The translations under genes and the position numbers were made by a program. The notes beneath the pieces were generated by a model. The model saw only the letters and a list, made by a program, of their open reading frames with translations, was not told where the DNA came from and did no database searches. Below are positions 1 to 64,000 of a stretch of DNA of 64,000 nucleotides, one piece after another; position 1 is the first letter of the stretch, and every line of letters begins with the position of its first letter. The DNA comes from Candidatus Accumulibacter cognatus (GTDB taxonomy: Bacteria; Pseudomonadota; Gammaproteobacteria; Burkholderiales; Rhodocyclaceae): the NCBI GenBank assembly GCA_013414765.1, contig CP058708.1:863553-927552 (forward strand). Reading direction: 5' to 3'.

Positions 1-286
1 CCGAAAGTTTTCTATCCGGATCAAACGGCAGACGGCCATAGGCGTTCATGTAGGCTGCCAGACCGGTATCCATCATGCCGCCCGACGATTTTCCTGTGGG
101 CGTATCGAGAATGACCTGGCCTCTCGTCAGAAAATAAGCGCGTTTGACATGATCAAACTCGTCCGGCGACTGGAATGGCGGGATGATCGCGGATAATAAA
201 AAACATGCCAGAAATACCAGGACTGGAAACAGCGGCCATCCGGCATGCGCAGAGAAATGGCACATGCCATTGTTGATGATTCTCAT
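1..286 (-). CDS. DUF2142 family membrane protein, N-terminal part
   Basis: The gene starts at 286 and runs off the left edge of the window, so only about 95 residues are visible. After a short basic N-terminus there is one hydrophobic segment (about residues 16-37), followed by a PPFQSPDEFDHVKRAY motif. That motif is typical of the DUF2142 family, which are multi-spanning predicted membrane proteins found in polysaccharide and cell-surface glycosylation clusters and are thought to be glycosyltransferase-like. The start ATG overlaps the stop of the upstream small membrane protein (ATGA), so translation is probably coupled. The upstream genes (glycosyltransferase, methyltransferase, SMR-like protein) fit a role in building or modifying a surface glycan, but the substrate cannot be told. 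Confidence 0.75.
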   Translation of the reverse strand, partial: MRIINNGMCHFSAHAGWPLFPVLVFLACFLLSAIIPPFQSPDEFDHVKRAYFLTRGQVILDTPTGKSSGGMMDTGLAAYMNAYGRLPFDPDRKLS

Positions 287-624
287 GCCCTGACCGCAAC
301 AATGATCCCAATCATGATCAGGGCAACCCCAATGAAATATTGAGCCTGAAAGCGCTCGCCAAAAACAAAGTGGCTGCCAATCGGGACCAGGATGAAGGCG
401 AGCGCCATCAGTGGATAGACTCTCCCGAGTTCTACTTTCTGTAAAATCCAGACCCAAACGACAGAAGTAACTCCATAGATACACATGGCAGCAAGCAGTG
501 CGATGGCCGCTTTCGGTGAAAAAATGGAGCCGCTGGCCGTTATTTCGGCAGCGCTCACCTTGAACAAGATTTGTCCAATCGCCAGGCCCACGACGCAAAG
601 GAGCGCAATCACATATACCGTCAT
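283..624 (-). CDS. Small EamA/SMR-type membrane protein (ArnE/ArnF-like)
   Basis: A protein of about 113 residues with four predicted membrane helices. It includes an N-terminal LLCVVGLAIGQILFK segment and a central YPLMALAFILVPIGSHFVFGE segment, like half-size drug/metabolite transporters. Relatives such as ArnE and ArnF flip lipid-linked sugars across the inner membrane, which would suit the neighbouring GT2 enzyme. I chose the ATG at 624 because it forms a TAATG overlap with the stop of the methyltransferase. A longer reading from 633 or 708 is possible but has no membrane character. Its 3' end overlaps the DUF2142 gene. The substrate is not known. Confidence 0.75.
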   Translation of the reverse strand: MTVYVIALLCVVGLAIGQILFKVSAAEITASGSIFSPKAAIALLAAMCIYGVTSVVWVWILQKVELGRVYPLMALAFILVPIGSHFVFGERFQAQYFIGVALIMIGIIVAVRA

Positions 625-1349
625 TACCCGCATGTCCGCTTGTTGGCGATTGCATGAAATGCGAAGAATAAATTCAGATCGATCGATGGAACCGGAAATG
701 GCCACCATGCTTCCTTGGCATCATTGAAATAATGACGTAAAAGCGCAACCAGGTTGTGGCAGGAGTTTACATGCTCTCTGGCCATGATATAGTCGTACGG
801 AATTCCCTTCGCCATCGCTTGCTTGCGCGGCCCCAAATGCCTTCCCAAGCGCCACGCCAGTCCGGGATCGGTAGGAATCAGGATCGACAGGACACCGCCA
901 GGCTTGAGAACCCTGAGCCATTCTTTGAGCGCGAGGTGTGGCTGGTAAATGTGTTCCAGGACATGGGTGGCCAGTAGCCTGTCAAAAGTATTATCTGCAT
1001 AATCCAGATGGCTGCCTGTCTGCGTTGCGTAGCGCAATTTTCCTGCATGCATTCCGGAAAATTTATTCATGGCTACTTCCAGGGTCTTCCGATCCTGATC
1101 AGAAAGGATGTACTCATCAAATCTGTGGCGAACGAAGTGAAGGTGTTCGCCAGTTCCTGCACCAACCTCGAGAATGCGACCAAAATATGTCTGCTCATCG
1201 AATGCCTTTTCTACGAGCCTGTGACTGGCTCGCATGACCGATGACTGGAGTGGGCTCGAATAGTTTGCATCGTCATAGACTGTTGAGAATCTTTCCCGGT
1301 ATTCAATCCATTCCTTATCTTCACACTGCATCTTTGTATCCATTTTCAT
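624..1349 (-). CDS. Class I SAM-dependent methyltransferase
   Basis: 241 residues. The glycine-rich SAM-binding motif I (LEVGAGTGEHL) lies near residue 60. A DRLLATHVLEHIYQPHLALKEWLRVLKPGG segment (about 123-152) matches the post-motif regions of Methyltransf_11 enzymes, so it should transfer a methyl group to a small molecule or lipid-linked sugar in the cytoplasm. The start overlaps the end of the glycosyltransferase by 29 bases, and internal ATGs at 1343 and 1331 are alternatives. Its position between a GT2 enzyme and a flippase-like protein suggests surface-glycan modification. The acceptor is unknown. Confidence 0.8.
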   Translation of the reverse strand: MKMDTKMQCEDKEWIEYRERFSTVYDDANYSSPLQSSVMRASHRLVEKAFDEQTYFGRILEVGAGTGEHLHFVRHRFDEYILSDQDRKTLEVAMNKFSGMHAGKLRYATQTGSHLDYADNTFDRLLATHVLEHIYQPHLALKEWLRVLKPGGVLSILIPTDPGLAWRLGRHLGPRKQAMAKGIPYDYIMAREHVNSCHNLVALLRHYFNDAKEAWWPFPVPSIDLNLFFAFHAIANKRTCG

Positions 1350-2331
1350 TGGCTCGAAAATGAAAATTTCTTCTTTTTAGATGAATTGGCTTGCTCGGAA
1401 CCGATCTGATGTCGTAACTCAGGAAGGCCAGGATCAATTGCAAACCGACGATCACCGGCAAGGCCGAAAGCATTACGGTCCCTGCGGAAGCAGCCAGACC
1501 CGAGTTGATGGAGGACATCCATTGACAAGCGCCAAAAAAACCTCCAAACAGAAACATGGCTACCCCAAGTGGAAGTTCAATCGAGGCAATCGACATGCCT
1601 CTTAGATAATAGCTATAAAAAATTCTTTTCAGAAAATTTCTGAAATGCTTGACGAGAAACTCGCCAATGACCCTGGAGATCTTGAGATTGCTCACTTCAT
1701 TCCCATATCTGGCGTTCATCGGTATATCCACAACCACGGCATGCAATGTATTGAGCCTGAATAGCATGTCGCTTTCAAAAAAATAACGGCGGCTTATTTT
1801 ATCCAATGGCAATTGCCGAGCGACATCCCGATGGATCGCGGTATAACCATTGGTCGGGTCAAACAAATCCCAGTACCCGGTCGAAATCTTGCTCAGGAAG
1901 GATAGGGCTGCGTTACCAATCAGGCGCATCTTCGGCATTGCTCCAAGTTCTTCGAGATAATAAAAGCGATTTCCCTTGGTGTAATCGGCTTCGCCCTCCA
2001 GGATCGGAGAAATAAATCCGGGCATCAATCCTGGGTCCATCTGGCCATCACCATCCAGCTTGACGATCACCTCCATGCCATCATCAATTGCCGCCAGGTA
2101 ACCTGTGATTACTGCGCCACCCACACCTTGATTTTCATGGTGATGTATGACTACAACACGCTCATCATTGCAGTTCTTTTCCACGAAATCACCGGATCCA
2201 TCAGGACAGCAATCATCGACCACATAGATTCGGCTGACCTCTGGACCAATTGCGCTGATTACGCCAAGTACGTTGTTCACTACCCTGTAACAGGGTATCA
2301 CCACTGCAATTCTGGCGTTGATAAGCGCCAT
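1321..2331 (-). CDS. Glycosyltransferase family 2, polyprenyl-phosphate type
   Basis: 336 residues. The N-terminal GT-A fold begins with IAVVIPCYRVVNNV. It carries the VVDDCCPDGS loop and a KLDGDGQMDP metal/nucleotide-sugar site near residue 95. The C-terminal part (about 245-310) has two hydrophobic helices, as in DPM1-, GtrB- and ArnC-like enzymes that load a sugar onto undecaprenyl phosphate at the inner membrane. It is the first gene of a four-gene minus-strand group with the methyltransferase, SMR-like protein and DUF2142 protein. The sugar is not predictable from the sequence. Confidence 0.85.
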   Translation of the reverse strand: MALINARIAVVIPCYRVVNNVLGVISAIGPEVSRIYVVDDCCPDGSGDFVEKNCNDERVVVIHHHENQGVGGAVITGYLAAIDDGMEVIVKLDGDGQMDPGLMPGFISPILEGEADYTKGNRFYYLEELGAMPKMRLIGNAALSFLSKISTGYWDLFDPTNGYTAIHRDVARQLPLDKISRRYFFESDMLFRLNTLHAVVVDIPMNARYGNEVSNLKISRVIGEFLVKHFRNFLKRIFYSYYLRGMSIASIELPLGVAMFLFGGFFGACQWMSSINSGLAASAGTVMLSALPVIVGLQLILAFLSYDIRSVPSKPIHLKRRNFHFRANENGYKDAV

Positions 2332-2392
2332 ATGAGTTCACCCACTTGTGGCGAAATCTTTCCTGCCAAATGGAGAGGATTTCGTTGGACGG

Positions 2393-3253
2393 CTACAGGA
2401 AACCAATGTAGGCCCGAGTCAGAGGTTTCCCGCAAAACAGTGCCAGCATCCCCGCTACTGCCAGATACGGGCCGAAGGGAATCGGTACGCTTCGGCCACG
2501 TTTGGTTACCACGATCAGGGTGATGCCGACCACGGCCCCAAGCAGTGACGAGAGCAGAATGGTCAACGGCAGCATTTGCCATCCGAGCCAGGCACCCAGC
2601 GCTGCAAGCAGCTTGAAATCACCGTAACCCATGCCTTCCTTGCCGGTTGTCAGCTTGAAAGTCCAGTACACCAACCACAGCGAGAGATAACCAGCGGCCG
2701 CACCGATCACTGCCGATGGCAGGTCGACGAAGGTAGCGAACAGATTGAACAGCAAGCCAGTCCAGAGCAAGGGAAGAGTAATCGAGTCCGGCAATAACTG
2801 GCTATCCAGATCGATACCGGTCAGTGCGAGCAGGCTCCAAATCAGCAGCATCGCACCGGCCGCAGCCCAACCATAGCCGAAATGAAATGCGGCAAAAGCA
2901 CACAACAGGCTGCTGGCCATCTCGACCAGCGGGTAACGCAAGGATATCGGCGCATGACAAGCTGAACAGCGACCACGCAGGAATAGCCAGCTCAGGACCG
3001 GAACATTCTCAAGGGCAGTAATCGCATGCCCACAGGCCGGGCAACGCGAGCCTGGCCTGACCAGCGAGAACACTTCTCTGTCTGCAGGCTTTTCACCCCT
3101 GAGTTCTGCGCAATGGAGGCGCCATTCGCACTCCATCATTATTGGCAAACGATGAATGACGACATTGAGAAAACTGCCGACCAGCAAACCAAGGATGCCA
3201 GAGATGAAAATGAACAGTGTCGGTTCCAGTTCGGCAGTCAATGCGGAAAGCAT
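2393..3253 (-). CDS. pilD: Type IV prepilin peptidase / N-methyltransferase PilD
   Basis: 286 residues, normal for the family. The N-terminal membrane segment is followed by the cytoplasmic zinc-type domain with CPACGH and CSACHAP cysteine pairs (about residues 72-105). The two catalytic aspartates of the peptidase_A24 family lie in TGIDLDSQLLPD and GMGYGDFKLL. The enzyme cleaves prepilin leader peptides and methylates the new N-terminus in the inner membrane, which is needed for type IV pili and type II secretion. Its ATG overlaps the pilC stop (TAATG). It forms a pilB-pilC-pilD operon with the two genes upstream. Confidence 0.95.
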   Translation of the reverse strand: MLSALTAELEPTLFIFISGILGLLVGSFLNVVIHRLPIMMECEWRLHCAELRGEKPADREVFSLVRPGSRCPACGHAITALENVPVLSWLFLRGRCSACHAPISLRYPLVEMASSLLCAFAAFHFGYGWAAAGAMLLIWSLLALTGIDLDSQLLPDSITLPLLWTGLLFNLFATFVDLPSAVIGAAAGYLSLWLVYWTFKLTTGKEGMGYGDFKLLAALGAWLGWQMLPLTILLSSLLGAVVGITLIVVTKRGRSVPIPFGPYLAVAGMLALFCGKPLTRAYIGFL

Positions 3254-4491
3254 TATCCGACTACTGCCCCGAGTTTGAAGATTGGCAGATACATGGCGAT
3301 CACCATCCCGCCGATCAATACCCCAAGAACGACCATGATCATCGGTTCCATGAGGCTGGATAGCGCCTCGACCGCGTCGTCCACCTCTGCTTCAAAGAAA
3401 TCGGCGACCTTGCTGAGCATTGAATCAAGTGCGCCGGATTCCTCGCCAATCGCCACCATCTGATTCACCATGTTCGGAAAGAGTTCGCTGCTCTGCATTG
3501 CCGAGGTGAGACTGGTACCGATACTCACCTCGCTCTGGATCTTCCTGGTCGCCACCTTGTAGACATAGTTGCCGGCAGCACCGCCGACCGAGTCGAGCGA
3601 TTCGACCAGCGGAACGCCCGCCGCGAACATGGTTGCCAGCGTGCGCGTCCAGCGGGCGATGACCGACTTGCGAATGATTTCACCAAAAAGAGGGAGGCGC
3701 AGGAACATGCGGTCGAAAGCGATCTGCATCATTTCCGATCGCTTCAATGTGTAAAAAAATGCAAAGATCGAGCCGCCGATGCCCCCGAAGATCGCCCACC
3801 ACCAGGCAATGACAAAATCCGACATGGCGATCACCATCAGCGTGGGCGCCGGGAGGTCGGCACCGAAACTCTTGAAGACCTCCTTGAAAGCGGGAATCAC
3901 GAAGATCATGATCACGACCGTAATAATGAAGGCGACGAAAATGATGGCCACCGGATAGAACAGGGCGGACTTGATTTTCGCCTTGATGGCGAGCATTTTT
4001 TCCTTGTAGGTGGCGAGTCGATCAAGCAAGGTTTCGAGAATACCCGCCTGCTCTCCGGCAGCCACCAGGTTGCAGTACAAAGGATCGAATTGCAGGGGAT
4101 ACTTCCGGAAGGCTTGCGAGAGCGAACTACCGGTTTCGACATCCGACTTGATATCCAGCAGCAGCTTGCCGACTGACGGATTATCGTGGCCCCGACCGAC
4201 GATCTCGAAAGTCTGGAGCAGGGGCACCCCGGCTCTCATCATCGTCGCCAGCTGGCGGGTAAACAGCGTGATATCCTTCTCGGAGATCTTCTGCCCGCCC
4301 TTGAAGCGTTGCCGAGATATCTTGCTGACCAGAATCCCCTGCCGCCGCAGAGTCGCCTGAACCACGGTCTGACTGGAAGCGCGTTGTTCTCCACGAACGA
4401 CTTTGCCGAGCCTGTTTTTCCCCTCCCAGAGAAATACATGTTCCTTGACTTCCGTCCCGATCTTCCTGGTGGGTTTTGCTGCGGTCGCCAT
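3253..4491 (-). CDS. pilC: Type IV pilus inner-membrane platform protein PilC
   Basis: 412 residues with two T2SSF (GspF) domains (about residues 75-200 and 280-400). Three hydrophobic segments include FYPVAIIFVAFIITVVIMIF and a C-terminal MIMVVLGVLIGGMVIAMYLP. PilC links the PilB motor to the growing pilin polymer. I chose the ATG at 4491 because AAAGAGG lies just upstream and the protein then starts MATAAKPTRK, while the longer frame from 4536 runs into pilB. The gene lies 13 bases after pilB and overlaps pilD. Confidence 0.95.
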   Translation of the reverse strand: MATAAKPTRKIGTEVKEHVFLWEGKNRLGKVVRGEQRASSQTVVQATLRRQGILVSKISRQRFKGGQKISEKDITLFTRQLATMMRAGVPLLQTFEIVGRGHDNPSVGKLLLDIKSDVETGSSLSQAFRKYPLQFDPLYCNLVAAGEQAGILETLLDRLATYKEKMLAIKAKIKSALFYPVAIIFVAFIITVVIMIFVIPAFKEVFKSFGADLPAPTLMVIAMSDFVIAWWWAIFGGIGGSIFAFFYTLKRSEMMQIAFDRMFLRLPLFGEIIRKSVIARWTRTLATMFAAGVPLVESLDSVGGAAGNYVYKVATRKIQSEVSIGTSLTSAMQSSELFPNMVNQMVAIGEESGALDSMLSKVADFFEAEVDDAVEALSSLMEPMIMVVLGVLIGGMVIAMYLPIFKLGAVVG

Positions 4492-4504
4492 GGCTACCTC
4501 TTTT

Positions 4505-6217
4505 TCAAACGTTGGTACTGCCGAGAACCTCATCAAGGGAAGTCAGCCCTTGCATGACCTTCAGCAAACCGGAACGACGCAGATCATTGACGCCTTCCTT
4601 GCGGGCCTGGATCGCAATATCCAGCTCGGTTCCATTGGCCATGATGATGCGCTGAATCGCTTCCGTCACCGGCATGACTTCGTAGAGGCCGACCCGTCCC
4701 TTGTAACCGCTGCCCTTGCAGAGTTCGCATTCTCCCGGGCCGTACAAGGTCCAGCTTCCATCAAGATCGCTTTCCAGAAAGCCGGCATTGAGCAGTGTCT
4801 CGATCGGTGTATCGAGAGGTTTCTTGCAGGTACAAAGCCGACGAACCAGCCGCTGCGCAGTGATCAGCAGAATGCTTGCGGCCAGGTTGAAAGTTGGAAT
4901 GCCCATGTTCATCAGACGGGTCAGGGTTGCCGGAGCATCATTGGTATGCAGGGTCGACAGGACCATGTGCCCGGTTTGCGCCGCCTTGATCGCGATCTCA
5001 GCAGTTTCGACGTCACGAATTTCGCCCACCATGATGATGTCCGGGTCCTGACGGAGAAAAGCCTTGAGAGCTACCGGAAAGCTCAACCCGGCCTTGTCGT
5101 CGACGTTCACCTGATTGATTCCCGGCAGTGGGATTTCGGCAGGATCCTCGGCTGTCGAGATATTGACCCCTGGTTTGTTGAGAATATTGAGACAGGTGTA
5201 CAGCGAGACCGTTTTTCCTGAACCCGTGGGCCCGGTCACCAGGATCATGCCGTAAGGTCGATGGATGGCGTCAAGCAATATCGCTTTCTGCTCGGGCTCA
5301 TACCCCAGGGCATCAATTCCCATGGTGGCGCTGGCCGGGTCCAGAATCCGCAAGACGATCTTCTCGCCGTACATCGTCGGCAGGGTACTGACCCGGAAGT
5401 CGATCGATCGATGCTTCGAGAGCACCAAGCGCATGCGGCCGTCCTGGGGAACACGCTTCTCGGCAATGTTCAGGCGTGAAATCACCTTGATACGGGAAGC
5501 AATCTTGTCCTTGATGACCAGAGGCGGAGCGGCAACTTCCCGCAATATGCCGTCAGTGCGAAAGCGGATGCGATAGTTTTTCTCGTAGGGTTCGAAGTGA
5601 ATGTCCGATGCTCCATCGTTGATGGCGTCGAGCATCATTTTTTGTATGAACCTGACGACCGGAGCATCATCAACTTCAAGATTTGCGACCTCTTCTTTTT
5701 CCTGGCTTTGCTCGTCGGTGAACTCGAGATTGAGGTCATCGTTACTGAAACCCTTCAAGGCCTCTTCGGCCGATTCGGATATCTTCGCGACCAGCGGAAT
5801 GAGCTTGTTTTCCTCAACGATGACCGGGTCGACCGTTAACCCGGTCTGAAAGCGTATCTCGTCAAGCGCACGCAGATTGGTGGGATCAGCGATGGCAACT
5901 GCCAATCGATTCCCGCGCTTGTGCAATGGTACGACTTGGTGGGCCGTGATCAGCTTTCGATCAATTGCATTTCTCTGAATGTTCGAGTCGTCAAAGGCGG
6001 CCAAGTCGAGCAACGGAAAACCGAACTTGTCTGACGAAAAACGTGCCAATTCGAGAAAGCTTGCCTTCTTCGCGGCCACCAGTTGTTCGATTAGCGAAGT
6101 CTTCTTGGCAATGGCTTGCTCAAGCAGAGATTCTGCCTCTGCTTCCTTGAGTCGGCCCGCTTGTACAAGCGCACGGGCAAGCCCGTTCAGCTGGGATTGT
6201 TGCGGATTGGCTGCCAT
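4505..6217 (-). CDS. pilB: Type IV pilus assembly ATPase PilB
   Basis: 570 residues. The T2SSE N-terminal domain (about 1-150) is followed by the secretion ATPase core with the Walker A motif GPTGSGKT near residue 330, a DPDIIMVGEIRD Walker B region and a conserved histidine box (GHMVLSTLHTND). Near the C-terminus is the tetracysteine metal-binding motif (CTC and CELC). PilB hydrolyses ATP in the cytoplasm to drive pilus extension. The gene is first in a pilBCD operon. Directly upstream is a tandem 15-base repeat at 6226-6255. Confidence 0.96.
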   Translation of the reverse strand: MAANPQQSQLNGLARALVQAGRLKEAEAESLLEQAIAKKTSLIEQLVAAKKASFLELARFSSDKFGFPLLDLAAFDDSNIQRNAIDRKLITAHQVVPLHKRGNRLAVAIADPTNLRALDEIRFQTGLTVDPVIVEENKLIPLVAKISESAEEALKGFSNDDLNLEFTDEQSQEKEEVANLEVDDAPVVRFIQKMMLDAINDGASDIHFEPYEKNYRIRFRTDGILREVAAPPLVIKDKIASRIKVISRLNIAEKRVPQDGRMRLVLSKHRSIDFRVSTLPTMYGEKIVLRILDPASATMGIDALGYEPEQKAILLDAIHRPYGMILVTGPTGSGKTVSLYTCLNILNKPGVNISTAEDPAEIPLPGINQVNVDDKAGLSFPVALKAFLRQDPDIIMVGEIRDVETAEIAIKAAQTGHMVLSTLHTNDAPATLTRLMNMGIPTFNLAASILLITAQRLVRRLCTCKKPLDTPIETLLNAGFLESDLDGSWTLYGPGECELCKGSGYKGRVGLYEVMPVTEAIQRIIMANGTELDIAIQARKEGVNDLRRSGLLKVMQGLTSLDEVLGSTNV

Positions 6218-6225
6218 TATTCGCG

Positions 6226-6255
6226 ATAGGACTTTACAAGATAGGACTGTACAAG
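6226..6255. repeat. Tandem 15-bp repeat upstream of pilB
   Basis: Two adjacent copies, ATAGGACTTTACAAG and ATAGGACTGTACAAG, differ at one base. They sit 9 bases before the pilB start codon, in its 5' leader. They could be a regulator-binding site or a slippage product; nothing more can be said from the sequence. Confidence 0.7.
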
Positions 6256-6347
6256 GCTTGTTAAACCATCAGATCTCGGTTATACGGATCTGGCCCAACC
6301 TGATAATGCATTGGCTGCGCGTGTTTGTAAAGCAGCGTCCCGAGCCC

Positions 6348-8636
6348 CTACTTGCTGGCGGCGTCCACCACCACCAGAGCGGTCATGTTCACTACCCGGC
6401 GAACGGTTGAGGTTGGCCCAAGTACATGCACCGGCCGCGCGGCGCCGAGCAGGATCGGGCCGACGGCCATCCCATCACTGCCGATCATCTTGAGCAGGTT
6501 GAAAGAGATGTTGGCTGCGTCCAGGTTTGGCATCACCAGCACGTTGGCCTCTCCGGTCAGTGGCGATTGGGGATCAAACTGCTTGCGTATCTCCGCTGAA
6601 AGTGCGCTATCGCCGCGCATTTCCCCGTCGACTTCCAGATCCGGCGCCTTGGCACGCACAATCGCCACTGCCTCGGCTACCTTGCGGGCTGAAACGGTCT
6701 GCGACGATCCGAAGTTGGAATGCGACAGCATCGCCAGCTTGGGACGGATCTTGAACCGGCGAACCTCTTCGACGGCCATGAAGGCAATTTCAGCCAGTTG
6801 TTCGGCGTCGGGATTCTCGTTGACATGGGTGTCACAGATGAACATGGCGCGACCAGGAAGCAAGAGATGCGCCATGGCTGCCATCGTCTTGCAACCCGGC
6901 GCTTTGCCGATGATCTCGTCAACCTGCCGCAGGTGATGCAGGAAACGGCCAGTCAGGCCGCAGATCATTCCATCGGCGTAGCCAAGCCTGAGCAGCATGG
7001 CGCCGATGATCGTGTTATCGCTACGCAAGCGTGTCTTGGCAATGTCGATCGTCACGCCCTGGCGCTTCCTGAGCTGATGATAGGCGGTCCAGCATTCTTT
7101 ATAGCGATGGTCACTGTTCGGATCAACGACATCGAAATCCGTACCGACACGCAATCTCGAGCCAATCCTTTCCAGTCGCGTCACTATCACGCCCGGACGG
7201 CCAATCAATATGGGGCGGGTAAGCCCTTCATCAAGAATGATCTGCACAGCGCGCAACAGGCGCTCATCCTCACCATCGGGATAGACAATGCGGGTCCTTC
7301 GCCCCCGCTTGGCGGCCGAGAAAACGGCGCGCATGCCGACCCCCGTCTGGTAAACGAATTCCTTGAGCTTTTCCCGGTAAGCAGGCATATCGGCAATTGG
7401 CCTGGTCGCTACACCGGAATCCATCGCTGCCTGCGCCACAGCCGGCGCAATGATAGTGATCAGGCGCGGATCGAAGGGTTTCGGGATCAGATAATCCGGG
7501 CCAAACGCAAGTTCCTCACCAGGATAGGCCATCGCCACTTCGGCACTCACCTCTTCCTCGGCCATTGCCGCCAGTGCCTTTACACAGGCCATCTTCATGT
7601 GTTCGTTGATGCAGGTTGCGCCGACATCGAGTGCGCCGCGGAAAATGAATGGAAAACACAGAACATTGTTGACCTGGTTGGCGAAGTCCGAACGACCGGT
7701 TGCGATGATCACGTCGGGACGGACCTGGCGGGCCAGTTCGGGCATGATTTCCGGGATTGGGTTGGCAAGAGCGAAAACGATCGGCTGCTTGGCCATGCGG
7801 GCGAGCATCTCCGGTTCGAGCGCGCCCGCAGCAGAAAGTCCGAGGAAGACATCGGCACCATCAATGGCCTCGTAGAGTGTGCGGGCCTCGGTAGTGCGCG
7901 CATACACCGCTTTCGTCGGTTCCATGTTGTCGTCACGTCCGGTGTAGATCACTCCTTTCGAGTCGCATACGGTGACGTTCTCACGACGAACACCCAGTTC
8001 ACACCAGAGATTGAGACAGGAGATCGCGGCAGCGCCCGCGCCGGAGCAAACGACTTTCACTTCGTCAATCGCCTTGCCGGCCACCTTGAGTGCGTTCAGG
8101 ATCGCGGCCGAGGAAATGATTGCCGTGCCGTGCTGGTCATCATGAAAGACCGGGATCGACATCCTTTCCTTGAGCCGGGCTTCGATGTAGAAGCACTCCG
8201 GGGCCTTGATGTCTTCGAGATTGATGCCGCCCAGGGTCGGCTCCATTGCAGCAATCAAGTCGATCAGCTTGTCCGGGTCGCTCTCGCTGAGTTCAATGTC
8301 AAAAACATCAATCCCGGCAAACTTCTTGAACAGACAGCCCTTGCCTTCCATGACCGGTTTGGCTGCCAGAGGACCGATGTTACCCAGGCCGAGCACGGCA
8401 GTACCGTTGGTGATGACGCCTACGAGGTTGGATCGCGAGGTGTACAAGCTGACCCCCGCCGGGTCATCAACGATGGCATGGCAAGCATGGGCAACTCCTG
8501 GAGAATAGGCGAGGGCCAGATCGAGCTGATTACTCAGGCCCTTGGTGGGCTGAACCGCGATCTTGCCCGGAGTCGGGTAGCGATGATATTCGAGGGCGGC
8601 CTCGCGAGGACCAGCCTGACCGGGATTATTTTCCAT
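6348..8636 (-). CDS. maeB: NADP-dependent malic enzyme with phosphotransacetylase-like domain
   Basis: 762 residues, the usual length of MaeB-type fusions. The malic enzyme half (about 1-420) carries [41 protein letters not shown] and a Rossmann-type [14 protein letters not shown] nucleotide site. The C-terminal half (about 435-760) is a phosphate acetyl/butyryl-transferase-like domain, generally regulatory (acetyl-CoA sensing) rather than catalytic in this family. The enzyme oxidatively decarboxylates malate to pyruvate and supplies NADPH. It is a single gene, divergent from the EF-G-like gene. The 254-base gap between them (8637-8890) shows no other gene. Confidence 0.95.
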
Positions 8637-8890
8637 GTTGCCTCCTGACTCAGCGTTCGTCGACGTAAAAGCGCATTACTTTAGCCGACTCAATCGATTT
8701 ACACAAAACTGATGTAATTTGCAATGACGATGCCGACCGGTATTGCACACCAGCGTTCGCCAGCGACACCACGACGAGCAAGCGCAGCGGCTGTCGCCGG
8801 GGTAGAATCATGAACGCACGCGCAGCCAACTTACCATGGGGGTTCTTTCTGTAGCTGCGGCTTGCGTTTGACTTGAATGGGAGATGATGA

Positions 8891-10939
8891 ATGGGCCAAA
8901 CCGCCACCAGTAACCTTCGCACCGTTGCTCTCGTCGGCCACGGTGCCGCCGGCAAGACGACGCTTGCCGAAAGCCTGCTCGCTGCAGCCGGCGCAATCAG
9001 CAGCCGGGGCACCGTTGAAAAAGGCAGCACGGTTTGCGATTTCGATGCGCAAGAAAAAGAATTTGGCTACTCGCTGAATTCAGCGCTGGCGAGTTTTTCT
9101 TGGCAAGGTATTTTGGTTCATTTGCTCGATACGCCGGGATTTCCCGACTTCGCCGGACAGGCGATTGCCGCACTCGCTGCCGTGGACACGGCCTTGGTGG
9201 TAATCAATGCGCAAAACGGTATCGAACTCTCGAGCGAACGCATGATGAAGCTGGCCGCAGCGCGTGGTGTTTGCCGGATGATCGTGATCAACAAGATCGA
9301 CGCGGAGAATGTCAATCTTCCGGCGCTGGTCGGCGAAATCCGTGATCGCTTCGGTCGCGAGTGCATGTTGCTTGACTTGCCGGTGAAGCAGGGCAGTGAG
9401 GTCGTCGAGCTGCTCGGCCATGATGATGGCGAAAGTGATTTCGAATCGGTAGCAGCAGCACACCGTGCGTTGATCGATCAGATCGTCGAGGAAGACGAGG
9501 ACCTGCTGGCAAGGTACCTCGACGAAGGAATCGATCCGACTCCGGATGAATTGCACCGACCCTTCGAGAAGGCACTGCGTGCAGGCCACCTGATTCCCAT
9601 TCTCTTTGTTTCGGCAAAGACCGGAGCCGGGATCCCGCAACTGCTCGACGTTCTCGCCAGACTCGCACCTAATCCGGCAGAGGGTAACCCACCGCCTTTT
9701 TATCGCGGCGAGATCGGCACCTCGGCCGAACCCTTCGCGGCCGAGCCCGATCCGCAGAAGCATGTACTGGCGCACGTCTTCAAGGTCGTCAGCGACCCGT
9801 TCATCGGCAAGGTCGGAGTGATCCGCGTCCATCAGGGGACGATCCGGAAGGATTCGCAGCTCTTTGTCGGCGATGGCAAGCGTCCGTTCAAGGTCGGCCA
9901 CATCTATCGCCTACAGGGAAAGGATTATGTCGAGGTTGAGACACTGGTACCTGGCGATCTGGGTGCAATCGCCAAGGTCGAGGAACTCGAATTCGACTGC
10001 GTATTGCATGACTCACACGATGAGGACCATATTCATCTGCGGCCACTCGAGTTCCCCCTACCGATGCACGGCTTGGCCGTTCATGCGCGGCGCAAGGCTG
10101 ACGAGCAGCGGCTGTTCGAGATCCTGCACAAGCTTGAGGTCGAGGACCCCTGCTTCAGGATCGAACGTCATCCAACGACCAACGAGACGGTGATTCGCGG
10201 CCTCGGTGAAATGCACCTGCGCGCCAAGCTGACGCGCCTGGCTCAGCAGTACAAGCTGGAACTCGACACCAAACCGCCACAGATCGCCTATCGTGAAGCA
10301 ATTACCAGCTCGGCCGAGGGCCACTGCCGGCACAAGAAACAGAGTGGTGGCGCGGGCCAATTCGGAGAAGTGATGTTGCGGGTCGAGCCGCTCGAACGGG
10401 GCGCCGGCTTCGAGTTCGTCGATATCGTCAAAGGCGGCGTGATTCCCGGAGTCTTCATGGCGGCAGTCGAGAAGGGCGTGCGTCAGGCGCTGGCTGACGG
10501 CGTCGTTGCCGGCTTCCCGGTGGAGGATCTGCGCGTCACCGTGCATGATGGCAAGTCACATCCGGTCGACGGCAAGGACATCGCCTTTTTCATGGCCGCC
10601 AAGAAAGCGACCATCGAGGCGATTCGTGCTGCCAAGCCGATCATCCTCGAACCGGTTGTCGACATCGAAATCCTGGCGCCGGACGCCCTCACCGGTGACG
10701 TGACTGGCGACCTTTCCAGCAAACGCGGTCACCTTACCGGCACTCAACCGCGGGGCCCAGGGATCATGGCGATTACCGGTCAGGCACCGTTGGCTGAACT
10801 TGAAGGCTACCAGTCGCGCCTCAAGTCACTGACCGGCGGACAGGGCTCGTACAGCATCGCCTTCTCGCACTACGCACAGGTACCGCCGGCGACACAGCAA
10901 CATCTGGCGGCACATCACAAGGTAATCGAGGAGGAATAA
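8891..10939 (+). CDS. Elongation factor G-like GTPase
   Basis: 682 residues. The G domain shows G1 GHGAAGKTT (about residue 17), G3 DTPGFPDF and G4 NKID, and domains II-V are those of EF-G (GLGEMHL, SGGAGQFGEV, GVIPGVF). The G1 loop lacks the usual AHIDAGKTT of ribosomal EF-G, and no rpsL/rpsG/tuf genes are nearby. It is therefore better called the EF-G-like (FusA2-type) paralogue, whose precise role is uncertain. The start follows GGGAG at a short distance. It reads into plsB 27 bases downstream, probably as one transcript. Confidence 0.85.
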   Translation: MGQTATSNLRTVALVGHGAAGKTTLAESLLAAAGAISSRGTVEKGSTVCDFDAQEKEFGYSLNSALASFSWQGILVHLLDTPGFPDFAGQAIAALAAVDTALVVINAQNGIELSSERMMKLAAARGVCRMIVINKIDAENVNLPALVGEIRDRFGRECMLLDLPVKQGSEVVELLGHDDGESDFESVAAAHRALIDQIVEEDEDLLARYLDEGIDPTPDELHRPFEKALRAGHLIPILFVSAKTGAGIPQLLDVLARLAPNPAEGNPPPFYRGEIGTSAEPFAAEPDPQKHVLAHVFKVVSDPFIGKVGVIRVHQGTIRKDSQLFVGDGKRPFKVGHIYRLQGKDYVEVETLVPGDLGAIAKVEELEFDCVLHDSHDEDHIHLRPLEFPLPMHGLAVHARRKADEQRLFEILHKLEVEDPCFRIERHPTTNETVIRGLGEMHLRAKLTRLAQQYKLELDTKPPQIAYREAITSSAEGHCRHKKQSGGAGQFGEVMLRVEPLERGAGFEFVDIVKGGVIPGVFMAAVEKGVRQALADGVVAGFPVEDLRVTVHDGKSHPVDGKDIAFFMAAKKATIEAIRAAKPIILEPVVDIEILAPDALTGDVTGDLSSKRGHLTGTQPRGPGIMAITGQAPLAELEGYQSRLKSLTGGQGSYSIAFSHYAQVPPATQQHLAAHHKVIEEE

Positions 10940-10966
10940 GCGGGACGACGGACGGGCAGCGTCGTC

Positions 10967-13438
10967 GTGAGGAAGGTCTTCAAGGTCTCCAACTGGTTCA
11001 TTCCTCTGGCGCGACGCCTGCTCTACGCCTGGGTACGGACCTCGGTTTTTCCGGAGAATCTGCAGGCTTTGGGCCTCGACCCGGCGATACCGGTCTGTTA
11101 CGTCCTGCAGGACAGGCATCTCTCGAACCTGCTGGTACTTTTCGAGGAATCGCGGCGAGCCGGTTTGCCGCGCGCCGATGTACCAATGGTGCTAGGCGGG
11201 CAACGGCTGCATAGCTCATTCTTCTTCCTCAACCGTGACCGCAGCCTGAACGGCAGAGCACGCGACGGCCGCAATTACTCCGCCTTGCTGGCCAGTCTGA
11301 TACGCCAAACGGTCGCCGACCCGACGCTCGACGTTCAATTGGTGCCGGTGCTCATCCTCTGGGGACGCAGTCCCGACACACAGGATTCGGTCCTCAAAGC
11401 GCTGTTCTCGGAAACTTGGCGTCCACCTGGCGCATGGCGGCAATTGCTGGCGATTCTGCTGCACGGCCGCAATGTCCTGGTACGCTACAATGCACCCATA
11501 TTGCTGCGCAATCTCCTGCAGGGAGGCCTGGATGAGGAGCAGGCACTACGCAAGCTGTCGCGCATCCTGCGGGTGCACTTTCGCCGCCAGCGCCAAATGG
11601 CCATCGGACCCGACCTCTCGCATCGCAACACCCAGGTGGATGCGGTGCTTGCCGGCGAGCAGGTCCGCGCGGCGATCAGGAGCGAAGCCGAAACGCAGGG
11701 CATCCCGCTCGGTGAGGCCCAAGCAAGGGCTGTCAACTTCGCGCTGGAGATCGCCTCCGACTACTCCTATGGAGTTCTGCGCGCCCTGGAACTATTTCTG
11801 TCCTGGTTGTGGACTCGCCTTTACGACGGCATTCAGCTGCATCACTTCGACGTCGTCACCCGCATCGCCTCCGGGCACGAAATCGTTTACGTCCCCTGCC
11901 ACCGCAGCCACATCGATTACCTCCTGCTGTCCTATATCATCGTCCGCCAGGGATTGACACCGCCCCATATCGCCGCCGGTGCCAACCTTAACCTGCCGAT
12001 CGTCGGATCGCTGCTACGCCGTGGCGGTGCCTTCTTCCTGCGCCGCAGCTTCAAAGGTGAACCACTGTATGCTGCGGTATTCCACGAATACCTGCACCTG
12101 ATGCTGGCACGCGGCTTCCCGATCGAGTACTTCATCGAAGGCGGGCGCAGCCGTAGTGGCAGGATGTTGACCCCCAAGGCAGGCATCCTTGGCATGACCG
12201 TGCAAAGCTTCATCCGGGAACACGCGCGACCGTTGGTATTCGTTCCGGTATACATCGGTTACGAAAAACTGATGGAGGGTCGCACCTACCTCGGAGAACT
12301 GGCGGGCAAACCCAAGCAAGGTGAATCATTGTTGGGCATCCTGAAAAGCGTGCGCAACATCAAGCGGGTATTTAGCCAGGTGCATGTGAACATTGGCGAA
12401 CCACTGCCGCTAGCCGGTTTTCTTGATGCCCATCACCCGGGCTGGAATGAGGAAGGCGCCGCCCGCCAATCATTATGGGCGCGCGCCGCCACGCGCAACG
12501 CGGCCGCCGAACTCGCCAAACGGATCAACGAGGCGGCCGTGCTCAATCCGATCAACCTGATCGCCCTCGCACTGCTGGCGACACCCAAACACACCGCCGA
12601 CGAGCACGCCTTGCTGCGGATGATCGAGCACTACCAGGCGCTCGCCAGAGAGGCCCCGTACGCGCCGACAACCATCGCCTGCGGACTTGCGGCGCAACCA
12701 ATCGTAGCCTACGCCGAGCGACTGGCCGTCGTCGAACGTTTCGCTGATCCGCTGGGAGATTTGATCCGGGTATGCGAAGAACAGGCACCCCTGCTGGCCT
12801 ATTTTCGCAACAATGTCCTGCACCTGTTTGCCTTGCCAGCGGTGCTCGCCTGCCTGCTGAGCCACAACCGCCGCCTCGATGGCGCTCGCGTGGCAAAGGC
12901 GGTGTCCGGCATCTGCGCCCTGATGCGAGCAGAACTGTTTCTTCGCTGGCCTCTCGACGAACTGGCGACAGCCACCGAAGAGGTCATTGGCGTGCTCGTC
13001 AGGCGCGGTCTGCTGGGCCGCTCAAACGTCTCGGGAATGCTTGTCGCGCCAGAGCCGATCAGTCAGGAATTTGCCGAACTACACCTGCTCGGCGAAACCA
13101 TCCGCCCACTGCTGGAACGTCATTTCCTTACGCTGTCGCTACTGCAGAGACACGGGACGGGTCAATTGACCCGCCAAGCACTCGAAAATCACTGCCATCT
13201 GCTTGCACAACGGCTCTCCCTGCTCTATCAGTTCAACACCCCGGAGTTTCCTGAAAAGGCGACCTTCTCTGCCTTCATCGCCAACCTGATCGAAGCGGAA
13301 TTCCTGCGCGAGGACGACCATGGACTGCTACATTTTGATGAGCGACTGATGACGCCCCTGGCCCATTCCGAACTTGTCCTCTCGGTCGAGGCCAGACAAG
13401 CCATCCGGCGCATCACGGGCGCTGGCGTGGCCAGTTGA
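10967..13438 (+). CDS. plsB: Glycerol-3-phosphate 1-O-acyltransferase PlsB
   Basis: 823 residues, the typical length for membrane-bound PlsB. The acyltransferase motifs appear in order: block I CHRSHIDYLLLSY (about residue 310), block II GAFFLRRSF, block III FIEGGRSRSGRM and block IV VFVPVYIGYE. It acylates sn-glycerol-3-phosphate with acyl-ACP or acyl-CoA in the first step of phospholipid synthesis at the inner membrane. The start is a GTG, giving MRKVFKVSNWFIP. It lies 27 bases after the EF-G-like gene and converges on the transglycosylase gene. Confidence 0.93.
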   Translation: MRKVFKVSNWFIPLARRLLYAWVRTSVFPENLQALGLDPAIPVCYVLQDRHLSNLLVLFEESRRAGLPRADVPMVLGGQRLHSSFFFLNRDRSLNGRARDGRNYSALLASLIRQTVADPTLDVQLVPVLILWGRSPDTQDSVLKALFSETWRPPGAWRQLLAILLHGRNVLVRYNAPILLRNLLQGGLDEEQALRKLSRILRVHFRRQRQMAIGPDLSHRNTQVDAVLAGEQVRAAIRSEAETQGIPLGEAQARAVNFALEIASDYSYGVLRALELFLSWLWTRLYDGIQLHHFDVVTRIASGHEIVYVPCHRSHIDYLLLSYIIVRQGLTPPHIAAGANLNLPIVGSLLRRGGAFFLRRSFKGEPLYAAVFHEYLHLMLARGFPIEYFIEGGRSRSGRMLTPKAGILGMTVQSFIREHARPLVFVPVYIGYEKLMEGRTYLGELAGKPKQGESLLGILKSVRNIKRVFSQVHVNIGEPLPLAGFLDAHHPGWNEEGAARQSLWARAATRNAAAELAKRINEAAVLNPINLIALALLATPKHTADEHALLRMIEHYQALAREAPYAPTTIACGLAAQPIVAYAERLAVVERFADPLGDLIRVCEEQAPLLAYFRNNVLHLFALPAVLACLLSHNRRLDGARVAKAVSGICALMRAELFLRWPLDELATATEEVIGVLVRRGLLGRSNVSGMLVAPEPISQEFAELHLLGETIRPLLERHFLTLSLLQRHGTGQLTRQALENHCHLLAQRLSLLYQFNTPEFPEKATFSAFIANLIEAEFLREDDHGLLHFDERLMTPLAHSELVLSVEARQAIRRITGAGVAS

Positions 13439-13497
13439 TGCGCCGCACACACCGTTGACGCGACTTGTACATCGACCATCGACACGCCACACGATCC

Positions 13498-14181
13498 TCA
13501 GACACGCGCGCCAGAATTTCGCCTGGCTGCCTGCTCGAGGCGTTCCTTTTCGGCAATAACCTTGTTGGCATAGCCCGTCTCAGGATCCTCGGGTGCCCCA
13601 CCATAGTGCTGCAGGCCGGCAGTCAGGCCGCCACGCCAACGGATCGCCTCCTCCAGAACATGCACGCCGACCTGGATATTGGTCACCGGATCGAGAAACG
13701 GCTGCAACCCGGCACCTTGCGGTATCTTGTCAAGGTGATAACCCGGGATTACCTGCATCAGGCCCTTGGCACCACTCGCGCTTTCGGCAAAGGGGTTGAA
13801 GCGCGACTCGATACCAATGATGGCAATGATCAGCAGTGGATCAAGGCGACGTTCCCGGCCAACCGCCTGCGCCGCCTCGAAGATCGGGACCAGCGCTTCC
13901 GGCGCCACCCGGTAGCGCCGCGAAACGAAATCCAGAACACGTTGTAGGCGCAGCGGCAACTCTTCTGCCGCGGGCTTGAGGGCTTCCGTTTCGGGTACTT
14001 CGATGGTGTTTGCAGATTCGGCAGCGTACTGGCTGTCTGCGACAGCGTTGTCGGCAACCGAAGGCTTGAAGGTGCCCAATGCGACCATCAGCCCAACGAT
14101 GATCAGACTATGCTGAATCAAACTCAAAGTGGCGTCGATACGACGCCCCTCCATATTTCCAAGTGCAATTGTTGCGGACAT
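13498..14181 (-). CDS. Lytic transglycosylase, SLT domain
   Basis: 227 residues from the ATG at 14181, preceded by GGAGAG. The open frame extends to 14349 but without a ribosome site. A single hydrophobic segment (about residues 20-38) anchors or exports the protein. The SLT domain (about 115-215) has the catalytic glutamate in IIGIESRFNP, then ASGAKGLMQVIP and an altered GGLTAGLQHYGG segment. Such enzymes cleave peptidoglycan between MurNAc and GlcNAc in the periplasm. It is divergent from the CorC-like gene; the exact family member is not clear. Confidence 0.85.
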   Translation of the reverse strand: MSATIALGNMEGRRIDATLSLIQHSLIIVGLMVALGTFKPSVADNAVADSQYAAESANTIEVPETEALKPAAEELPLRLQRVLDFVSRRYRVAPEALVPIFEAAQAVGRERRLDPLLIIAIIGIESRFNPFAESASGAKGLMQVIPGYHLDKIPQGAGLQPFLDPVTNIQVGVHVLEEAIRWRGGLTAGLQHYGGAPEDPETGYANKVIAEKERLEQAARRNSGARV

Positions 14182-14582
14182 GCTCTCTCCTTCACTGAGT
14201 TCGTCGCGCCAAGAAACAGCTCGACGACGGACGGTTACAGGCGGGTGCAAAGCCTCGAATACTGGGGGGACACTTCCCCTGAGGCCGGAACTCTGTGCGC
14301 TTTGATCGACAGCGGACAGAGCGGCAAGGATGCAGCTGTCTAGCTGCAATGCGTTCGTTTCTACTGCGGAGATCGCAGTCTATTGATAAGTATGAATTTT
14401 GTCAACTTGCTTTGAAACGGCACAAGGGTAACACTCGTTCCAGCAGCGCCAACAATGCCATTCGGATGCGACGGGCACCAACCTTGACAGCCTGTCCCGG
14501 GATCCCCAGAGACCCTTATAATGCCGTTCAACAGCGCTGCCAGCGTTGCCATGCACGAAAATTTCCCGACCACCGAGCCCTT

Positions 14583-15902
14583 GTGGACATTGCCCTATTA
14601 CTCTTTCTGATCCTGCTCAACGGCATCCTGGCAATGTCCGAAATCGCTGTCGTCTCTTCGCGGCAGTCACGCCTGTTAAAGCTGGCTGACGACGGTAACA
14701 CAGGCGCGCGCGCAGCTCTGTCATTGCATCACGAGCCCTCGATTTTTCTCTCCACCGTCCAGGTCGGCATCACCACGGTGGGCATTCTCAGCGGCGCCAT
14801 CGGCGAGGCCACCCTGGCCATTCCGCTCGCCGCATCGCTGGAAACATGGCCAATCCTCGCGGATCACGCCAGCACGATCGCACTGACGCTGGTCGTCGCC
14901 GTTCTGACCTATTTCTCGGTTGTGGTCGGCGAACTGGTCCCCAAACGTCTCGGCCTTTTGGCCCCTGAGCGTATCGCTGCGCTGATTGCACCACCGATGA
15001 ACCTGCTCTCGCGACTGGCGCGTCCACTGGTCTGGCTGCTCGCTTCGTCATCCAATCTGCTCCTGCGCCTGCTAGGAGCTCGCCACACCCAGGAGACCTC
15101 GGTGAGCAACGACGAGATCAAGGTCCTGATGAGCCAGGGCGCCAAGGCAGGCGTCTTCCACGCAAGCGAACAAGCCATCGTCGCCAATGTGCTGCGACTC
15201 GACGAACAGCACATCGGTGCGATCATGACCCCGCGCAAGGATATCTACCTGCTCGACCTGAACGCCAGCGAAACGGAAATTCGCCAGCGACTCGCCGACA
15301 GCCCCTACAAGCGGATTGTCGCCTGCCGCGACGGCCTGGAGAATGTGATCGGCATCTTGCGCACCAACGACCTCCTCAAGGATGCCCTCTTCGGCAAGCC
15401 ACTCGCGGTCGAGCCATTTGTCCGGCCGGCACTGTATGTGCCCGCCAGCGTCACGACCACCCAACTACTCGAAACCTTCCGCCGCGCGCGCCAGCAGTGC
15501 GCGCTGATGATCGACGAATACGGCGACCTGCAGGGTCTGGTCACCCTCAGCGACGTACTGGCTTCGATCGTCGGCGATCTTCCGAGTTGGGATAACACCG
15601 AGGAACAGGAGATCGTCACCCGCACAGATGGTTCATGGCTGGCTGATGGCAGCATCACCGTCGAACGCCTGAAAACGATTCTCCATATCGATGCCGAGCT
15701 GCCAGGCGAAGAGGAGAACGCGTTCAACACGCTGGGCGGCTTCATCATGTATGTGCTCGGTCGCATTCCGGTGGCAGCGGATCACTTCGAATGGGCTGAA
15801 TGGCATTTCGAAGTAGTCGATATGGACCGCAATCGAGTGGACAAGGTGCTGCTTGCGCGCAGGCAGTGCGTAAGCGAGGCGACGGTCAATGCCAGCGAAT
15901 GA
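14583..15902 (+). CDS. CNNM/CBS-pair membrane protein, HlyC/CorC (TerC/YfjD) family
   Basis: 439 residues if it starts at the GTG at 14583 (VDIALLLFLILLNGILAMSE). The open frame continues upstream to 14295, but the extra residues look non-coding. The N-terminal DUF21/CNNM domain (about 1-190) has three or four membrane helices and a long helical stretch. A tandem CBS pair (about 210-330) with IMTPRKDIYLLD follows, then a CorC/HlyC transporter-associated domain ending near WHFEVVDMDRNRVDKV. The family is linked to magnesium or cobalt handling. No strong ribosome site was found, so the start is uncertain. Confidence 0.85.
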   Translation: MDIALLLFLILLNGILAMSEIAVVSSRQSRLLKLADDGNTGARAALSLHHEPSIFLSTVQVGITTVGILSGAIGEATLAIPLAASLETWPILADHASTIALTLVVAVLTYFSVVVGELVPKRLGLLAPERIAALIAPPMNLLSRLARPLVWLLASSSNLLLRLLGARHTQETSVSNDEIKVLMSQGAKAGVFHASEQAIVANVLRLDEQHIGAIMTPRKDIYLLDLNASETEIRQRLADSPYKRIVACRDGLENVIGILRTNDLLKDALFGKPLAVEPFVRPALYVPASVTTTQLLETFRRARQQCALMIDEYGDLQGLVTLSDVLASIVGDLPSWDNTEEQEIVTRTDGSWLADGSITVERLKTILHIDAELPGEEENAFNTLGGFIMYVLGRIPVAADHFEWAEWHFEVVDMDRNRVDKVLLARRQCVSEATVNASE

Positions 15903-15920
15903 TTGCGCCGGCTGCTGTCA

Positions 15921-16619
15921 TCAATCCAAATATGCAGTAGGGTCGTCAACTCCGGCTGCAGCAAAACCAGCTCGTCGCAATCGACAAGAATCGCAAACGC
16001 CGCAGGCACGTCCGTCCTGGTCGGCCTGATAACATGAAACTGTCAGGCCATAGTCGACACCCAACTCGTTGCCCCGAGCAATGATCTCAGCCTTGCGAAA
16101 ATTCAGCAGCGGCGCGTGCATGCGCAGTGTCGCACCTTCGACCGCAGCCCTGGTCGCGAGATTGGCCATGCTTTCGAAGGCTGCGATGTACTCAGGCCGG
16201 CAATCGGGGTAGCCCGAGTAGTCGACCGCGTTGACACCGATGAAAATATCGCGGCTACCCAGCACCTCGGCCCAGGCCAGGGCCAGCGAGAGCATGACCG
16301 TGTTGCGTGCCGGTACGTAAGTGACAGGAATTCCCGGCTGCGGGCCAGCGACGGGAACCGCGATGCTGGCGTCGGTCAGTGCTGACCCCCCGAAGTCTTC
16401 CAGCCGAAGACGCAATACCCGATGCTCACAAGCTCCGAGCGCGCTGGCAACCGCCGCTGCCGCCTGCAGCTCGACACGATGACGCTGACCATAGTCAACC
16501 GACAGGCAGTAGCAAGCGAAACCGCTCGCGCGGGCGATCGCCAACGTAGTCGCCGAATCGAGTCCGCCAGAGAGGAGGACGACTGCCCGCCTGCCGGGAG
16601 CTGGAAGTGGTATGTTCAT
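15921..16619 (-). CDS. queC: 7-cyano-7-deazaguanine synthase QueC
   Basis: 232 residues. The N-terminal ATP-pyrophosphatase P-loop [17 protein letters not shown] is followed by [10 protein letters not shown]. Near the C-terminus is the zinc site formed by SCYQ and [10 protein letters not shown]. It converts 7-carboxy-7-deazaguanine to preQ0 with ATP and ammonia on the way to queuosine. Its partner queE lies two genes upstream on the same strand, with a PilZ-domain gene between them. The group is the tail of the tol-pal-cpoB operon. Confidence 0.96.
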
Positions 16620-16642
16620 GGCCTGGCCAATACGACTCAGTT

Positions 16643-17023
16643 TTATTCGGCAAGCAGCACCGCCAGTTCCCGCTGCAGCAGTTCAGCATCGCCAAGGTTG
16701 AGTTCGACCAGGCGACGCAGGTGGGTAACGCTATCGATGTCGATGATCCGGCACGCCAAGCCAGCCTGTCTGCCTTCGAGATGAGCGACAGTGGCCTGCA
16801 TGCGAATCCGATTGCCCATTTCATCGAGGGGCAGGTCCAGGTCGGCAGCTTCCCCCATTGCCAGATCGGCCGCAGCCGGCAGATGCAGCAGTGCGCCCTT
16901 CAAGGAAAGGTCCAGCACCTGCACCTCTAACGTTCGCTTGACCAGCAGCAGTTGCGCGGGTGATGCAAAAGAGATTCGGGAATACTGGCGGCGTTCTTCG
17001 CTCACGGCACGGGTCTCTCTCAA
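16643..17023 (-). CDS. PilZ domain protein
   Basis: 126 residues, essentially a single PilZ domain. It has the arginine pair of the c-di-GMP binding motif in RRQYSRISF and the downstream DLSLKGALL (D-x-S-x-x-G) signature. The protein probably binds cyclic di-GMP in the cytoplasm and may link it to pili, motility or envelope behaviour. It sits between queE (1 base apart) and queC, so it is co-transcribed with queuosine genes and the tol-pal cluster. No partner is identifiable. Confidence 0.8.
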
Positions 17024-17024
17024 G

Positions 17025-17684
17025 TTATCTGCCCCGCATCTTACCCCAAAGCACTTTATGGAGTTGCAACTGAAAGCGCACCGGTAGCCGATCGGCGAGT
17101 ATCCAGTCCGCCAGCGTCACCGCCGGGAGTTCCCCTTCGACTGGGGAAAGGAGTACCGGACAGAGTGCAGCAAGTTGGCGATCGACGATCAACTGGCGTG
17201 CCCACTCGTAATCGGCACGGTCCTTGAGAACCAACTTGAGTTCGTCATTAGCGGTCAGCAGCGCCAAGTTCTGCCAACGATTGCGGTGGAATTCTCCGGA
17301 ACCCGGCGCCTTGAGATCCACGATTCGAGAAACCCTTGGATCGACACCGCCAATGTCGAGCGCACCGGACGTTTCCAGCGACACTGCATGGCCGGCTTCG
17401 CTCAATTCGCTCAACAACGGCAGACACGCTGGCTGTGCAAGCGGCTCACCGCCGGTCACGCAAACGTGAGGTAGCGCGTGATGCGCCACCTCGGCGAGAA
17501 TTTCCGGCAGGGACATGGTCTGGCCACCGTTGAAAGCGTAGGTAGTATCGCACCAGACACAACGTAACGGACAACCGGTCAGGCGGATAAAAACCGACGG
17601 CAACCCAACACGCGAACTTTCACCTTGCAGGGACACAAAGATTTCGCTGATCTTCAGCGCCAACGGTCGGGCAGTGGCCTTCAC
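17025..17684 (-). CDS. queE: 7-carboxy-7-deazaguanine synthase QueE
   Basis: 219 residues. The radical SAM CxxxCxxC cluster is seen as CPLRCVWC near residue 38, after ISEIFVSLQGESSRVG, which is the QueE N-terminal signature. A GGEPLAQP motif follows at about residue 78. It makes the 7-deazapurine core of queuosine from carboxy-tetrahydropterin. It begins 4 bases after the cpoB stop, which is common where tol-pal-cpoB is followed by queE. Confidence 0.95.
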   Translation of the reverse strand: MKATARPLALKISEIFVSLQGESSRVGLPSVFIRLTGCPLRCVWCDTTYAFNGGQTMSLPEILAEVAHHALPHVCVTGGEPLAQPACLPLLSELSEAGHAVSLETSGALDIGGVDPRVSRIVDLKAPGSGEFHRNRWQNLALLTANDELKLVLKDRADYEWARQLIVDRQLAALCPVLLSPVEGELPAVTLADWILADRLPVRFQLQLHKVLWGKMRGR

Positions 17685-17688
17685 CAGC

Positions 17689-18489
17689 CTACTTCTTCAG
17701 GCGTTGCCTGGCGGTAGTCGCAGCGGTGCTGTCGGGATATTTGGCAAGCAGCGTGTCAAGTGTCATCTTTGCCGACTTGGCGTCGGCAAGTTCCTGCTGG
17801 CAGGTCGCCACGTTGAGTAGCGCGTCCGGCGCCTTGGGATGAGCAGGCCATTTGCTGGCGACTAGTCGGTGCGCATCGATCGCCTTCTTGCAGTCGCGCA
17901 GCGAATAATGGGCATTGCCAAGCCAGTACTGGGCGCTGGGGGTCAGCGTACTGTCTGGATGTGCCTTGGTAAAAGATTCGAAGGCGGCGGCGGCTTCCTT
18001 GAGCTTGTTGGCCCGAAACAGGTTGAGGGCCGCCTCGTATTCGCGCGTCTCGGCGGCCGGATCACTGACTGCTTTTCTGGGGGGGTCAACCGGCGGCTTG
18101 CCATCATCCGCGGATCTTGCTTCAGCACTTTGCGCGACCTGTGGTTCGAGCTTGCGCAGGCGACCGTCTAGGTCGACGTAGAAATCCTGTTGCCGCTTCC
18201 TGGCAGAATCGAGTTCATAGGTCAACGTCTCGACTTGGCCACGCAGACGCGAGTTCTCCTCGCGCAAGGCCTGAATCTGATTGGCCAGCTCGATCTGTCC
18301 CTTGGCGAAAGTATCGAGGCGCTCGTTGGTCTTGATCGAGATGTCCTTGATTTGACGACGTGCTTCCTCGTCATCGAAGAGCCCGGCATGCGCATAGCGC
18401 GCTCCAAATACGCATGGCATGCCAAACAACAGGGTCAGGATCAGAACGTGGGTTCGACCGGAGCATCGACGCCTCGACATCCCCGACAT
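17689..18489 (-). CDS. cpoB: Tol-Pal coordinator CpoB (YbgF)
   Basis: 266 residues from the ATG at 18489, next to the pal stop. The N-terminal signal peptide ends at YAHA before GLFDDEEAR. An N-terminal coiled coil (about 45-120; ELANQIQALREENSRLRGQ) is followed by TPR repeats (about 150-265; YEAALNLFRANKLKEAAAAF, YWLGNAHYSLRDCKKAID). CpoB is periplasmic, trimerises through the coiled coil and couples TolA and PBP1B activity during division. It lies directly between pal and queE. The longer open frame from 18582 overlaps pal and is not needed. Confidence 0.93.
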   Translation of the reverse strand: MSGMSRRRCSGRTHVLILTLLFGMPCVFGARYAHAGLFDDEEARRQIKDISIKTNERLDTFAKGQIELANQIQALREENSRLRGQVETLTYELDSARKRQQDFYVDLDGRLRKLEPQVAQSAEARSADDGKPPVDPPRKAVSDPAAETREYEAALNLFRANKLKEAAAAFESFTKAHPDSTLTPSAQYWLGNAHYSLRDCKKAIDAHRLVASKWPAHPKAPDALLNVATCQQELADAKSAKMTLDTLLAKYPDSTAATTARQRLKK

Positions 18490-18490
18490 G

Positions 18491-19027
18491 CTAGAACTCG
18501 CCGTTGTAGAGCATGTCGCCGCGCCGGTTCTCGGCCCAGGCACTCTCGTGATGACCCTCGTTCTTAGGCTTCTCTTCGCCAAGGCTGACCGATTCGAGCT
18601 GTTCTTCGCGAGCGCCGAGCAAGGCCATCATCTTCCTGATCGCATCGGCGCGTTTCTGGCCCAGCGCCAGGTTGTACTCGCGACTGCCTCGCTCGTCGGT
18701 ATTTCCCTGGATCAGCATCTTGAACTGGCGGTTTTCGGTCAGAAACTTGGCGTGTGCGGTTACCAGATCCTTGTACTCGGTCTTGACTTCGTAGCTGTCG
18801 TAGTCAAAGTACACGCTACGCTTCGACAGAATGCTCTTCGGATCGGTGAGGACCGCCGGCAAGCCACGGCTATCGACACCGCCGGTCGTCACCGTTGTCA
18901 CGCCTGGTCCGCCTCCGCGTGTCTCGACGGGCGCCCCCGCTCCGGCAGCCTGCTCACCACTCTCGGGAGTCGAACTGCAGGCGGCTATCAGGAGGCTCAA
19001 GACGGCCGGGATAATGAGTGGTTTCAT
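18491..19027 (-). CDS. pal: Peptidoglycan-associated lipoprotein Pal
   Basis: 178 residues from the ATG at 19027. The lipoprotein signal MKPLIIPAVLSLLIAACSS has a lipobox cysteine. The OmpA-like domain (about 70-170) contains the peptidoglycan-binding region IQGNTDERGSREYNLALGQKRADAIR. Pal is anchored in the outer membrane, binds peptidoglycan and pairs with TolB. It is 41 bases after tolB and immediately before cpoB. Confidence 0.96.
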   Translation of the reverse strand: MKPLIIPAVLSLLIAACSSTPESGEQAAGAGAPVETRGGGPGVTTVTTGGVDSRGLPAVLTDPKSILSKRSVYFDYDSYEVKTEYKDLVTAHAKFLTENRQFKMLIQGNTDERGSREYNLALGQKRADAIRKMMALLGAREEQLESVSLGEEKPKNEGHHESAWAENRRGDMLYNGEF

Positions 19028-19068
19028 GGGGTTACTCCTGCGCAAGATGCGAAAGTGAAAATCGTGAT

Positions 19069-20361
19069 TCATTTGTTGAAAGGCCCCCACGCTGGTTCGC
19101 GAACATCACCCGCCGTAATGGAAAGACGTTGCTTGATACGGCCATCGATCGAAACCGCCGAGAGCACCCCGCGACCGCCCATCTCGGTGGCAATCAGGAT
19201 CATCCGGCCGTTCGGGGAAAAAGTCGGCGATTCATCCTTGTGCGAGTCGGTCAGGACCTGCACTTGCCGACTGGCAAGGTCCATCACCGAAAGACGGAAT
19301 CCCCCGTCACGCCGACTGATGAACGCCATCGACTTGCCGTCAGGGGAAAGACGCGGAGTTACATTGTAACTTCCTTCAAAGCTCACTCTCTGTGCTTCGC
19401 CACCGCCGACGCCGACCCGATAAATCTGCGGGCTACCGCCACGATCCGAGGTGAAATAAACGAATTGCCCGTCAGGCGAGAAATTGGGCTCGGTATCGAT
19501 CGCATTGCTGTTCGTCAGACGCTGCGCACCGGATCCATCGGCGTTGACGGTAAAGATCTGCGAACCGCCGTCCTTGCTCAACACCACCGCCAGCTTGCGG
19601 CCATCAGGCGACCACGCCGGCGCCGAGTTGGAACCCTTGAAGTTGGCAATAACGACCCGTTTCCCCGAAGCCAGCGAGTGAACATAGACTACCGGCTTTT
19701 TGTTTTCGAAGGAAACATAGGCTAGACGGCCCCCGTCTGGCGACCAGGAAGGCGAGATGATTGGTTCCTTGGAGATCAGCGCCACTTGCGCATTCTGGCC
19801 ATCCGCATCAGAGATATGCAGCTCGTAGCGTACGGCGCTGACTCTGAGCACATAAGCAACACGAGTGGAGAAAACGCCAGGCTCACCGGTCAGTTTTTCG
19901 TAGATCATGTCGGCGATGCGATGACCGGCAGCGCGCAGCATGGCCTTTGAGGTCACAAAAGCGGAGCCGCCAAGAACGGCCTGCTTGTTGACGTCGTAAA
20001 GACGGAACCGTGCTTCCTGCCGGCCGTCGTCACTGCTGCCGATACTGCCGGCAGCCAATGCATCGGCACCACGGCTTTTCCATTCCGGGTAGGCCGGGTT
20101 GGACGTCTCGGTCATCGCCACCCCACCCGTGTCAATCATCTTGAACACGCCGCTCCGTTCAAGGTCGCCACGCACCACCGAAGTCACCACCCGCGAGGCG
20201 CTCGCCTCGCCACCGAAATCGGCGATGGCGACCGGGATACGGTTGGCGCCGGCGCCCGTGATCTCGATGGTTAGTTGGGCGTGTGCAGGAGGCTGCAGAA
20301 AGGCCAGTGCGCTGACGGCAAGCAGGCCAATCCGGCGCAGTTTGAGTCCGATTCCAGACAT
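19069..20361 (-). CDS. tolB: Tol-Pal translocation protein TolB
   Basis: About 430 residues. The signal peptide ends at PPAHA before QLTIEITG. The N-terminal domain (about 30-160) is followed by a six-bladed beta-propeller with repeated SPDG-type blades (SWSPDGGRLAYVS, AWSPDGRKLAVVL, NFSPDGQFVYFTS, RLSPDGKSMAFIS). TolB is periplasmic and bridges Pal and TolA. The ATG at 20373, four codons upstream, is an equally possible start. It is separated from tolA by 137 bases holding a good minus-strand -10 box, so it may also have its own promoter. Confidence 0.95.
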   Translation of the reverse strand: MSGIGLKLRRIGLLAVSALAFLQPPAHAQLTIEITGAGANRIPVAIADFGGEASASRVVTSVVRGDLERSGVFKMIDTGGVAMTETSNPAYPEWKSRGADALAAGSIGSSDDGRQEARFRLYDVNKQAVLGGSAFVTSKAMLRAAGHRIADMIYEKLTGEPGVFSTRVAYVLRVSAVRYELHISDADGQNAQVALISKEPIISPSWSPDGGRLAYVSFENKKPVVYVHSLASGKRVVIANFKGSNSAPAWSPDGRKLAVVLSKDGGSQIFTVNADGSGAQRLTNSNAIDTEPNFSPDGQFVYFTSDRGGSPQIYRVGVGGGEAQRVSFEGSYNVTPRLSPDGKSMAFISRRDGGFRLSVMDLASRQVQVLTDSHKDESPTFSPNGRMILIATEMGGRGVLSAVSIDGRIKQRLSITAGDVREPAWGPFNK

Positions 20362-20386
20362 GGGACAGTCCAATACAGAATGCGCG

Positions 20387-20392
20387 ATTATA
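20387..20392 (-). promoter_or_regulatory. Candidate -10 box upstream of tolB
   Basis: A perfect TATAAT on the minus strand lies 25 bases upstream of the tolB ATG at 20361, inside the 137-base tolA-tolB gap. No convincing -35 box (TTGACA) lies 16-18 bases upstream, so this is suggestive only. Confidence 0.35.
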
Positions 20393-20510
20393 TCGCCTCT
20401 GAATGCTCTTGATTTGTAACCAAACGTGATCTTGTCTTATGAGAGATCTCGAGTGAGCGTGCTTTAAAGTCGACGCGCCGCAGTCGTCGAGGCAGTGCTT
20501 CCGGGATGTT

Positions 20511-21764
20511 CTAGTCGTCACGCGGCCGGTAGGGAATCTTCAAGATCCGCTCGAAGAGATCCGCCTGTGCAGGCTTGGGCAACGGGGACGACTTGCGGAT
20601 CGCGCGTTCAACGGCTGCATCAAGCGCCGGGTTGCCACTCGAACGGCGCACCTTGACATCAAGAACTTCCCCGGAGGGAAGCTGAGTGACCTCGAACACG
20701 GCTTCCGGATTACCCTGTATGCCGGGTGGCAAGGAAATATTGCCGCGGATCTTGAGACGCACTTTGTCGATGTATTCGTTCAGCCCACGCCGATGTTCTG
20801 CCGCCGCCTGCTCGGCCTGTTGCTTGAGCTGGCGAGCCTCGGCGTCGGCCTCGGCAGCGCGCGCACGTCGATCTTCGGCAGCCCTCTGCTGCTGCAATTG
20901 TTTCTGTTCCCGCTTCAGTTCATCGTCGAAACTTGGGCGACGCTCCGGCTCCGGCTTTGTCTCCTTCTGTTTTGGCTCTTCCTTCCTGGGCGGCTCCTTC
21001 TGCCTGGACTCTTCTTTTTTCGGCGGGGTCGGTTCTTCCTTCCGGGACTGTTCCTTCATCTTAGGTTCTTCTTTCCGCGGCGTTTCCTTCGCCTTGGGTT
21101 CCTTGAGCGCTTCCGTCGGCTTGGGTTCCTTGAGAGTTTCCTTGATCTTGGCTTCCTTTGGTGGTTCCTTGGGCTTTTTCTCCTCTTTCAGGGGGATTTC
21201 CGGCTTGACGGGGGGCTTGATCTCGGGTTTCGGTTCCGGTTTTGCAACGGGCTTTGGCTCCGGTTTGGGCTCCGGTTTCACGATTGCTTTGGCAACGGGC
21301 TTGGGTTCGGGCTTGGGTTCGGGCTTGGGTTCGGGCTTGGGTTCGGGCTTGGGTTCGGGCTTGGGTTCGGGCTTGGGTTCGGGCTTGGGTTCGGGCTTAG
21401 GCCTGGGTTCCGGCTTGTGTTCCGGCTTGTGTTCCGGCTTGTGTTCCGGCTTGTGTTCCGGCTTGGGTTCCGGCTTGGGTTCGGGTTTAGGTTCAGGCTT
21501 GGGTTCGGGTTTAGGTTCAGGCTTTGGCTCCGGCTTGGGTTCGGATCGGGGTTCCGCTCTCGGCTCGGGCTGGCTGGCCACGATCGGGGCCGGTGCAGCA
21601 CGCCAGACTTCGACTTCGACCGCGGTGGGTGGCTGACTCTTCCACTGCACGCCCAGAAACAGCGCACCGATCAACAGCAAATGGACCGTGGCGGAAAGGG
21701 CCAGAGAAGGCCACTTCGCCGGGTCGTCCTGCGGTGGCCGGATGATGGGTTCGACAGCTTCCAC
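20511..21764 (-). CDS. tolA: Tol-Pal envelope protein TolA with long PEPK-type linker
   Basis: 417 residues. An N-terminal membrane helix (about 20-40; [21 protein letters not shown]) anchors it. A very long low-complexity region (about 65-290) is built of KPEP or EPKP and KPEH repeats, then KE-rich segments and an Ala/Gln/Arg helix (about 290-325). The C-terminal TolA/TonB-like domain (about 330-417) includes [18 protein letters not shown]. Instead of the usual alanine-rich helical domain II, the first half of the linker is proline-rich and probably extended. It spans the periplasm between TolQ/TolR and TolB/Pal. It begins 11 bases after tolR. Confidence 0.93.
21295..21540. repeat. 12-bp tandem repeats within tolA
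   Basis: The DNA encoding the TolA linker is a run of 12-base units of the type GGCTTGGGTTCG on the plus strand. Sub-blocks carry variants GGCTTGTGTTCC (21410-21460) and GGTTTAGGTTCA. Each unit encodes four residues, so length changes keep the frame. The near-identity of neighbouring copies points to recent slippage. Confidence 0.85.
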
Positions 21765-21775
21765 GGATCAGGAAC

Positions 21776-22180
21776 TCACCGACCGCTTTGCTCGACGAGA
21801 AGGCCGATGCGTTTGACCTGCGCCTTTTGCAGCGCGGCCATCACATCCATCACCGCTTGATAGTTGACCTTCTTGTCGCCGGCCACGAGCACCGCTTGTT
21901 CGGGGGTTTTCTGCGCCGCTACGACCGCTTCTCCCAGATTACCGAGATTCACACGCCTGCCCTCGGTCCTCCCGGGGAGAACCAGAGTCAGCTTGCCGTC
22001 AGTGGCGACGTCTACCCGCAGGGCTTCTCCAGGCGTCTGCGCTGCCTTGCCCACCGAAGGCACATCGATCGTGCCGGTGGTCATCATCGGCGCCGTCACC
22101 ATGAAGATGACCAGCAGCACGAGCATGACATCGATATAGGGGACAACATTGATTTCGTTTTTCAGACGGCGCGGACGCAT
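21776..22180 (-). CDS. tolR: Tol-Pal motor protein TolR (ExbD family)
   Basis: 134 residues with one N-terminal membrane helix carrying the essential aspartate ([20 protein letters not shown]). A periplasmic domain with [18 protein letters not shown] follows. With TolQ it forms the proton-driven motor that energises TolA. Four bases separate it from tolQ, and eleven from tolA. Confidence 0.96.
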
Positions 22181-22184
22181 GGCC

Positions 22185-22862
22185 TTACCTCATCTGCCGT
22201 TGCAGGATGTTCGAGAACTCCTCCATGAAGGACTCGAAGCGCGACGAGAGCCGATCGATCTCGTGCGCAAAACGGTTGTAGGCGACCACCGCCGGGATTG
22301 CAGCGAACAGGCCGATGGCGGTGGCGACCAAGGCTTCGGCGATGCCTGGGGCAACCGCGGCGAGCGTCGCCTGCCCGACATTTGAGAGGCCGCGGAAGGA
22401 ATGCATGATTCCCCAGACGGTTCCGAACAGGCCGACATACGGGCTCACCGAACCCACCGATGCCAGAAAGGCGAGGTGCGAGTCGATGCTGTCCATTTCA
22501 CGCTGATAGGTGGCGCGCATGGCACGACGCGAACCGTCGATGACGTCTTTCGGGTCGAGGTTCTTCTGGCTGCGCAGTTTGGTGAATTCGCGGAAGCCCG
22601 CCTCGAAGATACGCTCCATGCTGCCGGTGCTGTGGCGATCGTTGATCGCGCTCTGGTAGAGACTGTTGAGGTCGCCACCGCTCCAGAAGTCGCGCTCGAA
22701 CTGCTCGGTCTGTGCGCGCGCATCCTTGACGGTGAACCATTTGCGAAAGATGTAATACCAGGACATGAACGAGACACCGGCCAGCAACAGCATGACCGCC
22801 TGGACCACGGCACTGGCATTGAGGATCAGGTGCAGAATCGAAAGGTCTTGCGAGACATTCAT
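22185..22862 (-). CDS. tolQ: Tol-Pal motor protein TolQ (ExbB family)
   Basis: 225 residues from the ATG at 22862, which overlaps the ybgC stop as ATGA. Three membrane helices (about 18-40, 135-155, 168-190) are visible, with the conserved GLFGTVWGIMHSFRGL segment and the following AEALVATAIGLFAAIPAVVAYNRF. It makes the inner-membrane proton channel with TolR. The longer frame to 23177 is inside ybgC and is a shadow. Confidence 0.96.
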   Translation of the reverse strand: MNVSQDLSILHLILNASAVVQAVMLLLAGVSFMSWYYIFRKWFTVKDARAQTEQFERDFWSGGDLNSLYQSAINDRHSTGSMERIFEAGFREFTKLRSQKNLDPKDVIDGSRRAMRATYQREMDSIDSHLAFLASVGSVSPYVGLFGTVWGIMHSFRGLSNVGQATLAAVAPGIAEALVATAIGLFAAIPAVVAYNRFAHEIDRLSSRFESFMEEFSNILQRQMR

Positions 22863-23308
22863 TGCAGTGCTTCCAGTTTGGTACGCAGAGTTGTGGGAAT
22901 CGGCGTTGCTTTCATCTGCGCCGAGTTGACACAAACGATGTGGATTGTGCCGCTGACCAGTTCCTGCCAGCCCCCTGCGATGGACGCATGGGCACGCCGG
23001 ATATGCTGGCGAAAGAAGATCTGCGCACGGCTGATCTTCTCTACTTCGAGGCTGACGACCAGTTGATCGTCCAGTCGTGCCGGCTTCAGGTAATCGATGC
23101 TGACGCTGCGAACGACGAAGGCAATCCCCGGATCGCGCAGCAGCTCGGCTTGCTGATGACCGATCGCACGTAGCCATTCGCTACGACAGCGTTCGAAGAA
23201 CTTCAGATAATTGGCGTAATAAACCACGCCCCCGGCATCGGTGTCTTCGTAGTAAATGCGAACTGGGATGGTGAACGCATTGTCATTCGGTTGGTGTGGG
23301 TATTTCAT
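22859..23308 (-). CDS. ybgC: Tol-Pal-associated acyl-CoA thioesterase YbgC
   Basis: 149 residues with a single hot-dog domain. The catalytic aspartate motif YYEDTDAGGVVYYANYLKFFERCR lies near residue 20, and HIRRAHASIAGGWQELVSGTI near 105. YbgC proteins hydrolyse acyl-CoA thioesters and are coded at the head of the tol operon. It is the first gene here, starting 68 bases after the ruvB stop, and its stop overlaps the tolQ start. Confidence 0.92.
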   Translation of the reverse strand: MKYPHQPNDNAFTIPVRIYYEDTDAGGVVYYANYLKFFERCRSEWLRAIGHQQAELLRDPGIAFVVRSVSIDYLKPARLDDQLVVSLEVEKISRAQIFFRQHIRRAHASIAGGWQELVSGTIHIVCVNSAQMKATPIPTTLRTKLEALQ

Positions 23309-23376
23309 GGTCGGCGCCGATTCTACGGCAGCATTCTGGTGGCAAATGTAAGTGTTTGTGACCAGGCGGCGCCCTC

Positions 23377-24441
23377 TCAGGGCGCCTGCCAGAGATCGCC
23401 CTGCGCTTCGCCGGGCATCGCCGCCAGTCCCAGATGACGGTAGACCGCCGCTGTAGCTACCCGACCACGTGGCGTGCGCTGCAGGAAGCCTTGCTGGATC
23501 AGATACGGTTCGAGAACATCCTCGATGGTATCGCGAGCTTCGCCGATTGCAGCCGCCAGATTGTCGACACCGACCGGGCCACCGGCAAACTTGTCGATCA
23601 CCGCGGACAACAGCTTGCGGTCCATGACGTCAAGGCCACCATGATCGACATCGAGCATCAGCAACGCCCGGTCGGCGACGTCCTGCGTGATGTGGCCGTT
23701 TGCCCGGACCTCGGCGAAATCCCGGACGCGCCGTAACAACCGGTTGGCAATGCGGGGCGTGCCACGCGAACGGCGCGCGATTTCCAGAGTGCCACCGGAG
23801 TCCGCAGGAACCTTGAGCAGTTGCGACGACCGCGTGACAATCAGCATCAGTTCCTCGGGCGTATAAAACTCGAGTCGCGAGACGATCCCGAAGCGATCGC
23901 GCAAGGGATTGGTCAGCATGCCGGCGCGAGTGGTCGCACCCACCAGCGTGAACGGGGGCAGATCGAGTTTGATCGAACGCGCTGCCGGACCCTCTCCAAT
24001 CATGATATCAATCTGGAAGTCCTCCAGCGCTGGATACAGAATTTCTTCGACGACCGGCGAGAGGCGGTGAATCTCGTCGATGAAGAGGACGTCGCGGGGT
24101 TCGAGATTGGTCAGGATGGCGGCCAGATCACCGGCGCGCTCAAGGACCGGGCCCGAGGTCGAGCGCAGGTTGACGCCCATCTCGGTGGCGATGATGTGTG
24201 CCAGCGTGGTCTTTCCAAGACCTGGCGGACCAAACAGAAGAACGTGATCGAGCGTGTCGTTGCGCCGCTTGGCCGCTTCGATGAAGATCGTCAGTTGCTC
24301 GCGAATCCTGGCCTGACCGACGTAATCGGCGAGACAGCGAGGCCGCAGGGCGCGTTCGATCGCTTCTTCCTGGGTGGACTTCGCCTTGGCCGAAATCAGC
24401 CGGTCGACAGCCGAGCTACCAAGATCATCGGTTTCGATCAT
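23377..24441 (-). CDS. ruvB: Holliday junction DNA helicase RuvB
   Basis: 354 residues from the ATG at 24441 (MIETDDL). It has the Walker [13 protein letters not shown], Walker [13 protein letters not shown], an [19 protein letters not shown] sensor region and a C-terminal winged-helix with TPRGRVAT. RuvB is the hexameric branch-migration motor that acts with RuvA. The ATG overlaps the stop of the AI-2E gene (ATGA). The residues upstream in the longer frame (24442-24495) are coding for the neighbour in another frame. Confidence 0.97.
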
Positions 24442-25517
24442 CGCCGTGAGATCTCTTCCGAGAGCGACGATTCCGAATCGGCATGCGCCAGCCACTCACG
24501 AACCAGCACCTGCCCGAGCGCCAGCAGGGTCGGCCCAAGGAACAAGCCGATGAAGCCGAAGACCAGCACACCGCCAAAGACGCCGACAACGATCAACAAC
24601 AGTGGCAGGCTGGCGGTCCGTGAAATCAGAATCGGCTTGATGAAGTTATCGACGCTGCTGATGCCGAACATTCCCCACCCCACCATGAACACCGCCCAGC
24701 CTGTCTGCCCCTCGTTGTATAGCCAGACGGCGGCACCCAGCCAGATCAGTGTGGCCCCGATCACCGGCACCATCGAAAAGAAGAAGGTGGCTACGGTCAG
24801 GATGATGATTCCCGGCACACCCGCGATGATGAAACCGATCATCGCCACCAGCGCCTGTGTGGCCGCCGTCCCGACGATTCCGACCATGACCCCGGTGACC
24901 GTCCCTTCAGCCAGCGCCAGCATGCGCTCGCCGAGATCGCCGGCGAGTGCGCGACTGCCGGTGTGCAGTGCGTCGGCATAGAGATGTGCGTCACGAAAGA
25001 TGAAAAAAACGAAGAAAATCACCAGCACCAGTTGCAACAGTCCCTGTGCCAGGAGCGCGGCGGTGGCCAAGGCCAGCCTACGTGTCGGATCCACGAACTG
25101 ATGCAGCAGGGCATTCATTTCCTCGCGACTCTCGATCAGCTCGTGCCAATAGGCAGCGGCATTGCGACCAACCATCGGCAGTCTCGCCAGCCAGGCCGGT
25201 GGGTCGGCGGGCAGCCCCTTTTCCATCAATGGTTTGAGATAGCGAATCGCAATCTCGACGCCGTCGGCAAGCGATCCCGACAGCAGCGCCACGGGCGCGA
25301 CCAGCAACAGCAGCAACAGAATCGACACTAGCAGAGCCGCCAGATTGCTTCGCCCTCCGCAGAGGGTGAGCAGACGATTGCGGATCGGCAAGGTGGTGAC
25401 ACAGATTACGATGGCGAAGAGCAGCGTCCCGGTGAATGGCAACAAGACGGCAATGCAGCCGATCAGCAGCAAGGCAACGAGCGCGATCTGGATAAGTTGT
25501 TTGTGGCCGGGATTCAT
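24438..25517 (-). CDS. AI-2E family transporter (PerM/YdiK-like)
   Basis: 359 residues, about eight hydrophobic helices, matching the AI-2E exporter-like family (PF01594). The C-terminal block ([29 protein letters not shown]) and the [30 protein letters not shown] tail are typical. Despite the name, few members export autoinducer-2; some are Na+/H+ antiporter-like. It lies between ruvA and ruvB, 7 bases after ruvA and overlapping ruvB, so it is translated with the recombination genes. Confidence 0.85.
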
Positions 25518-25524
25518 TGTCGAT

Positions 25525-26100
25525 TCAGACTCTTGACAACAGCTTGAGTGCCTGCCGAATGCCGTCGGAGGTAGTGACGTCAGCCGCTAGCTGTTTCATT
25601 GCGGCCCCTGCTTCACGGTCATTGTAACCCAGAGCCAGCAGCGCATTGAGAATGTCATTACGCGCGGCAGCCGCAGGCACGGCGCTTGCCGGCAGGGCAT
25701 CGGCGAGTTTCCCCTTGAGTTCGAGCAACAGGCGTTCGGCGGTCTTGGTGCCGATACCAGGCACTTTGGTTAGGCGGCCGATTTCCTGCCGCGCCACGAC
25801 CTGCGCGAGATCGCCCACCGACAGTCCGGACAGCACCGACAGCGCCAGGCGCGCGCCTATGCCCGAAATTTTCAGCAACTGGCGAAAGGCACAGCGTTCA
25901 CCTTCGCTGGCAAATCCGTAGAGAAACTGCCCATCCTCACGTACCACGAAGTGGGTCAACAAACTAATCTTCTCACCATTCGCCGGCAGATTGTAGAAAG
26001 TGCTCATGGGCACATCGAGTTCATAGCCAATGCCGTGCACGTCGACCACCACCTGCGGCGGGTTCTTTTCCAGCAGGATTCCGGTCAGCCGGCTGATCAT
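25525..26100 (-). CDS. ruvA: Holliday junction binding protein RuvA
   Basis: 191 residues. The N-terminal OB fold starts [31 protein letters not shown], two helix-hairpin-helix motifs ([17 protein letters not shown] and [23 protein letters not shown]) follow, and a C-terminal domain III ends at about residue 190. RuvA binds four-way junctions and loads RuvB. Its start overlaps the ruvC stop by 4 bases. Confidence 0.97.
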
Positions 26101-26663
26101 CGCTTGTTCTCCCTAGCCACCCTCAGGCGACCGTTGCGTACGTGCAGTCCGCTGCTGGCCAGTTGCCCAAATCCCTGCCCAGCGTGCGCGTGCGCGATAG
26201 CGCAAGCCAGCGCATCGGCAGCGTCCGGGCGAGGGTCTGCCGACAAGGATAACAGGCGGCGCACCATGTGCTGCACCTGGACCTTGTCTGCGTGGCCGTT
26301 GCCGACCACCGCCTGCTTGACCTGCAAGGCTGTATATTCGGCCACTTCGAGGCCACTGGCGACCAGCGCTGTGATCGCCGCACCACGAGCCTGGCCGAGT
26401 AGCAACGTCGACTGCGGATTGACGTTGACAAAAACGATCTCCACCGCTGCCTGATCCGGTCGGTGTTGTGCCAGCAGTTCGCACAGGCAGGCGTAGATCG
26501 TTCCCAGACGCCCAGGCAGCGAATCCCGGATGTCGGTGCGGATGCAGCCGCTGGCGAGGTAGGCCAGGTGATTGCCGGTTTTCTCGATCAATCCGAAGCC
26601 GGTGATGCGCAAACCAGGATCGATGCCGAGAATGCGCAGCACCGGTTTCACGGTGGCGCTCAT
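26097..26663 (-). CDS. ruvC: Holliday junction resolvase RuvC
   Basis: 188 residues from the ATG at 26663 ([24 protein letters not shown]). The first catalytic aspartate lies in GIDPGL, the glutamate in AAVEIVFVN, and the C-terminal acidic pair in [17 protein letters not shown]. It cleaves Holliday junctions at symmetric sites. Its start overlaps the EamA stop (ATGA); the longer frame up to 26909 is a shadow of EamA. Confidence 0.97.
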
Positions 26664-27523
26664 CGGTTTTGCGTCCGCGCCAGATAGACCCCGCCGACCG
26701 CCAGCAGCATCCCGGCTAGCGCCAGTCCGCCGAGCGTTTCGCCGAACACCAGCCAGGCTATCACGGCCGTGCTGGGGGGAGTCAGGTAGAAAAGGCTGGC
26801 GACATTGACTGCACTGCCACTGCGAATCAACACATTGAGCAGGCTGATCGCACCAAACGAGAGCACCAGCACCAGCCACAGCAGGGCAAAGGCAAACTGC
26901 GGTGTCCACTCGATGTGCATGCTTTCGCTAAACCAGGCGGCGAGCGCCGTCAGAACCGCGGTCGGCAGGAATTGAATGACCGAACCGGTACGCAGGTCGA
27001 AGTGCGGGCAGAAACGCTTCTGGTAGAGCGTGCCGAGCGTGATTCCGAGCAACGCGGCGAACGCCGGCAGCAGCATCGCCGCCAGCGGCAGGTCGCCGAG
27101 TTGGTTGGCAACTACCAACGCCACACCGGCGAAGCCAAGTACCAGTCCCAGCCATTGCCGCGGCGACACGCGTTCACCAAGTAGAAAACCGGCACCACAA
27201 GCGGTCAGCAGCGGCTGCATACCGACCACCAGCGCCGTTACGCCGGCCGGTAGACCATGTTTGATGGCCGTGAACACCCCGCCCAGGTACAGCGCGTGCA
27301 CCAACAGGCCGGAAATGCCGATGTGGACAAGCTGACGCCCGTCGGCTGGCCATGGCGCACGTGTCGCCAGGGCAAACAGCGTCATCAGCACGAGCACCAG
27401 GAGGTAGCGGGCGAGCAGGAAAGTCAGCGGCTCGGCGTACGGCAACCCGAACTTGGCGCCGATGAAGCCGGTGCTCCACAGGAATACAAAGAGAAAAGGC
27501 AGCAGCGATGGCAGTGGACGCAT
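26660..27523 (-). CDS. EamA/DMT-family transporter
   Basis: 287 residues with about ten predicted membrane helices in two EamA repeats (about 8-140 and 150-280). The second repeat carries [20 protein letters not shown]. Such proteins export metabolites or drugs; no substrate can be named. It heads the ruvC-ruvA operon and is separated from the upstream gene by the terminator at 27612-27649. Confidence 0.85.
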
Positions 27524-27611
27524 GGGCTCGGCTTATGGATGCAGGACAGAAGTGTAGCAAGCAGCGCGGCAGCCCGCACCCGGAACGGCAAACCCTAATC
27601 TGCGCAGGGCA

Positions 27612-27649
27612 GCAATGACAAACCCCGCCAAGGCGGGGTTTGTCATTGC
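27612..27649. terminator. Strong bidirectional hairpin terminator
   Basis: A perfect 18-base stem (GCAATGACAAACCCCGCC and its complement) with a two-base AA loop. It is flanked by modest T- or A-rich edges and sits 26 bases after the stop of the ComEA-like gene. It should separate that gene from the EamA-ruv operon. Confidence 0.85.
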
Positions 27650-27675
27650 ATCTTGCCAAGGGAGGCAGTTGAGGA

Positions 27676-28260
27676 TTACTTCTTCGCTGCAGCGGCATCC
27701 GCGCTCTTGGCATCGCTCGTGATGTCTTTCTTGGCCGCCGGTTTGGCCGCCTCTTTGCTCTCCGCGGGTTTCGCTGGCTCTGCCTTGGCTGCGGCAGGAG
27801 TTGCAGCCGGTTTGGCAGTTGCCGGCACTGGAGCGCCTGCCGCGGCAGCGGGAGTAGTGACAGGATTGGCAGCCGTAGCCGATCCAGCTGCAGGAGTTGC
27901 CGGAGTTTTAGGAGCCGCCATGGGCGCACTTGCCGGGGGCACAGCCTTGGCGGGTACGCCCTTGGCCGACGCCGGGGTTGCTGCAGTGGCCGGCTTGGCC
28001 GTTGTCGATCCGGTCAAGGTTACGTCGTTCTTCATCTTGCCGAGAACTGCCGGCCCAATGCCGGGCACCTTGGTGAGATCATCGACCGTCTTAAAGTCTC
28101 CATTCTTGGTCCGGTAGTCGATGATGGCCTGGGCTTTGGCCGGCCCAATGCCGGTGAGCATCTGTAGTTCGTCCTTGTTGGCAGTATTCACGTTGACCAC
28201 GGCAAAGGCATTTGTCGCAATCATGAACAAAGCGACCAACAGGGTAAACAACTTGTGCAT
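27676..28260 (-). CDS. ComEA-like helix-hairpin-helix protein with Ala/Pro-rich tail
   Basis: 194 residues from the ATG at 28260, after AGGAGGAATGCC. A signal peptide (MHKLFTLLVALFMIATNAFA) is followed by a ComEA helix-hairpin-helix domain (about 22-85; VNVNTANKDELQMLTGIGPAKAQAIIDYR and [19 protein letters not shown]). A low-complexity Ala/Pro/Thr/Lys tail (about 90-194) follows. ComEA binds DNA in the periplasm during natural transformation. The long Ala/Pro tail is unusual for the family and could be a cell-wall spacer. It is monocistronic. Confidence 0.85.
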   Translation of the reverse strand: MHKLFTLLVALFMIATNAFAVVNVNTANKDELQMLTGIGPAKAQAIIDYRTKNGDFKTVDDLTKVPGIGPAVLGKMKNDVTLTGSTTAKPATAATPASAKGVPAKAVPPASAPMAAPKTPATPAAGSATAANPVTTPAAAAGAPVPATAKPAATPAAAKAEPAKPAESKEAAKPAAKKDITSDAKSADAAAAKK

Positions 28261-28363
28261 GGCATTCCTCCTGGTGAGATTGGGATCACAAACCACCAAG
28301 CTCCGTCCGCCTGGCGTCCTACAATTTCATTCAACGCGCCATAAGGGTTTTGCGTTGACCAAG

Positions 28364-28412
28364 CGGCCATGACTTTTCAGGTACTCTGATCATGAAAGTC
28401 ATGACTGTTTCC
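28364..28412. repeat. REP-like palindromic element, copy 1
   Basis: It contains the palindromic arms GGCCATGACTTTTCAGG and ATGAAAGTCATGAC around a short centre, and it ends GACTGTTTCCCTC. A close relative lies at 38011-38065. It lies in the 206-base gap (28261-28466) between the ComEA-like gene and the IclR regulator, just after the IclR stop. It may act as a terminator or as a dispersed repeat. Confidence 0.6.
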
Positions 28413-28466
28413 CTCACTTTCCGACCCTGACGCGCGGTTCTGTTGGCGCAGTCTATGGGGTCACGG

Positions 28467-29249
28467 TTACTTGCGCAACTGCTGGCGATAGCCCAGGGCC
28501 CTCGATATTTGACTGGCTGTTGCCTTGAGCGGCGTCGCCCAGTCGGGGTTATGGCGATCGCGGGGTGCGGATATCGAAAGTCCGGCGACCAGCCGGCCTT
28601 CATCGTTGCGAACCGGCGCGGCAATGCAGCGCAGACCGATCTCGGCCTCTTCGTTGTCGTAGGCCAATTCGTGGTGGCGGATCTTGTCGAGTTCCCTTTC
28701 GAGCGCATCAAGGCGGGTCAGCGAATGCGGAGTCTTGCCCGGCAGACTGGTACGCTTGGCATAAGCACGCACATCAGCCAGCCCGTCAGCCGCCAGAAAC
28801 AGTTTGCCGAGCGAGGTGAGATGCAGCGGCGCGCGCCCACCGACCAGGTAGACTACGCGCACCAGCGAGCACCCACTGGAGGTTCGCTCGACGTAGATGA
28901 TCTCGTCTTCGTGGCGAATGCCGAGATTCACCGCTTCGCCAATCAGCTCGTGCAATTGCTGCATGTAGGGCAGTGCCACCTGGCGAATGTTGATCCGCGA
29001 CTTGACGATGTTGCCCAGTTCGAGCAATCGGATACCAAGCGTGTAGGTACCGGCATCGTGTCGTTCGACGAGCGCGGCGCCGGTCATCACCACCAGGATG
29101 CGATGAACAGTCGATGGATGCAGGCCGGTACGCTGGGCCAGGATCTTGAGACTCACCGGTCCCGGCATGTCGGCCAGCACATCGAGAAGTGACATCATCC
29201 GCTCGATGACCTGAATGGAACCTTTCTCTGCCTGCTGTTCGGCCATCAC
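28467..29249 (-). CDS. IclR-family transcriptional regulator
   Basis: 260 residues. An N-terminal winged helix-turn-helix (about 10-75; VSLKILAQRTGLHPSTVHRILVVM) is followed by an IclR ligand-binding GAF-like domain (about 95-255) with RCIAAPVRNDEGRLVAGLSISAPRDR. Members sense small aromatic or organic acids and control catabolic or glyoxylate genes, often at a divergent operon. No obvious target lies next to it. An ATG at 29246 is an equally good start. The 210 bases upstream hold no gene. Confidence 0.88.
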   Translation of the reverse strand: MMAEQQAEKGSIQVIERMMSLLDVLADMPGPVSLKILAQRTGLHPSTVHRILVVMTGAALVERHDAGTYTLGIRLLELGNIVKSRINIRQVALPYMQQLHELIGEAVNLGIRHEDEIIYVERTSSGCSLVRVVYLVGGRAPLHLTSLGKLFLAADGLADVRAYAKRTSLPGKTPHSLTRLDALERELDKIRHHELAYDNEEAEIGLRCIAAPVRNDEGRLVAGLSISAPRDRHNPDWATPLKATASQISRALGYRQQLRK

Positions 29250-29459
29250 CTTGGTGTTGAACCTTCCGTTATGCGCTCACGGGGAATCCCTTTGGGCGCT
29301 CCGCCCCTTGCCTGCCGCAGCCTGTGCGGCGCAGCATCTTACCACTTCATCATGGACGTTGCCTGCCAGCCGTCTGTCCGTCCGGAAGGATATGGGCAAC
29401 AGCTACCATCACATCAGTGCGAACAAGCTGACACCCTTGGATGAAAGCTACTGCAAGAA

Positions 29460-30836
29460 CTAGACCTCCGCCGATCCGACCCAGCGCAAGCGCGCCTCGA
29501 AACCGCCACCAGACAAATTCTCGACCTCAAAGCGTGCCGAGTGCAACTCAGCGATTCGCTGGACGATGGCCAATCCAAGTCCACTGCCTTCGGCGCTCAC
29601 CTCGCGACCGCGATAAAAGCGTTCGACAAGCCGCGGCAAATCCTCCGGCGAGACCCCCGGCCCGTCGTCGGCGACAGCGAGCAGTATGTCGCCGTTCTGC
29701 CGCCGCACGAAAAGCGTGACCGTCGTTCCCGGCGGCGTGTAGCGCAGGGCATTATCGAGCAGATTGCGCAGCACGATTGCCAGCAATTCGCCGTCACCCT
29801 GGACTATCAAGGGCGTCAGGCTGGCATGCAGGTGAATCGCCCCGGCGTCGGCGGTCACTCGCGTTTCGACCAGCACCCGGTGCGCCAGCTCGCCGAGATC
29901 AACTGCGCCCGCTTTGGGAAGTCCTGCGAGAGGATCGAGGCGCGCCAAGCGCAACAGTTGTTCGAGCACGCGCGTGGCCCGGTCGACACCGAGCACGATT
30001 TGCTTCAACGCATGCTGGCGATCGTCAGGATTCCTGCTTAACTGAGCCACTTCTGCCTGAATCTTGATCACCGCCAGCGGCGTACGCAATTCGTGCGCCG
30101 CGTCGGCGGTAAAGCGCCTTTCCTTGTCGAGGGCTTCCGCAAGCCTGACCAGGAGCTGGTTGAGTGCTGCGAGCAGTGGCTGCACTTCGAGCGGCGCAGC
30201 GTGATTAGCCAACGGTTTGAGGTTCTCCGGCGAGCGCGCAGCGACATCGGCAGCCAAGTCGTCGAGCGGCTTCAACCCCCCCCTTACCGACAAGTAGATC
30301 AGCAGCAGGAGGAGTGGCGAAATCAGCGCGATCGGCAATACCGTCTGACTGGCCACTTCGAGTGCCGCACGATCGCGCACATCGATCGACTGCGCGACCT
30401 GCACCCGATAGTCGTCAGCAGGCGCAGCAATGGTCAGCACCCGCCAGGGGTGACCATGATGGGTGATGTTTTCGTAACCCGGCGAGGCGGCCAGGGAGCT
30501 TGCCGGCGCTTGCTCCGAGCGCAGCAGCAGCGACCCGTCTGCACGCCCGATCTGGAACTCGAGCGGCGACTCGTAGGGACGGTCTTCGCCGCTACGCGCC
30601 AGCGCCAGGCGTGTCGCCAGATCTGCCAGAAGGCTCTCGTTGTCGCGCACCAGAGCGAGCAACAAACGGGCTGAATGTGCCAGATGTCCATCCATCAATT
30701 CCTCGGCTTCATGGCGGGCCTTATCGTAGCTGAGGATGGCGACCAACCCCCAGACCAGGAGGGCGGTGGCAAAGACGGCGCGCAGCAGGCGCCAGCGCAG
30801 TGACTGGCCTGTCGCGCCGGGGGCTGTCCGCGGCAT
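29460..30836 (-). CDS. Sensor histidine kinase, QseC/TctE type
   Basis: 458 residues. A first membrane helix (about 20-40), a periplasmic sensor segment (about 40-165) and a second helix (about 167-190) precede the HisKA box AAHELRTPLAVIKIQAEV. The N box LRNLLDNALRYTPPGT and G boxes DDGPGVSPEDL and GSGLGLAIVQRIAELH follow. It phosphorylates the response regulator encoded just upstream. Start and stop overlap as TGATG, so the pair is co-translated. The signal is unknown. Confidence 0.9.
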   Translation of the reverse strand: MPRTAPGATGQSLRWRLLRAVFATALLVWGLVAILSYDKARHEAEELMDGHLAHSARLLLALVRDNESLLADLATRLALARSGEDRPYESPLEFQIGRADGSLLLRSEQAPASSLAASPGYENITHHGHPWRVLTIAAPADDYRVQVAQSIDVRDRAALEVASQTVLPIALISPLLLLLIYLSVRGGLKPLDDLAADVAARSPENLKPLANHAAPLEVQPLLAALNQLLVRLAEALDKERRFTADAAHELRTPLAVIKIQAEVAQLSRNPDDRQHALKQIVLGVDRATRVLEQLLRLARLDPLAGLPKAGAVDLGELAHRVLVETRVTADAGAIHLHASLTPLIVQGDGELLAIVLRNLLDNALRYTPPGTTVTLFVRRQNGDILLAVADDGPGVSPEDLPRLVERFYRGREVSAEGSGLGLAIVQRIAELHSARFEVENLSGGGFEARLRWVGSAEV

Positions 30837-31498
30837 CAGTTGGCGTCGCCCAGGCAGTAGCCGAGACCGCGAATGGTGCGGATGAAGTGAGTACCCAGTT
30901 TTTTTCGCAGGTGGTGAATGTAAACTTCGACGGTGTTGCTGCCGGTTTCTTCACCCCAGGCGTACAGACTTTCTTCAAGCTGACTGCGCGTACGGATGTG
31001 CTGCTTGTGGCTGAGCAGGTCATGCAGCAGGGTATATTCGCGAGCCGACAAGAGCACCGGCTGGCCATCGCGAGTCACCCGCTTGCTGGCCGGGTCGAGC
31101 ACCACACCAGCGTGCTCCAGCGTTGGCGTCGAAGCGCCGCTGGCACGGCGTATCAAGGCTCGCAGGCGCGCCTGCAGCTCAAGGAGATCGAAGGGCTTGG
31201 TGAGGTAGTCATCGGCCCCGGCGTCGAGTCCGGCGATCTTGTCGGCACTGCTGTCGCGAGCGGTGAGGATCAACACCGGCAACGGGTTGCCACAGTGCCG
31301 CAAGTCCTTCAGGACCAACAACCCGTCTCGCTTCGGCAACCCAAGATCGAGAACGCAAGCCTGATAGGCATGGTCGAGCAGCGCCAGACGGGCCGCGTCC
31401 GGATCACGCACCCAGTCGACCGCGTAATCAGCCAGCCTGAGACCGGCACGGATGCCGTCTCCAAGCAAGGCATCGTCTTCAACCAGCAGAATGCGCAA
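30836..31498 (-). CDS. OmpR/PhoB-type response regulator
   Basis: 220 residues. The REC domain (about 1-115) starts RILLVEDDALLGDGI and has the phosphoacceptor aspartate in CVLDLGLPKRDG, and it ends ADDYLTKPFDLLEL. The OmpR-type winged helix (about 125-218) contains SAREYTLLHDLLSHKQHIRTRSQL and VYIHHLRKKLGTHFIRTIRGLGY. It is paired with the histidine kinase downstream (TGATG overlap). No operator is obvious. Confidence 0.92.
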   Translation of the reverse strand: MRILLVEDDALLGDGIRAGLRLADYAVDWVRDPDAARLALLDHAYQACVLDLGLPKRDGLLVLKDLRHCGNPLPVLILTARDSSADKIAGLDAGADDYLTKPFDLLELQARLRALIRRASGASTPTLEHAGVVLDPASKRVTRDGQPVLLSAREYTLLHDLLSHKQHIRTRSQLEESLYAWGEETGSNTVEVYIHHLRKKLGTHFIRTIRGLGYCLGDAN

Positions 31499-31613
31499 TG
31501 ATCGGTTTCCCTTCCCAACTTAGGTCGTCGTTTCACATTCCCATCCGATCAATCGCCTGGAGATACGACAGGGCTTCGCCGGCGAGGGGTATGCGGAACA
31601 ACAAACCGGTTCC

Positions 31614-32887
31614 TCACAGCCAGCTTGCCAGGACCGAATACAGTTCGGCCTGCTTGAACGGTTTGGCGATGAAATCATTCATGCCGGTACTGAAGCAGCG
31701 CTCGCGGTCACCTTCAAAGGCGTTGGCCATCAGGGCGATGATCGGGATGCCATACTGCTCGCTGGTACCCAGTGCCCGTTCACGAGCCCGGATCCGTCGA
31801 GTTGCTTCGAAACCGTCGATTTCCGGCATCTGGCAATCCATCAGGACAAGATCAAGGCGCTGGACGGCGGTTCTTTCAACCGCCTGCAGTCCATTTTCAG
31901 CCAGACTGACCTGCCATCCGAAAGCTTCAAGAAACGCTTGCGTGACCAGTTGGTTGACGGCGTTGTCTTCAACCAGCAGCACCTGCCCTGACAGACGCCG
32001 TTCGACGGCTGAAGCGAGTGGCCGTGCTGCCGCATTGGCCGGGTTTTGCTGGGCAGCCTGAAACGGCACCTCGAACCAGAAGGTCGATCCCTTGCCCGGC
32101 GTACTGTCGGCACCCATCGTGCCGGCCATCAAGGTGACGATCTGCTGGGAGATTGCCAGGCCAAGCCCGGTACCGCCGTAGCGACGCGCGTGCGAAAAAT
32201 CGGCCTGGGTAGAGGCGTCGAAAATGTGCGTCCTATCTTCTGCTGACAAACCAACGCCGGAGTCCCGTACGGAAAAGCACAAGCGTTGCTCTCCAAGAGG
32301 AGACCGACACCGAAACCTCCCCCGATTCAGTAAACTTGATCGCGTTTCCGACCAGGTTGGTCAGTACCTGACGAGGGCGCAGCGCATCGCCATGCACGCT
32401 GCTTGGGATATTGTTGGCAATATGCACGGAGAGGGCCACATCCTTGCTGCCAGCAGTGGCGCCGAATCCATTGACCAGCTCTCCGAGCAGGGCGCTGCAG
32501 GTTGAAGTCTTCCTTCCGAAGTTCCAGTTTGCCGGCTTCGATCTTGGAGAAGTCGAGGATGTCGTTGATCATCCCCAGCAGGCCCTGGCCAGAACGGTAG
32601 AGGGTATCGAGAAGACTGCGCTGCTGCTCCGACAGCGGTGTGGCAAACAGCAGTTCGGCAATGCCGAGCAGCACGCCATTCCTCGGCGTACGAACCTCAT
32701 GATGGTGCCGTGCGTACCAGCCCAGCACCAGCGCGTGTGGCGCCGACGGCCAGAGCGTGAGCAGGACCAGCGTCGAACCGATCATCGACATCGCCAGCAG
32801 GTGAGGCGTCAGCCGATAGATCATGGCGATCTGCTCGGCGAACACCTGCGTACCGATGTCGTCATATTCGCTGCCGCTGCTGCCCAT
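31614..32887 (-). pseudogene. Broken hybrid histidine kinase / response regulator
   Basis: Three frames together describe one hybrid kinase. The first, from the ATG at 32887, has one membrane segment (HLLAMSMIGSTLVLLTLW), then an H-box (HHEVRTPRNGVL) and [16 protein letters not shown]. The second carries [16 protein letters not shown]. The third holds the G box and an intact REC domain with LMDCQMPEIDG. A single-base shift occurs near 32497 and another near 32305. The H-box follows the membrane segment with almost no linker, and the usual SHEIRTPMNG is altered, so part of the N-terminal region is also missing. Two single-base assembly errors could explain the shifts but not the internal loss. 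It sits between maf and the two-component pair. Confidence 0.8.
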
Positions 32888-32919
32888 GATCGGTATTCCC
32901 GATCTTCGAAAAGCGTTAG

Positions 32920-33543
32920 CTACAGTCTGAAACCGAAGTGCTTCAGCAACTGTGCCGTTTCGCATAGCGGCAAACCCATCACGCCGCTGTAGCTGCCCGC
33001 CAGATACTCGATGAACATGCCGGCACGCCCCTGGATGCCGTAAGCGCCAGCCTTGTCCATCGCTTCGCCGCTGGCGACATAGTGACGAATCTCGTCATCA
33101 TCGAGAAGGCGAAAACGCACCTCGCTGATCGACAGGGCCAGTTCGATGCAATCTTCGAAGCCGATGGCCACTGCCGTCAGGACTCGATGCGTGTCGCCGG
33201 ACAAGCGCTTCAGGATACGCCTGGCATCCTCGGCGTCACGCGGTTTGCCGATCAGTTCGCCGGCCAGTTCGACCGTGGTGTCCGCTGCCAGAACCGGTTG
33301 CGGGAAGAGCTTTCGCCAACGAACAACACGACAGCCATGTTCCGCCTTGCTGCGAGCGATACGCTCGACGTAGCTGTTCGGGTTCTCGCCGGGCAGCGGT
33401 GTTTCGTCTAGGGCAGGGTCGTCACGGGGTGAATTGCGTGGCAGGATGGTATCGAAGGCAACACCGATTTGTGTCAGCAGTTCGCGCCGGCGTGGGCTAC
33501 GCGAAGCCAGATGCAGGCGCGAATACGGCATGTCGACGGACAT
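32920..33543 (-). CDS. maf: Maf-like nucleotide pyrophosphatase
   Basis: 207 residues from the ATG at 33543, preceded by AGGGAGAG at a good distance. The N-terminal signature LHLASRSPRRRELLTQIG is followed by DTTVELAGELIGKPRDAEDARRIL and YGIQGRAG. Maf proteins hydrolyse non-canonical or canonical nucleoside triphosphates to monophosphates and can arrest septation. It follows rlmH by 3 bases, in the rsfS-rlmH-maf arrangement common in proteobacteria. The broken kinase lies after it. Confidence 0.92.
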   Translation of the reverse strand: MSVDMPYSRLHLASRSPRRRELLTQIGVAFDTILPRNSPRDDPALDETPLPGENPNSYVERIARSKAEHGCRVVRWRKLFPQPVLAADTTVELAGELIGKPRDAEDARRILKRLSGDTHRVLTAVAIGFEDCIELALSISEVRFRLLDDDEIRHYVASGEAMDKAGAYGIQGRAGMFIEYLAGSYSGVMGLPLCETAQLLKHFGFRL

Positions 33544-33546
33544 CAA

Positions 33547-34017
33547 TCAACTCTCCCTGTGGTAAGGATGATTGCGGACGATGCTGATCGCGCGATAAAG
33601 CTGTTCACAGAGAATCAGCCGCGCCAAGGCATGAGGCAAGGTCAGGCTCGACAAGCGAATCGCTTCGTCGGCCTGTTGTTTCAAGGCTTCGTCAATGCCA
33701 TCGGCACCACCGATGACGAAGGCCGTCGCCCCCCCGGAGCGCATCCAGCAAGCGAGGCGATCGGCAAGTTGCAGCGTCGGCAGATCGGCGCCGCGCTCGT
33801 CAAGTATGACCATTCGCTGATAACCCTGCAAGGCCATCAGCAGGCGGACCTTCTCGGCGGCGAGTAATTGTTCTCGACTTTTCGATCCCCGTGGTTCCGG
33901 TTTGACTTCGACGATCGACAAAGGCAATTCGCGGGGCATGCGCTTGACGTACTCGGCGCAGCCCTGGGCCACCCATACGGGCGGTTTGTGGCCGACCGCG
34001 AGGATGGCGAGTTTCAT
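33547..34017 (-). CDS. rlmH: 23S rRNA (pseudouridine1915-N3)-methyltransferase RlmH
   Basis: 156 residues, the usual SPOUT-family length. Key motifs are FVIGGADGIDEALKQQADEAIRLSSLTLPHALARLILCEQLYRA and the C-terminal IVRNHPYHRE. It methylates pseudouridine 1915 of 23S rRNA on assembled ribosomes. Its start overlaps the rsfS stop (ATGA). Confidence 0.97.
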   Translation of the reverse strand: MKLAILAVGHKPPVWVAQGCAEYVKRMPRELPLSIVEVKPEPRGSKSREQLLAAEKVRLLMALQGYQRMVILDERGADLPTLQLADRLACWMRSGGATAFVIGGADGIDEALKQQADEAIRLSSLTLPHALARLILCEQLYRAISIVRNHPYHRES

Positions 34018-34397
34018 TCCCCACCGGTGACCGTAGCCTCGACGGCAATCCTCTGCACGCGTAACGGTCCCTTACCACCCCACAATTCTTCCAATTTGTA
34101 ATAGCTGCGAACGGCCGGTTGCATGACATGCACGATGATGTCGGCGAGGTCGATCAGCACCCACTCGCCGAGTGCCTCGCCTTCGCAGGAGAGGACTTGC
34201 CCGCCGGCGGCACGAACCTTGTCCTGAACGTTTTGGGCCAACGATTTGACCTGACGGTTGGAGTCGCCACAGGCGATGACCATGCGGTCAAAAAGTGCGG
34301 TCAGGCGACTGGTATTGATGACCTCGATATCACGGGCCTTGATGTCTTCAAGCGCGTCGACCACGAGTTTTTCCAGTTGGGGCAATGGTATGGGCAA
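34014..34397 (-). CDS. rsfS: Ribosome silencing factor RsfS
   Basis: 127 residues, RsfS/Iojap fold with LVVDALEDIKARDIEVINTS and the conserved VLIDLADIIVHVMQPAVRSYYKLEELWG. It binds uL14 and blocks subunit joining in starvation. It is 1 base after nadD and overlaps rlmH. Confidence 0.96.
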   Translation of the reverse strand: MPIPLPQLEKLVVDALEDIKARDIEVINTSRLTALFDRMVIACGDSNRQVKSLAQNVQDKVRAAGGQVLSCEGEALGEWVLIDLADIIVHVMQPAVRSYYKLEELWGGKGPLRVQRIAVEATVTGGE

Positions 34398-34398
34398 A

Positions 34399-35073
34399 TC
34401 AGTACTCCGGGTAAAGGTTTTCGGTTTGAATATAAGCGATGACTTCGTCGGGCAGCAAGTAGCGGGAACTGCGGCCCTTCGTCAACAGGCCGCGAATCTG
34501 TGTCGCCGAGATCGCCAACTGGCTCATCGTGAAGGGGACGATACGTCCGGCGGGCGATTCGGCCAATGCTGCCGGACTGGCAGAGAAGCGGTCACGATAG
34601 CAGCTCGCCAGATCTGCCGGCAGACTGGCACCATCGATCGGAAACCCAGGACGCTGCGCAACCGCGAGGTGCGCCAGATCGAACAACGACCGCCAGCGAT
34701 GCCAAGCGGGCAGGCCGGCAAAGGCGTCGGCACCTACCAGCAGCACCAGTGGCCGTTGCCTCCCACACTGATCGAGCTGGCGCAAGCGTTCCAGGGTTGG
34801 CACGGTGAAACTTGGCCGATCCGCTTCGACCTCGGCGGCATCGACCGAGAAGCGCGGGTTGTCGGCAATCGCCAGGCGCACCATCGCCAAGCGCTGTCGC
34901 GCGATCACTTGCGGCCTGCTGCGCAGCGCCGGCTGACCGGCTGGAATCCAGCGCACCCCGGCGAGATCAAGAGCGTCTGCAGCCTCTTCGGCAAGACGCA
35001 GGTGACCGTAATGAACCGGGTCAAAGGTGCCACCAAAAATTCCCAGGGGCCGGTCGCTGGAGCGATCAGGCAT
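34399..35073 (-). CDS. nadD: Nicotinate-nucleotide adenylyltransferase NadD
   Basis: 224 residues from the ATG at 35073 (MPDRSSDRPLGIFGGTFDPVHYGHL). The HxGH-type nucleotidyltransferase motif is at about residue 12-25, and the distal ISATQIRGLLTKGRSSRYLLPDEV near 185-210. It adenylates nicotinate mononucleotide in NAD synthesis. It overlaps the end of the BPSS1780 gene by 8 bases. Confidence 0.96.
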   Translation of the reverse strand: MPDRSSDRPLGIFGGTFDPVHYGHLRLAEEAADALDLAGVRWIPAGQPALRSRPQVIARQRLAMVRLAIADNPRFSVDAAEVEADRPSFTVPTLERLRQLDQCGRQRPLVLLVGADAFAGLPAWHRWRSLFDLAHLAVAQRPGFPIDGASLPADLASCYRDRFSASPAALAESPAGRIVPFTMSQLAISATQIRGLLTKGRSSRYLLPDEVIAYIQTENLYPEY

Positions 35074-35842
35074 TGTCTTCAATGGTGACGAAAACGTCGC
35101 GGTAACTGATGTAAAAGCTGGCAAACAGCGTTGGCGCAAGAACGAGGATCAGCAATGCCGTCATCAGCACCGCCAACAGCGCTGCGCTGCCGGGCAGCAG
35201 GGTCGCCAGAATGCCGATGAAAAGCCCGGGCAGCAAGGTCGCGACAACCATGATGGCCAACGAATAAACCAGAAAGGCGCGCCAGTTGCGCAAGCAGGCG
35301 ACGAAACTGAAGAAGAGCGCCTTGGCAGGCGGCAAGCCATGCCAGCCGGCGAGCACCGGCGCATACCAATAGGCCATGATCAGCGGACACAAGAAGAGTA
35401 GCGCGATCTGGGTGGCCAGCAGCAGGCTGCCATCGTTTACCACCCCCTCAGCAGGTTTCTGGCCGGCCAGCATCATTGCCATCAGCGCACCGCCGTCTAC
35501 CAGCCCGGAAACGGCGAGAATCCCGACCGTTGCCGCCAGATAGAGAGCCCCCAGGATCAGCAAGCCGCGCAGGTTGCTGGCAAAACCCGAGAACAGAAGC
35601 CGCGGAGAAAGGGGCGCACCTTGCTCGATGCGGCGGCAGGCATTCATCAGACTGACCGAAAAGGCCGGGATGCACAGCGTCGTCGCCACCGTGCCGAGCA
35701 CGGGAATGATATTCACCAGAGCCATCAATACCCAATAGCTGACGACCAGAAAAGTGAGCATCAGGTGATTCTTGCGAAAGATCCGAAAACCATCGGCCAG
35801 CCAGCGCCAGCCTTGGGCAGCAGGAAGAGTCAGTGCTTGCAT
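35066..35842 (-). CDS. BPSS1780-family membrane protein (copy 1)
   Basis: 258 residues from the ATG at 35842 (MQALTLPAAQGWRWLADGFRIFRKNHLMLTF). Five or six membrane helices and a short C-terminal YISYRDVFVTIED tail match the BPSS1780 family, which is mainly betaproteobacterial and of unknown function. It is adjacent to a second family member (35856-36509) and overlaps nadD, so the two probably arose by tandem duplication and are co-transcribed with thrB. Confidence 0.8.
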   Translation of the reverse strand: MQALTLPAAQGWRWLADGFRIFRKNHLMLTFLVVSYWVLMALVNIIPVLGTVATTLCIPAFSVSLMNACRRIEQGAPLSPRLLFSGFASNLRGLLILGALYLAATVGILAVSGLVDGGALMAMMLAGQKPAEGVVNDGSLLLATQIALLFLCPLIMAYWYAPVLAGWHGLPPAKALFFSFVACLRNWRAFLVYSLAIMVVATLLPGLFIGILATLLPGSAALLAVLMTALLILVLAPTLFASFYISYRDVFVTIEDNA

Positions 35843-35855
35843 GTCATCAGGTCGC

Positions 35856-36509
35856 TCAGACGGCAATGAAAATATCACGATAGGAGGCATACACCGAACC
35901 GGCAAGCACCGGCCCGAGAACCAGGAAGCCGAGCCCGATGGGCAACGCTGCGAAGAAGCAGAGTATCAGACTGATCAGACCGTAGACCAGAAAAACCAGG
36001 AAGTTCTTGAGGCAGGCACGGATGCTCGCCTTGAGCGCGTCGACCGGCTGCAATCTGTTGAAGACCATCAGCGCCGATGCAAACCAAATGGACAGGGCAA
36101 TCAGCGCGCAGAGGATCCGCGACGGCAGCGCGCCCAGCAGCCCCGCGCCGAGCATGGCCAGCATGTAGAACACCCCGAGCACCACCAGGCCACCGGAGTG
36201 GCTCTGGAAAGCGGCGAAAAGATCGCGGATTTCGAGCTTCTGGTCGCGCTCTATTTTCCTGCAGGCGAGCAAGAGACCGGCAGCCAGAAGGGGCGTCAGC
36301 AAACAAGCTGCGGCTTCGGCAAACCAGGGAACAATCGCCAAACCAGACAAAATGACCATCAGGATGACTGTCATCGTCATCCAGACCCCCGGATTGGCGA
36401 GAAAGATCGCCCAGCCTTGTCTGAACCAGTCGAAGACATTGCCGACATCGACGCAGCGGCTAGCGCCGTTGAACATTGGCGCGGGGATCGGAAAGGATTC
36501 CTTGAGCAT
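35856..36509 (-). CDS. BPSS1780-like membrane protein (copy 2)
   Basis: 217 residues from the ATG at 36509. A GTG at 36544 (next to the thrB stop) would add 12 residues. Four or five hydrophobic helices and a terminal YASYRDIFIAV tail parallel copy 1 (YISYRDVFVTIED), which supports a duplication. The N-terminal FDWFRQGWAIFLANPG resembles the family motif. The open frame above 36509 is a shadow of thrB. No function is known. Confidence 0.75.
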   Translation of the reverse strand: MLKESFPIPAPMFNGASRCVDVGNVFDWFRQGWAIFLANPGVWMTMTVILMVILSGLAIVPWFAEAAACLLTPLLAAGLLLACRKIERDQKLEIRDLFAAFQSHSGGLVVLGVFYMLAMLGAGLLGALPSRILCALIALSIWFASALMVFNRLQPVDALKASIRACLKNFLVFLVYGLISLILCFFAALPIGLGFLVLGPVLAGSVYASYRDIFIAV

Positions 36510-36537
36510 GTGGGCGCAGACCTGACGATAGCTGATG

Positions 36538-37506
36538 CTAGCCACCCTGCGCGGCTGCGGCCACCAGCCGGCCGTCGTGACAGTCCAGTGTGCGCCGCGC
36601 CAGCAGGATGCTACGGTAGGCATCCGGATCGCGTTTGATGACCAGTTCGCCGGGCCGTGGCAAATGGTGATCGTACAGGCGCGAGGTCCAGAAACGCAGT
36701 GCGGCTGCGCGCAACAATATTGGCCAGGCGGCCTGCTCGCTGGCCGACAATGGACGCCGCCGGCCATAAGCGGCAAGAAGTGCGGCGCAGCGTTCGCTGT
36801 TGAGCCCGCCAGTCGCAGTGGCACACCAATCGTTCACGGTCACCGCCAGATCAAACAGCAGGTCGTCGACACCCGCAAAATAAAAGTCGAGCAGGCCGCT
36901 CACCTGGTCGCCGACAAAGAGAACGTTGTCGCGAAACAGATCGGCATGGATGATGCCACGCGGCAGGTTAATCGGCCGCGCGCGCTGCTGATACCGCACT
37001 TCGTCACCTAACAGTTCAGCATCGTCCCGATCCAACCAGGGCTCGATCTGTACAGCAACGCGCGTGCACCAAGCGCCATCGCGCTGATGTGCCGACTGGA
37101 TCGGGCAGGTCTGCGCGGCGACATGCAGCTCGGCCAGCATGCCACCGATCGCCGCGCATTGTGCCAGGTTCGGATTGCTCTCGGTGCTCCCCGGCAGCCG
37201 GCTGACGAGCACTGCCGGCTTGCCCTGGAGTTGGCCGAAGTACTCGTTACGGCGGTTGGCAACAGGTGCCGGACAGGGAATGCCCTGCCCAGCCAGGTGC
37301 GCCAGCAATTGCATGTGAAAAGAAAGTTGCTCACCCGGAGCCTGCTCGAAAATGGTCAGTACGTAACTGCCAAGCGTCGTGTCGAGAAAGAAGTTCGTGT
37401 TCTGGACGCCTTCGGCAATTCCGGCGAGTGTCTGCAGGGTACCCACTGCGTAGTTCTCAAGCCAGGCTGCCGCCTGCTCGGCACTCAGCGGGGTGAACAC
37501 CGACAT
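36538..37506 (-). CDS. thrB: Homoserine kinase ThrB (APH-fold type)
   Basis: 322 residues, of the aminoglycoside-phosphotransferase-like ThrB form found in betaproteobacteria and pseudomonads, not the GHMP form. It starts MSVFTPLSAEQAAAWLENYAVGTL and has an EGVQNTNFFL nucleotide loop. The catalytic region is GIIHADLFRDNVLF, with a downstream SGLLDFYFAGVDDLLFDLAV metal site. It phosphorylates homoserine in threonine synthesis. The 42-base gap separates it from the DUF2782 gene. Confidence 0.92.
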   Translation of the reverse strand: MSVFTPLSAEQAAAWLENYAVGTLQTLAGIAEGVQNTNFFLDTTLGSYVLTIFEQAPGEQLSFHMQLLAHLAGQGIPCPAPVANRRNEYFGQLQGKPAVLVSRLPGSTESNPNLAQCAAIGGMLAELHVAAQTCPIQSAHQRDGAWCTRVAVQIEPWLDRDDAELLGDEVRYQQRARPINLPRGIIHADLFRDNVLFVGDQVSGLLDFYFAGVDDLLFDLAVTVNDWCATATGGLNSERCAALLAAYGRRRPLSASEQAAWPILLRAAALRFWTSRLYDHHLPRPGELVIKRDPDAYRSILLARRTLDCHDGRLVAAAAQGG

Positions 37507-37548
37507 GGCGTCAGGCGCGGATGGACGATAGCAAGGACGGACAGATCG

Positions 37549-37890
37549 TCAGAAGGTCCCGATCACCCAGGTGGGGACACTGAGATCGGGAGTCCCCATG
37601 GTCTCCCTGCTGAAGTTTCCGTCACCCTCCCGGTCAACCAGGTAGTAGGGAACACCGTGCGCCGGTGTCACCTTGATCTTGTAGAGTTTGCCCTTGATCC
37701 GGTGTTCCTCGACGGTATCGCCTTCGCGTTTGATGATCGTCACCTCCGGTTCCAAGGCCGCATCAAAGGGCGCCATCTCCGGCGGCGGCGGCGGGACTGC
37801 CGGCAAGGGCTGCAAATCCGTCCGGTTCTGGGCAGACGCCGGCGCGGCAGCGACCATCAGCAGGGCAAAGAGGGCGAGAAAGCGACGCAT
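37549..37890 (-). CDS. DUF2782 domain secreted protein
   Basis: 113 residues with a signal peptide (MRRFLALFALLMVAAAPASA) and a DUF2782 domain (about 45-110; VTIIKREGDTVEEHRIKGKLYKIKVTP). The family is betaproteobacterial and of unknown function. It is usually found between polA and thrB, as here, so the two genes flanking it support orthology. It is probably periplasmic. Confidence 0.85.
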   Translation of the reverse strand: MRRFLALFALLMVAAAPASAQNRTDLQPLPAVPPPPPEMAPFDAALEPEVTIIKREGDTVEEHRIKGKLYKIKVTPAHGVPYYLVDREGDGNFSRETMGTPDLSVPTWVIGTF

Positions 37891-38010
37891 GAGGAATATC
37901 CCTGGGTGATTAATCGATCAGTGAGCAGTTCACCGATCAAAGTGAATTGTAGTATAGATTGAGCAGCAGCCTGCGCTTGCCGAGCCGATGGCGACAGGGT
38001 CGTCGACCTA

Positions 38011-38065
38011 ACGGTCATGACTCTTCCGGGCCCCCCGATCATGGAAGTCATGACCGTTTTCCTCT
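38011..38065. repeat. REP-like palindromic element, copy 2
   Basis: The arms ACGGTCATGACTCTTCC and GGAAGTCATGACCGT are inverted, with a GC-rich centre, and are followed by TTTTCCTCTTT on the plus strand, which looks like a terminator tail. It closely matches 28364-28412. The 423-base gap 37891-38313 between the DUF2782 gene and polA contains only this element, a short hairpin at 38175-38189 (GCGTGC-GTC-GCACGC) and an AGGAGGGAG-like run. No other gene is seen there. Confidence 0.6.
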
Positions 38066-38313
38066 TTCCTGCTCCCTCTCACGGCCCACGCTGCAGCGCG
38101 GGCCGACTGCGGCGGCGCCGCGTAGTGCTCCGCAAAACCCCTCCTTCGCCCCCGCAAACAGTAAGGAGGGAGAGGCGTGCGTCGCACGCGACTTTCACAT
38201 GAAGGAACTCTGCGATAATGCCGGGAACTCGCCGGACGGACAGAAGCGACCTGCCCATGGCCTCACGCTCTAGCGACCAAGTCACGCCCTTCCAATCCCT
38301 TTATGGCCCGCCC

Positions 38314-41079
38314 ATGCCCACCCTGCTACTGGTCGACGGATCGTCCTACCTTTATCGCGCTTTTCATGCCATGCCCGACCTGCGCACGACGCAGAGCGAG
38401 CCAACCGGTGCGCTGCATGGCGTACTGAACATGCTGCGCCGCCTCGAAAGCGACTACCAGACGTCGGGAATCGACTATAAGGGCTGCGTCTTCGACGCCA
38501 AGGGCAAGACCTTCCGCGACGACTGGTACCCGCAGTACAAGGCCAACCGCCCGCCGATGCCCGATGATCTGGTGCGCCAGATCGAACCCCTGCACGCGGC
38601 GATCAAGGCACTTGGCTGGCCGCTGCTGATGTTTGACGGCGTCGAAGCCGATGATGTGATCGGTACGCTGGCGACGCAGGCGGCGGCTCAGGGCGTACAG
38701 GTGGTAGTGTCGACCGGCGACAAGGATCTCGCACAACTGGTCGGCCCACGGGTCAGCCTGGTCAACACGATGAGCAACGAATTGCTCGACGAAGCTGGCG
38801 TGATCAGCAAATTCGGCGTGCCGGCAGGACGCATCGTCGACTACCTGGCGCTGATCGGCGACACGGTCGATAACGTTCCCGGTGTCGACAAGGTCGGCGC
38901 CAAGACGGCGATCAAATGGCTCGCGCAGTACGGTTCGCTCGACGGGGTGATCGCTGCCGCGCCTGACATCGGCGGTGTCGTCGGGCAGAACCTGCGGCGA
39001 GCACTCGATTTCCTGCCGCTGGCACGCCGCCTGGTGACGGTGCGCCGTGACCTCGACCTGGCGCTGGCGCCGTCCGACCTCAAGCCCCGCCCCCTCGATC
39101 GCGAACGACTGATCGAAATTTTCTCGCACTACGAGATGCGCAGCTGGCTCAAGGAAGTACAGGGACAGGACGATGGCGCCAGTCGCATGACGATGGACGA
39201 TGGCGCGCTGCCGGCCGCTGCGCCGAGCACCCAGGCCGACCAGCTGGCCTCCGCTGCGCACCGCGCGGCTTACCAAACGATCCTCGACTGGCCGGCTTTC
39301 GAGCGCTGGCTCGAGAAGATCGGGAACGCACCCTTGACCGCGCTCGATACCGAAACCACCAGCCTCGACCCCTTCGCCGCCCGCCTCGTCGGCGTATCGC
39401 TGGCGGTCGGGCCTGGAGAAGCGGTCTACCTGCCGCTTGCCCACCACTACCCCGATGCACCGGCGCAACTGCCGCGCGCCGAAGTGCTGGCGCGTCTCAA
39501 ACCCTGGCTCGAATCGCCACGACACGCGAAGATCGGCCAGCACCTCAAGTACGACCAGCATGTGCTGGCCAACCACGGCATTCATCTCGCCGGTGTGGAA
39601 CACGACACCCTGCTGCAATCGTATGTCCTCGAATCCGGCAAGGACGGTGTTCGCGGTCACGATCTCGGCCAGCTCGCGACCCGCCACCTCGGCCTCACGA
39701 CGATCCCCTACGAGGCACTCTGCGGCAAGGGCGCGAAGCAGATCGGCTTCGACCAGGTGGCGATCGACCAGGCTTCCGGGTATGCCGCCGAAGACGCCGA
39801 CCTCTGCCTGCGTCTGCACGAACGGCTGTATCCGCAGATCGCCGCCGACGCCGGTCTGCGGTACATTTATCAAAACATCGAGATACCGGTACGCGACATC
39901 CTTTTTCGCATGGAACGAACCGGCGTCCTGATCGATGCCGAACTGCTCAAGCAGCAGAGCCACGAAATCGGCAAACGCCTGCTTGAACTCGAAGCGAAGG
40001 CGCACGTAGCGGCCGGCCAGCCGTTCAACCTCAACTCGCCCAAACAACTGGCCGAAATCCTGTTCGACAAGCTTGGCCTGCCCGTGAAAAGGAAGACTGC
40101 CTCTGGAACGCCGTCGACCGACGAGGAGGTGCTCTCTGAACTTGCGCTCGACTACCCGTTGCCAAAGATCCTGCTCGAATCGCGACAGCTCGCAAAACTC
40201 AAGGGCACCTATACCGACAAGCTGCCGAAAATGGTCAATGCCAGCAGCGGCCGTGTGCACACCAGCTACGCGCAGGCGGTCGCAGTGACCGGCCGGCTGG
40301 CTTCAAGCGACCCCAATCTGCAGAACATCCCGGTGCGCACCACCGAAGGACGGCGCATTCGCGCGGCATTCATCGCGCCGCCGGGAAGCCGCATCGTCTC
40401 AGCCGACTATTCACAGGTCGAGCTGCGAATCATGGCGCACCTCTCGGAAGACGCGCGTCTGCTCGCAGCCTTTTCCCAGGGTGAAGACGTACATCGTGCC
40501 ACCGCCGCCGAGATTTTTGGCGTCGCGACGGGCGACGTCGGCCCCGACCAGCGTCGTGTCGCCAAGGTCATCAACTTCGGGCTGATCTACGGCATGAGCG
40601 CTTTTGGCCTCGCCCGTCAGCTCGACCTGACACGCGGTGCCGCGCAAGCGTATATCGAGCGCTATTTCGCGCGCTATCCGGGCGTTGCCGCCTACATGGA
40701 AAAAACGCGTGCGGCGGCCAAGGCCCAAGGTTATGTCGAAACCGTTTTCGGGCGTCGTCTTTGGCTTTCCGAAATCCATTCCAGCCTGCCCGCGCGCCGT
40801 CAGGGCGCCGAACGCGCAGCGATCAACGCACCGATGCAGGGATCGGCTGCCGACCTGATCAAATCAGCGATGATCGTCGTGCAGCGCTGGCTCGACGCCG
40901 AGCGCCTGCAGACGCGGCTACTGCTGCAAGTGCATGACGAACTCGTCCTGGAAGCCCCGGAAGCCGAGTTGCCCTGGGTCCGCGCCCAACTGCCGCGCCT
41001 GATGACTGAATGGGCTGCCCTGCGCGTGCCACTGGTAGTCGATGTCGGCGTCGGCATGAACTGGGATGAGGCGCATTGA
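38314..41079 (+). CDS. polA: DNA polymerase I PolA
   Basis: 921 residues from the ATG at 38314 (MPTLLLVDGSSYLYRAFHAMPD), the usual length. The 5'-3' exonuclease domain (about 1-300) contains DADDVIGT-like acidic motifs (GVEADDVIGTLA, STGDKDLAQLV). The 3'-5' exonuclease (about 330-520) has ALDTETTSLDPF. The polymerase domain (about 570-921) has motif A VSADYSQVELRIMAHLS, motif B RRVAKVINFGLIYGMSAFGLARQL and motif C LLQVHDELVLEAP. The open frame to 38218 is not supported by a ribosome site. The next gene begins at its stop. Confidence 0.97.
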   Translation: MPTLLLVDGSSYLYRAFHAMPDLRTTQSEPTGALHGVLNMLRRLESDYQTSGIDYKGCVFDAKGKTFRDDWYPQYKANRPPMPDDLVRQIEPLHAAIKALGWPLLMFDGVEADDVIGTLATQAAAQGVQVVVSTGDKDLAQLVGPRVSLVNTMSNELLDEAGVISKFGVPAGRIVDYLALIGDTVDNVPGVDKVGAKTAIKWLAQYGSLDGVIAAAPDIGGVVGQNLRRALDFLPLARRLVTVRRDLDLALAPSDLKPRPLDRERLIEIFSHYEMRSWLKEVQGQDDGASRMTMDDGALPAAAPSTQADQLASAAHRAAYQTILDWPAFERWLEKIGNAPLTALDTETTSLDPFAARLVGVSLAVGPGEAVYLPLAHHYPDAPAQLPRAEVLARLKPWLESPRHAKIGQHLKYDQHVLANHGIHLAGVEHDTLLQSYVLESGKDGVRGHDLGQLATRHLGLTTIPYEALCGKGAKQIGFDQVAIDQASGYAAEDADLCLRLHERLYPQIAADAGLRYIYQNIEIPVRDILFRMERTGVLIDAELLKQQSHEIGKRLLELEAKAHVAAGQPFNLNSPKQLAEILFDKLGLPVKRKTASGTPSTDEEVLSELALDYPLPKILLESRQLAKLKGTYTDKLPKMVNASSGRVHTSYAQAVAVTGRLASSDPNLQNIPVRTTEGRRIRAAFIAPPGSRIVSADYSQVELRIMAHLSEDARLLAAFSQGEDVHRATAAEIFGVATGDVGPDQRRVAKVINFGLIYGMSAFGLARQLDLTRGAAQAYIERYFARYPGVAAYMEKTRAAAKAQGYVETVFGRRLWLSEIHSSLPARRQGAERAAINAPMQGSAADLIKSAMIVVQRWLDAERLQTRLLLQVHDELVLEAPEAELPWVRAQLPRLMTEWAALRVPLVVDVGVGMNWDEAH

Positions 41080-41615
41080 TTCGAGTCATTGCCGGCATGT
41101 TGCTGCTTCTGACCGGCCTGCTGTCCGGCTGTGGCAGCACGCCGGGCAGGGTCGCGGTTTACCAGAACGAAGGTTTCGAAGCCAACGAGACTTTCTCGCG
41201 ACTGTTTGACGCCAGCGCCGAAGCAACCTGTGAGGCTGCGCGCCGGACGCTGCTCAGCCAAGGCTACCTACCGACTACGGTGAAACCTGATTTCATCAGT
41301 GCTAGCAAGCATTTCCAGCCCGAAAGCGAGGTGCATGTACAGATTGCGTTCAATGTCGTCTGCGCCCCGGAAGGCCGTCTCGGCAAGCTCTCGACCGTGT
41401 ATGTGAACGCCATTCAGGACCGCTACGTGCTCAAGAAGAACCCGAACTCGGCGACCGTCGGCGTCAGCGCAATCGGCTCGGTCTCGATTCCGCTGACGCC
41501 CAGCGAAGATTCGCTGGTCAAGGTAGCCAGCGAAACGATCCCTGCCGGGCCATTCTACGACCGGTTCTTCGCGCTGATGCAGCGCAATCTTGCCCATCAT
41601 GAGGACGAACAGTAA
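41076..41615 (+). CDS. DUF2242-like lipoprotein
   Basis: About 179 residues. The probable start TTG (41076) overlaps the polA stop. An ATG at 41097 would give a shorter signal without a basic residue. A lipoprotein signal ends in LLTGLLSGCGS, so it is probably anchored in the outer membrane. The body (about 45-175) resembles the DUF2242 family of betaproteobacterial lipoproteins, a guess from motifs such as STVYVNAIQDRYVLKKNPNSATVGVSAIGSVSIP. Its role is not known. A terminator-like hairpin follows. Confidence 0.7.
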   Translation: MIRVIAGMLLLLTGLLSGCGSTPGRVAVYQNEGFEANETFSRLFDASAEATCEAARRTLLSQGYLPTTVKPDFISASKHFQPESEVHVQIAFNVVCAPEGRLGKLSTVYVNAIQDRYVLKKNPNSATVGVSAIGSVSIPLTPSEDSLVKVASETIPAGPFYDRFFALMQRNLAHHEDEQ

Positions 41616-41621
41616 CCGCGG

Positions 41622-41639
41622 GCACGCAAACAGGCGTGC
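41622..41639. terminator. Weak hairpin between convergent genes
   Basis: GCACGC-AAACAG-GCGTGC followed by TTCCCT. It lies just after the lipoprotein stop and before the converging ABC gene. The stem is only six base pairs and the T tract is poor. Confidence 0.4.
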
Positions 41640-41678
41640 TTCCCTGCGCCCCTGGACGGGAGTCAGCATGAACCATCA

Positions 41679-42431
41679 CTAGCGCTGATAAAGATTGGCC
41701 AGTTCCTGATGATCGAGATCGTTAAGCGGCAGGTCGAAGGCAATCCGCCCCTGCCTGAGGCCGATCACCCGGCCGGCCAGCAAGGGCAGCAGCACGGGGT
41801 TGTGGACGACGCTGATGAGCGTCGCTTGCCGGGCAGCCTCGACCAACAACTGGCACACCTCGGCGGCAGCCGAGGGATCGAGAGCGGCGGTCGGCTCATC
41901 GGCAAGAATCAGGCGCGGCCGCTGCATCAGGAGACGGGCGATCGCCACCTTCTGCTTCTCGCCACCCGACAGCCGGTCTGTACGGGTATGCGCGCGGTCC
42001 AGAAGAGCAACCGCTTGCAAGGCCTGTGCTGCCAGCTCTGTTTCGTGTGCCGGATAGCAACGCGTCCAGCCGCGCCAGCCGCGCACGCGGCCGAGACCGC
42101 CGATCAGCACGTTTTCCAGTGCCGACAGCCGGGCAACCAGATGCAGGCCCTGCAATACCTGTCCCACTTCCTGGCGCAGCGCGCGCAACTCGGTAGCGGA
42201 CATGGGTTCTGCCAGCGCGTGGCCAAGCACGTCCAGCGTGCCATGCGCGGGTCGCATGAAGCCGCTCAGCAGTCTCAGCAGGGTCGACTTGCCGGCCCCA
42301 TTGTGACCGACGATGGCAATGCGCTCGCCCTCGGTGATACTGAGTTCGTTGATGTCGAGCAAGGCGCGCCCCTCCGCGACACAGGTCACGGCTTGCAGTG
42401 AGATGACGGCAGAGGATGCGGCGGCGCTCAC
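41679..42431 (-). CDS. Phosphonate-type ABC transporter ATPase (PhnC-like)
   Basis: 250 residues from the GTG at 42431, which overlaps the PhnE-like stop as GTGA. Walker A GHNGAGKSTLL (about residue 37), the signature LSGGEKQKVAIARLLMQ, Walker B RLILADEPTAALD and the H-loop ISVVHNPVLL are all intact. It powers import through the permease just upstream. The gene converges on the lipoprotein gene. Confidence 0.88.
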   Translation of the reverse strand: MSAAASSAVISLQAVTCVAEGRALLDINELSITEGERIAIVGHNGAGKSTLLRLLSGFMRPAHGTLDVLGHALAEPMSATELRALRQEVGQVLQGLHLVARLSALENVLIGGLGRVRGWRGWTRCYPAHETELAAQALQAVALLDRAHTRTDRLSGGEKQKVAIARLLMQRPRLILADEPTAALDPSAAAEVCQLLVEAARQATLISVVHNPVLLPLLAGRVIGLRQGRIAFDLPLNDLDHQELANLYQR

Positions 42432-43330
42432 AGCAGAGCCAGGCGAATGCGCCGGCTGATGGCGTCGAAAGAGGCAACCAGGAACACAACCACGATCAGC
42501 ACCGTCGCCAGCCGTCCCCACTGAAAGAGCGAGATGGCTTCGGTGATCAGTAGGCCAAGGCCACCTGCGCCGATGATGCCGAGAATCGTCGAATCACGGA
42601 TGTTGAACTCCCAGATATAGAGGTGGCTGGATACAAACTGGGGAAGGACAGCGGGCCAGATGGCATTGAAGAACACCTGTACCGGCCCAGCACCAACGCT
42701 GCGCACCGCATCGATCGAGGCGATGTCGAGAGTCTCGATTGACTCGGCGAAGAGTTTCCCATAACTGCCCATGCTGTGCAGAGCGATGGCCAGGATGCCG
42801 GCAGTCGGCCCGAGGCCGACGATTCCGACCAACACCAGACCAAAAACCAGGGTGTGGATCGAACGTGCGACGTCGAGAGTGGCTTTCGCCAGCCAGGCAA
42901 GTTGCCCCGGCGCCGCCAGGTTGCGCGCCGTCAGTACCGCCAACGGCAAGGCCAGCACGGCGCCGAGCAATGATCCCAGGGTAGCAATGCGTATCGTCGT
43001 CCAGGTAGCGCCAGCGAGCCCGGCAAGGTACTCCAGTTCGACCGTGCGGCGATTTTCGACACGCAGCAGCGTGCCGTCATCGCTGCGATACGCGAATTCC
43101 GGGTTGCCCAACCAGACATCGACGAAACTCGGGCGGGCGAACTCTACCGCGGTCCTCAACAGGTTTCGAACCGGGTTACGCCCCAGCGACAACTCCCCTT
43201 CTCCAGCCAGTGAACCAAAACAGGCTGCGACCAGCAGGAAGTAGATCAGGGTCAGAGCGAGAAAAGCAGAGCGACCGCTGCAACCCTTCGCCAGGCGCTC
43301 GGCAAGGCGCGCGCACCAGCTACGCGTCAC
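42428..43330 (-). CDS. Phosphonate-type ABC permease (PhnE-like)
   Basis: 300 residues with about six membrane helices and a binding-protein-dependent transport EAA-type loop (SIDAVRSVGAGPVQVFFNAIWPAVLPQF). The C-terminal RDSTILGIIGAGGLGLLI is typical of PhnE/PtxC permeases. It forms the inner-membrane channel for the PhnD- and PhnC-like neighbours. Start and stop overlap both (ATGA and GTGA). Confidence 0.88.
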   Translation of the reverse strand: MTRSWCARLAERLAKGCSGRSAFLALTLIYFLLVAACFGSLAGEGELSLGRNPVRNLLRTAVEFARPSFVDVWLGNPEFAYRSDDGTLLRVENRRTVELEYLAGLAGATWTTIRIATLGSLLGAVLALPLAVLTARNLAAPGQLAWLAKATLDVARSIHTLVFGLVLVGIVGLGPTAGILAIALHSMGSYGKLFAESIETLDIASIDAVRSVGAGPVQVFFNAIWPAVLPQFVSSHLYIWEFNIRDSTILGIIGAGGLGLLITEAISLFQWGRLATVLIVVVFLVASFDAISRRIRLALL

Positions 43331-44193
43331 TTCGGCCGCAGTTTGCCGGTGGCCAGACCGGCATCACGGATTGGTTTGTAAAAACCGTTGTCGCGGATCA
43401 CAAAGCCGGTGTAATGGGGTGGCAACAGATTGGGCTGCGTATTCAGGGCCTGGCCGACGTCGAGCAACGCTGCCTGCAGACGGGCAACCAGTGCCTGGTC
43501 GGCGAACAGTGCCCGACTGACGGCCACGGCGTCGTTCGGCAACGGCGCCGATTGCCAGATGATCTTCGACTGATCTGCCCGGATCAGCCCCTGTTCGATC
43601 ATCGCCGTGCGGTTGCGGTTGTAGTCGGCACCGGCATCCAGGACGCCTTGTGTCACCTGTGTTTCAATCGCCTGGTGCGGAGCATGCAGCACCTTGGCGA
43701 AATAGCTGTCTGGATTGATCCCCTGGGTCATGAAGAAGTGCAGCGGGATCAGGTAGCCGGAAGTGGATCCCTTGTCGCCGAAGGCGAAGGTCCTACCCTT
43801 GAGATCGGCAACCGTCTGGATTCCAGAATCGGGATGGGTAACGATGATCGCATGATATTCGGGCTTATTGTCGTAAAGGATGCTGGCCACCACCTGCGAG
43901 CCCGCTTCGTTGTTGGCGAGCACATAGCCCCAGGGTCCCATCAGGGCGATGTCGGTTTCACCGTTGGCAAGAGACTTGGCCAGACCTTCCCAGCTATCGA
44001 CGGTGCGCAGTACGACCGGTCGATTGAGCCTGGCCGCGAGGTAATCGGCGAGCGGGCGATAGGTGGCATCGTTCTTGTCCCGGTTCGGCTGGAAGAGGCC
44101 GACGCCGAACTTGAGCAGCGGCTCAGCGGCCAGGCCGCCGGTGGACAGCAGCGCGCTGGCGAGCATGACCAGAACGCATGACCAGAATTTCAT
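43327..44193 (-). CDS. Phosphonate/phosphite-type ABC substrate-binding protein (PhnD-like)
   Basis: 288 residues from the ATG at 44193. The signal peptide (MKFWSCVLVMLASALLSTGGLAA) is followed by a periplasmic-binding fold beginning FGVGLFQPNRDKNDATYRPLADYLAARL. Family motifs GETDIALMGPWGYVLA, HPDSGIQTVADLKGRTFAFGDKGSTSGYLIP and AGADYNRNRTAMIE are present. Related binding proteins take phosphonates, phosphite or similar oxyanions; the substrate cannot be fixed. It is first of a D-E-C group. The open frame above 44193 is a shadow. Confidence 0.85.
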   Translation of the reverse strand: MKFWSCVLVMLASALLSTGGLAAEPLLKFGVGLFQPNRDKNDATYRPLADYLAARLNRPVVLRTVDSWEGLAKSLANGETDIALMGPWGYVLANNEAGSQVVASILYDNKPEYHAIIVTHPDSGIQTVADLKGRTFAFGDKGSTSGYLIPLHFFMTQGINPDSYFAKVLHAPHQAIETQVTQGVLDAGADYNRNRTAMIEQGLIRADQSKIIWQSAPLPNDAVAVSRALFADQALVARLQAALLDVGQALNTQPNLLPPHYTGFVIRDNGFYKPIRDAGLATGKLRPK

Positions 44194-44239
44194 GAATGCT
44201 CCTGATGCATGGGTAAAACCGAAATGGCTTTTACGGACT

Positions 44240-45868
44240 TCATGAGATGGCCGGCAGCTTGTACTTGCGCTGGATCTTCGCCACCAGGGTGGCAATTGGA
44301 CCCAGCCGGGGATGGCGCTGGTTCTTGGCCAGCAGCATCTGATGGTAGCGATGTGCATCGCTCAGCTTGTCCGCGTCAACCCCATTGGTGTAGACATCGA
44401 GGAACAGCGCATAGGCGGCGTTGGCGATAATCTGCGGGTTGCCGGGCAAACGTTCCGCGGCCTCCCTGAGCATCGCCGCGGCGGTTTTGAAATCACCTGC
44501 CTGTCCCTTTCGGACGGCCTCGTCATTGATCTGGATGATCTCTGCGTTGCTGTTGCTGATCAGCGTTTCCGCACGCTCGGCATTGCCGTGGGTTTTCATC
44601 ATCTGGGTGATGCTGGCATGCAGGACGGTCTGGTCCGGATTGTTCTGGACGACATCCTTGAGTATCTTCTCGGCTTCGTCGTGCCGACCGTGAACCAGGC
44701 AGGCCTTGGCAACAGCCAGTTTCGCCGCTTCCGACAGGCCCTGGGTCCCTCCCTGCATGACCCGTTCCAACGCCTGCTGCGCCAGTTCCGGATTGCCCGC
44801 CTTGTGCTGCGCGACCGCTTCCACCGCAGCCAGCAAGGTGGTGTCCCCGGTATTCCGGAAGCTGTTCTTGGCCTCGCTGATCAGGGAAATCGCCTGTTCG
44901 GTGTCGCCGAGCTCGGTCAGCGCATTGCCAAGATTGGCGTAGTCGTTGAGGTCGCGCAATGGCGAGTTGCGTGTCTTCTGGACGACGGTGCGCAGCGCTT
45001 TCTCGACGCGACCAAAATCTGCAGTCTCTTCAGCAATCCCGGCAATCGCACGATGGCGGGCCAGTGAATTGGGGGACATCTCGCAGGCTTTGTCGAGAAC
45101 CCGGAGTGCGCTGTCGGACTCCCCGGATTCCCGGAGCAGGCAGCCCAAGGCATCGTAGGCCGCCAGAAAACGCGGTGTCTCGGCCAGCAGCTCATTGAGC
45201 ATATGCTTTGCCTGCTCCAGGTGGCCACTACTCTGGTACGCCTTGGCCAGCCCCAGTTTTGCCCAGGGCATCGAGCGTATCTGCAGAGCGCGCTGGTAGA
45301 ATTCGACGGCTTCGTCAAAACGTTGGGTCATGATCAGAGCGTTGCCCTTGACGCGCAGGGCGTCCAACAGGAATTTGTCCTTCGCGGCGATAATTTCGTC
45401 GCAGGCCACGATCATTTCCTGCCAGCGGCCTTGGTCCTGCAGCTTGTCAATCTGTGCCAGTCGCCGCTTTTTTTCCAGCAAACGATCGATACGCGATTTG
45501 AGGGCATCCGCTGTGAAGGGTTTCAGCAGGTAGTCGTCCGGCAGACACTCGGCGGCGGTAATCACCGACGTGTAGCTCTGTTCGGCGGTGATCATCAGGA
45601 ACAGTGTCGACCGGCTGATGATCCCGCTTGAGCGGACATATTCGAGAAACTGCTGACCGTCGGTCGCGCCGCCGAGGTAGTAGTCGCAAAGAATGATGTC
45701 GAATCGATTGCTGGTCTTGAGCATTTCGAGCGCATCCCGGACGGTCCCCGCAACGCTGGTCTGCTCGACGCCCAGACTGCTCACCTGGCTGCGGATCGAG
45801 CTACGCATTTCGGCCACGTCGTCGATGATCAGGATGCGTTTGTTTCGGTAAGGCGAGATGATGGCCAT
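44240..45868 (-). CDS. Response regulator receiver protein with TPR repeats
   Basis: 542 residues. The REC domain (about 10-130) starts RILIIDDVAEMRSSI and has the phosphoacceptor in DIILCDYYLGG and a terminal DDYLLKPFT. Tetratricopeptide repeats fill about 170-520 (AIISLISEAK, LAQQALERVM, AAMLREAAERLPGNPQI). No output DNA-binding domain is seen, so it probably acts by protein-protein contact. It lies 46 bases upstream of the PhnD-like gene on the same strand and may share a transcript. Its histidine kinase partner is not in the window. Confidence 0.82.
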   Translation of the reverse strand: MAIISPYRNKRILIIDDVAEMRSSIRSQVSSLGVEQTSVAGTVRDALEMLKTSNRFDIILCDYYLGGATDGQQFLEYVRSSGIISRSTLFLMITAEQSYTSVITAAECLPDDYLLKPFTADALKSRIDRLLEKKRRLAQIDKLQDQGRWQEMIVACDEIIAAKDKFLLDALRVKGNALIMTQRFDEAVEFYQRALQIRSMPWAKLGLAKAYQSSGHLEQAKHMLNELLAETPRFLAAYDALGCLLRESGESDSALRVLDKACEMSPNSLARHRAIAGIAEETADFGRVEKALRTVVQKTRNSPLRDLNDYANLGNALTELGDTEQAISLISEAKNSFRNTGDTTLLAAVEAVAQHKAGNPELAQQALERVMQGGTQGLSEAAKLAVAKACLVHGRHDEAEKILKDVVQNNPDQTVLHASITQMMKTHGNAERAETLISNSNAEIIQINDEAVRKGQAGDFKTAAAMLREAAERLPGNPQIIANAAYALFLDVYTNGVDADKLSDAHRYHQMLLAKNQRHPRLGPIATLVAKIQRKYKLPAIS

Positions 45869-46332
45869 TGCAGTGTAGCGCCCTGAAAACTTCCTGGATG
45901 GTACCGGATTTCAGCGGTCCTTGCTGCTCGTGTAACTGGTCGGCCTGCGGGTTCCGGACCCAAGTGCCACCAGTGTTGCAGGCCTCCGGTCAAGCGGCGG
46001 TCAGAGATTGCAGAATATAATGTCTAAAACTTACTGTATCGCTTTATTGGCAAGGGTTTCATTTCCTGTCTCATCGCCTAGCTACTCGCCCAGCTACTCA
46101 ATGTATCGCGGTGGTCATTCTCGCACGCTTGCAGATTGTCTAGCAATGGAGAATCCGCAATGTTGGTCTGCGGCCCTCGACAGGGAAACGGCCACCGTTC
46201 GTCATTCTCTTCCATAAAACGCAATCCTTGGGTCTGCGCTTCCGCTTAACCCATAGTCGTTCCTTCTCCCCTTTTTCCTGTTGAATGCACCATATTTTGC
46301 TTCCCCCCTCTATTCCTACCCTGTTTTCTTGC
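45869..46332. other. Gap without genes left of the accessory region
   Basis: 464 bases with lower GC and no good reading frame. No tRNA, terminator or promoter is recognised. It contains the REC-TPR promoter region at its left edge. It separates the housekeeping genes from the TGGGACA boxes. Confidence 0.6.
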
Positions 46333-46539
46333 TGGGACAGTTGGGACACTCTCGATAAAACGGCTACAAGCCTTGCCATTGCTGGGTTTGAGCTGTCCCA
46401 AGAGATTGGGACACTGGCCTTTTTGGCTGGGACACTTTGGGACACTTTGTCCCACGTTCATGGACTCCCTGCCGCCTAGTCGCCGACGACTGGAGCACGA
46501 GGGCCAAGCCGATGCAGGCCAGGTGTTTCAATTGTCCCA
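46333..46539. promoter_or_regulatory. Cluster of eight TGGGACA/TGTCCCA boxes
   Basis: The 7-mer TGGGACA occurs at 46333, 46342, 46407, 46428 and 46438, and its complement TGTCCCA at 46394, 46448 and 46533. Spaced copies of a 7-mer are what arm-type binding sites of tyrosine integrases look like. Related boxes occur upstream of the integrase at 63961-63982. An alternative is a regulator-binding cluster. The array begins about 20 bases later. Confidence 0.5.
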
Positions 46540-46559
46540 AGTCGGCAGCGGCCCCAGCA

Positions 46560-49500
46560 TCGGGCAGTGCTCGGTGGCTGTCGGCTGGCAAGTGGCGCCC
46601 GGTCGAAGGTGAGGCAGTGCACTGACAGCCGATCGGGCTGGCCGTGGCGTGGTCAGAGTGTCGGGTTGCTGGCTGTGGTGCTCGATCACTGGCAGTTGGT
46701 CCGGGTCTTCGTCCTCTCGATCGGGAAAGCCGGACACGAGGCGACGACGGCGCCGGCGTAGTGCAGTGCTCGAGGTCGATCGGCCAGCAAGTGGCGCCTG
46801 ATCGAGGGTGAGGCAGCGCACTGGCAGCCGGTCGGGCTGGCCGTGGCGTGGTCAAGGTGCCGGGCTGCCGGCAGGCCGTGGTTGCGATCAGCAAGGCCAG
46901 TGTCGAGCGGTGCCTGGTGGCGATCGCCGGCCAGCGGTGCCAGGGAGAAGACGAGACAGCGCACGGGCAGCCGGTCGGGCTGGCCGTGGCGTGGTCAAGG
47001 TGCCGGGCTGCCGGCAGGCCGTGGTTGCGATCAGCAAGGCCAGCGTCGAGCAGTGCCTGGTGGCGATCACCGGCCAGCGGTGCCAGGGCGAAGGCAAGCA
47101 GCGCAACGGCTGCCGATCGGGCTGGCCGTGGTCTGGTCAGGGCCTCGGGTTGCTGGCCGTGGTGCTCGATCACGGGCAGTTGGTCCGGGTCTTCGTCCTC
47201 TCGATCGGGAAAGCCGGCCACAAGGCGACGACGGTGCCGGCGTAGTGCAGTGCTCGAGGTCGATCGGCCAACAAGTGACGCCTGGTCGAAGGTGAGGCAG
47301 CGCGCTGACAGCCGGTCGGGCTGGCCGTGGCGTGGTCAGAGTGTCGGGTTGCTGGCCGTGGTGCTCGATCACGGGCAGTTGGTCCGGGTCTTCGTCCTCT
47401 CGATCGGGAAAGCCGGCCACAAGGCGACGACGGTGCCGGCGTAGTGCAGTGCCCGAGGTCGATCGGCCGGCAAGTGGCGCCTGATCGAGGGTGAGGCAGC
47501 GCACTGGCTGCCGATCGGGCTGGCCGTGGTCTGGTCAGGGCCTCGGGTTGCTGGCCGTGATGCTCGATCACGGGCAGTTGGTCCAGGTCTTCGTCCTCTC
47601 GATCGGGAAAGCCGGCCACGAGGCGACGACGGCGCCAGTGTCGAGCGGTGCCTGGTGGCGATCGCCGGCCAGCGGTGCCAGGGCGAAGGCGAGACGGCGG
47701 ACGGGCTGCCGATCGGGCTGGCCGTGGTCTGGTCAGGGCCTCGGGTTGCTGGTTGTGGTGCTCGATCACGGGCAGTTGGTCCGGGTCTTCGTCCTCTCGA
47801 TCGGGAAAGCCGGCCACAAGGCGACGACGGTGCCGGCGTAGTGCAGTGCTCGAGGTCGATCGGCCAGCAAGTGGCGCCTGGTCGAAGGTGAGGCAGCGCG
47901 CTGGCAGCCGGTCGGGCTGGCCGCGGCGTGGTCAGGATCTCAGATTGCCAGCAGGCAGTGGTTGCGGTCAGCAAGGCGAGCGTCAGGCAGTGCGTCCGGG
48001 TCTTCGTTCTCCCGATTGCTGAAGCCGGCCACACGGCGACGACGGTGCCGGCGTAGTGCAGTGCTCGAGGTCGATCGGCCAGCAAGTGGCGCCTGGTCGA
48101 GGGTGAGGCAGCGCGCTGACAGCCGGTCGGGCTGGCCGTGGCGTGGTCAGGATCTCGGGTTGCCGGCAGGCAGTGGTTGCGGTCAGCAAGGCCAGCGTCG
48201 AGCAGTGCCTGGTGGCGATTACCAGCCAGCGGTGCCAGGGCGAAGGCAAGCAGCGCAACGGCTGCCGGTCAGGCTGGCCGTGGTCTGGTCAGGGCCTCGG
48301 GTTGCTGGTTGTGGTGCTCGATCACGGGCAGTTGGTCCGGGTCTTCGTCCTCTCGATCGGGAAAGCCGGCCACGAGGCAACGACGGCGCATCAGTGTCGA
48401 GCAGTGCCTGGTGGCGATCACCGGCCAGCGGTGCCAGGGCGAAGGCAAGCAGCGCAACGGCTGCCGGTCAGGCTGGCCGTGGTCTGGTGTTGCTGGCCGT
48501 GGTGCTCGATCACGGGCAGTTGGTCCGGGTCTTCGTCCTCTCGATCGGGAAAGCCGGCCACAAGGCGACGACGGTGCCGGCGTAGTGCAGTGCTCGAGGT
48601 CGATCGGCCAACAAGTGACGCCTGGTCGAAGGTGAGGCAGCGCGCTGACAGCCGGTCGGGCTGGCCGTGGCGTGGTCAGAGTGTCGGGTTGCTGGCCGTG
48701 GTGCTCGATCACGGGCAGTTGGTCCGGGTCTTCGTCCTCTCGATCGGGAAAGCCGGCCACAAGGCGACGACGGTGCCGGCGTAGTGCAGTGCCCGAGGTC
48801 GATCGGCCAACAAGTGACGCCTGGTCGAGGGTGAGGCAGCGCGCTGGCAGCCGGTCGGGCTGGCCGTAGCGTGGTCAGAGTGTCGGGTTGCTGGCTGTGG
48901 TGCTCGAACACGGGCAGTTGGTCCGGGTCTTCGTCCTCTCGATCGGGAAAGCCGGCCACAAGGCGACGACGGTGCCGGCGTAGTGCAGTGCTCGAGGTCG
49001 ATCGGCCAGCAAGTGACGCCTGGTCGAAGGTGAGGCAGCGCGCTGGCAGCCGATCGGGCTGGCCGTGGCGTGGTCAGGATCTCGGGCTGCCGGCAGGCCG
49101 TGGTTGCGATCAGCAAGGCCAGCGTCGAGCAGTGCCTGGTGGCGATCACCGGCCAGCGGTGCCAGGGCGAAGGCAAGCAGCGCAACGGCTGCCGATCGGG
49201 CTGGCCGTGGTCTGGTCAGGGCCTCGGGTTGCTGGCCGTGGTGCTCGATCACGGGCAGTTGGTCCGGGTCTTCGTCCTCTCGATCGGGAAAGCCGGCCAC
49301 AAGGCGACGACGGTGCCGGCGTAGTGCAGTGCCCGAGGTCGATCGGCCAACAAGTGACGCCTGGTCGAAGGTGAGGCAGCGCGCTGGCAGCCGATCGGGC
49401 TGGCCGTGGCGTGGTCAGGATCTCGGGCTGCCGGCAGGCCGTGGTTGCGATCAGCAAGGCCAGCGTCGAGCAGTGCCTGGTGGCGATCACCGGCCAGCGG

Positions 49501-52500
49501 TGCCAGGGCGAAGGCAAGCAGCGCAACGGCTGCCGATCGGGCTGGCCGTGGTCTGGTCAGGGCCTCGGGTTGCTGGCCGTGGTGCTCGATCACGGGCAGT
49601 TGGTCCGGGTCTTCGTCCTCTCAATCGGGAAAGCCGGCCACAAGGCGACGACGGTGCCGGCGTAGTGCAGTGCTCGAGGTCGATCGGCCAGCAAGTGGCG
49701 CCTGGTCGAGGGTGAGGCAGCGCGCTGACAGCCGGTCGGGCTGGCCGTGGCGTGGTCAGGATCTCGGGCTGCCGGCAGGCCGTGGTTGCGATCAGCAAGG
49801 CCAGCGTCGAGCAGTGCCTGGTGGCGATCACCGGCCAGCGGTGCCAGGGCGAAGGCAAGCAGCGCAACGGCTGCCGATCGGGCTGGCCGTGGTCTGGTCA
49901 GGGCCTCGGGTTGCTGGCCGTGGTGCTCGATCACGGGCAGTTGGTCCGGGTCTTCGTCCTCTCGATCGGGAAAGCCGACCACAAGGCGACGACGGTGCCG
50001 GCGTAGTGCAGTGCCCGAGGTCGATCGGCCGGCAAGTGGCGCCTGATCGAGGGTGAGGCAGCGCACTGGCTGCCGATCGGGCTGGCCGTGGTCTGGTCAG
50101 GGCCTCGGGTTGCTGGCCGTGGTGCTCGAACACGGGCAGTTGGTCCGGGTCTTCGTCCTCTCGATCGGGAAAGCCGGCCACAAGGCGACGACGGTGCCGG
50201 CGTAGTGCAGTGCTCGAGGTCGATCGGCCAGCAAGTGGCGCCTGGTCGAGGGTGAGGCAGCGCGCTGACAGCCGGTCGGGCTGGCCGTAGCGTGGTCAGG
50301 ATCTCGGGCTGCCGGCAGGCCGTGGTTGCGATCAGCAAGGCCAGCGTCGAGCAGTGCCTGGTGGCAATCACCGGCCAGCGGTGCCAGGGCGAAGGCGAGA
50401 CGGCGGACGGGCTGCCGATCGGGCTGGCCGTGGTCTGGTCAGGGCCTCGGGTTGCTGGTTGTGGTGCTCGATCACGGGCAGTTGGTCCGGGTCTTCGTCC
50501 TCTCGATCGGGAAAGCCGGCCACAAGGCGACGACGGTGCCGGCGTAGTGCAGTGCCCGAGGTCGATCGGCCAGCAAGTGGCGCCTGGTCGAAGGTGAGGC
50601 AGCGCGCTGGCAGCCGGTCGGGCTGGCCGCGGCGTGGTCAGGATCTCAGATTGCCAGCAGGCAGTGGTTGCGGTCAGCAAGGCGAGCGTCAGGCAGTGCG
50701 TCCGGGTCTTCGTTCTCCCGATTGCTGAAGCCGGCCACACGGCGACGACGGTGCCGGCGTAGTGCAGTGCTCGAGGTCGATCGGCCAGCAAGTGGCGCCT
50801 GGTCGAGGGTGAGGCAGCGCGCTGACAGCCGGTCGGGCTGGCCGTGGCGTGGTCAGGATCTCGGGTTGCCGGCAGGCAGTGGTTGCGGTCAGCAAGGCCA
50901 GCGTCGAGCAGTGCCTGGTGGCGATTACCAGCCAGCGGTGCCAGGGCGAAGGCAAGCAGCGCAACGGCTGCCGGTCAGGCTGGCCGTGGTCTGGTCAGGG
51001 CCTCGGGTTGCTGGTTGTGGTGCTCGATCACGGGCAGTTGGTCCGGGTCTTCGTCCTCTCGATCGGGAAAGCCGGCCACGAGGCAACGACGGCGCATCAG
51101 TGTCGAGCGGTGCCTGGTGGCGATCACCGGCCAGCGGTGCCAGGGCGAAGGCAAGCAGCGCAACGGCTGCCGGTCAGGCTGGCCGTGGTCTGGTCAGGGC
51201 CTCGGGTTGCTGGTTGTGGTGCTCGATCACGGGCAGTTGGTCCGGGTCTTCGTCCTCTCGATCGGGAAAGCCGGCCACGAGGCAACGACGGCGCATCAGT
51301 GTCGAGCGGTGCCTGGTGGCGATCACCGGCCAGCGGTGCCAGGGCGAAGGCAAGCAGCGCAACGGCTGCCGGTCAGGCTGGCCGTGGTCTGGTCAGGGCC
51401 TCGGGTTGCTGGTTGTGGTGCTCGATCACGGGCAGTTGGTCCGGGTCTTCGTCCTCTCGATCGGGAAAGCCGGCCACGAGGCAACGACGGCGCATCAGTG
51501 TCGAGCGGTGCCTGGTGGCGATCACCGGCCAGCGGTGCCAGGGCGAAGGCAAGCAGCGCAACGGCTGCCGGTCAGGCTGGCCGTGGTCTGGTCAGGGCCT
51601 CGGGTTGCTGGTTGTGGTGCTCGATCACGGGCAGTTGGTCCGGGTCTTCGTCCTCTCGATCGGGAAAGCCGGCCACAAGGCGACGACGGTGCCGGCGTAG
51701 TGCAGTGCTCGAGGTCGATCGGCCAGCAAGTGACGCCTGGTCGAAGGTGAGGCAGCGCGCTGACAGCCGGTCGGGCTGGCCGTGGCGTGGTCAGGATCTC
51801 TGGTTGCCGGCAGGCAGTGGTTGCGGTCAGCAAGGCCAGCGTCGAGCAGTGCCTGGTGGCAATCACCGGCAAGCGGTGCCAGGGCGAAGGCGAGACGGCG
51901 CACGGGCTGCCGATCGGGCTGGCCGTGGTCTGGTCAGGGCCTCGGGTTGCTGGTTGTGGTGCTCGATCACGGGCAGTTGGTCCGGGTCTTCGTCCTCTCG
52001 ATCGGGAAAGCCGGCCACAAGGCGACGACGGTGCCGGCGTAGTGCAGTGCCCGAGGTCGATCGGCCAGCAAGTGGCGCCTGGTCGAAGGTGAGGCAGCGC
52101 GCTGGCAGCCGGTCGGGCTGGCCGTGGCGTGGTCAGAGTGTCGGGTTGCTGGCTGTGGTGCTCGAACACGGGCAGTTGGTCCCGGTCTTCGTCCTCTCGA
52201 TCGGGAAAGCCGGCCACGAGGCGACGACGGTGCCGGCGTAGTGCAGTGCCCGAGGTCGATCGGCCAACAAGTGACGCCTGGTCGAGGGTGAGGCAGCGCG
52301 CTGGCAGCCGGTCGGGCTGGCCGTGGCGTGGTCAGAGTGTCGGGTTGCTGGCTGTGGTGCTCGAACACGGGCAGTTGGTCCGGGTCTTCGTCCTCTCGAT
52401 CGGGAAAGCCGGCCACAAGGCGACGACGGTGCCGGCGTAGTGCAGTGCTCGAGGTCGATCGGCCAGCAAGTGACGCCTGGTCGAAGGTGAGGCAGCGCGC

Positions 52501-54190
52501 TGGCAGCCGATCGGGCTGGCCGTGGCGTGGTCAGGATCTCGGGCTGCCGGCAGGCCGTGGTTGCGATCAGCAAGGCCAGCGTCGAGCAGTGCCTGGTGGC
52601 GATCACCGGCCAGCGGTGCCAGGGCGAAGGCAAGCAGCGCAACGGCTGCCGATCGGGCTGGCCGTGGCGTGGTCAGGATCTCGGGTTGCCGGCAGGCAGT
52701 GGTTGCGGTCAGCAAGGCCAGCGTCGAGCAGTGCCTGGTGGCGATTACCAGCCAGCGGTGCCAGGGCGAAGGCAAGCAGCGCAACGGCTGCCGGTCAGGC
52801 TGGCCGTGGTCTGGTCAGGGCCTCGGGTTGCTGGTTGTGGTGCTCGATCACGGGCAGTTGGTCCGGGTCTTCGTCCTCTCGATCGGGAAAGCCGGCCACA
52901 AGGCGACGACGGTGCCGGCGTAGTGCAGTGCTCGAGGTCGATCGGCCAGCAAGTGACGCCTGGTCGAAGGTGAGGCAGCGCGCTGACAGCCGGTCGGGCT
53001 GGCCGTGGCGTGGTCAGGATCTCGGGTTGCCGGCAGGCAGTGGTTGCGGTCAGCAAGGCCAGCGTCGAGCAGTGCCTGGTGGCAATCACCGGCAAGCGGT
53101 GCCAGGGCGAAGGCGAGACGGCGCACGGGCTGCCGATCGGGCTGGCCGTGCTCTGGTCAGGGCCTCGGGTTGCTGGCCGTGGTGCTCGATCACGGGCAGT
53201 TGGTCCGGGTCTTCGTCCTCTCGATCGGGAAAGCCGGCCACAAGGCGACGACGGTGCCGGCGTAGTGCAGTGCTCGAGGTCGATCGGCCAACAAGTGACG
53301 CCTGGTCGAAGGTGAGGCAGCGCGCTGACAGCCGGTCGGGCTGGCCGTGGCGTGGTCAGAGTGTCGGGTTGCTGGCTGTGGTGCTCGAACACGGGCAGTT
53401 GGTCCCGGTCTTCGTCCTCTCGATCGGGAAAGCCGGCCACGAGGCGACGACGGTGCCGGCGTAGTGCAGTGCCCGAGGTCGATCGGCCAACAAGTGACGC
53501 CTGGTCGAGGGTGAGGCAGCGCGCTGGCAGCCGGTCGGGCTGGCCGTGGCGTGGTCAGGATCTCGGGCTGCCGGCAGGCCGTGGTTGCGATCAGCAAGGC
53601 CAGCGTCGAGCAGTGCCTGGTGGCGATCACCGGCCAGCGGTGCCAGGGCGAAGGCAAGCAGCGCAACGGCTGCCGATCGGGCTGGCCGTGGTCTGGTCAG
53701 GGCCTCGGGTTGCTGGCCGTGGTGCTCGATCACGGGCAGTTGGTCCGGGTCTTCGTCCTCTCGATCGGGAAAGCCGGCCACAAGGCGACGACGGTGCCGG
53801 CGTAGTGCAGTGCTCGAGGTCGATCGGCCAGCAAGTGGCGCCTGGTCGAGGGTGAGGCAGCGCGCTGACAGCCGGTCGGGCTGGCCGTGGCGTGGTCAGG
53901 ATCTCGGGCTGCCGGCAGGCCGTGGTTGCGATCAGCAAGGCGAGCGTCAGGCAGTGCGTCCGGGTCTTCGTTCTCCCGATTGCTGAAGCCGGCCACAAGG
54001 CGACGACGGTGCCGGCGTAGTGCAGTGCTCGAGGTCGATCGGCCGGCAAGTGGCGCCTGGTCGAGGGTGAGGCAGCGCGCTGACAGCCGGTCGGGCTGGC
54101 CATGGCGTGGTCAGGATCTCAGATTGCCAGCAGGCAGTGGTTGCGGTCAACAAGGCCAGCGTCAGGCAGTGCCCGGTAGCGATCGACGCC
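46560..54190. repeat. Mosaic tandem array of 199- and 142-bp modules
   Basis: About 7.6 kb of tandem units. Each begins with a 28-base hinge that includes CGGGCTGGCCGTGG and ends TGGTCAG. Reading hinge starts from 46629 to 54087 gives 42 units: 20 of module P (199 bp; one copy at 48464 is 188), 14 of Q (142 or 143 bp; the last is partial), five of R (199 bp, one 198; P front joined to Q back) and three of S (215 bp; Q front joined to P back). P contains CGGCGTAGTGCAGTGC and Q contains GCAAGGCCAGCGTCGAG. A diverged P-back half (46560-46628) leads the array. Nearly all units shift the reading frame, so the long open frames on both strands are not credible proteins. Copies at 49050-50073 alternate Q-P with a 341-base period. 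Confidence 0.95.
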
Positions 54191-54195
54191 AGGTG

Positions 54196-54714
54196 TCAGT
54201 CGTTGCCGGTACTGGCGCAGCTCGCCAAGCTCTCAGGCACAACACGGGCGGCCGTCCTCTTGAAAACCGGCTCCCGCACCAATCCACACCATACCTTTAT
54301 ACCTGCGTCATTAAAGCAGGCGTCTATCTTAGATTTTATGTCATTCAGCACACCATGAAAATCAAGATGCTTCCTGAATCCTCTAATTAGGCTGGCCGAA
54401 GGTGGCTTCGGCTTCCATGGGTCAGTACCGATAAAGCGGGCAGTCGCGTAGCTATCCAGAATCACGGCCTCCGTCTGGTCATCGCTCAGATTCCAAAACC
54501 AGCGCACAACCAGACAGCGCAGCAGCATCATTGCCGGATAACCGGGCCTTCCCGTGCTGCGTTTGTCGCTCAGGTAGACGCCTCTTACGATCTTTTCCAG
54601 ATCATCCCACGGTAATAGCCGTTCAAGGTTTGCAAGAGATTCTGCGCGTTTCGGCGATTTTGATCGAGGCCAGCGAACGCACGTAAACAGGCTATCTCCG
54701 TCAGCAGAAATCAT
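54196..54714 (-). pseudogene. Truncated IS5-type transposase
   Basis: The frame encodes an N-terminal DUF772 domain (LERLLPWDDLEKIVRGVYL, RPGYPAMMLLRCLVVRWFWNLSDDQTEAVILDS) up to about residue 140 (54295). The next 31 residues, to the stop at 54196, do not resemble a transposase. The catalytic DDE half is absent. IS5-family transposases are about 330 residues, so the element has been cut at the array edge. The upstream end near 54715-54735 (CTGAACACCCTTAGTC) may be its terminal repeat. Confidence 0.8.
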
Positions 54715-54985
54715 AACTGAACACCCTTAGTCTTTTTTTAATCAACATGTTCACTATGTTGGCGAATGGTCCACGTGAGATTTTCCGGGGTTCGCATTAC
54801 CCTCAAGCAAATGCCTTGGGAAGGACCCACGAAACCTTGCCAGTTGGGATTCGCAGAGAGGTCGACAAGGGTTCTGAGCAGTCGTAACAAGCCCATTCGA
54901 CGCTTGCCCCAGCCGTCTCGGTGGTTCCACAAACAAGCCTCTCCGCCAAGGCAGGGCGAGAGCCCCGAAAAGCGCCAGCACGCCC
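54715..54985. other. Gap between IS remnant and island genes
   Basis: 271 bases with no convincing gene. A T-run (54731-54738) lies next to the IS remnant. Open frames on both strands are low-quality and are not called. Confidence 0.5.
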
Positions 54986-55549
54986 TCACCGTTGTTCCGA
55001 TGGATACCATCGGTCGAAACTATGGCACTCAGGCGGGGCGACATACAGCCGCTCGGTCCCCCTGCCGTGTTCAAGGATCAGGTAGCCATACCGACAAGCC
55101 CAATGATAGCGCCGCCGGTCATCACCGATAACGTCTTCCCTTGTGCTCAAGTGGGTGCATCTGGTGCAGTCGTTACCCCACTGTGGGGCAGGCAGATAAA
55201 GCACGCGCCAAGGATTCAGCCCGTCGAGAAGACACACGCCATGCCAGTGTCTCACCTGGTCGGCGGGCGGCATTCCTTCCAGATTGAGCAGCAGCGCCGC
55301 TCGCTCATCCGGGCTTGCTCCCCTCAGACGAGACCACGCCATGACCAACAACACGGCTGCCGGATGTGCCGGGTAACTCGCGCCTCGTTCCGCTTCTACC
55401 TGCGCGCAAAGGTTTTGCGGCACCGCCGCCGCTTCCCGCGATCTGCCCGCTTCGCTTGCCTTCTCCGGTTTCTGCACTTGAACAGGTCCGGGCACTTCTG
55501 CTGCCTTGGGTTCCTGTTCGGCTGGCATGATTGCAGCCCAATCAATCAT
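54986..55549 (-). CDS. Hypothetical protein with C-x2-C...H...C motif
   Basis: 187 residues from the ATG at 55549, overlapping the DUF927 stop by 8 bases. The first 50 residues are Pro/Glu/Ala-rich. The C-terminal half contains WGNDCTRCTHLSTREDV and RRRYHWACRYGYLIL, where the Cys-x2-Cys, His and Cys could bind a metal. It follows the replication protein gene in the same transcript, suggesting a replication or accessory role. I do not recognise the family. Confidence 0.75.
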   Translation of the reverse strand: MIDWAAIMPAEQEPKAAEVPGPVQVQKPEKASEAGRSREAAAVPQNLCAQVEAERGASYPAHPAAVLLVMAWSRLRGASPDERAALLLNLEGMPPADQVRHWHGVCLLDGLNPWRVLYLPAPQWGNDCTRCTHLSTREDVIGDDRRRYHWACRYGYLILEHGRGTERLYVAPPECHSFDRWYPSEQR

Positions 55550-58526
55550 CGTCGGCCTCCATGATCTCGGGCAGGATGTGCACCACACGCGGGCGCCCTT
55601 CTCCGGGAACACTCGCCCTGACCAAGCCGGGGCGATTGGCTTCGCTTCCCTTCTCGATAAAGCCACGGGCCAGCAGAAGGCGGGCAACGGCGATCGGATC
55701 GTTACCCTTGCACACACGGGCGCGCCACGCCTCGTAAGAAACGAAGTAGTGCACCTGATCCTTCACGCTGTCATGCTTGCGCCAGCCGGCCCGGTCGGAC
55801 CTTACGGGTGCGTGCGTGTCGGTCATGCTCGGCCGCTCCCAATCGGTAAAGGCCGATTCTCCGTAGCGGCTCAAGAACTCACGCACCTGCCTGAGTATGG
55901 CGCGCTCTTCGTGATTCCCTTCACCGCCCCGATTGTCAAGCCAGGCCATAAAGCAGCCGCCAACGGCCTTCAGGGCCTCACCTTGATTCCAGCCGGTGAT
56001 TCCCCATTGCGTCGCCAGCTCGCCGGCCACACCGACAAGTGCGAAACGCGACGCCACCCGCCGCGCTTGCCCGCTGGCGTTCTCGGACAGATATCGCCGC
56101 TCGAACGCGCGCACCCCTTCGTGCACGGTACCGGCAAGTGAACCGGGAGCCTCGGATACCAAGCGCTTCAGCCACCCTACCCAGGCACTGCCGTAATGCC
56201 GTCGCGTCGCATGATCAATCGCCTTTGCAAACTCCGCACCGCTGGCGCTCTCGTGCAGGTCCTCGAACAGCCCCAGACCTTTGCCAGCATCGGCGGGAAT
56301 TTCGGCCAGGCGAAGCTCTTGGCCGGCCCGCGTTTGCCTGCCCGCTTCGGCCATGTGCTGCGCCAGGCCAATTTCGCCAGAAGAGAGGAACAACAGGCGC
56401 CAGTGAGACCGCGCCCGCATTCCGCCGCCCCTCCCCGCGCGCGCCTTCCCGCTACCATTGGCAAGCATATAGGCCACTTCGCCGGCCTCGCGAGCGTCCA
56501 ACTGCGCCAGCTCATCAAGCAGCAGAGGCGCGTCACAATACTGCATGGCCAGACCTTCAAGACCGTTTGACGTGGCGCGCCAGCGCTGCATGTATTTCTC
56601 ACTGCCGCACACGCTGGCGGCAACACGCAGGGCCATGGTCTTGCCGTCGCTGGAATGGCTGCGCAGATGGAAACCGCCGGACTCGGCGCCAGCCAGATGC
56701 AACAGTGGCGAAGCAAAGGCCAGGGATACCGCGAAAACCAGCCGGGAATTGCCCGCACAGCGGCGCGCTACGCCCTCCTTCCATTCGGCCAGCGTGCCCC
56801 GTTGGCGGTAAGTGTTCCCGTCCGGGGCATCGCTCTCGAAAATCCACTCTTCACCCCCATTGCCGAAAGCACGATCCGGGAGAACAAACGCGCGGCCGTC
56901 GTCGGAATCGTGCCAACCGGTTCGATTGGTCACTCTGGCGCGCTTCTTCGGGTTCGCCGTTTGCAGGTACTCAATCAGAAGCGGCCGGCCGCGCGGCGCG
57001 ATCTTCAGACCGCGATCGAACAGCAGTCCGGATGCCTCCAACCCTTCGCCGTTGAACGTCCGCGCGGGGATTATCTCCCGGTGCGGACGCCCGTCCGGAT
57101 CTTCAAAGCCGACCAACAACCCCCAGCCAGCGCTATGCTCATCCCGCACACTGGCGAGGATGTCCACGGGCGAGGAAATCCAGCGGGGTGCCGCTGGAAC
57201 GCCATCCTTCACGTCGACAAACCATACGCCACGATCATCAAGACGAAAACCACGGCGCGGCGCCTTGTCTTTGCCTGTGGCGCCCGCCGTCTCGCCGGTC
57301 GCCTCGTCGCTCGCTGCCGGCGTCTTCGCGGCAAAGTCGTAGACGCGACAGCCCCCGCTCGGCGCTTCCTGACCGTCTGCATGGGCCTCGTTCTCGACGG
57401 GTGCCAGCACGCGAGCCGCCGGCTTCGTGTCGGCACAGTCAGACAGCAACTCACCGGCGTCGATCAGCAGGGACAGGTGCGCCGCGCTCCACCCCCTATC
57501 GATCAGGTCGGCAGCGTCGTCACCATCGGCCAGCGGCTTACCCGGCGTCAGTTCAGGCTTGCCGTTCTCACCGCTGGCGACCTTGGCCAAGGCGCCGAGA
57601 TTCACCCGATGCACCTCTGCGGCGCCGATCGCCTGCAGGCGATTGGCGACCCGCTGCATGGCCTTGGTGCCCGCTTCGTCCGCATCCGCCCACAGCCACA
57701 CCACACGCCCGGCCAAGGGCCGCCAATTGGCCTTGTCCACTGCATTGCCGCCACCCTGCCAGGCCATTACCACCGCATCCGGCAACAGCAGCGCCGCTGC
57801 GTCGCGGGCCTTTTCCCCCTCGGTCACGACAACCGGCGCGGCCGGCAGCGATACCAAGCGATCGAGCCCCAGCAAGGGGCGCGGTTCGCTCGGCGCCTTC
57901 CACTTCCAGACCATGCGCCCACTCGCCATCTTCCACAGCGACAGCGGGGCAAACTGCTTGCGCTCGCCGGTCGGTTCAAACCGGCAGTGGTGGAACATCA
58001 CCGCTCCCGACGAATCGACATAGACCCACCGGGCGGCCGGCTTGCCGTGTCTCGGGTGCAGCGCCGGAGGCGCCGGGGCGCCAAGAGGAATCGGCATGAC
58101 GCAGATCCCCTCTTCTGGCCCGGCAACCGGCTTGCTCGGCGCTTCGGTCGGCTTGGCCGGCGGCCGTGCTGCCGGTGCAGCGCCTGCCGCTTGACCGTCG
58201 CTTGTGGCGCGCCTCCGGCGGGCGTGTACTTCGACGCCCAACCGCTTGCCAAGCCGTTCGGCGGCCTCCATGTTGCTACAGTCCCACAGGTACGCGGCCA
58301 AGCTGATCAGGTCGCCGCCCTTGTCGCCCGTGGCGCCTTCCATCCAGGCGCCTTTGTCGCGATGGATGGAAAACGATCCGGGCTTGTGGTCATCCCGCTT
58401 CGGGTTGAGTGGCAGGTATTCCCGGCCGGAATTCTTGCCACCGGCCAGACCCAGGATATCCATGACCACATCGAAGCGAGCCAGTGCCGCCGTGGCAACC
58501 GGCTTGAACCCATCGTTACCCGCCAT
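55542..58526 (-). CDS. Toprim-DUF927 replication protein
   Basis: 994 residues from the ATG at 58526 (MAGNDGFKPVAT). The N-terminal part (about 40-110) resembles a DnaG-type zinc/primase leader (PGSFSIHRDKGAW, GDLISLAAYLWDC). A Toprim-like region at about 240-320 has VVTEGEKARDAAALLL and VWLWADADEAGTKA. The DUF927 ATPase domain (about 430-880) has a Walker-A-like SHSSDGKT and a Walker B PLLLDELAQLD. Such proteins act as primase-helicase replication proteins of integrative elements, like the alpha protein of P4. It follows three tiny overlapping genes, 11 bases of overlap with the last of them. The open frame above 58526 is not used. Confidence 0.88.
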   Translation of the reverse strand: MAGNDGFKPVATAALARFDVVMDILGLAGGKNSGREYLPLNPKRDDHKPGSFSIHRDKGAWMEGATGDKGGDLISLAAYLWDCSNMEAAERLGKRLGVEVHARRRRATSDGQAAGAAPAARPPAKPTEAPSKPVAGPEEGICVMPIPLGAPAPPALHPRHGKPAARWVYVDSSGAVMFHHCRFEPTGERKQFAPLSLWKMASGRMVWKWKAPSEPRPLLGLDRLVSLPAAPVVVTEGEKARDAAALLLPDAVVMAWQGGGNAVDKANWRPLAGRVVWLWADADEAGTKAMQRVANRLQAIGAAEVHRVNLGALAKVASGENGKPELTPGKPLADGDDAADLIDRGWSAAHLSLLIDAGELLSDCADTKPAARVLAPVENEAHADGQEAPSGGCRVYDFAAKTPAASDEATGETAGATGKDKAPRRGFRLDDRGVWFVDVKDGVPAAPRWISSPVDILASVRDEHSAGWGLLVGFEDPDGRPHREIIPARTFNGEGLEASGLLFDRGLKIAPRGRPLLIEYLQTANPKKRARVTNRTGWHDSDDGRAFVLPDRAFGNGGEEWIFESDAPDGNTYRQRGTLAEWKEGVARRCAGNSRLVFAVSLAFASPLLHLAGAESGGFHLRSHSSDGKTMALRVAASVCGSEKYMQRWRATSNGLEGLAMQYCDAPLLLDELAQLDAREAGEVAYMLANGSGKARAGRGGGMRARSHWRLLFLSSGEIGLAQHMAEAGRQTRAGQELRLAEIPADAGKGLGLFEDLHESASGAEFAKAIDHATRRHYGSAWVGWLKRLVSEAPGSLAGTVHEGVRAFERRYLSENASGQARRVASRFALVGVAGELATQWGITGWNQGEALKAVGGCFMAWLDNRGGEGNHEERAILRQVREFLSRYGESAFTDWERPSMTDTHAPVRSDRAGWRKHDSVKDQVHYFVSYEAWRARVCKGNDPIAVARLLLARGFIEKGSEANRPGLVRASVPGEGRPRVVHILPEIMEADDD

Positions 58527-58752
58527 CGGGATTTGCCTCGGCTTCCTCGGATTCTCGCAGAGCATCGGCGCACACGGCCAGAAGGTGCCCAGCGCCACGA
58601 GTGGCGCTCTCACTGCTCGTCACGGCGTCGGCCGAAGCCATCGCAAAAAACGCGTCAGACAGGAAGAACAGCACATCACGAACCGCTTGCCTTGTGTCCG
58701 GGCCGGGCTGGTCCATCATCCGCAACGGGTTACTTGAACAAGTCTTATCCAT
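58516..58752 (-). CDS. Small hypothetical protein (78 aa)
   Basis: ATG at 58752 after GGAGG. It overlaps the stop of the previous small gene and the start of the DUF927 gene. The sequence is partly helical, MDKTCSSNPLRMMDQPGP then DVLFFLSDAFFAMASADAV. It is the third of three tiny overlapping genes. P4 carries small genes (kil/eta, cnr) in this position before its primase, but no homology is visible. Confidence 0.65.
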   Translation of the reverse strand: MDKTCSSNPLRMMDQPGPDTRQAVRDVLFFLSDAFFAMASADAVTSSESATRGAGHLLAVCADALRESEEAEANPDGG

Positions 58753-59014
58753 GGCTGGCCTCCATGCTGTTGCTGACAACTGCGTCCACGAGGGCCTTGG
58801 CCATTTCAATGAGATACACGATTGCCCACTGCCGAGCCTCACCGGGTAACCGGTCAGAAGGCAATTCACTGGCCATATCACCGGCTGACGCCAGGAACAG
58901 CGACGCGCCTTCGAGCGCATCCGTCGGCGGCAAGCCTTCTCGGACGGTGAAATAGACGCTCGGCAAGCCAGCGGGCGCAAAGAAAGGCACGGAAACGGTA
59001 GTGTTCTCAGCCAC
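58745..59014 (-). CDS. Small hypothetical protein (89 aa)
   Basis: GTG start at 59014, just inside the previous stop (MAENTTVSVPFFAPAGLP). The C-terminal part is helical (LASAGDMASELPSDRL, WAIVYLIEMAKALVDAVV). Its stop overlaps the next start. I do not recognise it; the tight coupling is the main support. Confidence 0.65.
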   Translation of the reverse strand: MAENTTVSVPFFAPAGLPSVYFTVREGLPPTDALEGASLFLASAGDMASELPSDRLPGEARQWAIVYLIEMAKALVDAVVSNSMEASHG

Positions 59015-59309
59015 GGCACACCCCGCTTTCGGCAACGGAGAGGAACACCGCCAGAGCGGCCGGGATCTGGTCGGCACAGCCGAACACCGCATCCTGCAGC
59101 CCATACAAGCCGTCGAGCAGTTCGCCGGTAGCGCCGGCCACGTCTGGCGCCAAGTCGGGATTGACCACCAAGCAAGCCTGGTTGATGGCATCAGACAGCA
59201 CCAAGCCAGCCGCAGCCAGTGCGTGGATACCGGCAGATTCGAAATGGTCGAGCTTTTGCAGCGTGCGGGATTGGCGCGGGTCGGCGCCAAGAGGGTTTGA
59301 AGCAGCCAT
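59007..59309 (-). CDS. Small hypothetical protein (100 aa)
   Basis: ATG at 59309 preceded by GGAGG, which sits directly after the last leader repeat (59320-59334). The protein is MAASNPLGADPRQ followed by alternating helical segments (ESAGIHALAAAGLVLSDAI, TGELLDGLYGLQDAVF). It is the first gene of the replication operon and directly follows the structured leader, so its translation could be affected by that leader. Confidence 0.7.
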   Translation of the reverse strand: MAASNPLGADPRQSRTLQKLDHFESAGIHALAAAGLVLSDAINQACLVVNPDLAPDVAGATGELLDGLYGLQDAVFGCADQIPAALAVFLSVAESGVCRG

Positions 59310-59596
59310 TGCTGGCCTCCTATTGCTTTTGAGATTGAGAACCACCCGAAATGGGGTGGGGGTGCTCTCAACGCGCAATAGTGCGTCCGGGGCCTTGCGG
59401 CTACCCGACACCCCCATTGACCGGGCCCAATGTGCAGAAGCACGGCGGGCGGAATGAGGGGTGCAAAAATCCCGGCTTCGCAGCAAGGGTGCCGGGGTGC
59501 TGCTATTGCTTTTGAGAGAGCCTTGATTCTGCGCCGGTCTGGTCGACGGTGTCAACAGATGGCGCAGTAGTGGCCTGGTGGGCTTGGAATCCGGAC
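59310..59596 (-). promoter_or_regulatory. Structured leader with two repeats flanking a complementary copy (P4 seqA/B/C-like)
   Basis: On the minus strand, transcript order is CTCTCAAAAGCAATAG (59518-59503), then CTATTGCGCGTTGAGAG (59381-59365), then TCTCAAAAGCAATAG (59334-59320). The middle can pair with either flank as two 7-base helices, CTATTGC with GCAATAG and TTGAGAG with CTCTCAA (the last pair needs the outer C of the first copy). A hairpin CCACCC-CATTTC-GGGTGG lies beside it at 59343-59360. The last copy abuts the GGAGG of the 100-residue gene. P4 immunity uses a processed RNA (CI) whose seqB pairs with seqA and seqC in the same leader. The arrangement here matches, but no homology at base level has been tested. 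Confidence 0.6.
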
Positions 59597-60130
59597 TCAC
59601 TTCGCCACCGTCGACGGTTCGAGCAGATCGGCCAGCATATCCGGCACGGGGACGCCTTGAACCGCATCCATCGCCATCCGGTGCAGGGTGTCGTTATCCA
59701 GCGCATCCAGGCGAGAACCCAGCACCTGCAGTCGCATGGGCGCGCACAGTGCCATTTCCAGCACTATCCCAATTGGCGCAAGGTAAGACGATGAAACGCT
59801 GTCGCCGTAGTGTTCACGAAGAACGCGCAGCAGTTCCATCATGTCCGCAAGGAAGCCGCCGCAGGGGCACAGCGAACCGCCAGATGGTGTATCACCGTCA
59901 TAGCGGGAGAGCTTGAGGGCAGCAAACGCCATGACCATTGCGAGCGAGCCGCCCGCATACTCCTGGTCCTCTCGGTCGCCGGATTGGCTGGTTTGGTCCG
60001 GCGCAATCGGGAACCTGAACGGAAACTGCCGCGCGTCGGGAAGCTGGGAAAAAGACCACGAATCATCAGCATTGATGCTGAACACCAGCACCTTGCGCCA
60101 CTGTTCGAGCAAAGCGGCTTGAGCGTTCAT
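59597..60130 (-). CDS. Hypothetical protein, 177 aa, between AlpA and the leader
   Basis: The start ATG overlaps the AlpA stop (ATGA). The body includes a CPCGGFLADMMELLRVLREHYGDSV segment. It has no recognised domain. It lies before the leader, so a transcript from alpA would cross it into the replication operon. Confidence 0.65.
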   Translation of the reverse strand: MNAQAALLEQWRKVLVFSINADDSWSFSQLPDARQFPFRFPIAPDQTSQSGDREDQEYAGGSLAMVMAFAALKLSRYDGDTPSGGSLCPCGGFLADMMELLRVLREHYGDSVSSSYLAPIGIVLEMALCAPMRLQVLGSRLDALDNDTLHRMAMDAVQGVPVPDMLADLLEPSTVAK

Positions 60131-60381
60131 ACTGCACTGTCAGTCTTTTCGCCCGTGGTGTTCTGCTTGGCTTCGGCGATACGCGCCGCGATCCAACTAT
60201 CTACAGATGCAGAGGGAAGGGCGGAAGAACGGGCGCTTAGCTTTACCAGCGGGCCAAGGCGCTTGGCCCGAATCTCTCGATAAACACCGGAAATTGAACA
60301 TCCCATACGCCGGGCTGCTGCGGGAACTTTTTCAAGCGCTGGCGTTGGCGCCTGAGCCGTCGAACGACTGATCTGTAACAT
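60127..60381 (-). CDS. AlpA-type transcriptional regulator
   Basis: 84 residues with an AlpA/MerR-like helix-turn-helix (about 18-70; RRMGCSISGVYREIRAKRLGPLVKLSARSSALPSASVDSWI). AlpA proteins control integration or excision genes in P4-like and cryptic elements. A TTGACA -35 box on the minus strand (60461-60456) lies upstream, but no good -10 was found. Overlaps the next gene by 4 bases. Confidence 0.8.
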   Translation of the reverse strand: MLQISRSTAQAPTPALEKVPAAARRMGCSISGVYREIRAKRLGPLVKLSARSSALPSASVDSWIAARIAEAKQNTTGEKTDSAV

Positions 60382-60486
60382 CGTTTCTCCTTCACGTTAT
60401 AGCCGCTTGTGCCGGGGTGGCGCAGGGCATGTCGTGAAGCTTACCGACGCAGATCTGTCAATAAAATTTGCGAGGCTTTAGAAAAA

Positions 60487-61194
60487 TCATTTTTCTGCTT
60501 GGTCTGCTATTTTCTTCGGACGGCCACGTTTCCCTTTCACTTGCTCCGGGGCAACCTCTCTGGCGCAACCCTCGACCCATTCGAGCGAGTACTTTCTCAC
60601 GTAGCAGCTTAGGTCATTGTGTTGCGCCACGCCATGCGGTCCGGTATTTGTCATCGTAGGGTTTTTCTCCCACAACGCTAAACACTTGCCTTGGCAGTCT
60701 GCTCTGTCCTGCTGTGCCTCAGTCTTCTTACCGGCTCCTTCGGTTTGCTTCCCAATGACAACCCCGCCTGTTCTCAGCCATTCGTCGATGTAGGGATATC
60801 TTCCCGGTTTGGCACCTCGGCAGTTGAGCCAGTCGGCGCAAGCTTGCCGGTCGACACGATACAAAGTCTTGTCACGGGATCTCTCTATGTGGAAGGTGCC
60901 AACCCGTCTCCAGAATTCGTCGACATGATCCGTCATAGTAGATTTCCCCTGTATCTTCACAGGGCGAACAGAGAGCCTGCCTGCCCGGATAGCTTCGGCG
61001 ACAAGCTTTTTCGCGTCGCTGTACTCGGTCTTATGCTCACCCTGCCAGCCGCCGGCCATCAATGCTGCTACTTGATCTGGCGAGAATTCTATTGGCCAGT
61101 CGGGAGAACGGAAGTTGGCAATACGTTTGGCCCTGATGAGCAGCTCGTCAGGGAGCATCTCATCCAAGCCTTTCTTGGGGCGACTGTCCGCCAT
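60487..61194 (-). CDS. Hypothetical protein with C-terminal AT-hook-like tail
   Basis: 235 residues from the ATG at 61194 (MADSRPKKGLDEML). An internal segment (SPDQVAALMAGGWQGEHKTEYSD) resembles phage regulator folds, but no family is certain. The C-terminus EVAPEQVKGKRGRPKKIADQ has the GRP core of an AT-hook. The start could lie 10 codons upstream. The 225-base gap upstream (61195-61419) has no gene. Confidence 0.65.
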   Translation of the reverse strand: MADSRPKKGLDEMLPDELLIRAKRIANFRSPDWPIEFSPDQVAALMAGGWQGEHKTEYSDAKKLVAEAIRAGRLSVRPVKIQGKSTMTDHVDEFWRRVGTFHIERSRDKTLYRVDRQACADWLNCRGAKPGRYPYIDEWLRTGGVVIGKQTEGAGKKTEAQQDRADCQGKCLALWEKNPTMTNTGPHGVAQHNDLSCYVRKYSLEWVEGCAREVAPEQVKGKRGRPKKIADQAEK

Positions 61195-61419
61195 TGGTCC
61201 GCGCTCCTTCGTGCGCTCCTTCAATGGGGTGCCCCGGCAGACGGGTGAAGGTGTCCCGCTTTTCGGTTCGCGGGCCTATCCGGGGCAAAACTCTAGTCAC
61301 GTCTCGGCGCCGATGTCTGGCACCACTTCAAGAAACTGCCGCTACCTCAGTCGCTGGGCGCCCGGCGAGCGCCGCCCGCCAGCGTCCGGGACGCACGGGA
61401 AGCCGGCCCGTGCTTCATG

Positions 61420-61857
61420 CTATGCCGCAATCCGCCAGCCGTTTTCACTCTCTTCGGCGGTCATCCGTGCGTGCTCCGCATGATCGGTGTTGCTGATGCG
61501 CTCGATTGTCGAACGGATCGGGACGTTTCCGCCGATGTGCTCCAGGTAGATCAGCCGGATCATCCGATCGGCGGTCTTCGGCACGCGCCCCGTCTTTTCC
61601 CATTTGGCGACAGCTTGATCAGCGGTGCCGAGAAGTTCCCCGAGAGCGCGTTGTGACAAGTCCATTTCCTTGCGCAAGAAGCGCAGTTCGGCGCCAGTAA
61701 TCCAGGCTTTCTTGGCAAGCGTTTCGCCGATCGCCCGATGGAGACCGGCAACGTCATGAATCGCCACGCCTGAGCCATAACTGGTTTCCACAATCTCATA
61801 GCCGCTAGCCAGCCAGATGTTGTGCAGCCCGCTTTCCGTATAGTGGTATTCGCTCAT
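61420..61857 (-). CDS. Helix-turn-helix antitoxin-like protein
   Basis: 145 residues. The N-terminal half (MSEYHYTESGLHNIWLASGYEIV, GVAIHDVAGLHRAIG) is like MqsA-type or 'YgiT-like' antitoxins. The C-terminal half has an XRE helix-turn-helix (AELRFLRKEMDLSQRALGELLGTADQAVAKWEK). Its start overlaps the DUF4258 stop by 4 bases. Together they look like a type II toxin-antitoxin pair with the toxin first, as in mqsRA. Toxin activity has not been shown. Confidence 0.75.
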   Translation of the reverse strand: MSEYHYTESGLHNIWLASGYEIVETSYGSGVAIHDVAGLHRAIGETLAKKAWITGAELRFLRKEMDLSQRALGELLGTADQAVAKWEKTGRVPKTADRMIRLIYLEHIGGNVPIRSTIERISNTDHAEHARMTAEESENGWRIAA

Positions 61858-62180
61858 CTCATCACCGTAACGACAATGCAGTAATCCCCGTTTTCCTTCC
61901 TTTCAAGTACCACAGCAACCGCAATCACGTCGCCGGCGCAGCGGTGCGTCACCGTCGCTTTCCAGTCGCCACGATGCGTCAGGTGAGCCGGTTCGCTGAC
62001 CGTTCCCTTTTGCAGGCAAGAAATGACCTGATTCAGGTTAATCTTGCGCTCGCGCATCCGCTGCTTGGCGTGCTGGACAACCACCACCCTCGACGAGTCC
62101 GCCGCTGCCTGACGCAGACGCTTGAGGAAATTGGCGTCGTTCAAGGCGAATGGCAGAGCAGAGACCGTATTTGCGTTCAT
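61854..62180 (-). CDS. DUF4258 protein, candidate toxin
   Basis: 108 residues from the ATG at 62180, after TATAGGA. The DUF4258 core is VVVVQHAKQRMRERKINLNQVISCL with an HAxxRMxER pattern, and a C-terminal VIAVAVVLERKENGDYCIVVTVM. Related small domains resemble RelE-type toxins. Its stop overlaps the antitoxin-like start. A palindrome just upstream (62182-62198) suggests autoregulation. Confidence 0.7.
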   Translation of the reverse strand: MNANTVSALPFALNDANFLKRLRQAAADSSRVVVVQHAKQRMRERKINLNQVISCLQKGTVSEPAHLTHRGDWKATVTHRCAGDVIAVAVVLERKENGDYCIVVTVMR

Positions 62181-62181
62181 T

Positions 62182-62198
62182 CCTATATATTGTATAGG
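62182..62198. promoter_or_regulatory. Palindromic operator candidate
   Basis: CCTATA-TATTG-TATAGG: two 6-base arms around a 5-base centre, two bases before the DUF4258 start. It overlaps an AT-rich -10-like region, as expected for toxin-antitoxin autorepression. Confidence 0.5.
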
Positions 62199-62613
62199 TT
62201 TTGAACGACATAGCAAGGCGTCAAGGCGCGCGTGCCGATTACCGGCAGTCGCCAACGGCGCCGGGCACATCCGCCGTCGACCGCCATCCGAGCCAGTCCG
62301 CCGGCAAGATCATTGTCGACAGCAAGTACACCAGCCGGCCAGAATACGCCAGGCGCGCACCACGGGCCAAGCCGATGAAGCCCCCGGCACCTCGATCGCT
62401 ACCTACTGCCAGCGGCGCCCGGTTCAGACGGCAGTCGCTCGCGATCCCGGCAGCCGGCCGGCCAAGGTACTGCCAGCCGCACGCCCATAGGCCAAGCCGA
62501 TTAAGCCAGGCGCCATCGCCGTCAACGCCACCCTCTGTTCAATTAAAGCCCATTGCGCGCGCAGCCGATGCCGCAGCGGGGATAGCTTCGCGCAGTAATC
62601 TGCATTACCAAAC
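62199..62613. other. Gap without genes between the toxin-antitoxin pair and integrase
   Basis: 415 bases, GC-rich, with no good coding frame. It has loose internal repetition of GGCCAAGCCGAT (62365 and 62490). A 14-base match to the left array flank (GGGCCAAGCCGATG at 46501) occurs at 62364. Confidence 0.5.
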
Positions 62614-63873
62614 TCATACGGCGGCGCGCCGCAAGGGGATAACGTTCCATTCGTTTCCTGTCTCACAAGCCACGATGAAAGCTGACCACAGCTCTAGCGC
62701 CTTGCGACGCTCGCTCAGGTAATCATGCTGATCGTATACGGCTACCAGTCCGCCAAGGGAGTGATTCAGGCATCGTTCAGCGACGAGAATGTCGACGCCC
62801 ATTGCACCCAAGTGGCTGCGGGCCGTCGATCGCAAGTCATGCGGGGTGAAACGACGGCACTTATCCCCCAGGGAGCGGCACAGGCGATTGATTGCGACGT
62901 TCAGGGTGCTTGCTTCCATCGGTCTATCCCCGTCCGAGTCGTTGAACCGCGTTCGCACTGGCAGTACGAAGCGAGACCTGAAAGCGATCGTTTGCAGATC
63001 GATGAACCAGCCGGCAACTGGATCGGTGAGTGGAATCACGAAGCGTTTTCTGTTCTTCGACAACCCGGGAGGGATGGTCCATTCCCGCCGTTCAAGGTCA
63101 ATGTGCGACCATTCGGCCAGGGTCAATTCGCCGATTCGCGTACAGGTCGCAAGAAGTACCTTGATAGCCAGCTCGTTGCTTCGGCCAATCGACGGCAGCG
63201 CCGGGAGCATGGCCCGCAACTCGGATTCGTTCAGCATGATGCGAGTGCGATTCACGGGCCGTGGACCAATGACCGCTCTGCCTGTGACATGGGCGCAGGG
63301 GCTGGCCTCGATCACATGCCGCGCGACGGCGTGCGCGAACATTTCACGCAGGACCATCAGCACCAGCCGTGCAACGTGCAGGGACTTGGCCGCCGCTGCC
63401 TCGGTGATGTCCACAATATCCGCCGGCGAGACGTCCACAGCCGGCCGGTTCCCAATCACCTTGACAACGTGGTCGCGAAGTTGCTGGCGCCGTTGCGAAA
63501 CCGTCGAGGTCGCCAGACGGCCGGTTATCTTCTCCAGGTAGTCGTCTGCCAAGCGGCGAACGGTCCATGCACGTTCTCGTTCCTGCCTGTTCCGCTGCTT
63601 CTCTCTCGCCACATCCTCACCCTGCTGGATTCTCGCGCGTAGTTTGGTTGCCTCTTTGCGAGCGGCTGCCAGGGAGGTATCAGGATACTTGCCGATCGTG
63701 ACTTCTCTCTGCGCCTTCACGCTTGGCAGCCGGTAACGCAAGACCCACGATCCCGACTTCTCCGCCGCTTGCTTCGCGCTCATGGTGAAGGTGAGCCCGT
63801 CGCCGTCCGACTTGGCAACAGCGGCGCCGGCAGCGATCAGGTTCCGGATCTGAACATCAGACAGAATTCCCAT
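62614..63873 (-). CDS. int: Tyrosine integrase with Arm DNA-binding domain
   Basis: 419 residues from the ATG at 63873, preceded by GGAGGG. The DUF4102-type arm-binding domain (about 5-85), a SAM-like core-binding domain (about 100-180) and a catalytic domain (about 205-385) are present. Catalytic residues are visible in ATCTRIGELTLAEW (Arg), TPHDLRSTARSHL (His, Arg), LNHS (His) and VAVYDQHDY (Tyr). It integrates and excises the element at an attachment site. It is last in the window and reads leftwards, so the integrase end of the element is at or beyond the right edge. Confidence 0.92.
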   Translation of the reverse strand: MGILSDVQIRNLIAAGAAVAKSDGDGLTFTMSAKQAAEKSGSWVLRYRLPSVKAQREVTIGKYPDTSLAAARKEATKLRARIQQGEDVAREKQRNRQERERAWTVRRLADDYLEKITGRLATSTVSQRRQQLRDHVVKVIGNRPAVDVSPADIVDITEAAAAKSLHVARLVLMVLREMFAHAVARHVIEASPCAHVTGRAVIGPRPVNRTRIMLNESELRAMLPALPSIGRSNELAIKVLLATCTRIGELTLAEWSHIDLERREWTIPPGLSKNRKRFVIPLTDPVAGWFIDLQTIAFRSRFVLPVRTRFNDSDGDRPMEASTLNVAINRLCRSLGDKCRRFTPHDLRSTARSHLGAMGVDILVAERCLNHSLGGLVAVYDQHDYLSERRKALELWSAFIVACETGNEWNVIPLRRAAV

Positions 63874-63960
63874 GACACCCTCCGGTCGGGCCACTCACCG
63901 CCGCCGCGCAGGCTGTGCTGGGCATTCCACATTCTGCACACAGGTAGGCATTTTGGCCAC

Positions 63961-63982
63961 TGTCCCAAGTTTCTGTGGGACG
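63961..63982. promoter_or_regulatory. TGTCCCA/TGGGAC boxes upstream of the integrase
   Basis: TGTCCCA (63961-63967) and the near-match TGGGACG (63976-63982) face each other 87-109 bases upstream of the integrase start. The minus strand here, GTCCCACAGAAACTTGGGACA then GTGGCC, resembles GTCCCAAGAGATTGGGACA then CTGGCC at 46395-46418. They are candidate arm sites. Confidence 0.45.
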
Positions 63983-64000
63983 GGCAAACATGACCACAGC

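Follow-up and report, generated by a model that had tools for sequence, protein, structure and literature searches.

What does a leader do that places two direct copies of a short sequence around one inverted copy, directly ahead of the replication genes of a mobile element? The question is raised by the window, the whole 64,000-nucleotide stretch of Candidatus Accumulibacter cognatus DNA analyzed here, which is part of a 5.17-Mb single-contig genome. On its minus strand, the element comprises, in order, a tyrosine integrase, a DUF4258 protein, an HTH protein and an int-alpA RNA. Next come a protein of 245 aa, a small HTH/excisionase-like one and one of 177 aa; after these lies the leader, which is followed by three small ORFs and a DUF927 primase-helicase (Table 1). 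As judged from the nucleotide sequence and its relatives, the leader RNA is likely to be a divergent antisense RNA switch of the C4/CI type.

The product of the first gene after the leader has no match in Pfam or PHROG, and the start of the primase was chosen in the analysis, its frame being open from position 58613. Attachment repeats and a tRNA beside the integrase were looked for and none were found. The overlapping DUF4258 and HTH genes (61420-62270, minus strand) resemble a toxin-antitoxin pair, the pairing of the two being inferred, and the int-alpA RNA is also found in 8 of 20 DUF927 loci (L034, L036, L037, L041, L042, L043, L044 and L047). Adjoining the element is a 7-kb array of nested tandem repeats (46813-54172) with periods of about 142, 199, 215, 341 and more bases and 82-98% matches; a DUF772 transposase-like fragment (54196-54714, minus strand) lies between the primase and this array.

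Table 1. Features of the leader and the surrounding element, in minus-strand order (positions in the window).
Feature	Position	Strand	Details
Tyrosine integrase	63894-62614	minus	
int-alpA RNA (RF02996), upstream of AlpA-like gene	61286-61218	minus	Rfam 59.9 bits
Sigma-70-like promoter TTGACA-18-CAGAAT (candidate)	59555-59526	minus	10/12 matches
Site A, upstream target, CTCTCAA + GCAATAG	59518-59503	minus	CTCTCAAAAGCAATAG; 7+7 bases complementary to B
Intrinsic-terminator-like hairpin CCCGGC/GCCGGG	59496-59465	minus	14-base loop, then ATTTTT
C4-like folded RNA, c4-2 match (RF02944)	59417-59349	minus	34.1 bits (below the Rfam gathering score of 41); E 2.7e-5 for the 801 bases searched (59000-59800)
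Inverted copy B, P3 loop CTATTGC + junction TTGAGAG of the folded RNA	59381-59365	minus	CTATTGCGCGTTGAGAG
Site C, downstream target, TCTCAA + GCAATAG	59335-59320	minus	ATCTCAAAAGCAATAG; last two bases within AGGAGG
Shine-Dalgarno AGGAGG of first gene	59321-59316	minus	ATG at 59309
First gene, 100 aa	59007-59309	minus	
Second gene, 89 aa from GTG, DUF3077	58745-59014	minus	Pfam 3.4e-8, on a slightly longer frame
Third gene, 78 aa	58516-58752	minus	
DUF927 primase-helicase, 994 aa	55542-58526	minus	Pfam DUF927 1.9e-84; PHROG DNA primase; start at ATG 58526

An initial annotation, made from the letters alone, had described two direct copies flanking an inverted one, the last copy touching the ribosome site of the first of three tiny genes that precede a DUF927 primase, and this anatomy is borne out at exact coordinates, with site C running into AGGAGG and with genes of 100, 89, 78 and then 994 aa following. 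The same annotation proposed that the middle copy can pair with either flank through two 7-base helices, which holds at A (7+7) but not at C, where the match is 6+7 with TCTCAA in place of CTCTCAA. The predicted duplex energies are -21.6 kcal/mol for B:A and -17.0 kcal/mol for B:C. When the 300-nt leader was shuffled 5000 times, the bipartite triple never arose, whereas a lone 7-mer triple appeared in 40 of the shuffles; nor did it arise in any of 20 dinucleotide shuffles of the 64-kb strand. On the real minus strand of the window the leader holds the single bipartite triple, and the plus strand has one, at 49382, within the long repeat array. The 298-nt leader also folds with a z-score of -3.68 relative to its own shuffles, none of 200 being equally low. 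That the copies are chance repeats devoid of function is contradicted by the shuffles and further by the covariation described below, and can be given only a negligible probability.

B takes up the P3 loop and the 3′ junction of a fold that matches the consensus of the c4-2 family end to end (model positions 1-79 of 79), with a score below the cut-off of that family. The c4-2 family is named for its likeness to C4, and in Rfam it shares a clan with the C4 antisense RNA. At E values up to 10, the only other Rfam match in 59000-59800 is to aceE-II, at 14 bits against a cut-off of 100, which we take to be due to chance; in the same interval C4 itself (RF01695) gave no match, overlapping hits of the same clan being reduced to the best one, and sRNA-Xcc1 (RF02221) has no match in the window or elsewhere in the genome to which it belongs. 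Besides the fold and the best Rfam score, the leader shares with c4-2 RNAs the position ahead of a mobile-element operon; shifts of one base ahead of P2 and within the junction, read from alignment A5, separate the two Accumulibacter sequences from loci L164-L169.

In the P4 immunity region, which served as the positive control, C4 was recovered at 74.9 bits and isrK, matching the A side, at 60.8 bits, and c4-a1b1, which represents the upstream targets, reached 44.1 bits, just below its cut-off of 46.7. Complements of the P4 loop CCTGTGAA lie 188 bases upstream and 79 bases downstream, and those of the P4 junction TTCTCAC lie 219 bases upstream and 33 bases downstream. The CI RNA of P4 pairs with seqA and seqC, causing premature termination (PMC4825925). 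The window leader has the same A-B-C order, with RNA complementary to targets on both sides, the complementarity being kept in relatives, and with replication genes (three small ORFs and the DUF927 primase) after it, as in P4 (PMC4825925). It differs in that the targets of the loop and of the junction are 0-3 bases apart here and approximately 24 bases apart in the downstream site of P4, and premature termination is a documented property of P4 and a candidate one of the window leader. C4 of phages P1 and P7 acts on the antirepressor mRNA, which it blocks around the ribosome-binding site (PMC12197685; PMC5320573). The three-stem fold, the antisense loop and junction, and a complementary site at the ribosome-binding site (C extending into AGGAGG) are common to that system and the window leader, and antirepressor genes follow related c4-2-type RNAs; the window operon, in contrast, consists of small genes plus a DUF927 primase, and an RF01695 match is lacking. 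The P4-like reading first given to this leader stands as regards the anatomy and the candidate status of the switch, but the nearest Rfam family is c4-2 and not the C4 family of P4.

Comparison within the genus shows that the pairing is maintained while its letters change. Of the 28 genus genomes, 2 contain the leader, one of them being that of the window; the element is carried by the genus relative G001 and by contig NZ_FLQX01000130.1 of Ca. Accumulibacter aalborgensis. In the other genus genome, a c4-2 match of 33.3 bits lies at the corresponding place and the leader with its neighbors is 82% identical over the aligned stretch; A, B and C are altered together amid largely identical surroundings, the loop CTATTGC with GCAATAG on both sides being replaced by CTTAGTT with AACTAAG in A and AACTAGG in C, where the pairing includes one G-U. 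A search for covariance among related elements had been suggested as a check on the switch, and its outcome is favorable, with pairing to both flanks kept through compensatory change. This conservation of the match between loop and targets despite changing letters suggests that the leader is probably a self-recognizing off-switch, as in P1 and P4.

For a wider comparison, 59 loci were collected by Rfam family, not by pairing: 9 of the c4-2 type, 47 of the sRNA-Xcc1 type and 3 of the C4 type (L039, L046 and P4), the duplicate L172 having been dropped before counting and near-identical loci such as L153 and L157 retained with their relatedness uncorrected. Among the 399 genomes of the order, RF02221 matches occur in 30 (27 over the cut-off) and RF02944 matches in six including the window, none over the cut-off. 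When Watson-Crick pairs between the loop region and the two flanks were counted jointly, at least 14 bases were paired in 34/59 self comparisons versus 95/3422 cross comparisons, and at least 13 in 41/59 versus 215/3422. With one G-U allowed, 51 of the 59 loci reach 13, with 46 distinct cores, this score having no cross control and some of the cores being chance-like. Exact 7-mer triples combined with a hairpin were also tried as a detector on 99 primase loci and dropped, as 20 loci were found and 17.2 expected.

A covariance model covering just the folded RNA (R1), built from 12 sequences and restricted to 14 pairs of P1 and P2 because MAFFT misplaced P3, was searched in 96 sources, with L039, L045, L046, L051 and L054 left out; the model does not look for C4 or sRNA-Xcc1 types. 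In the 79 named DUF927 loci, some of them on short contigs, it recovered another 12 leaders at E < 0.05, including those of Comamonas terrae, C. testosteroni, Limnohabitans planktonicus and Extensimonas perlucida. R1 found no such leader in L035, the closest locus by primase after the genus, and by this model the leader is patchily distributed among DUF927 elements. In two of the new loci (L094 and L107) the A side is missing at a contig edge, and joint pairing of at least 13 was observed in 8 of the 10 that have both sides; when these were combined with the 12 model sequences, at least 14 was reached in 13/22 self versus 14/462 cross comparisons, and at least 13 in 18/22 versus 54/462. Searches of plasmids and phages by leader DNA, and of the viral_contigs collection by primase and by the c4-2 DNA pattern, retrieved nothing.

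In a further test, the loop, A and C were cut out of 15 loci by their conserved flanks rather than by complementarity, and loci with the same loop were merged into one row, which left 12 rows from 13 loci for A and 14 from 15 for C. Watson-Crick pairing was observed at 75 of 84 loop:A positions (permutation mean 46.1, largest 64) and at 85 of 98 loop:C positions (mean 55.8, largest 76), and in both cases 0/20000 permutations reached the observed value. The test is not blind because the anchors were written after the loci had been seen; the anchors hold constant the CT of the loop and, in C, the AG that precedes GA, letters that do not vary and that the permutation keeps, and the set includes L163, L186 and L187 from R1's own alignment and L111 (Comamonas terrae), already met in the 7-mer pairing scan. 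Pairing of the B junction with the A junction, represented by 3 distinct rows, is unproven by permutation, since 3335/20000 permutations reach the observed value.

The specificity of recognition is imperfect. Self pairing is strictly above every cross pairing in 14 of the 59 loci, and by duplex energy, calculated for ten named loci, the self combination is lowest in 5 of 10 rows. The aalborgensis RNA has predicted energies of -20.1 and -16.8 with the window sites and of -23.8 and -17.0 with its own; as it is predicted to pair well with the window sites, the two elements may cross-react in one direction. Joint pairing of at least 13 occurs in 11/118 same-genome ordered pairs and in 150/2432 different-genome pairs, so that avoidance of cross-recognition within a genome is not established. 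One 2.3-Mb genome (G435) contains ten sRNA-Xcc1 matches (L151, L174, L175, L176, L178-L182 and L184) with eight distinct loop cores.

The signals around the three copies bear on the way in which pairing might exert control. The promoter-like pair upstream of A in the window leader, found once versus 0.1 expected in shuffles and recurring in L034 with the same hexamers and spacing, would put site A at the transcript's extreme 5′ end. In the 59-locus set, the best promoter-like pair upstream of A scores 9.0/12 on average versus 7.4 in shuffles, and in all 9 c4-2-type loci such a pair (8-11/12) ends 12-18 nt before the loop site of A. The terminator-like hairpin of the window, also kept in L034, came from a dedicated search that admits loops of up to 16 bases and is not listed by the standard terminator scan, which allows loops of 3-8. 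A hairpin of this kind lies between A and the folded RNA in 46/59 loci versus 5.9 expected, the shuffles for hairpins and promoters being mononucleotide ones that preserve single-base content alone. Downstream, in 40 of the 51 loci whose pairing score is at least 13, C overlaps letters resembling a Shine-Dalgarno sequence or lies directly next to them. The recurring order is promoter, A, terminator-like hairpin, folded RNA, and C leading into the Shine-Dalgarno sequence.

These features can be read in terms of termination, as in P4 CI: pairing of B with A and C would trigger premature termination, with translation affected secondarily. The A-B-C order is that of P4, the hairpin follows A closely in the 46 leaders just mentioned, and in predicted folds the hairpin gains more than 0.2 on blocking of A in 12/41 leaders, 10 of them of the sRNA-Xcc1 type, and becomes weaker in 1/41. 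In the window leader, however, folding predicts the hairpin whether A is blocked (0.99) or free (0.97), and the position of C in those 40 of 51 leaders points to translation; we consider this mode possible but doubtful here. Of the two control steps envisaged in the initial annotation, an effect at the ribosome site is retained, and termination triggered at A finds no support in the folding of this leader, which makes occlusion of the ribosome site the better-supported step. Judging by the placement of C, we lean towards a block at the first gene's ribosome site as the main step.

The same layout could also serve an on-switch. In Salmonella, IsrK is a short terminated leader RNA that acts in trans on its own read-through mRNA, and its authors regard seqA of P4 as a structural homologue of IsrK, as far as the available part of PMC4825925 describes it. 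By analogy, the short terminated A RNA would pair with B in the read-through mRNA and open the ribosome site. The promoter, the short terminated RNA and the read-through mRNA with a complementary segment are features of IsrK (RF01394; same portion of PMC4825925) that the leader resembles, and the isrK model does match the A side of P4. IsrK, however, is an activator, the window leader has no isrK match at E values up to 10, and complementarity between C and the loop is conserved, although an RNA acting purely as an activator could do without it; a role of this kind seems unlikely.

Purely intramolecular folding, in which A, B and C form alternative helices as in an attenuator or riboswitch and no RNA is released, would use identical pairings within one molecule, and the leader folds well. 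It is hard to reconcile with the location of B in a closed C4 fold that presents its letters in the loop and the junction, and with the related sRNA-Xcc1, an 88-nt RNA with mapped ends cloned from Xanthomonas campestris (according to the accessible sections of PMC2996969). We regard this alternative as improbable.

The sRNA-Xcc1 family itself was unexpectedly found to share the promoter-A-hairpin-RNA-C layout in many loci, where it precedes antirepressors, SymE or DUF927 primases. Among the first 20 DUF927 loci, RF02221 lies near the primase operon in three (L036 and L037 over the cut-off, L045 below it), C4 in two and c4-2 in one. The sRNA-Xcc1 RNAs differ from the window RNA in a longer P2 region, and they are outside the C4 clan, no clan being assigned to RF02221 in the Rfam output. 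Pfam matches in the first ORFs of 51 of the 59 loci (L134, L135, L140, L141, L145, L160, L162 and L185 were left out) are to AntA/AntB, Rha and KilA-N (3 each) and to P22_AR_N, Bro-N and SymE (2 each), where one protein may match several families; in 5 of the 9 c4-2-type loci, the first gene matches AntA/AntB, Rha or KilA-N, resembling in this the targets of C4 in P1 and P7 (PMC12197685). Directly after sRNA-Xcc1-type RNAs, SymE-matching genes are located in L136 (1501-1836) and L171 (1501-1839). In the literature, sRNA-Xcc1 has been noted upstream of symE in integron cassettes (available text of PMC12444791), the title of a 2011 paper presents it as trans-acting and under HrpG and HrpX, and the accessible portion of PMC12189769 treats it as virulence-linked in Xylella. 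The parts of the literature available to us contained no link between the sRNA-Xcc1 and C4 families; an earlier link in 10.1093/nar/gkx699 or PMC3256417 is possible. On balance, we favor the view that C4/CI, c4-2 and sRNA-Xcc1 form one superfamily of self-recognition switches, with a hypervariable 7-nt loop that co-evolves with two targets and provides mobile elements with dozens of RNA immunity types, and that the main role of sRNA-Xcc1 is to switch, in cis, prophage antirepressors, satellite-like replication operons and SymE toxins.

Returning to the window leader as a C4/CI-type antisense switch, we infer its transcription, processing, pairing in the cell, repression and immunity from the letters, positions, fold score and covariation. 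The transcript would start at the candidate promoter with site A as its first bases, followed directly by the terminator-like hairpin; read-through transcripts would carry the C4-like RNA, which is probably excised at a length of roughly 70 nt. The P3 loop and junction of this RNA would then pair in trans with C, hiding the Shine-Dalgarno sequence of the first gene, and also with A, beside the terminator, where pairing may act on termination as in P4. The replication operon of the resident element would thereby be kept silent, an incoming element with identical A and C letters would be silenced as well, and the short terminated A RNA could be a decoy that relieves repression.

On this reading, the RNA immunity logic of P1 and P4 would extend to DUF927 replication elements of environmental Burkholderiales-like bacteria. 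The letter code would be a simple one, the loop being the reverse complement of the bases that run into the Shine-Dalgarno sequence, so that compatibility groups may be predictable. It would also give sRNA-Xcc1, of unsettled function in the portions of the literature available, a definite role in cis.
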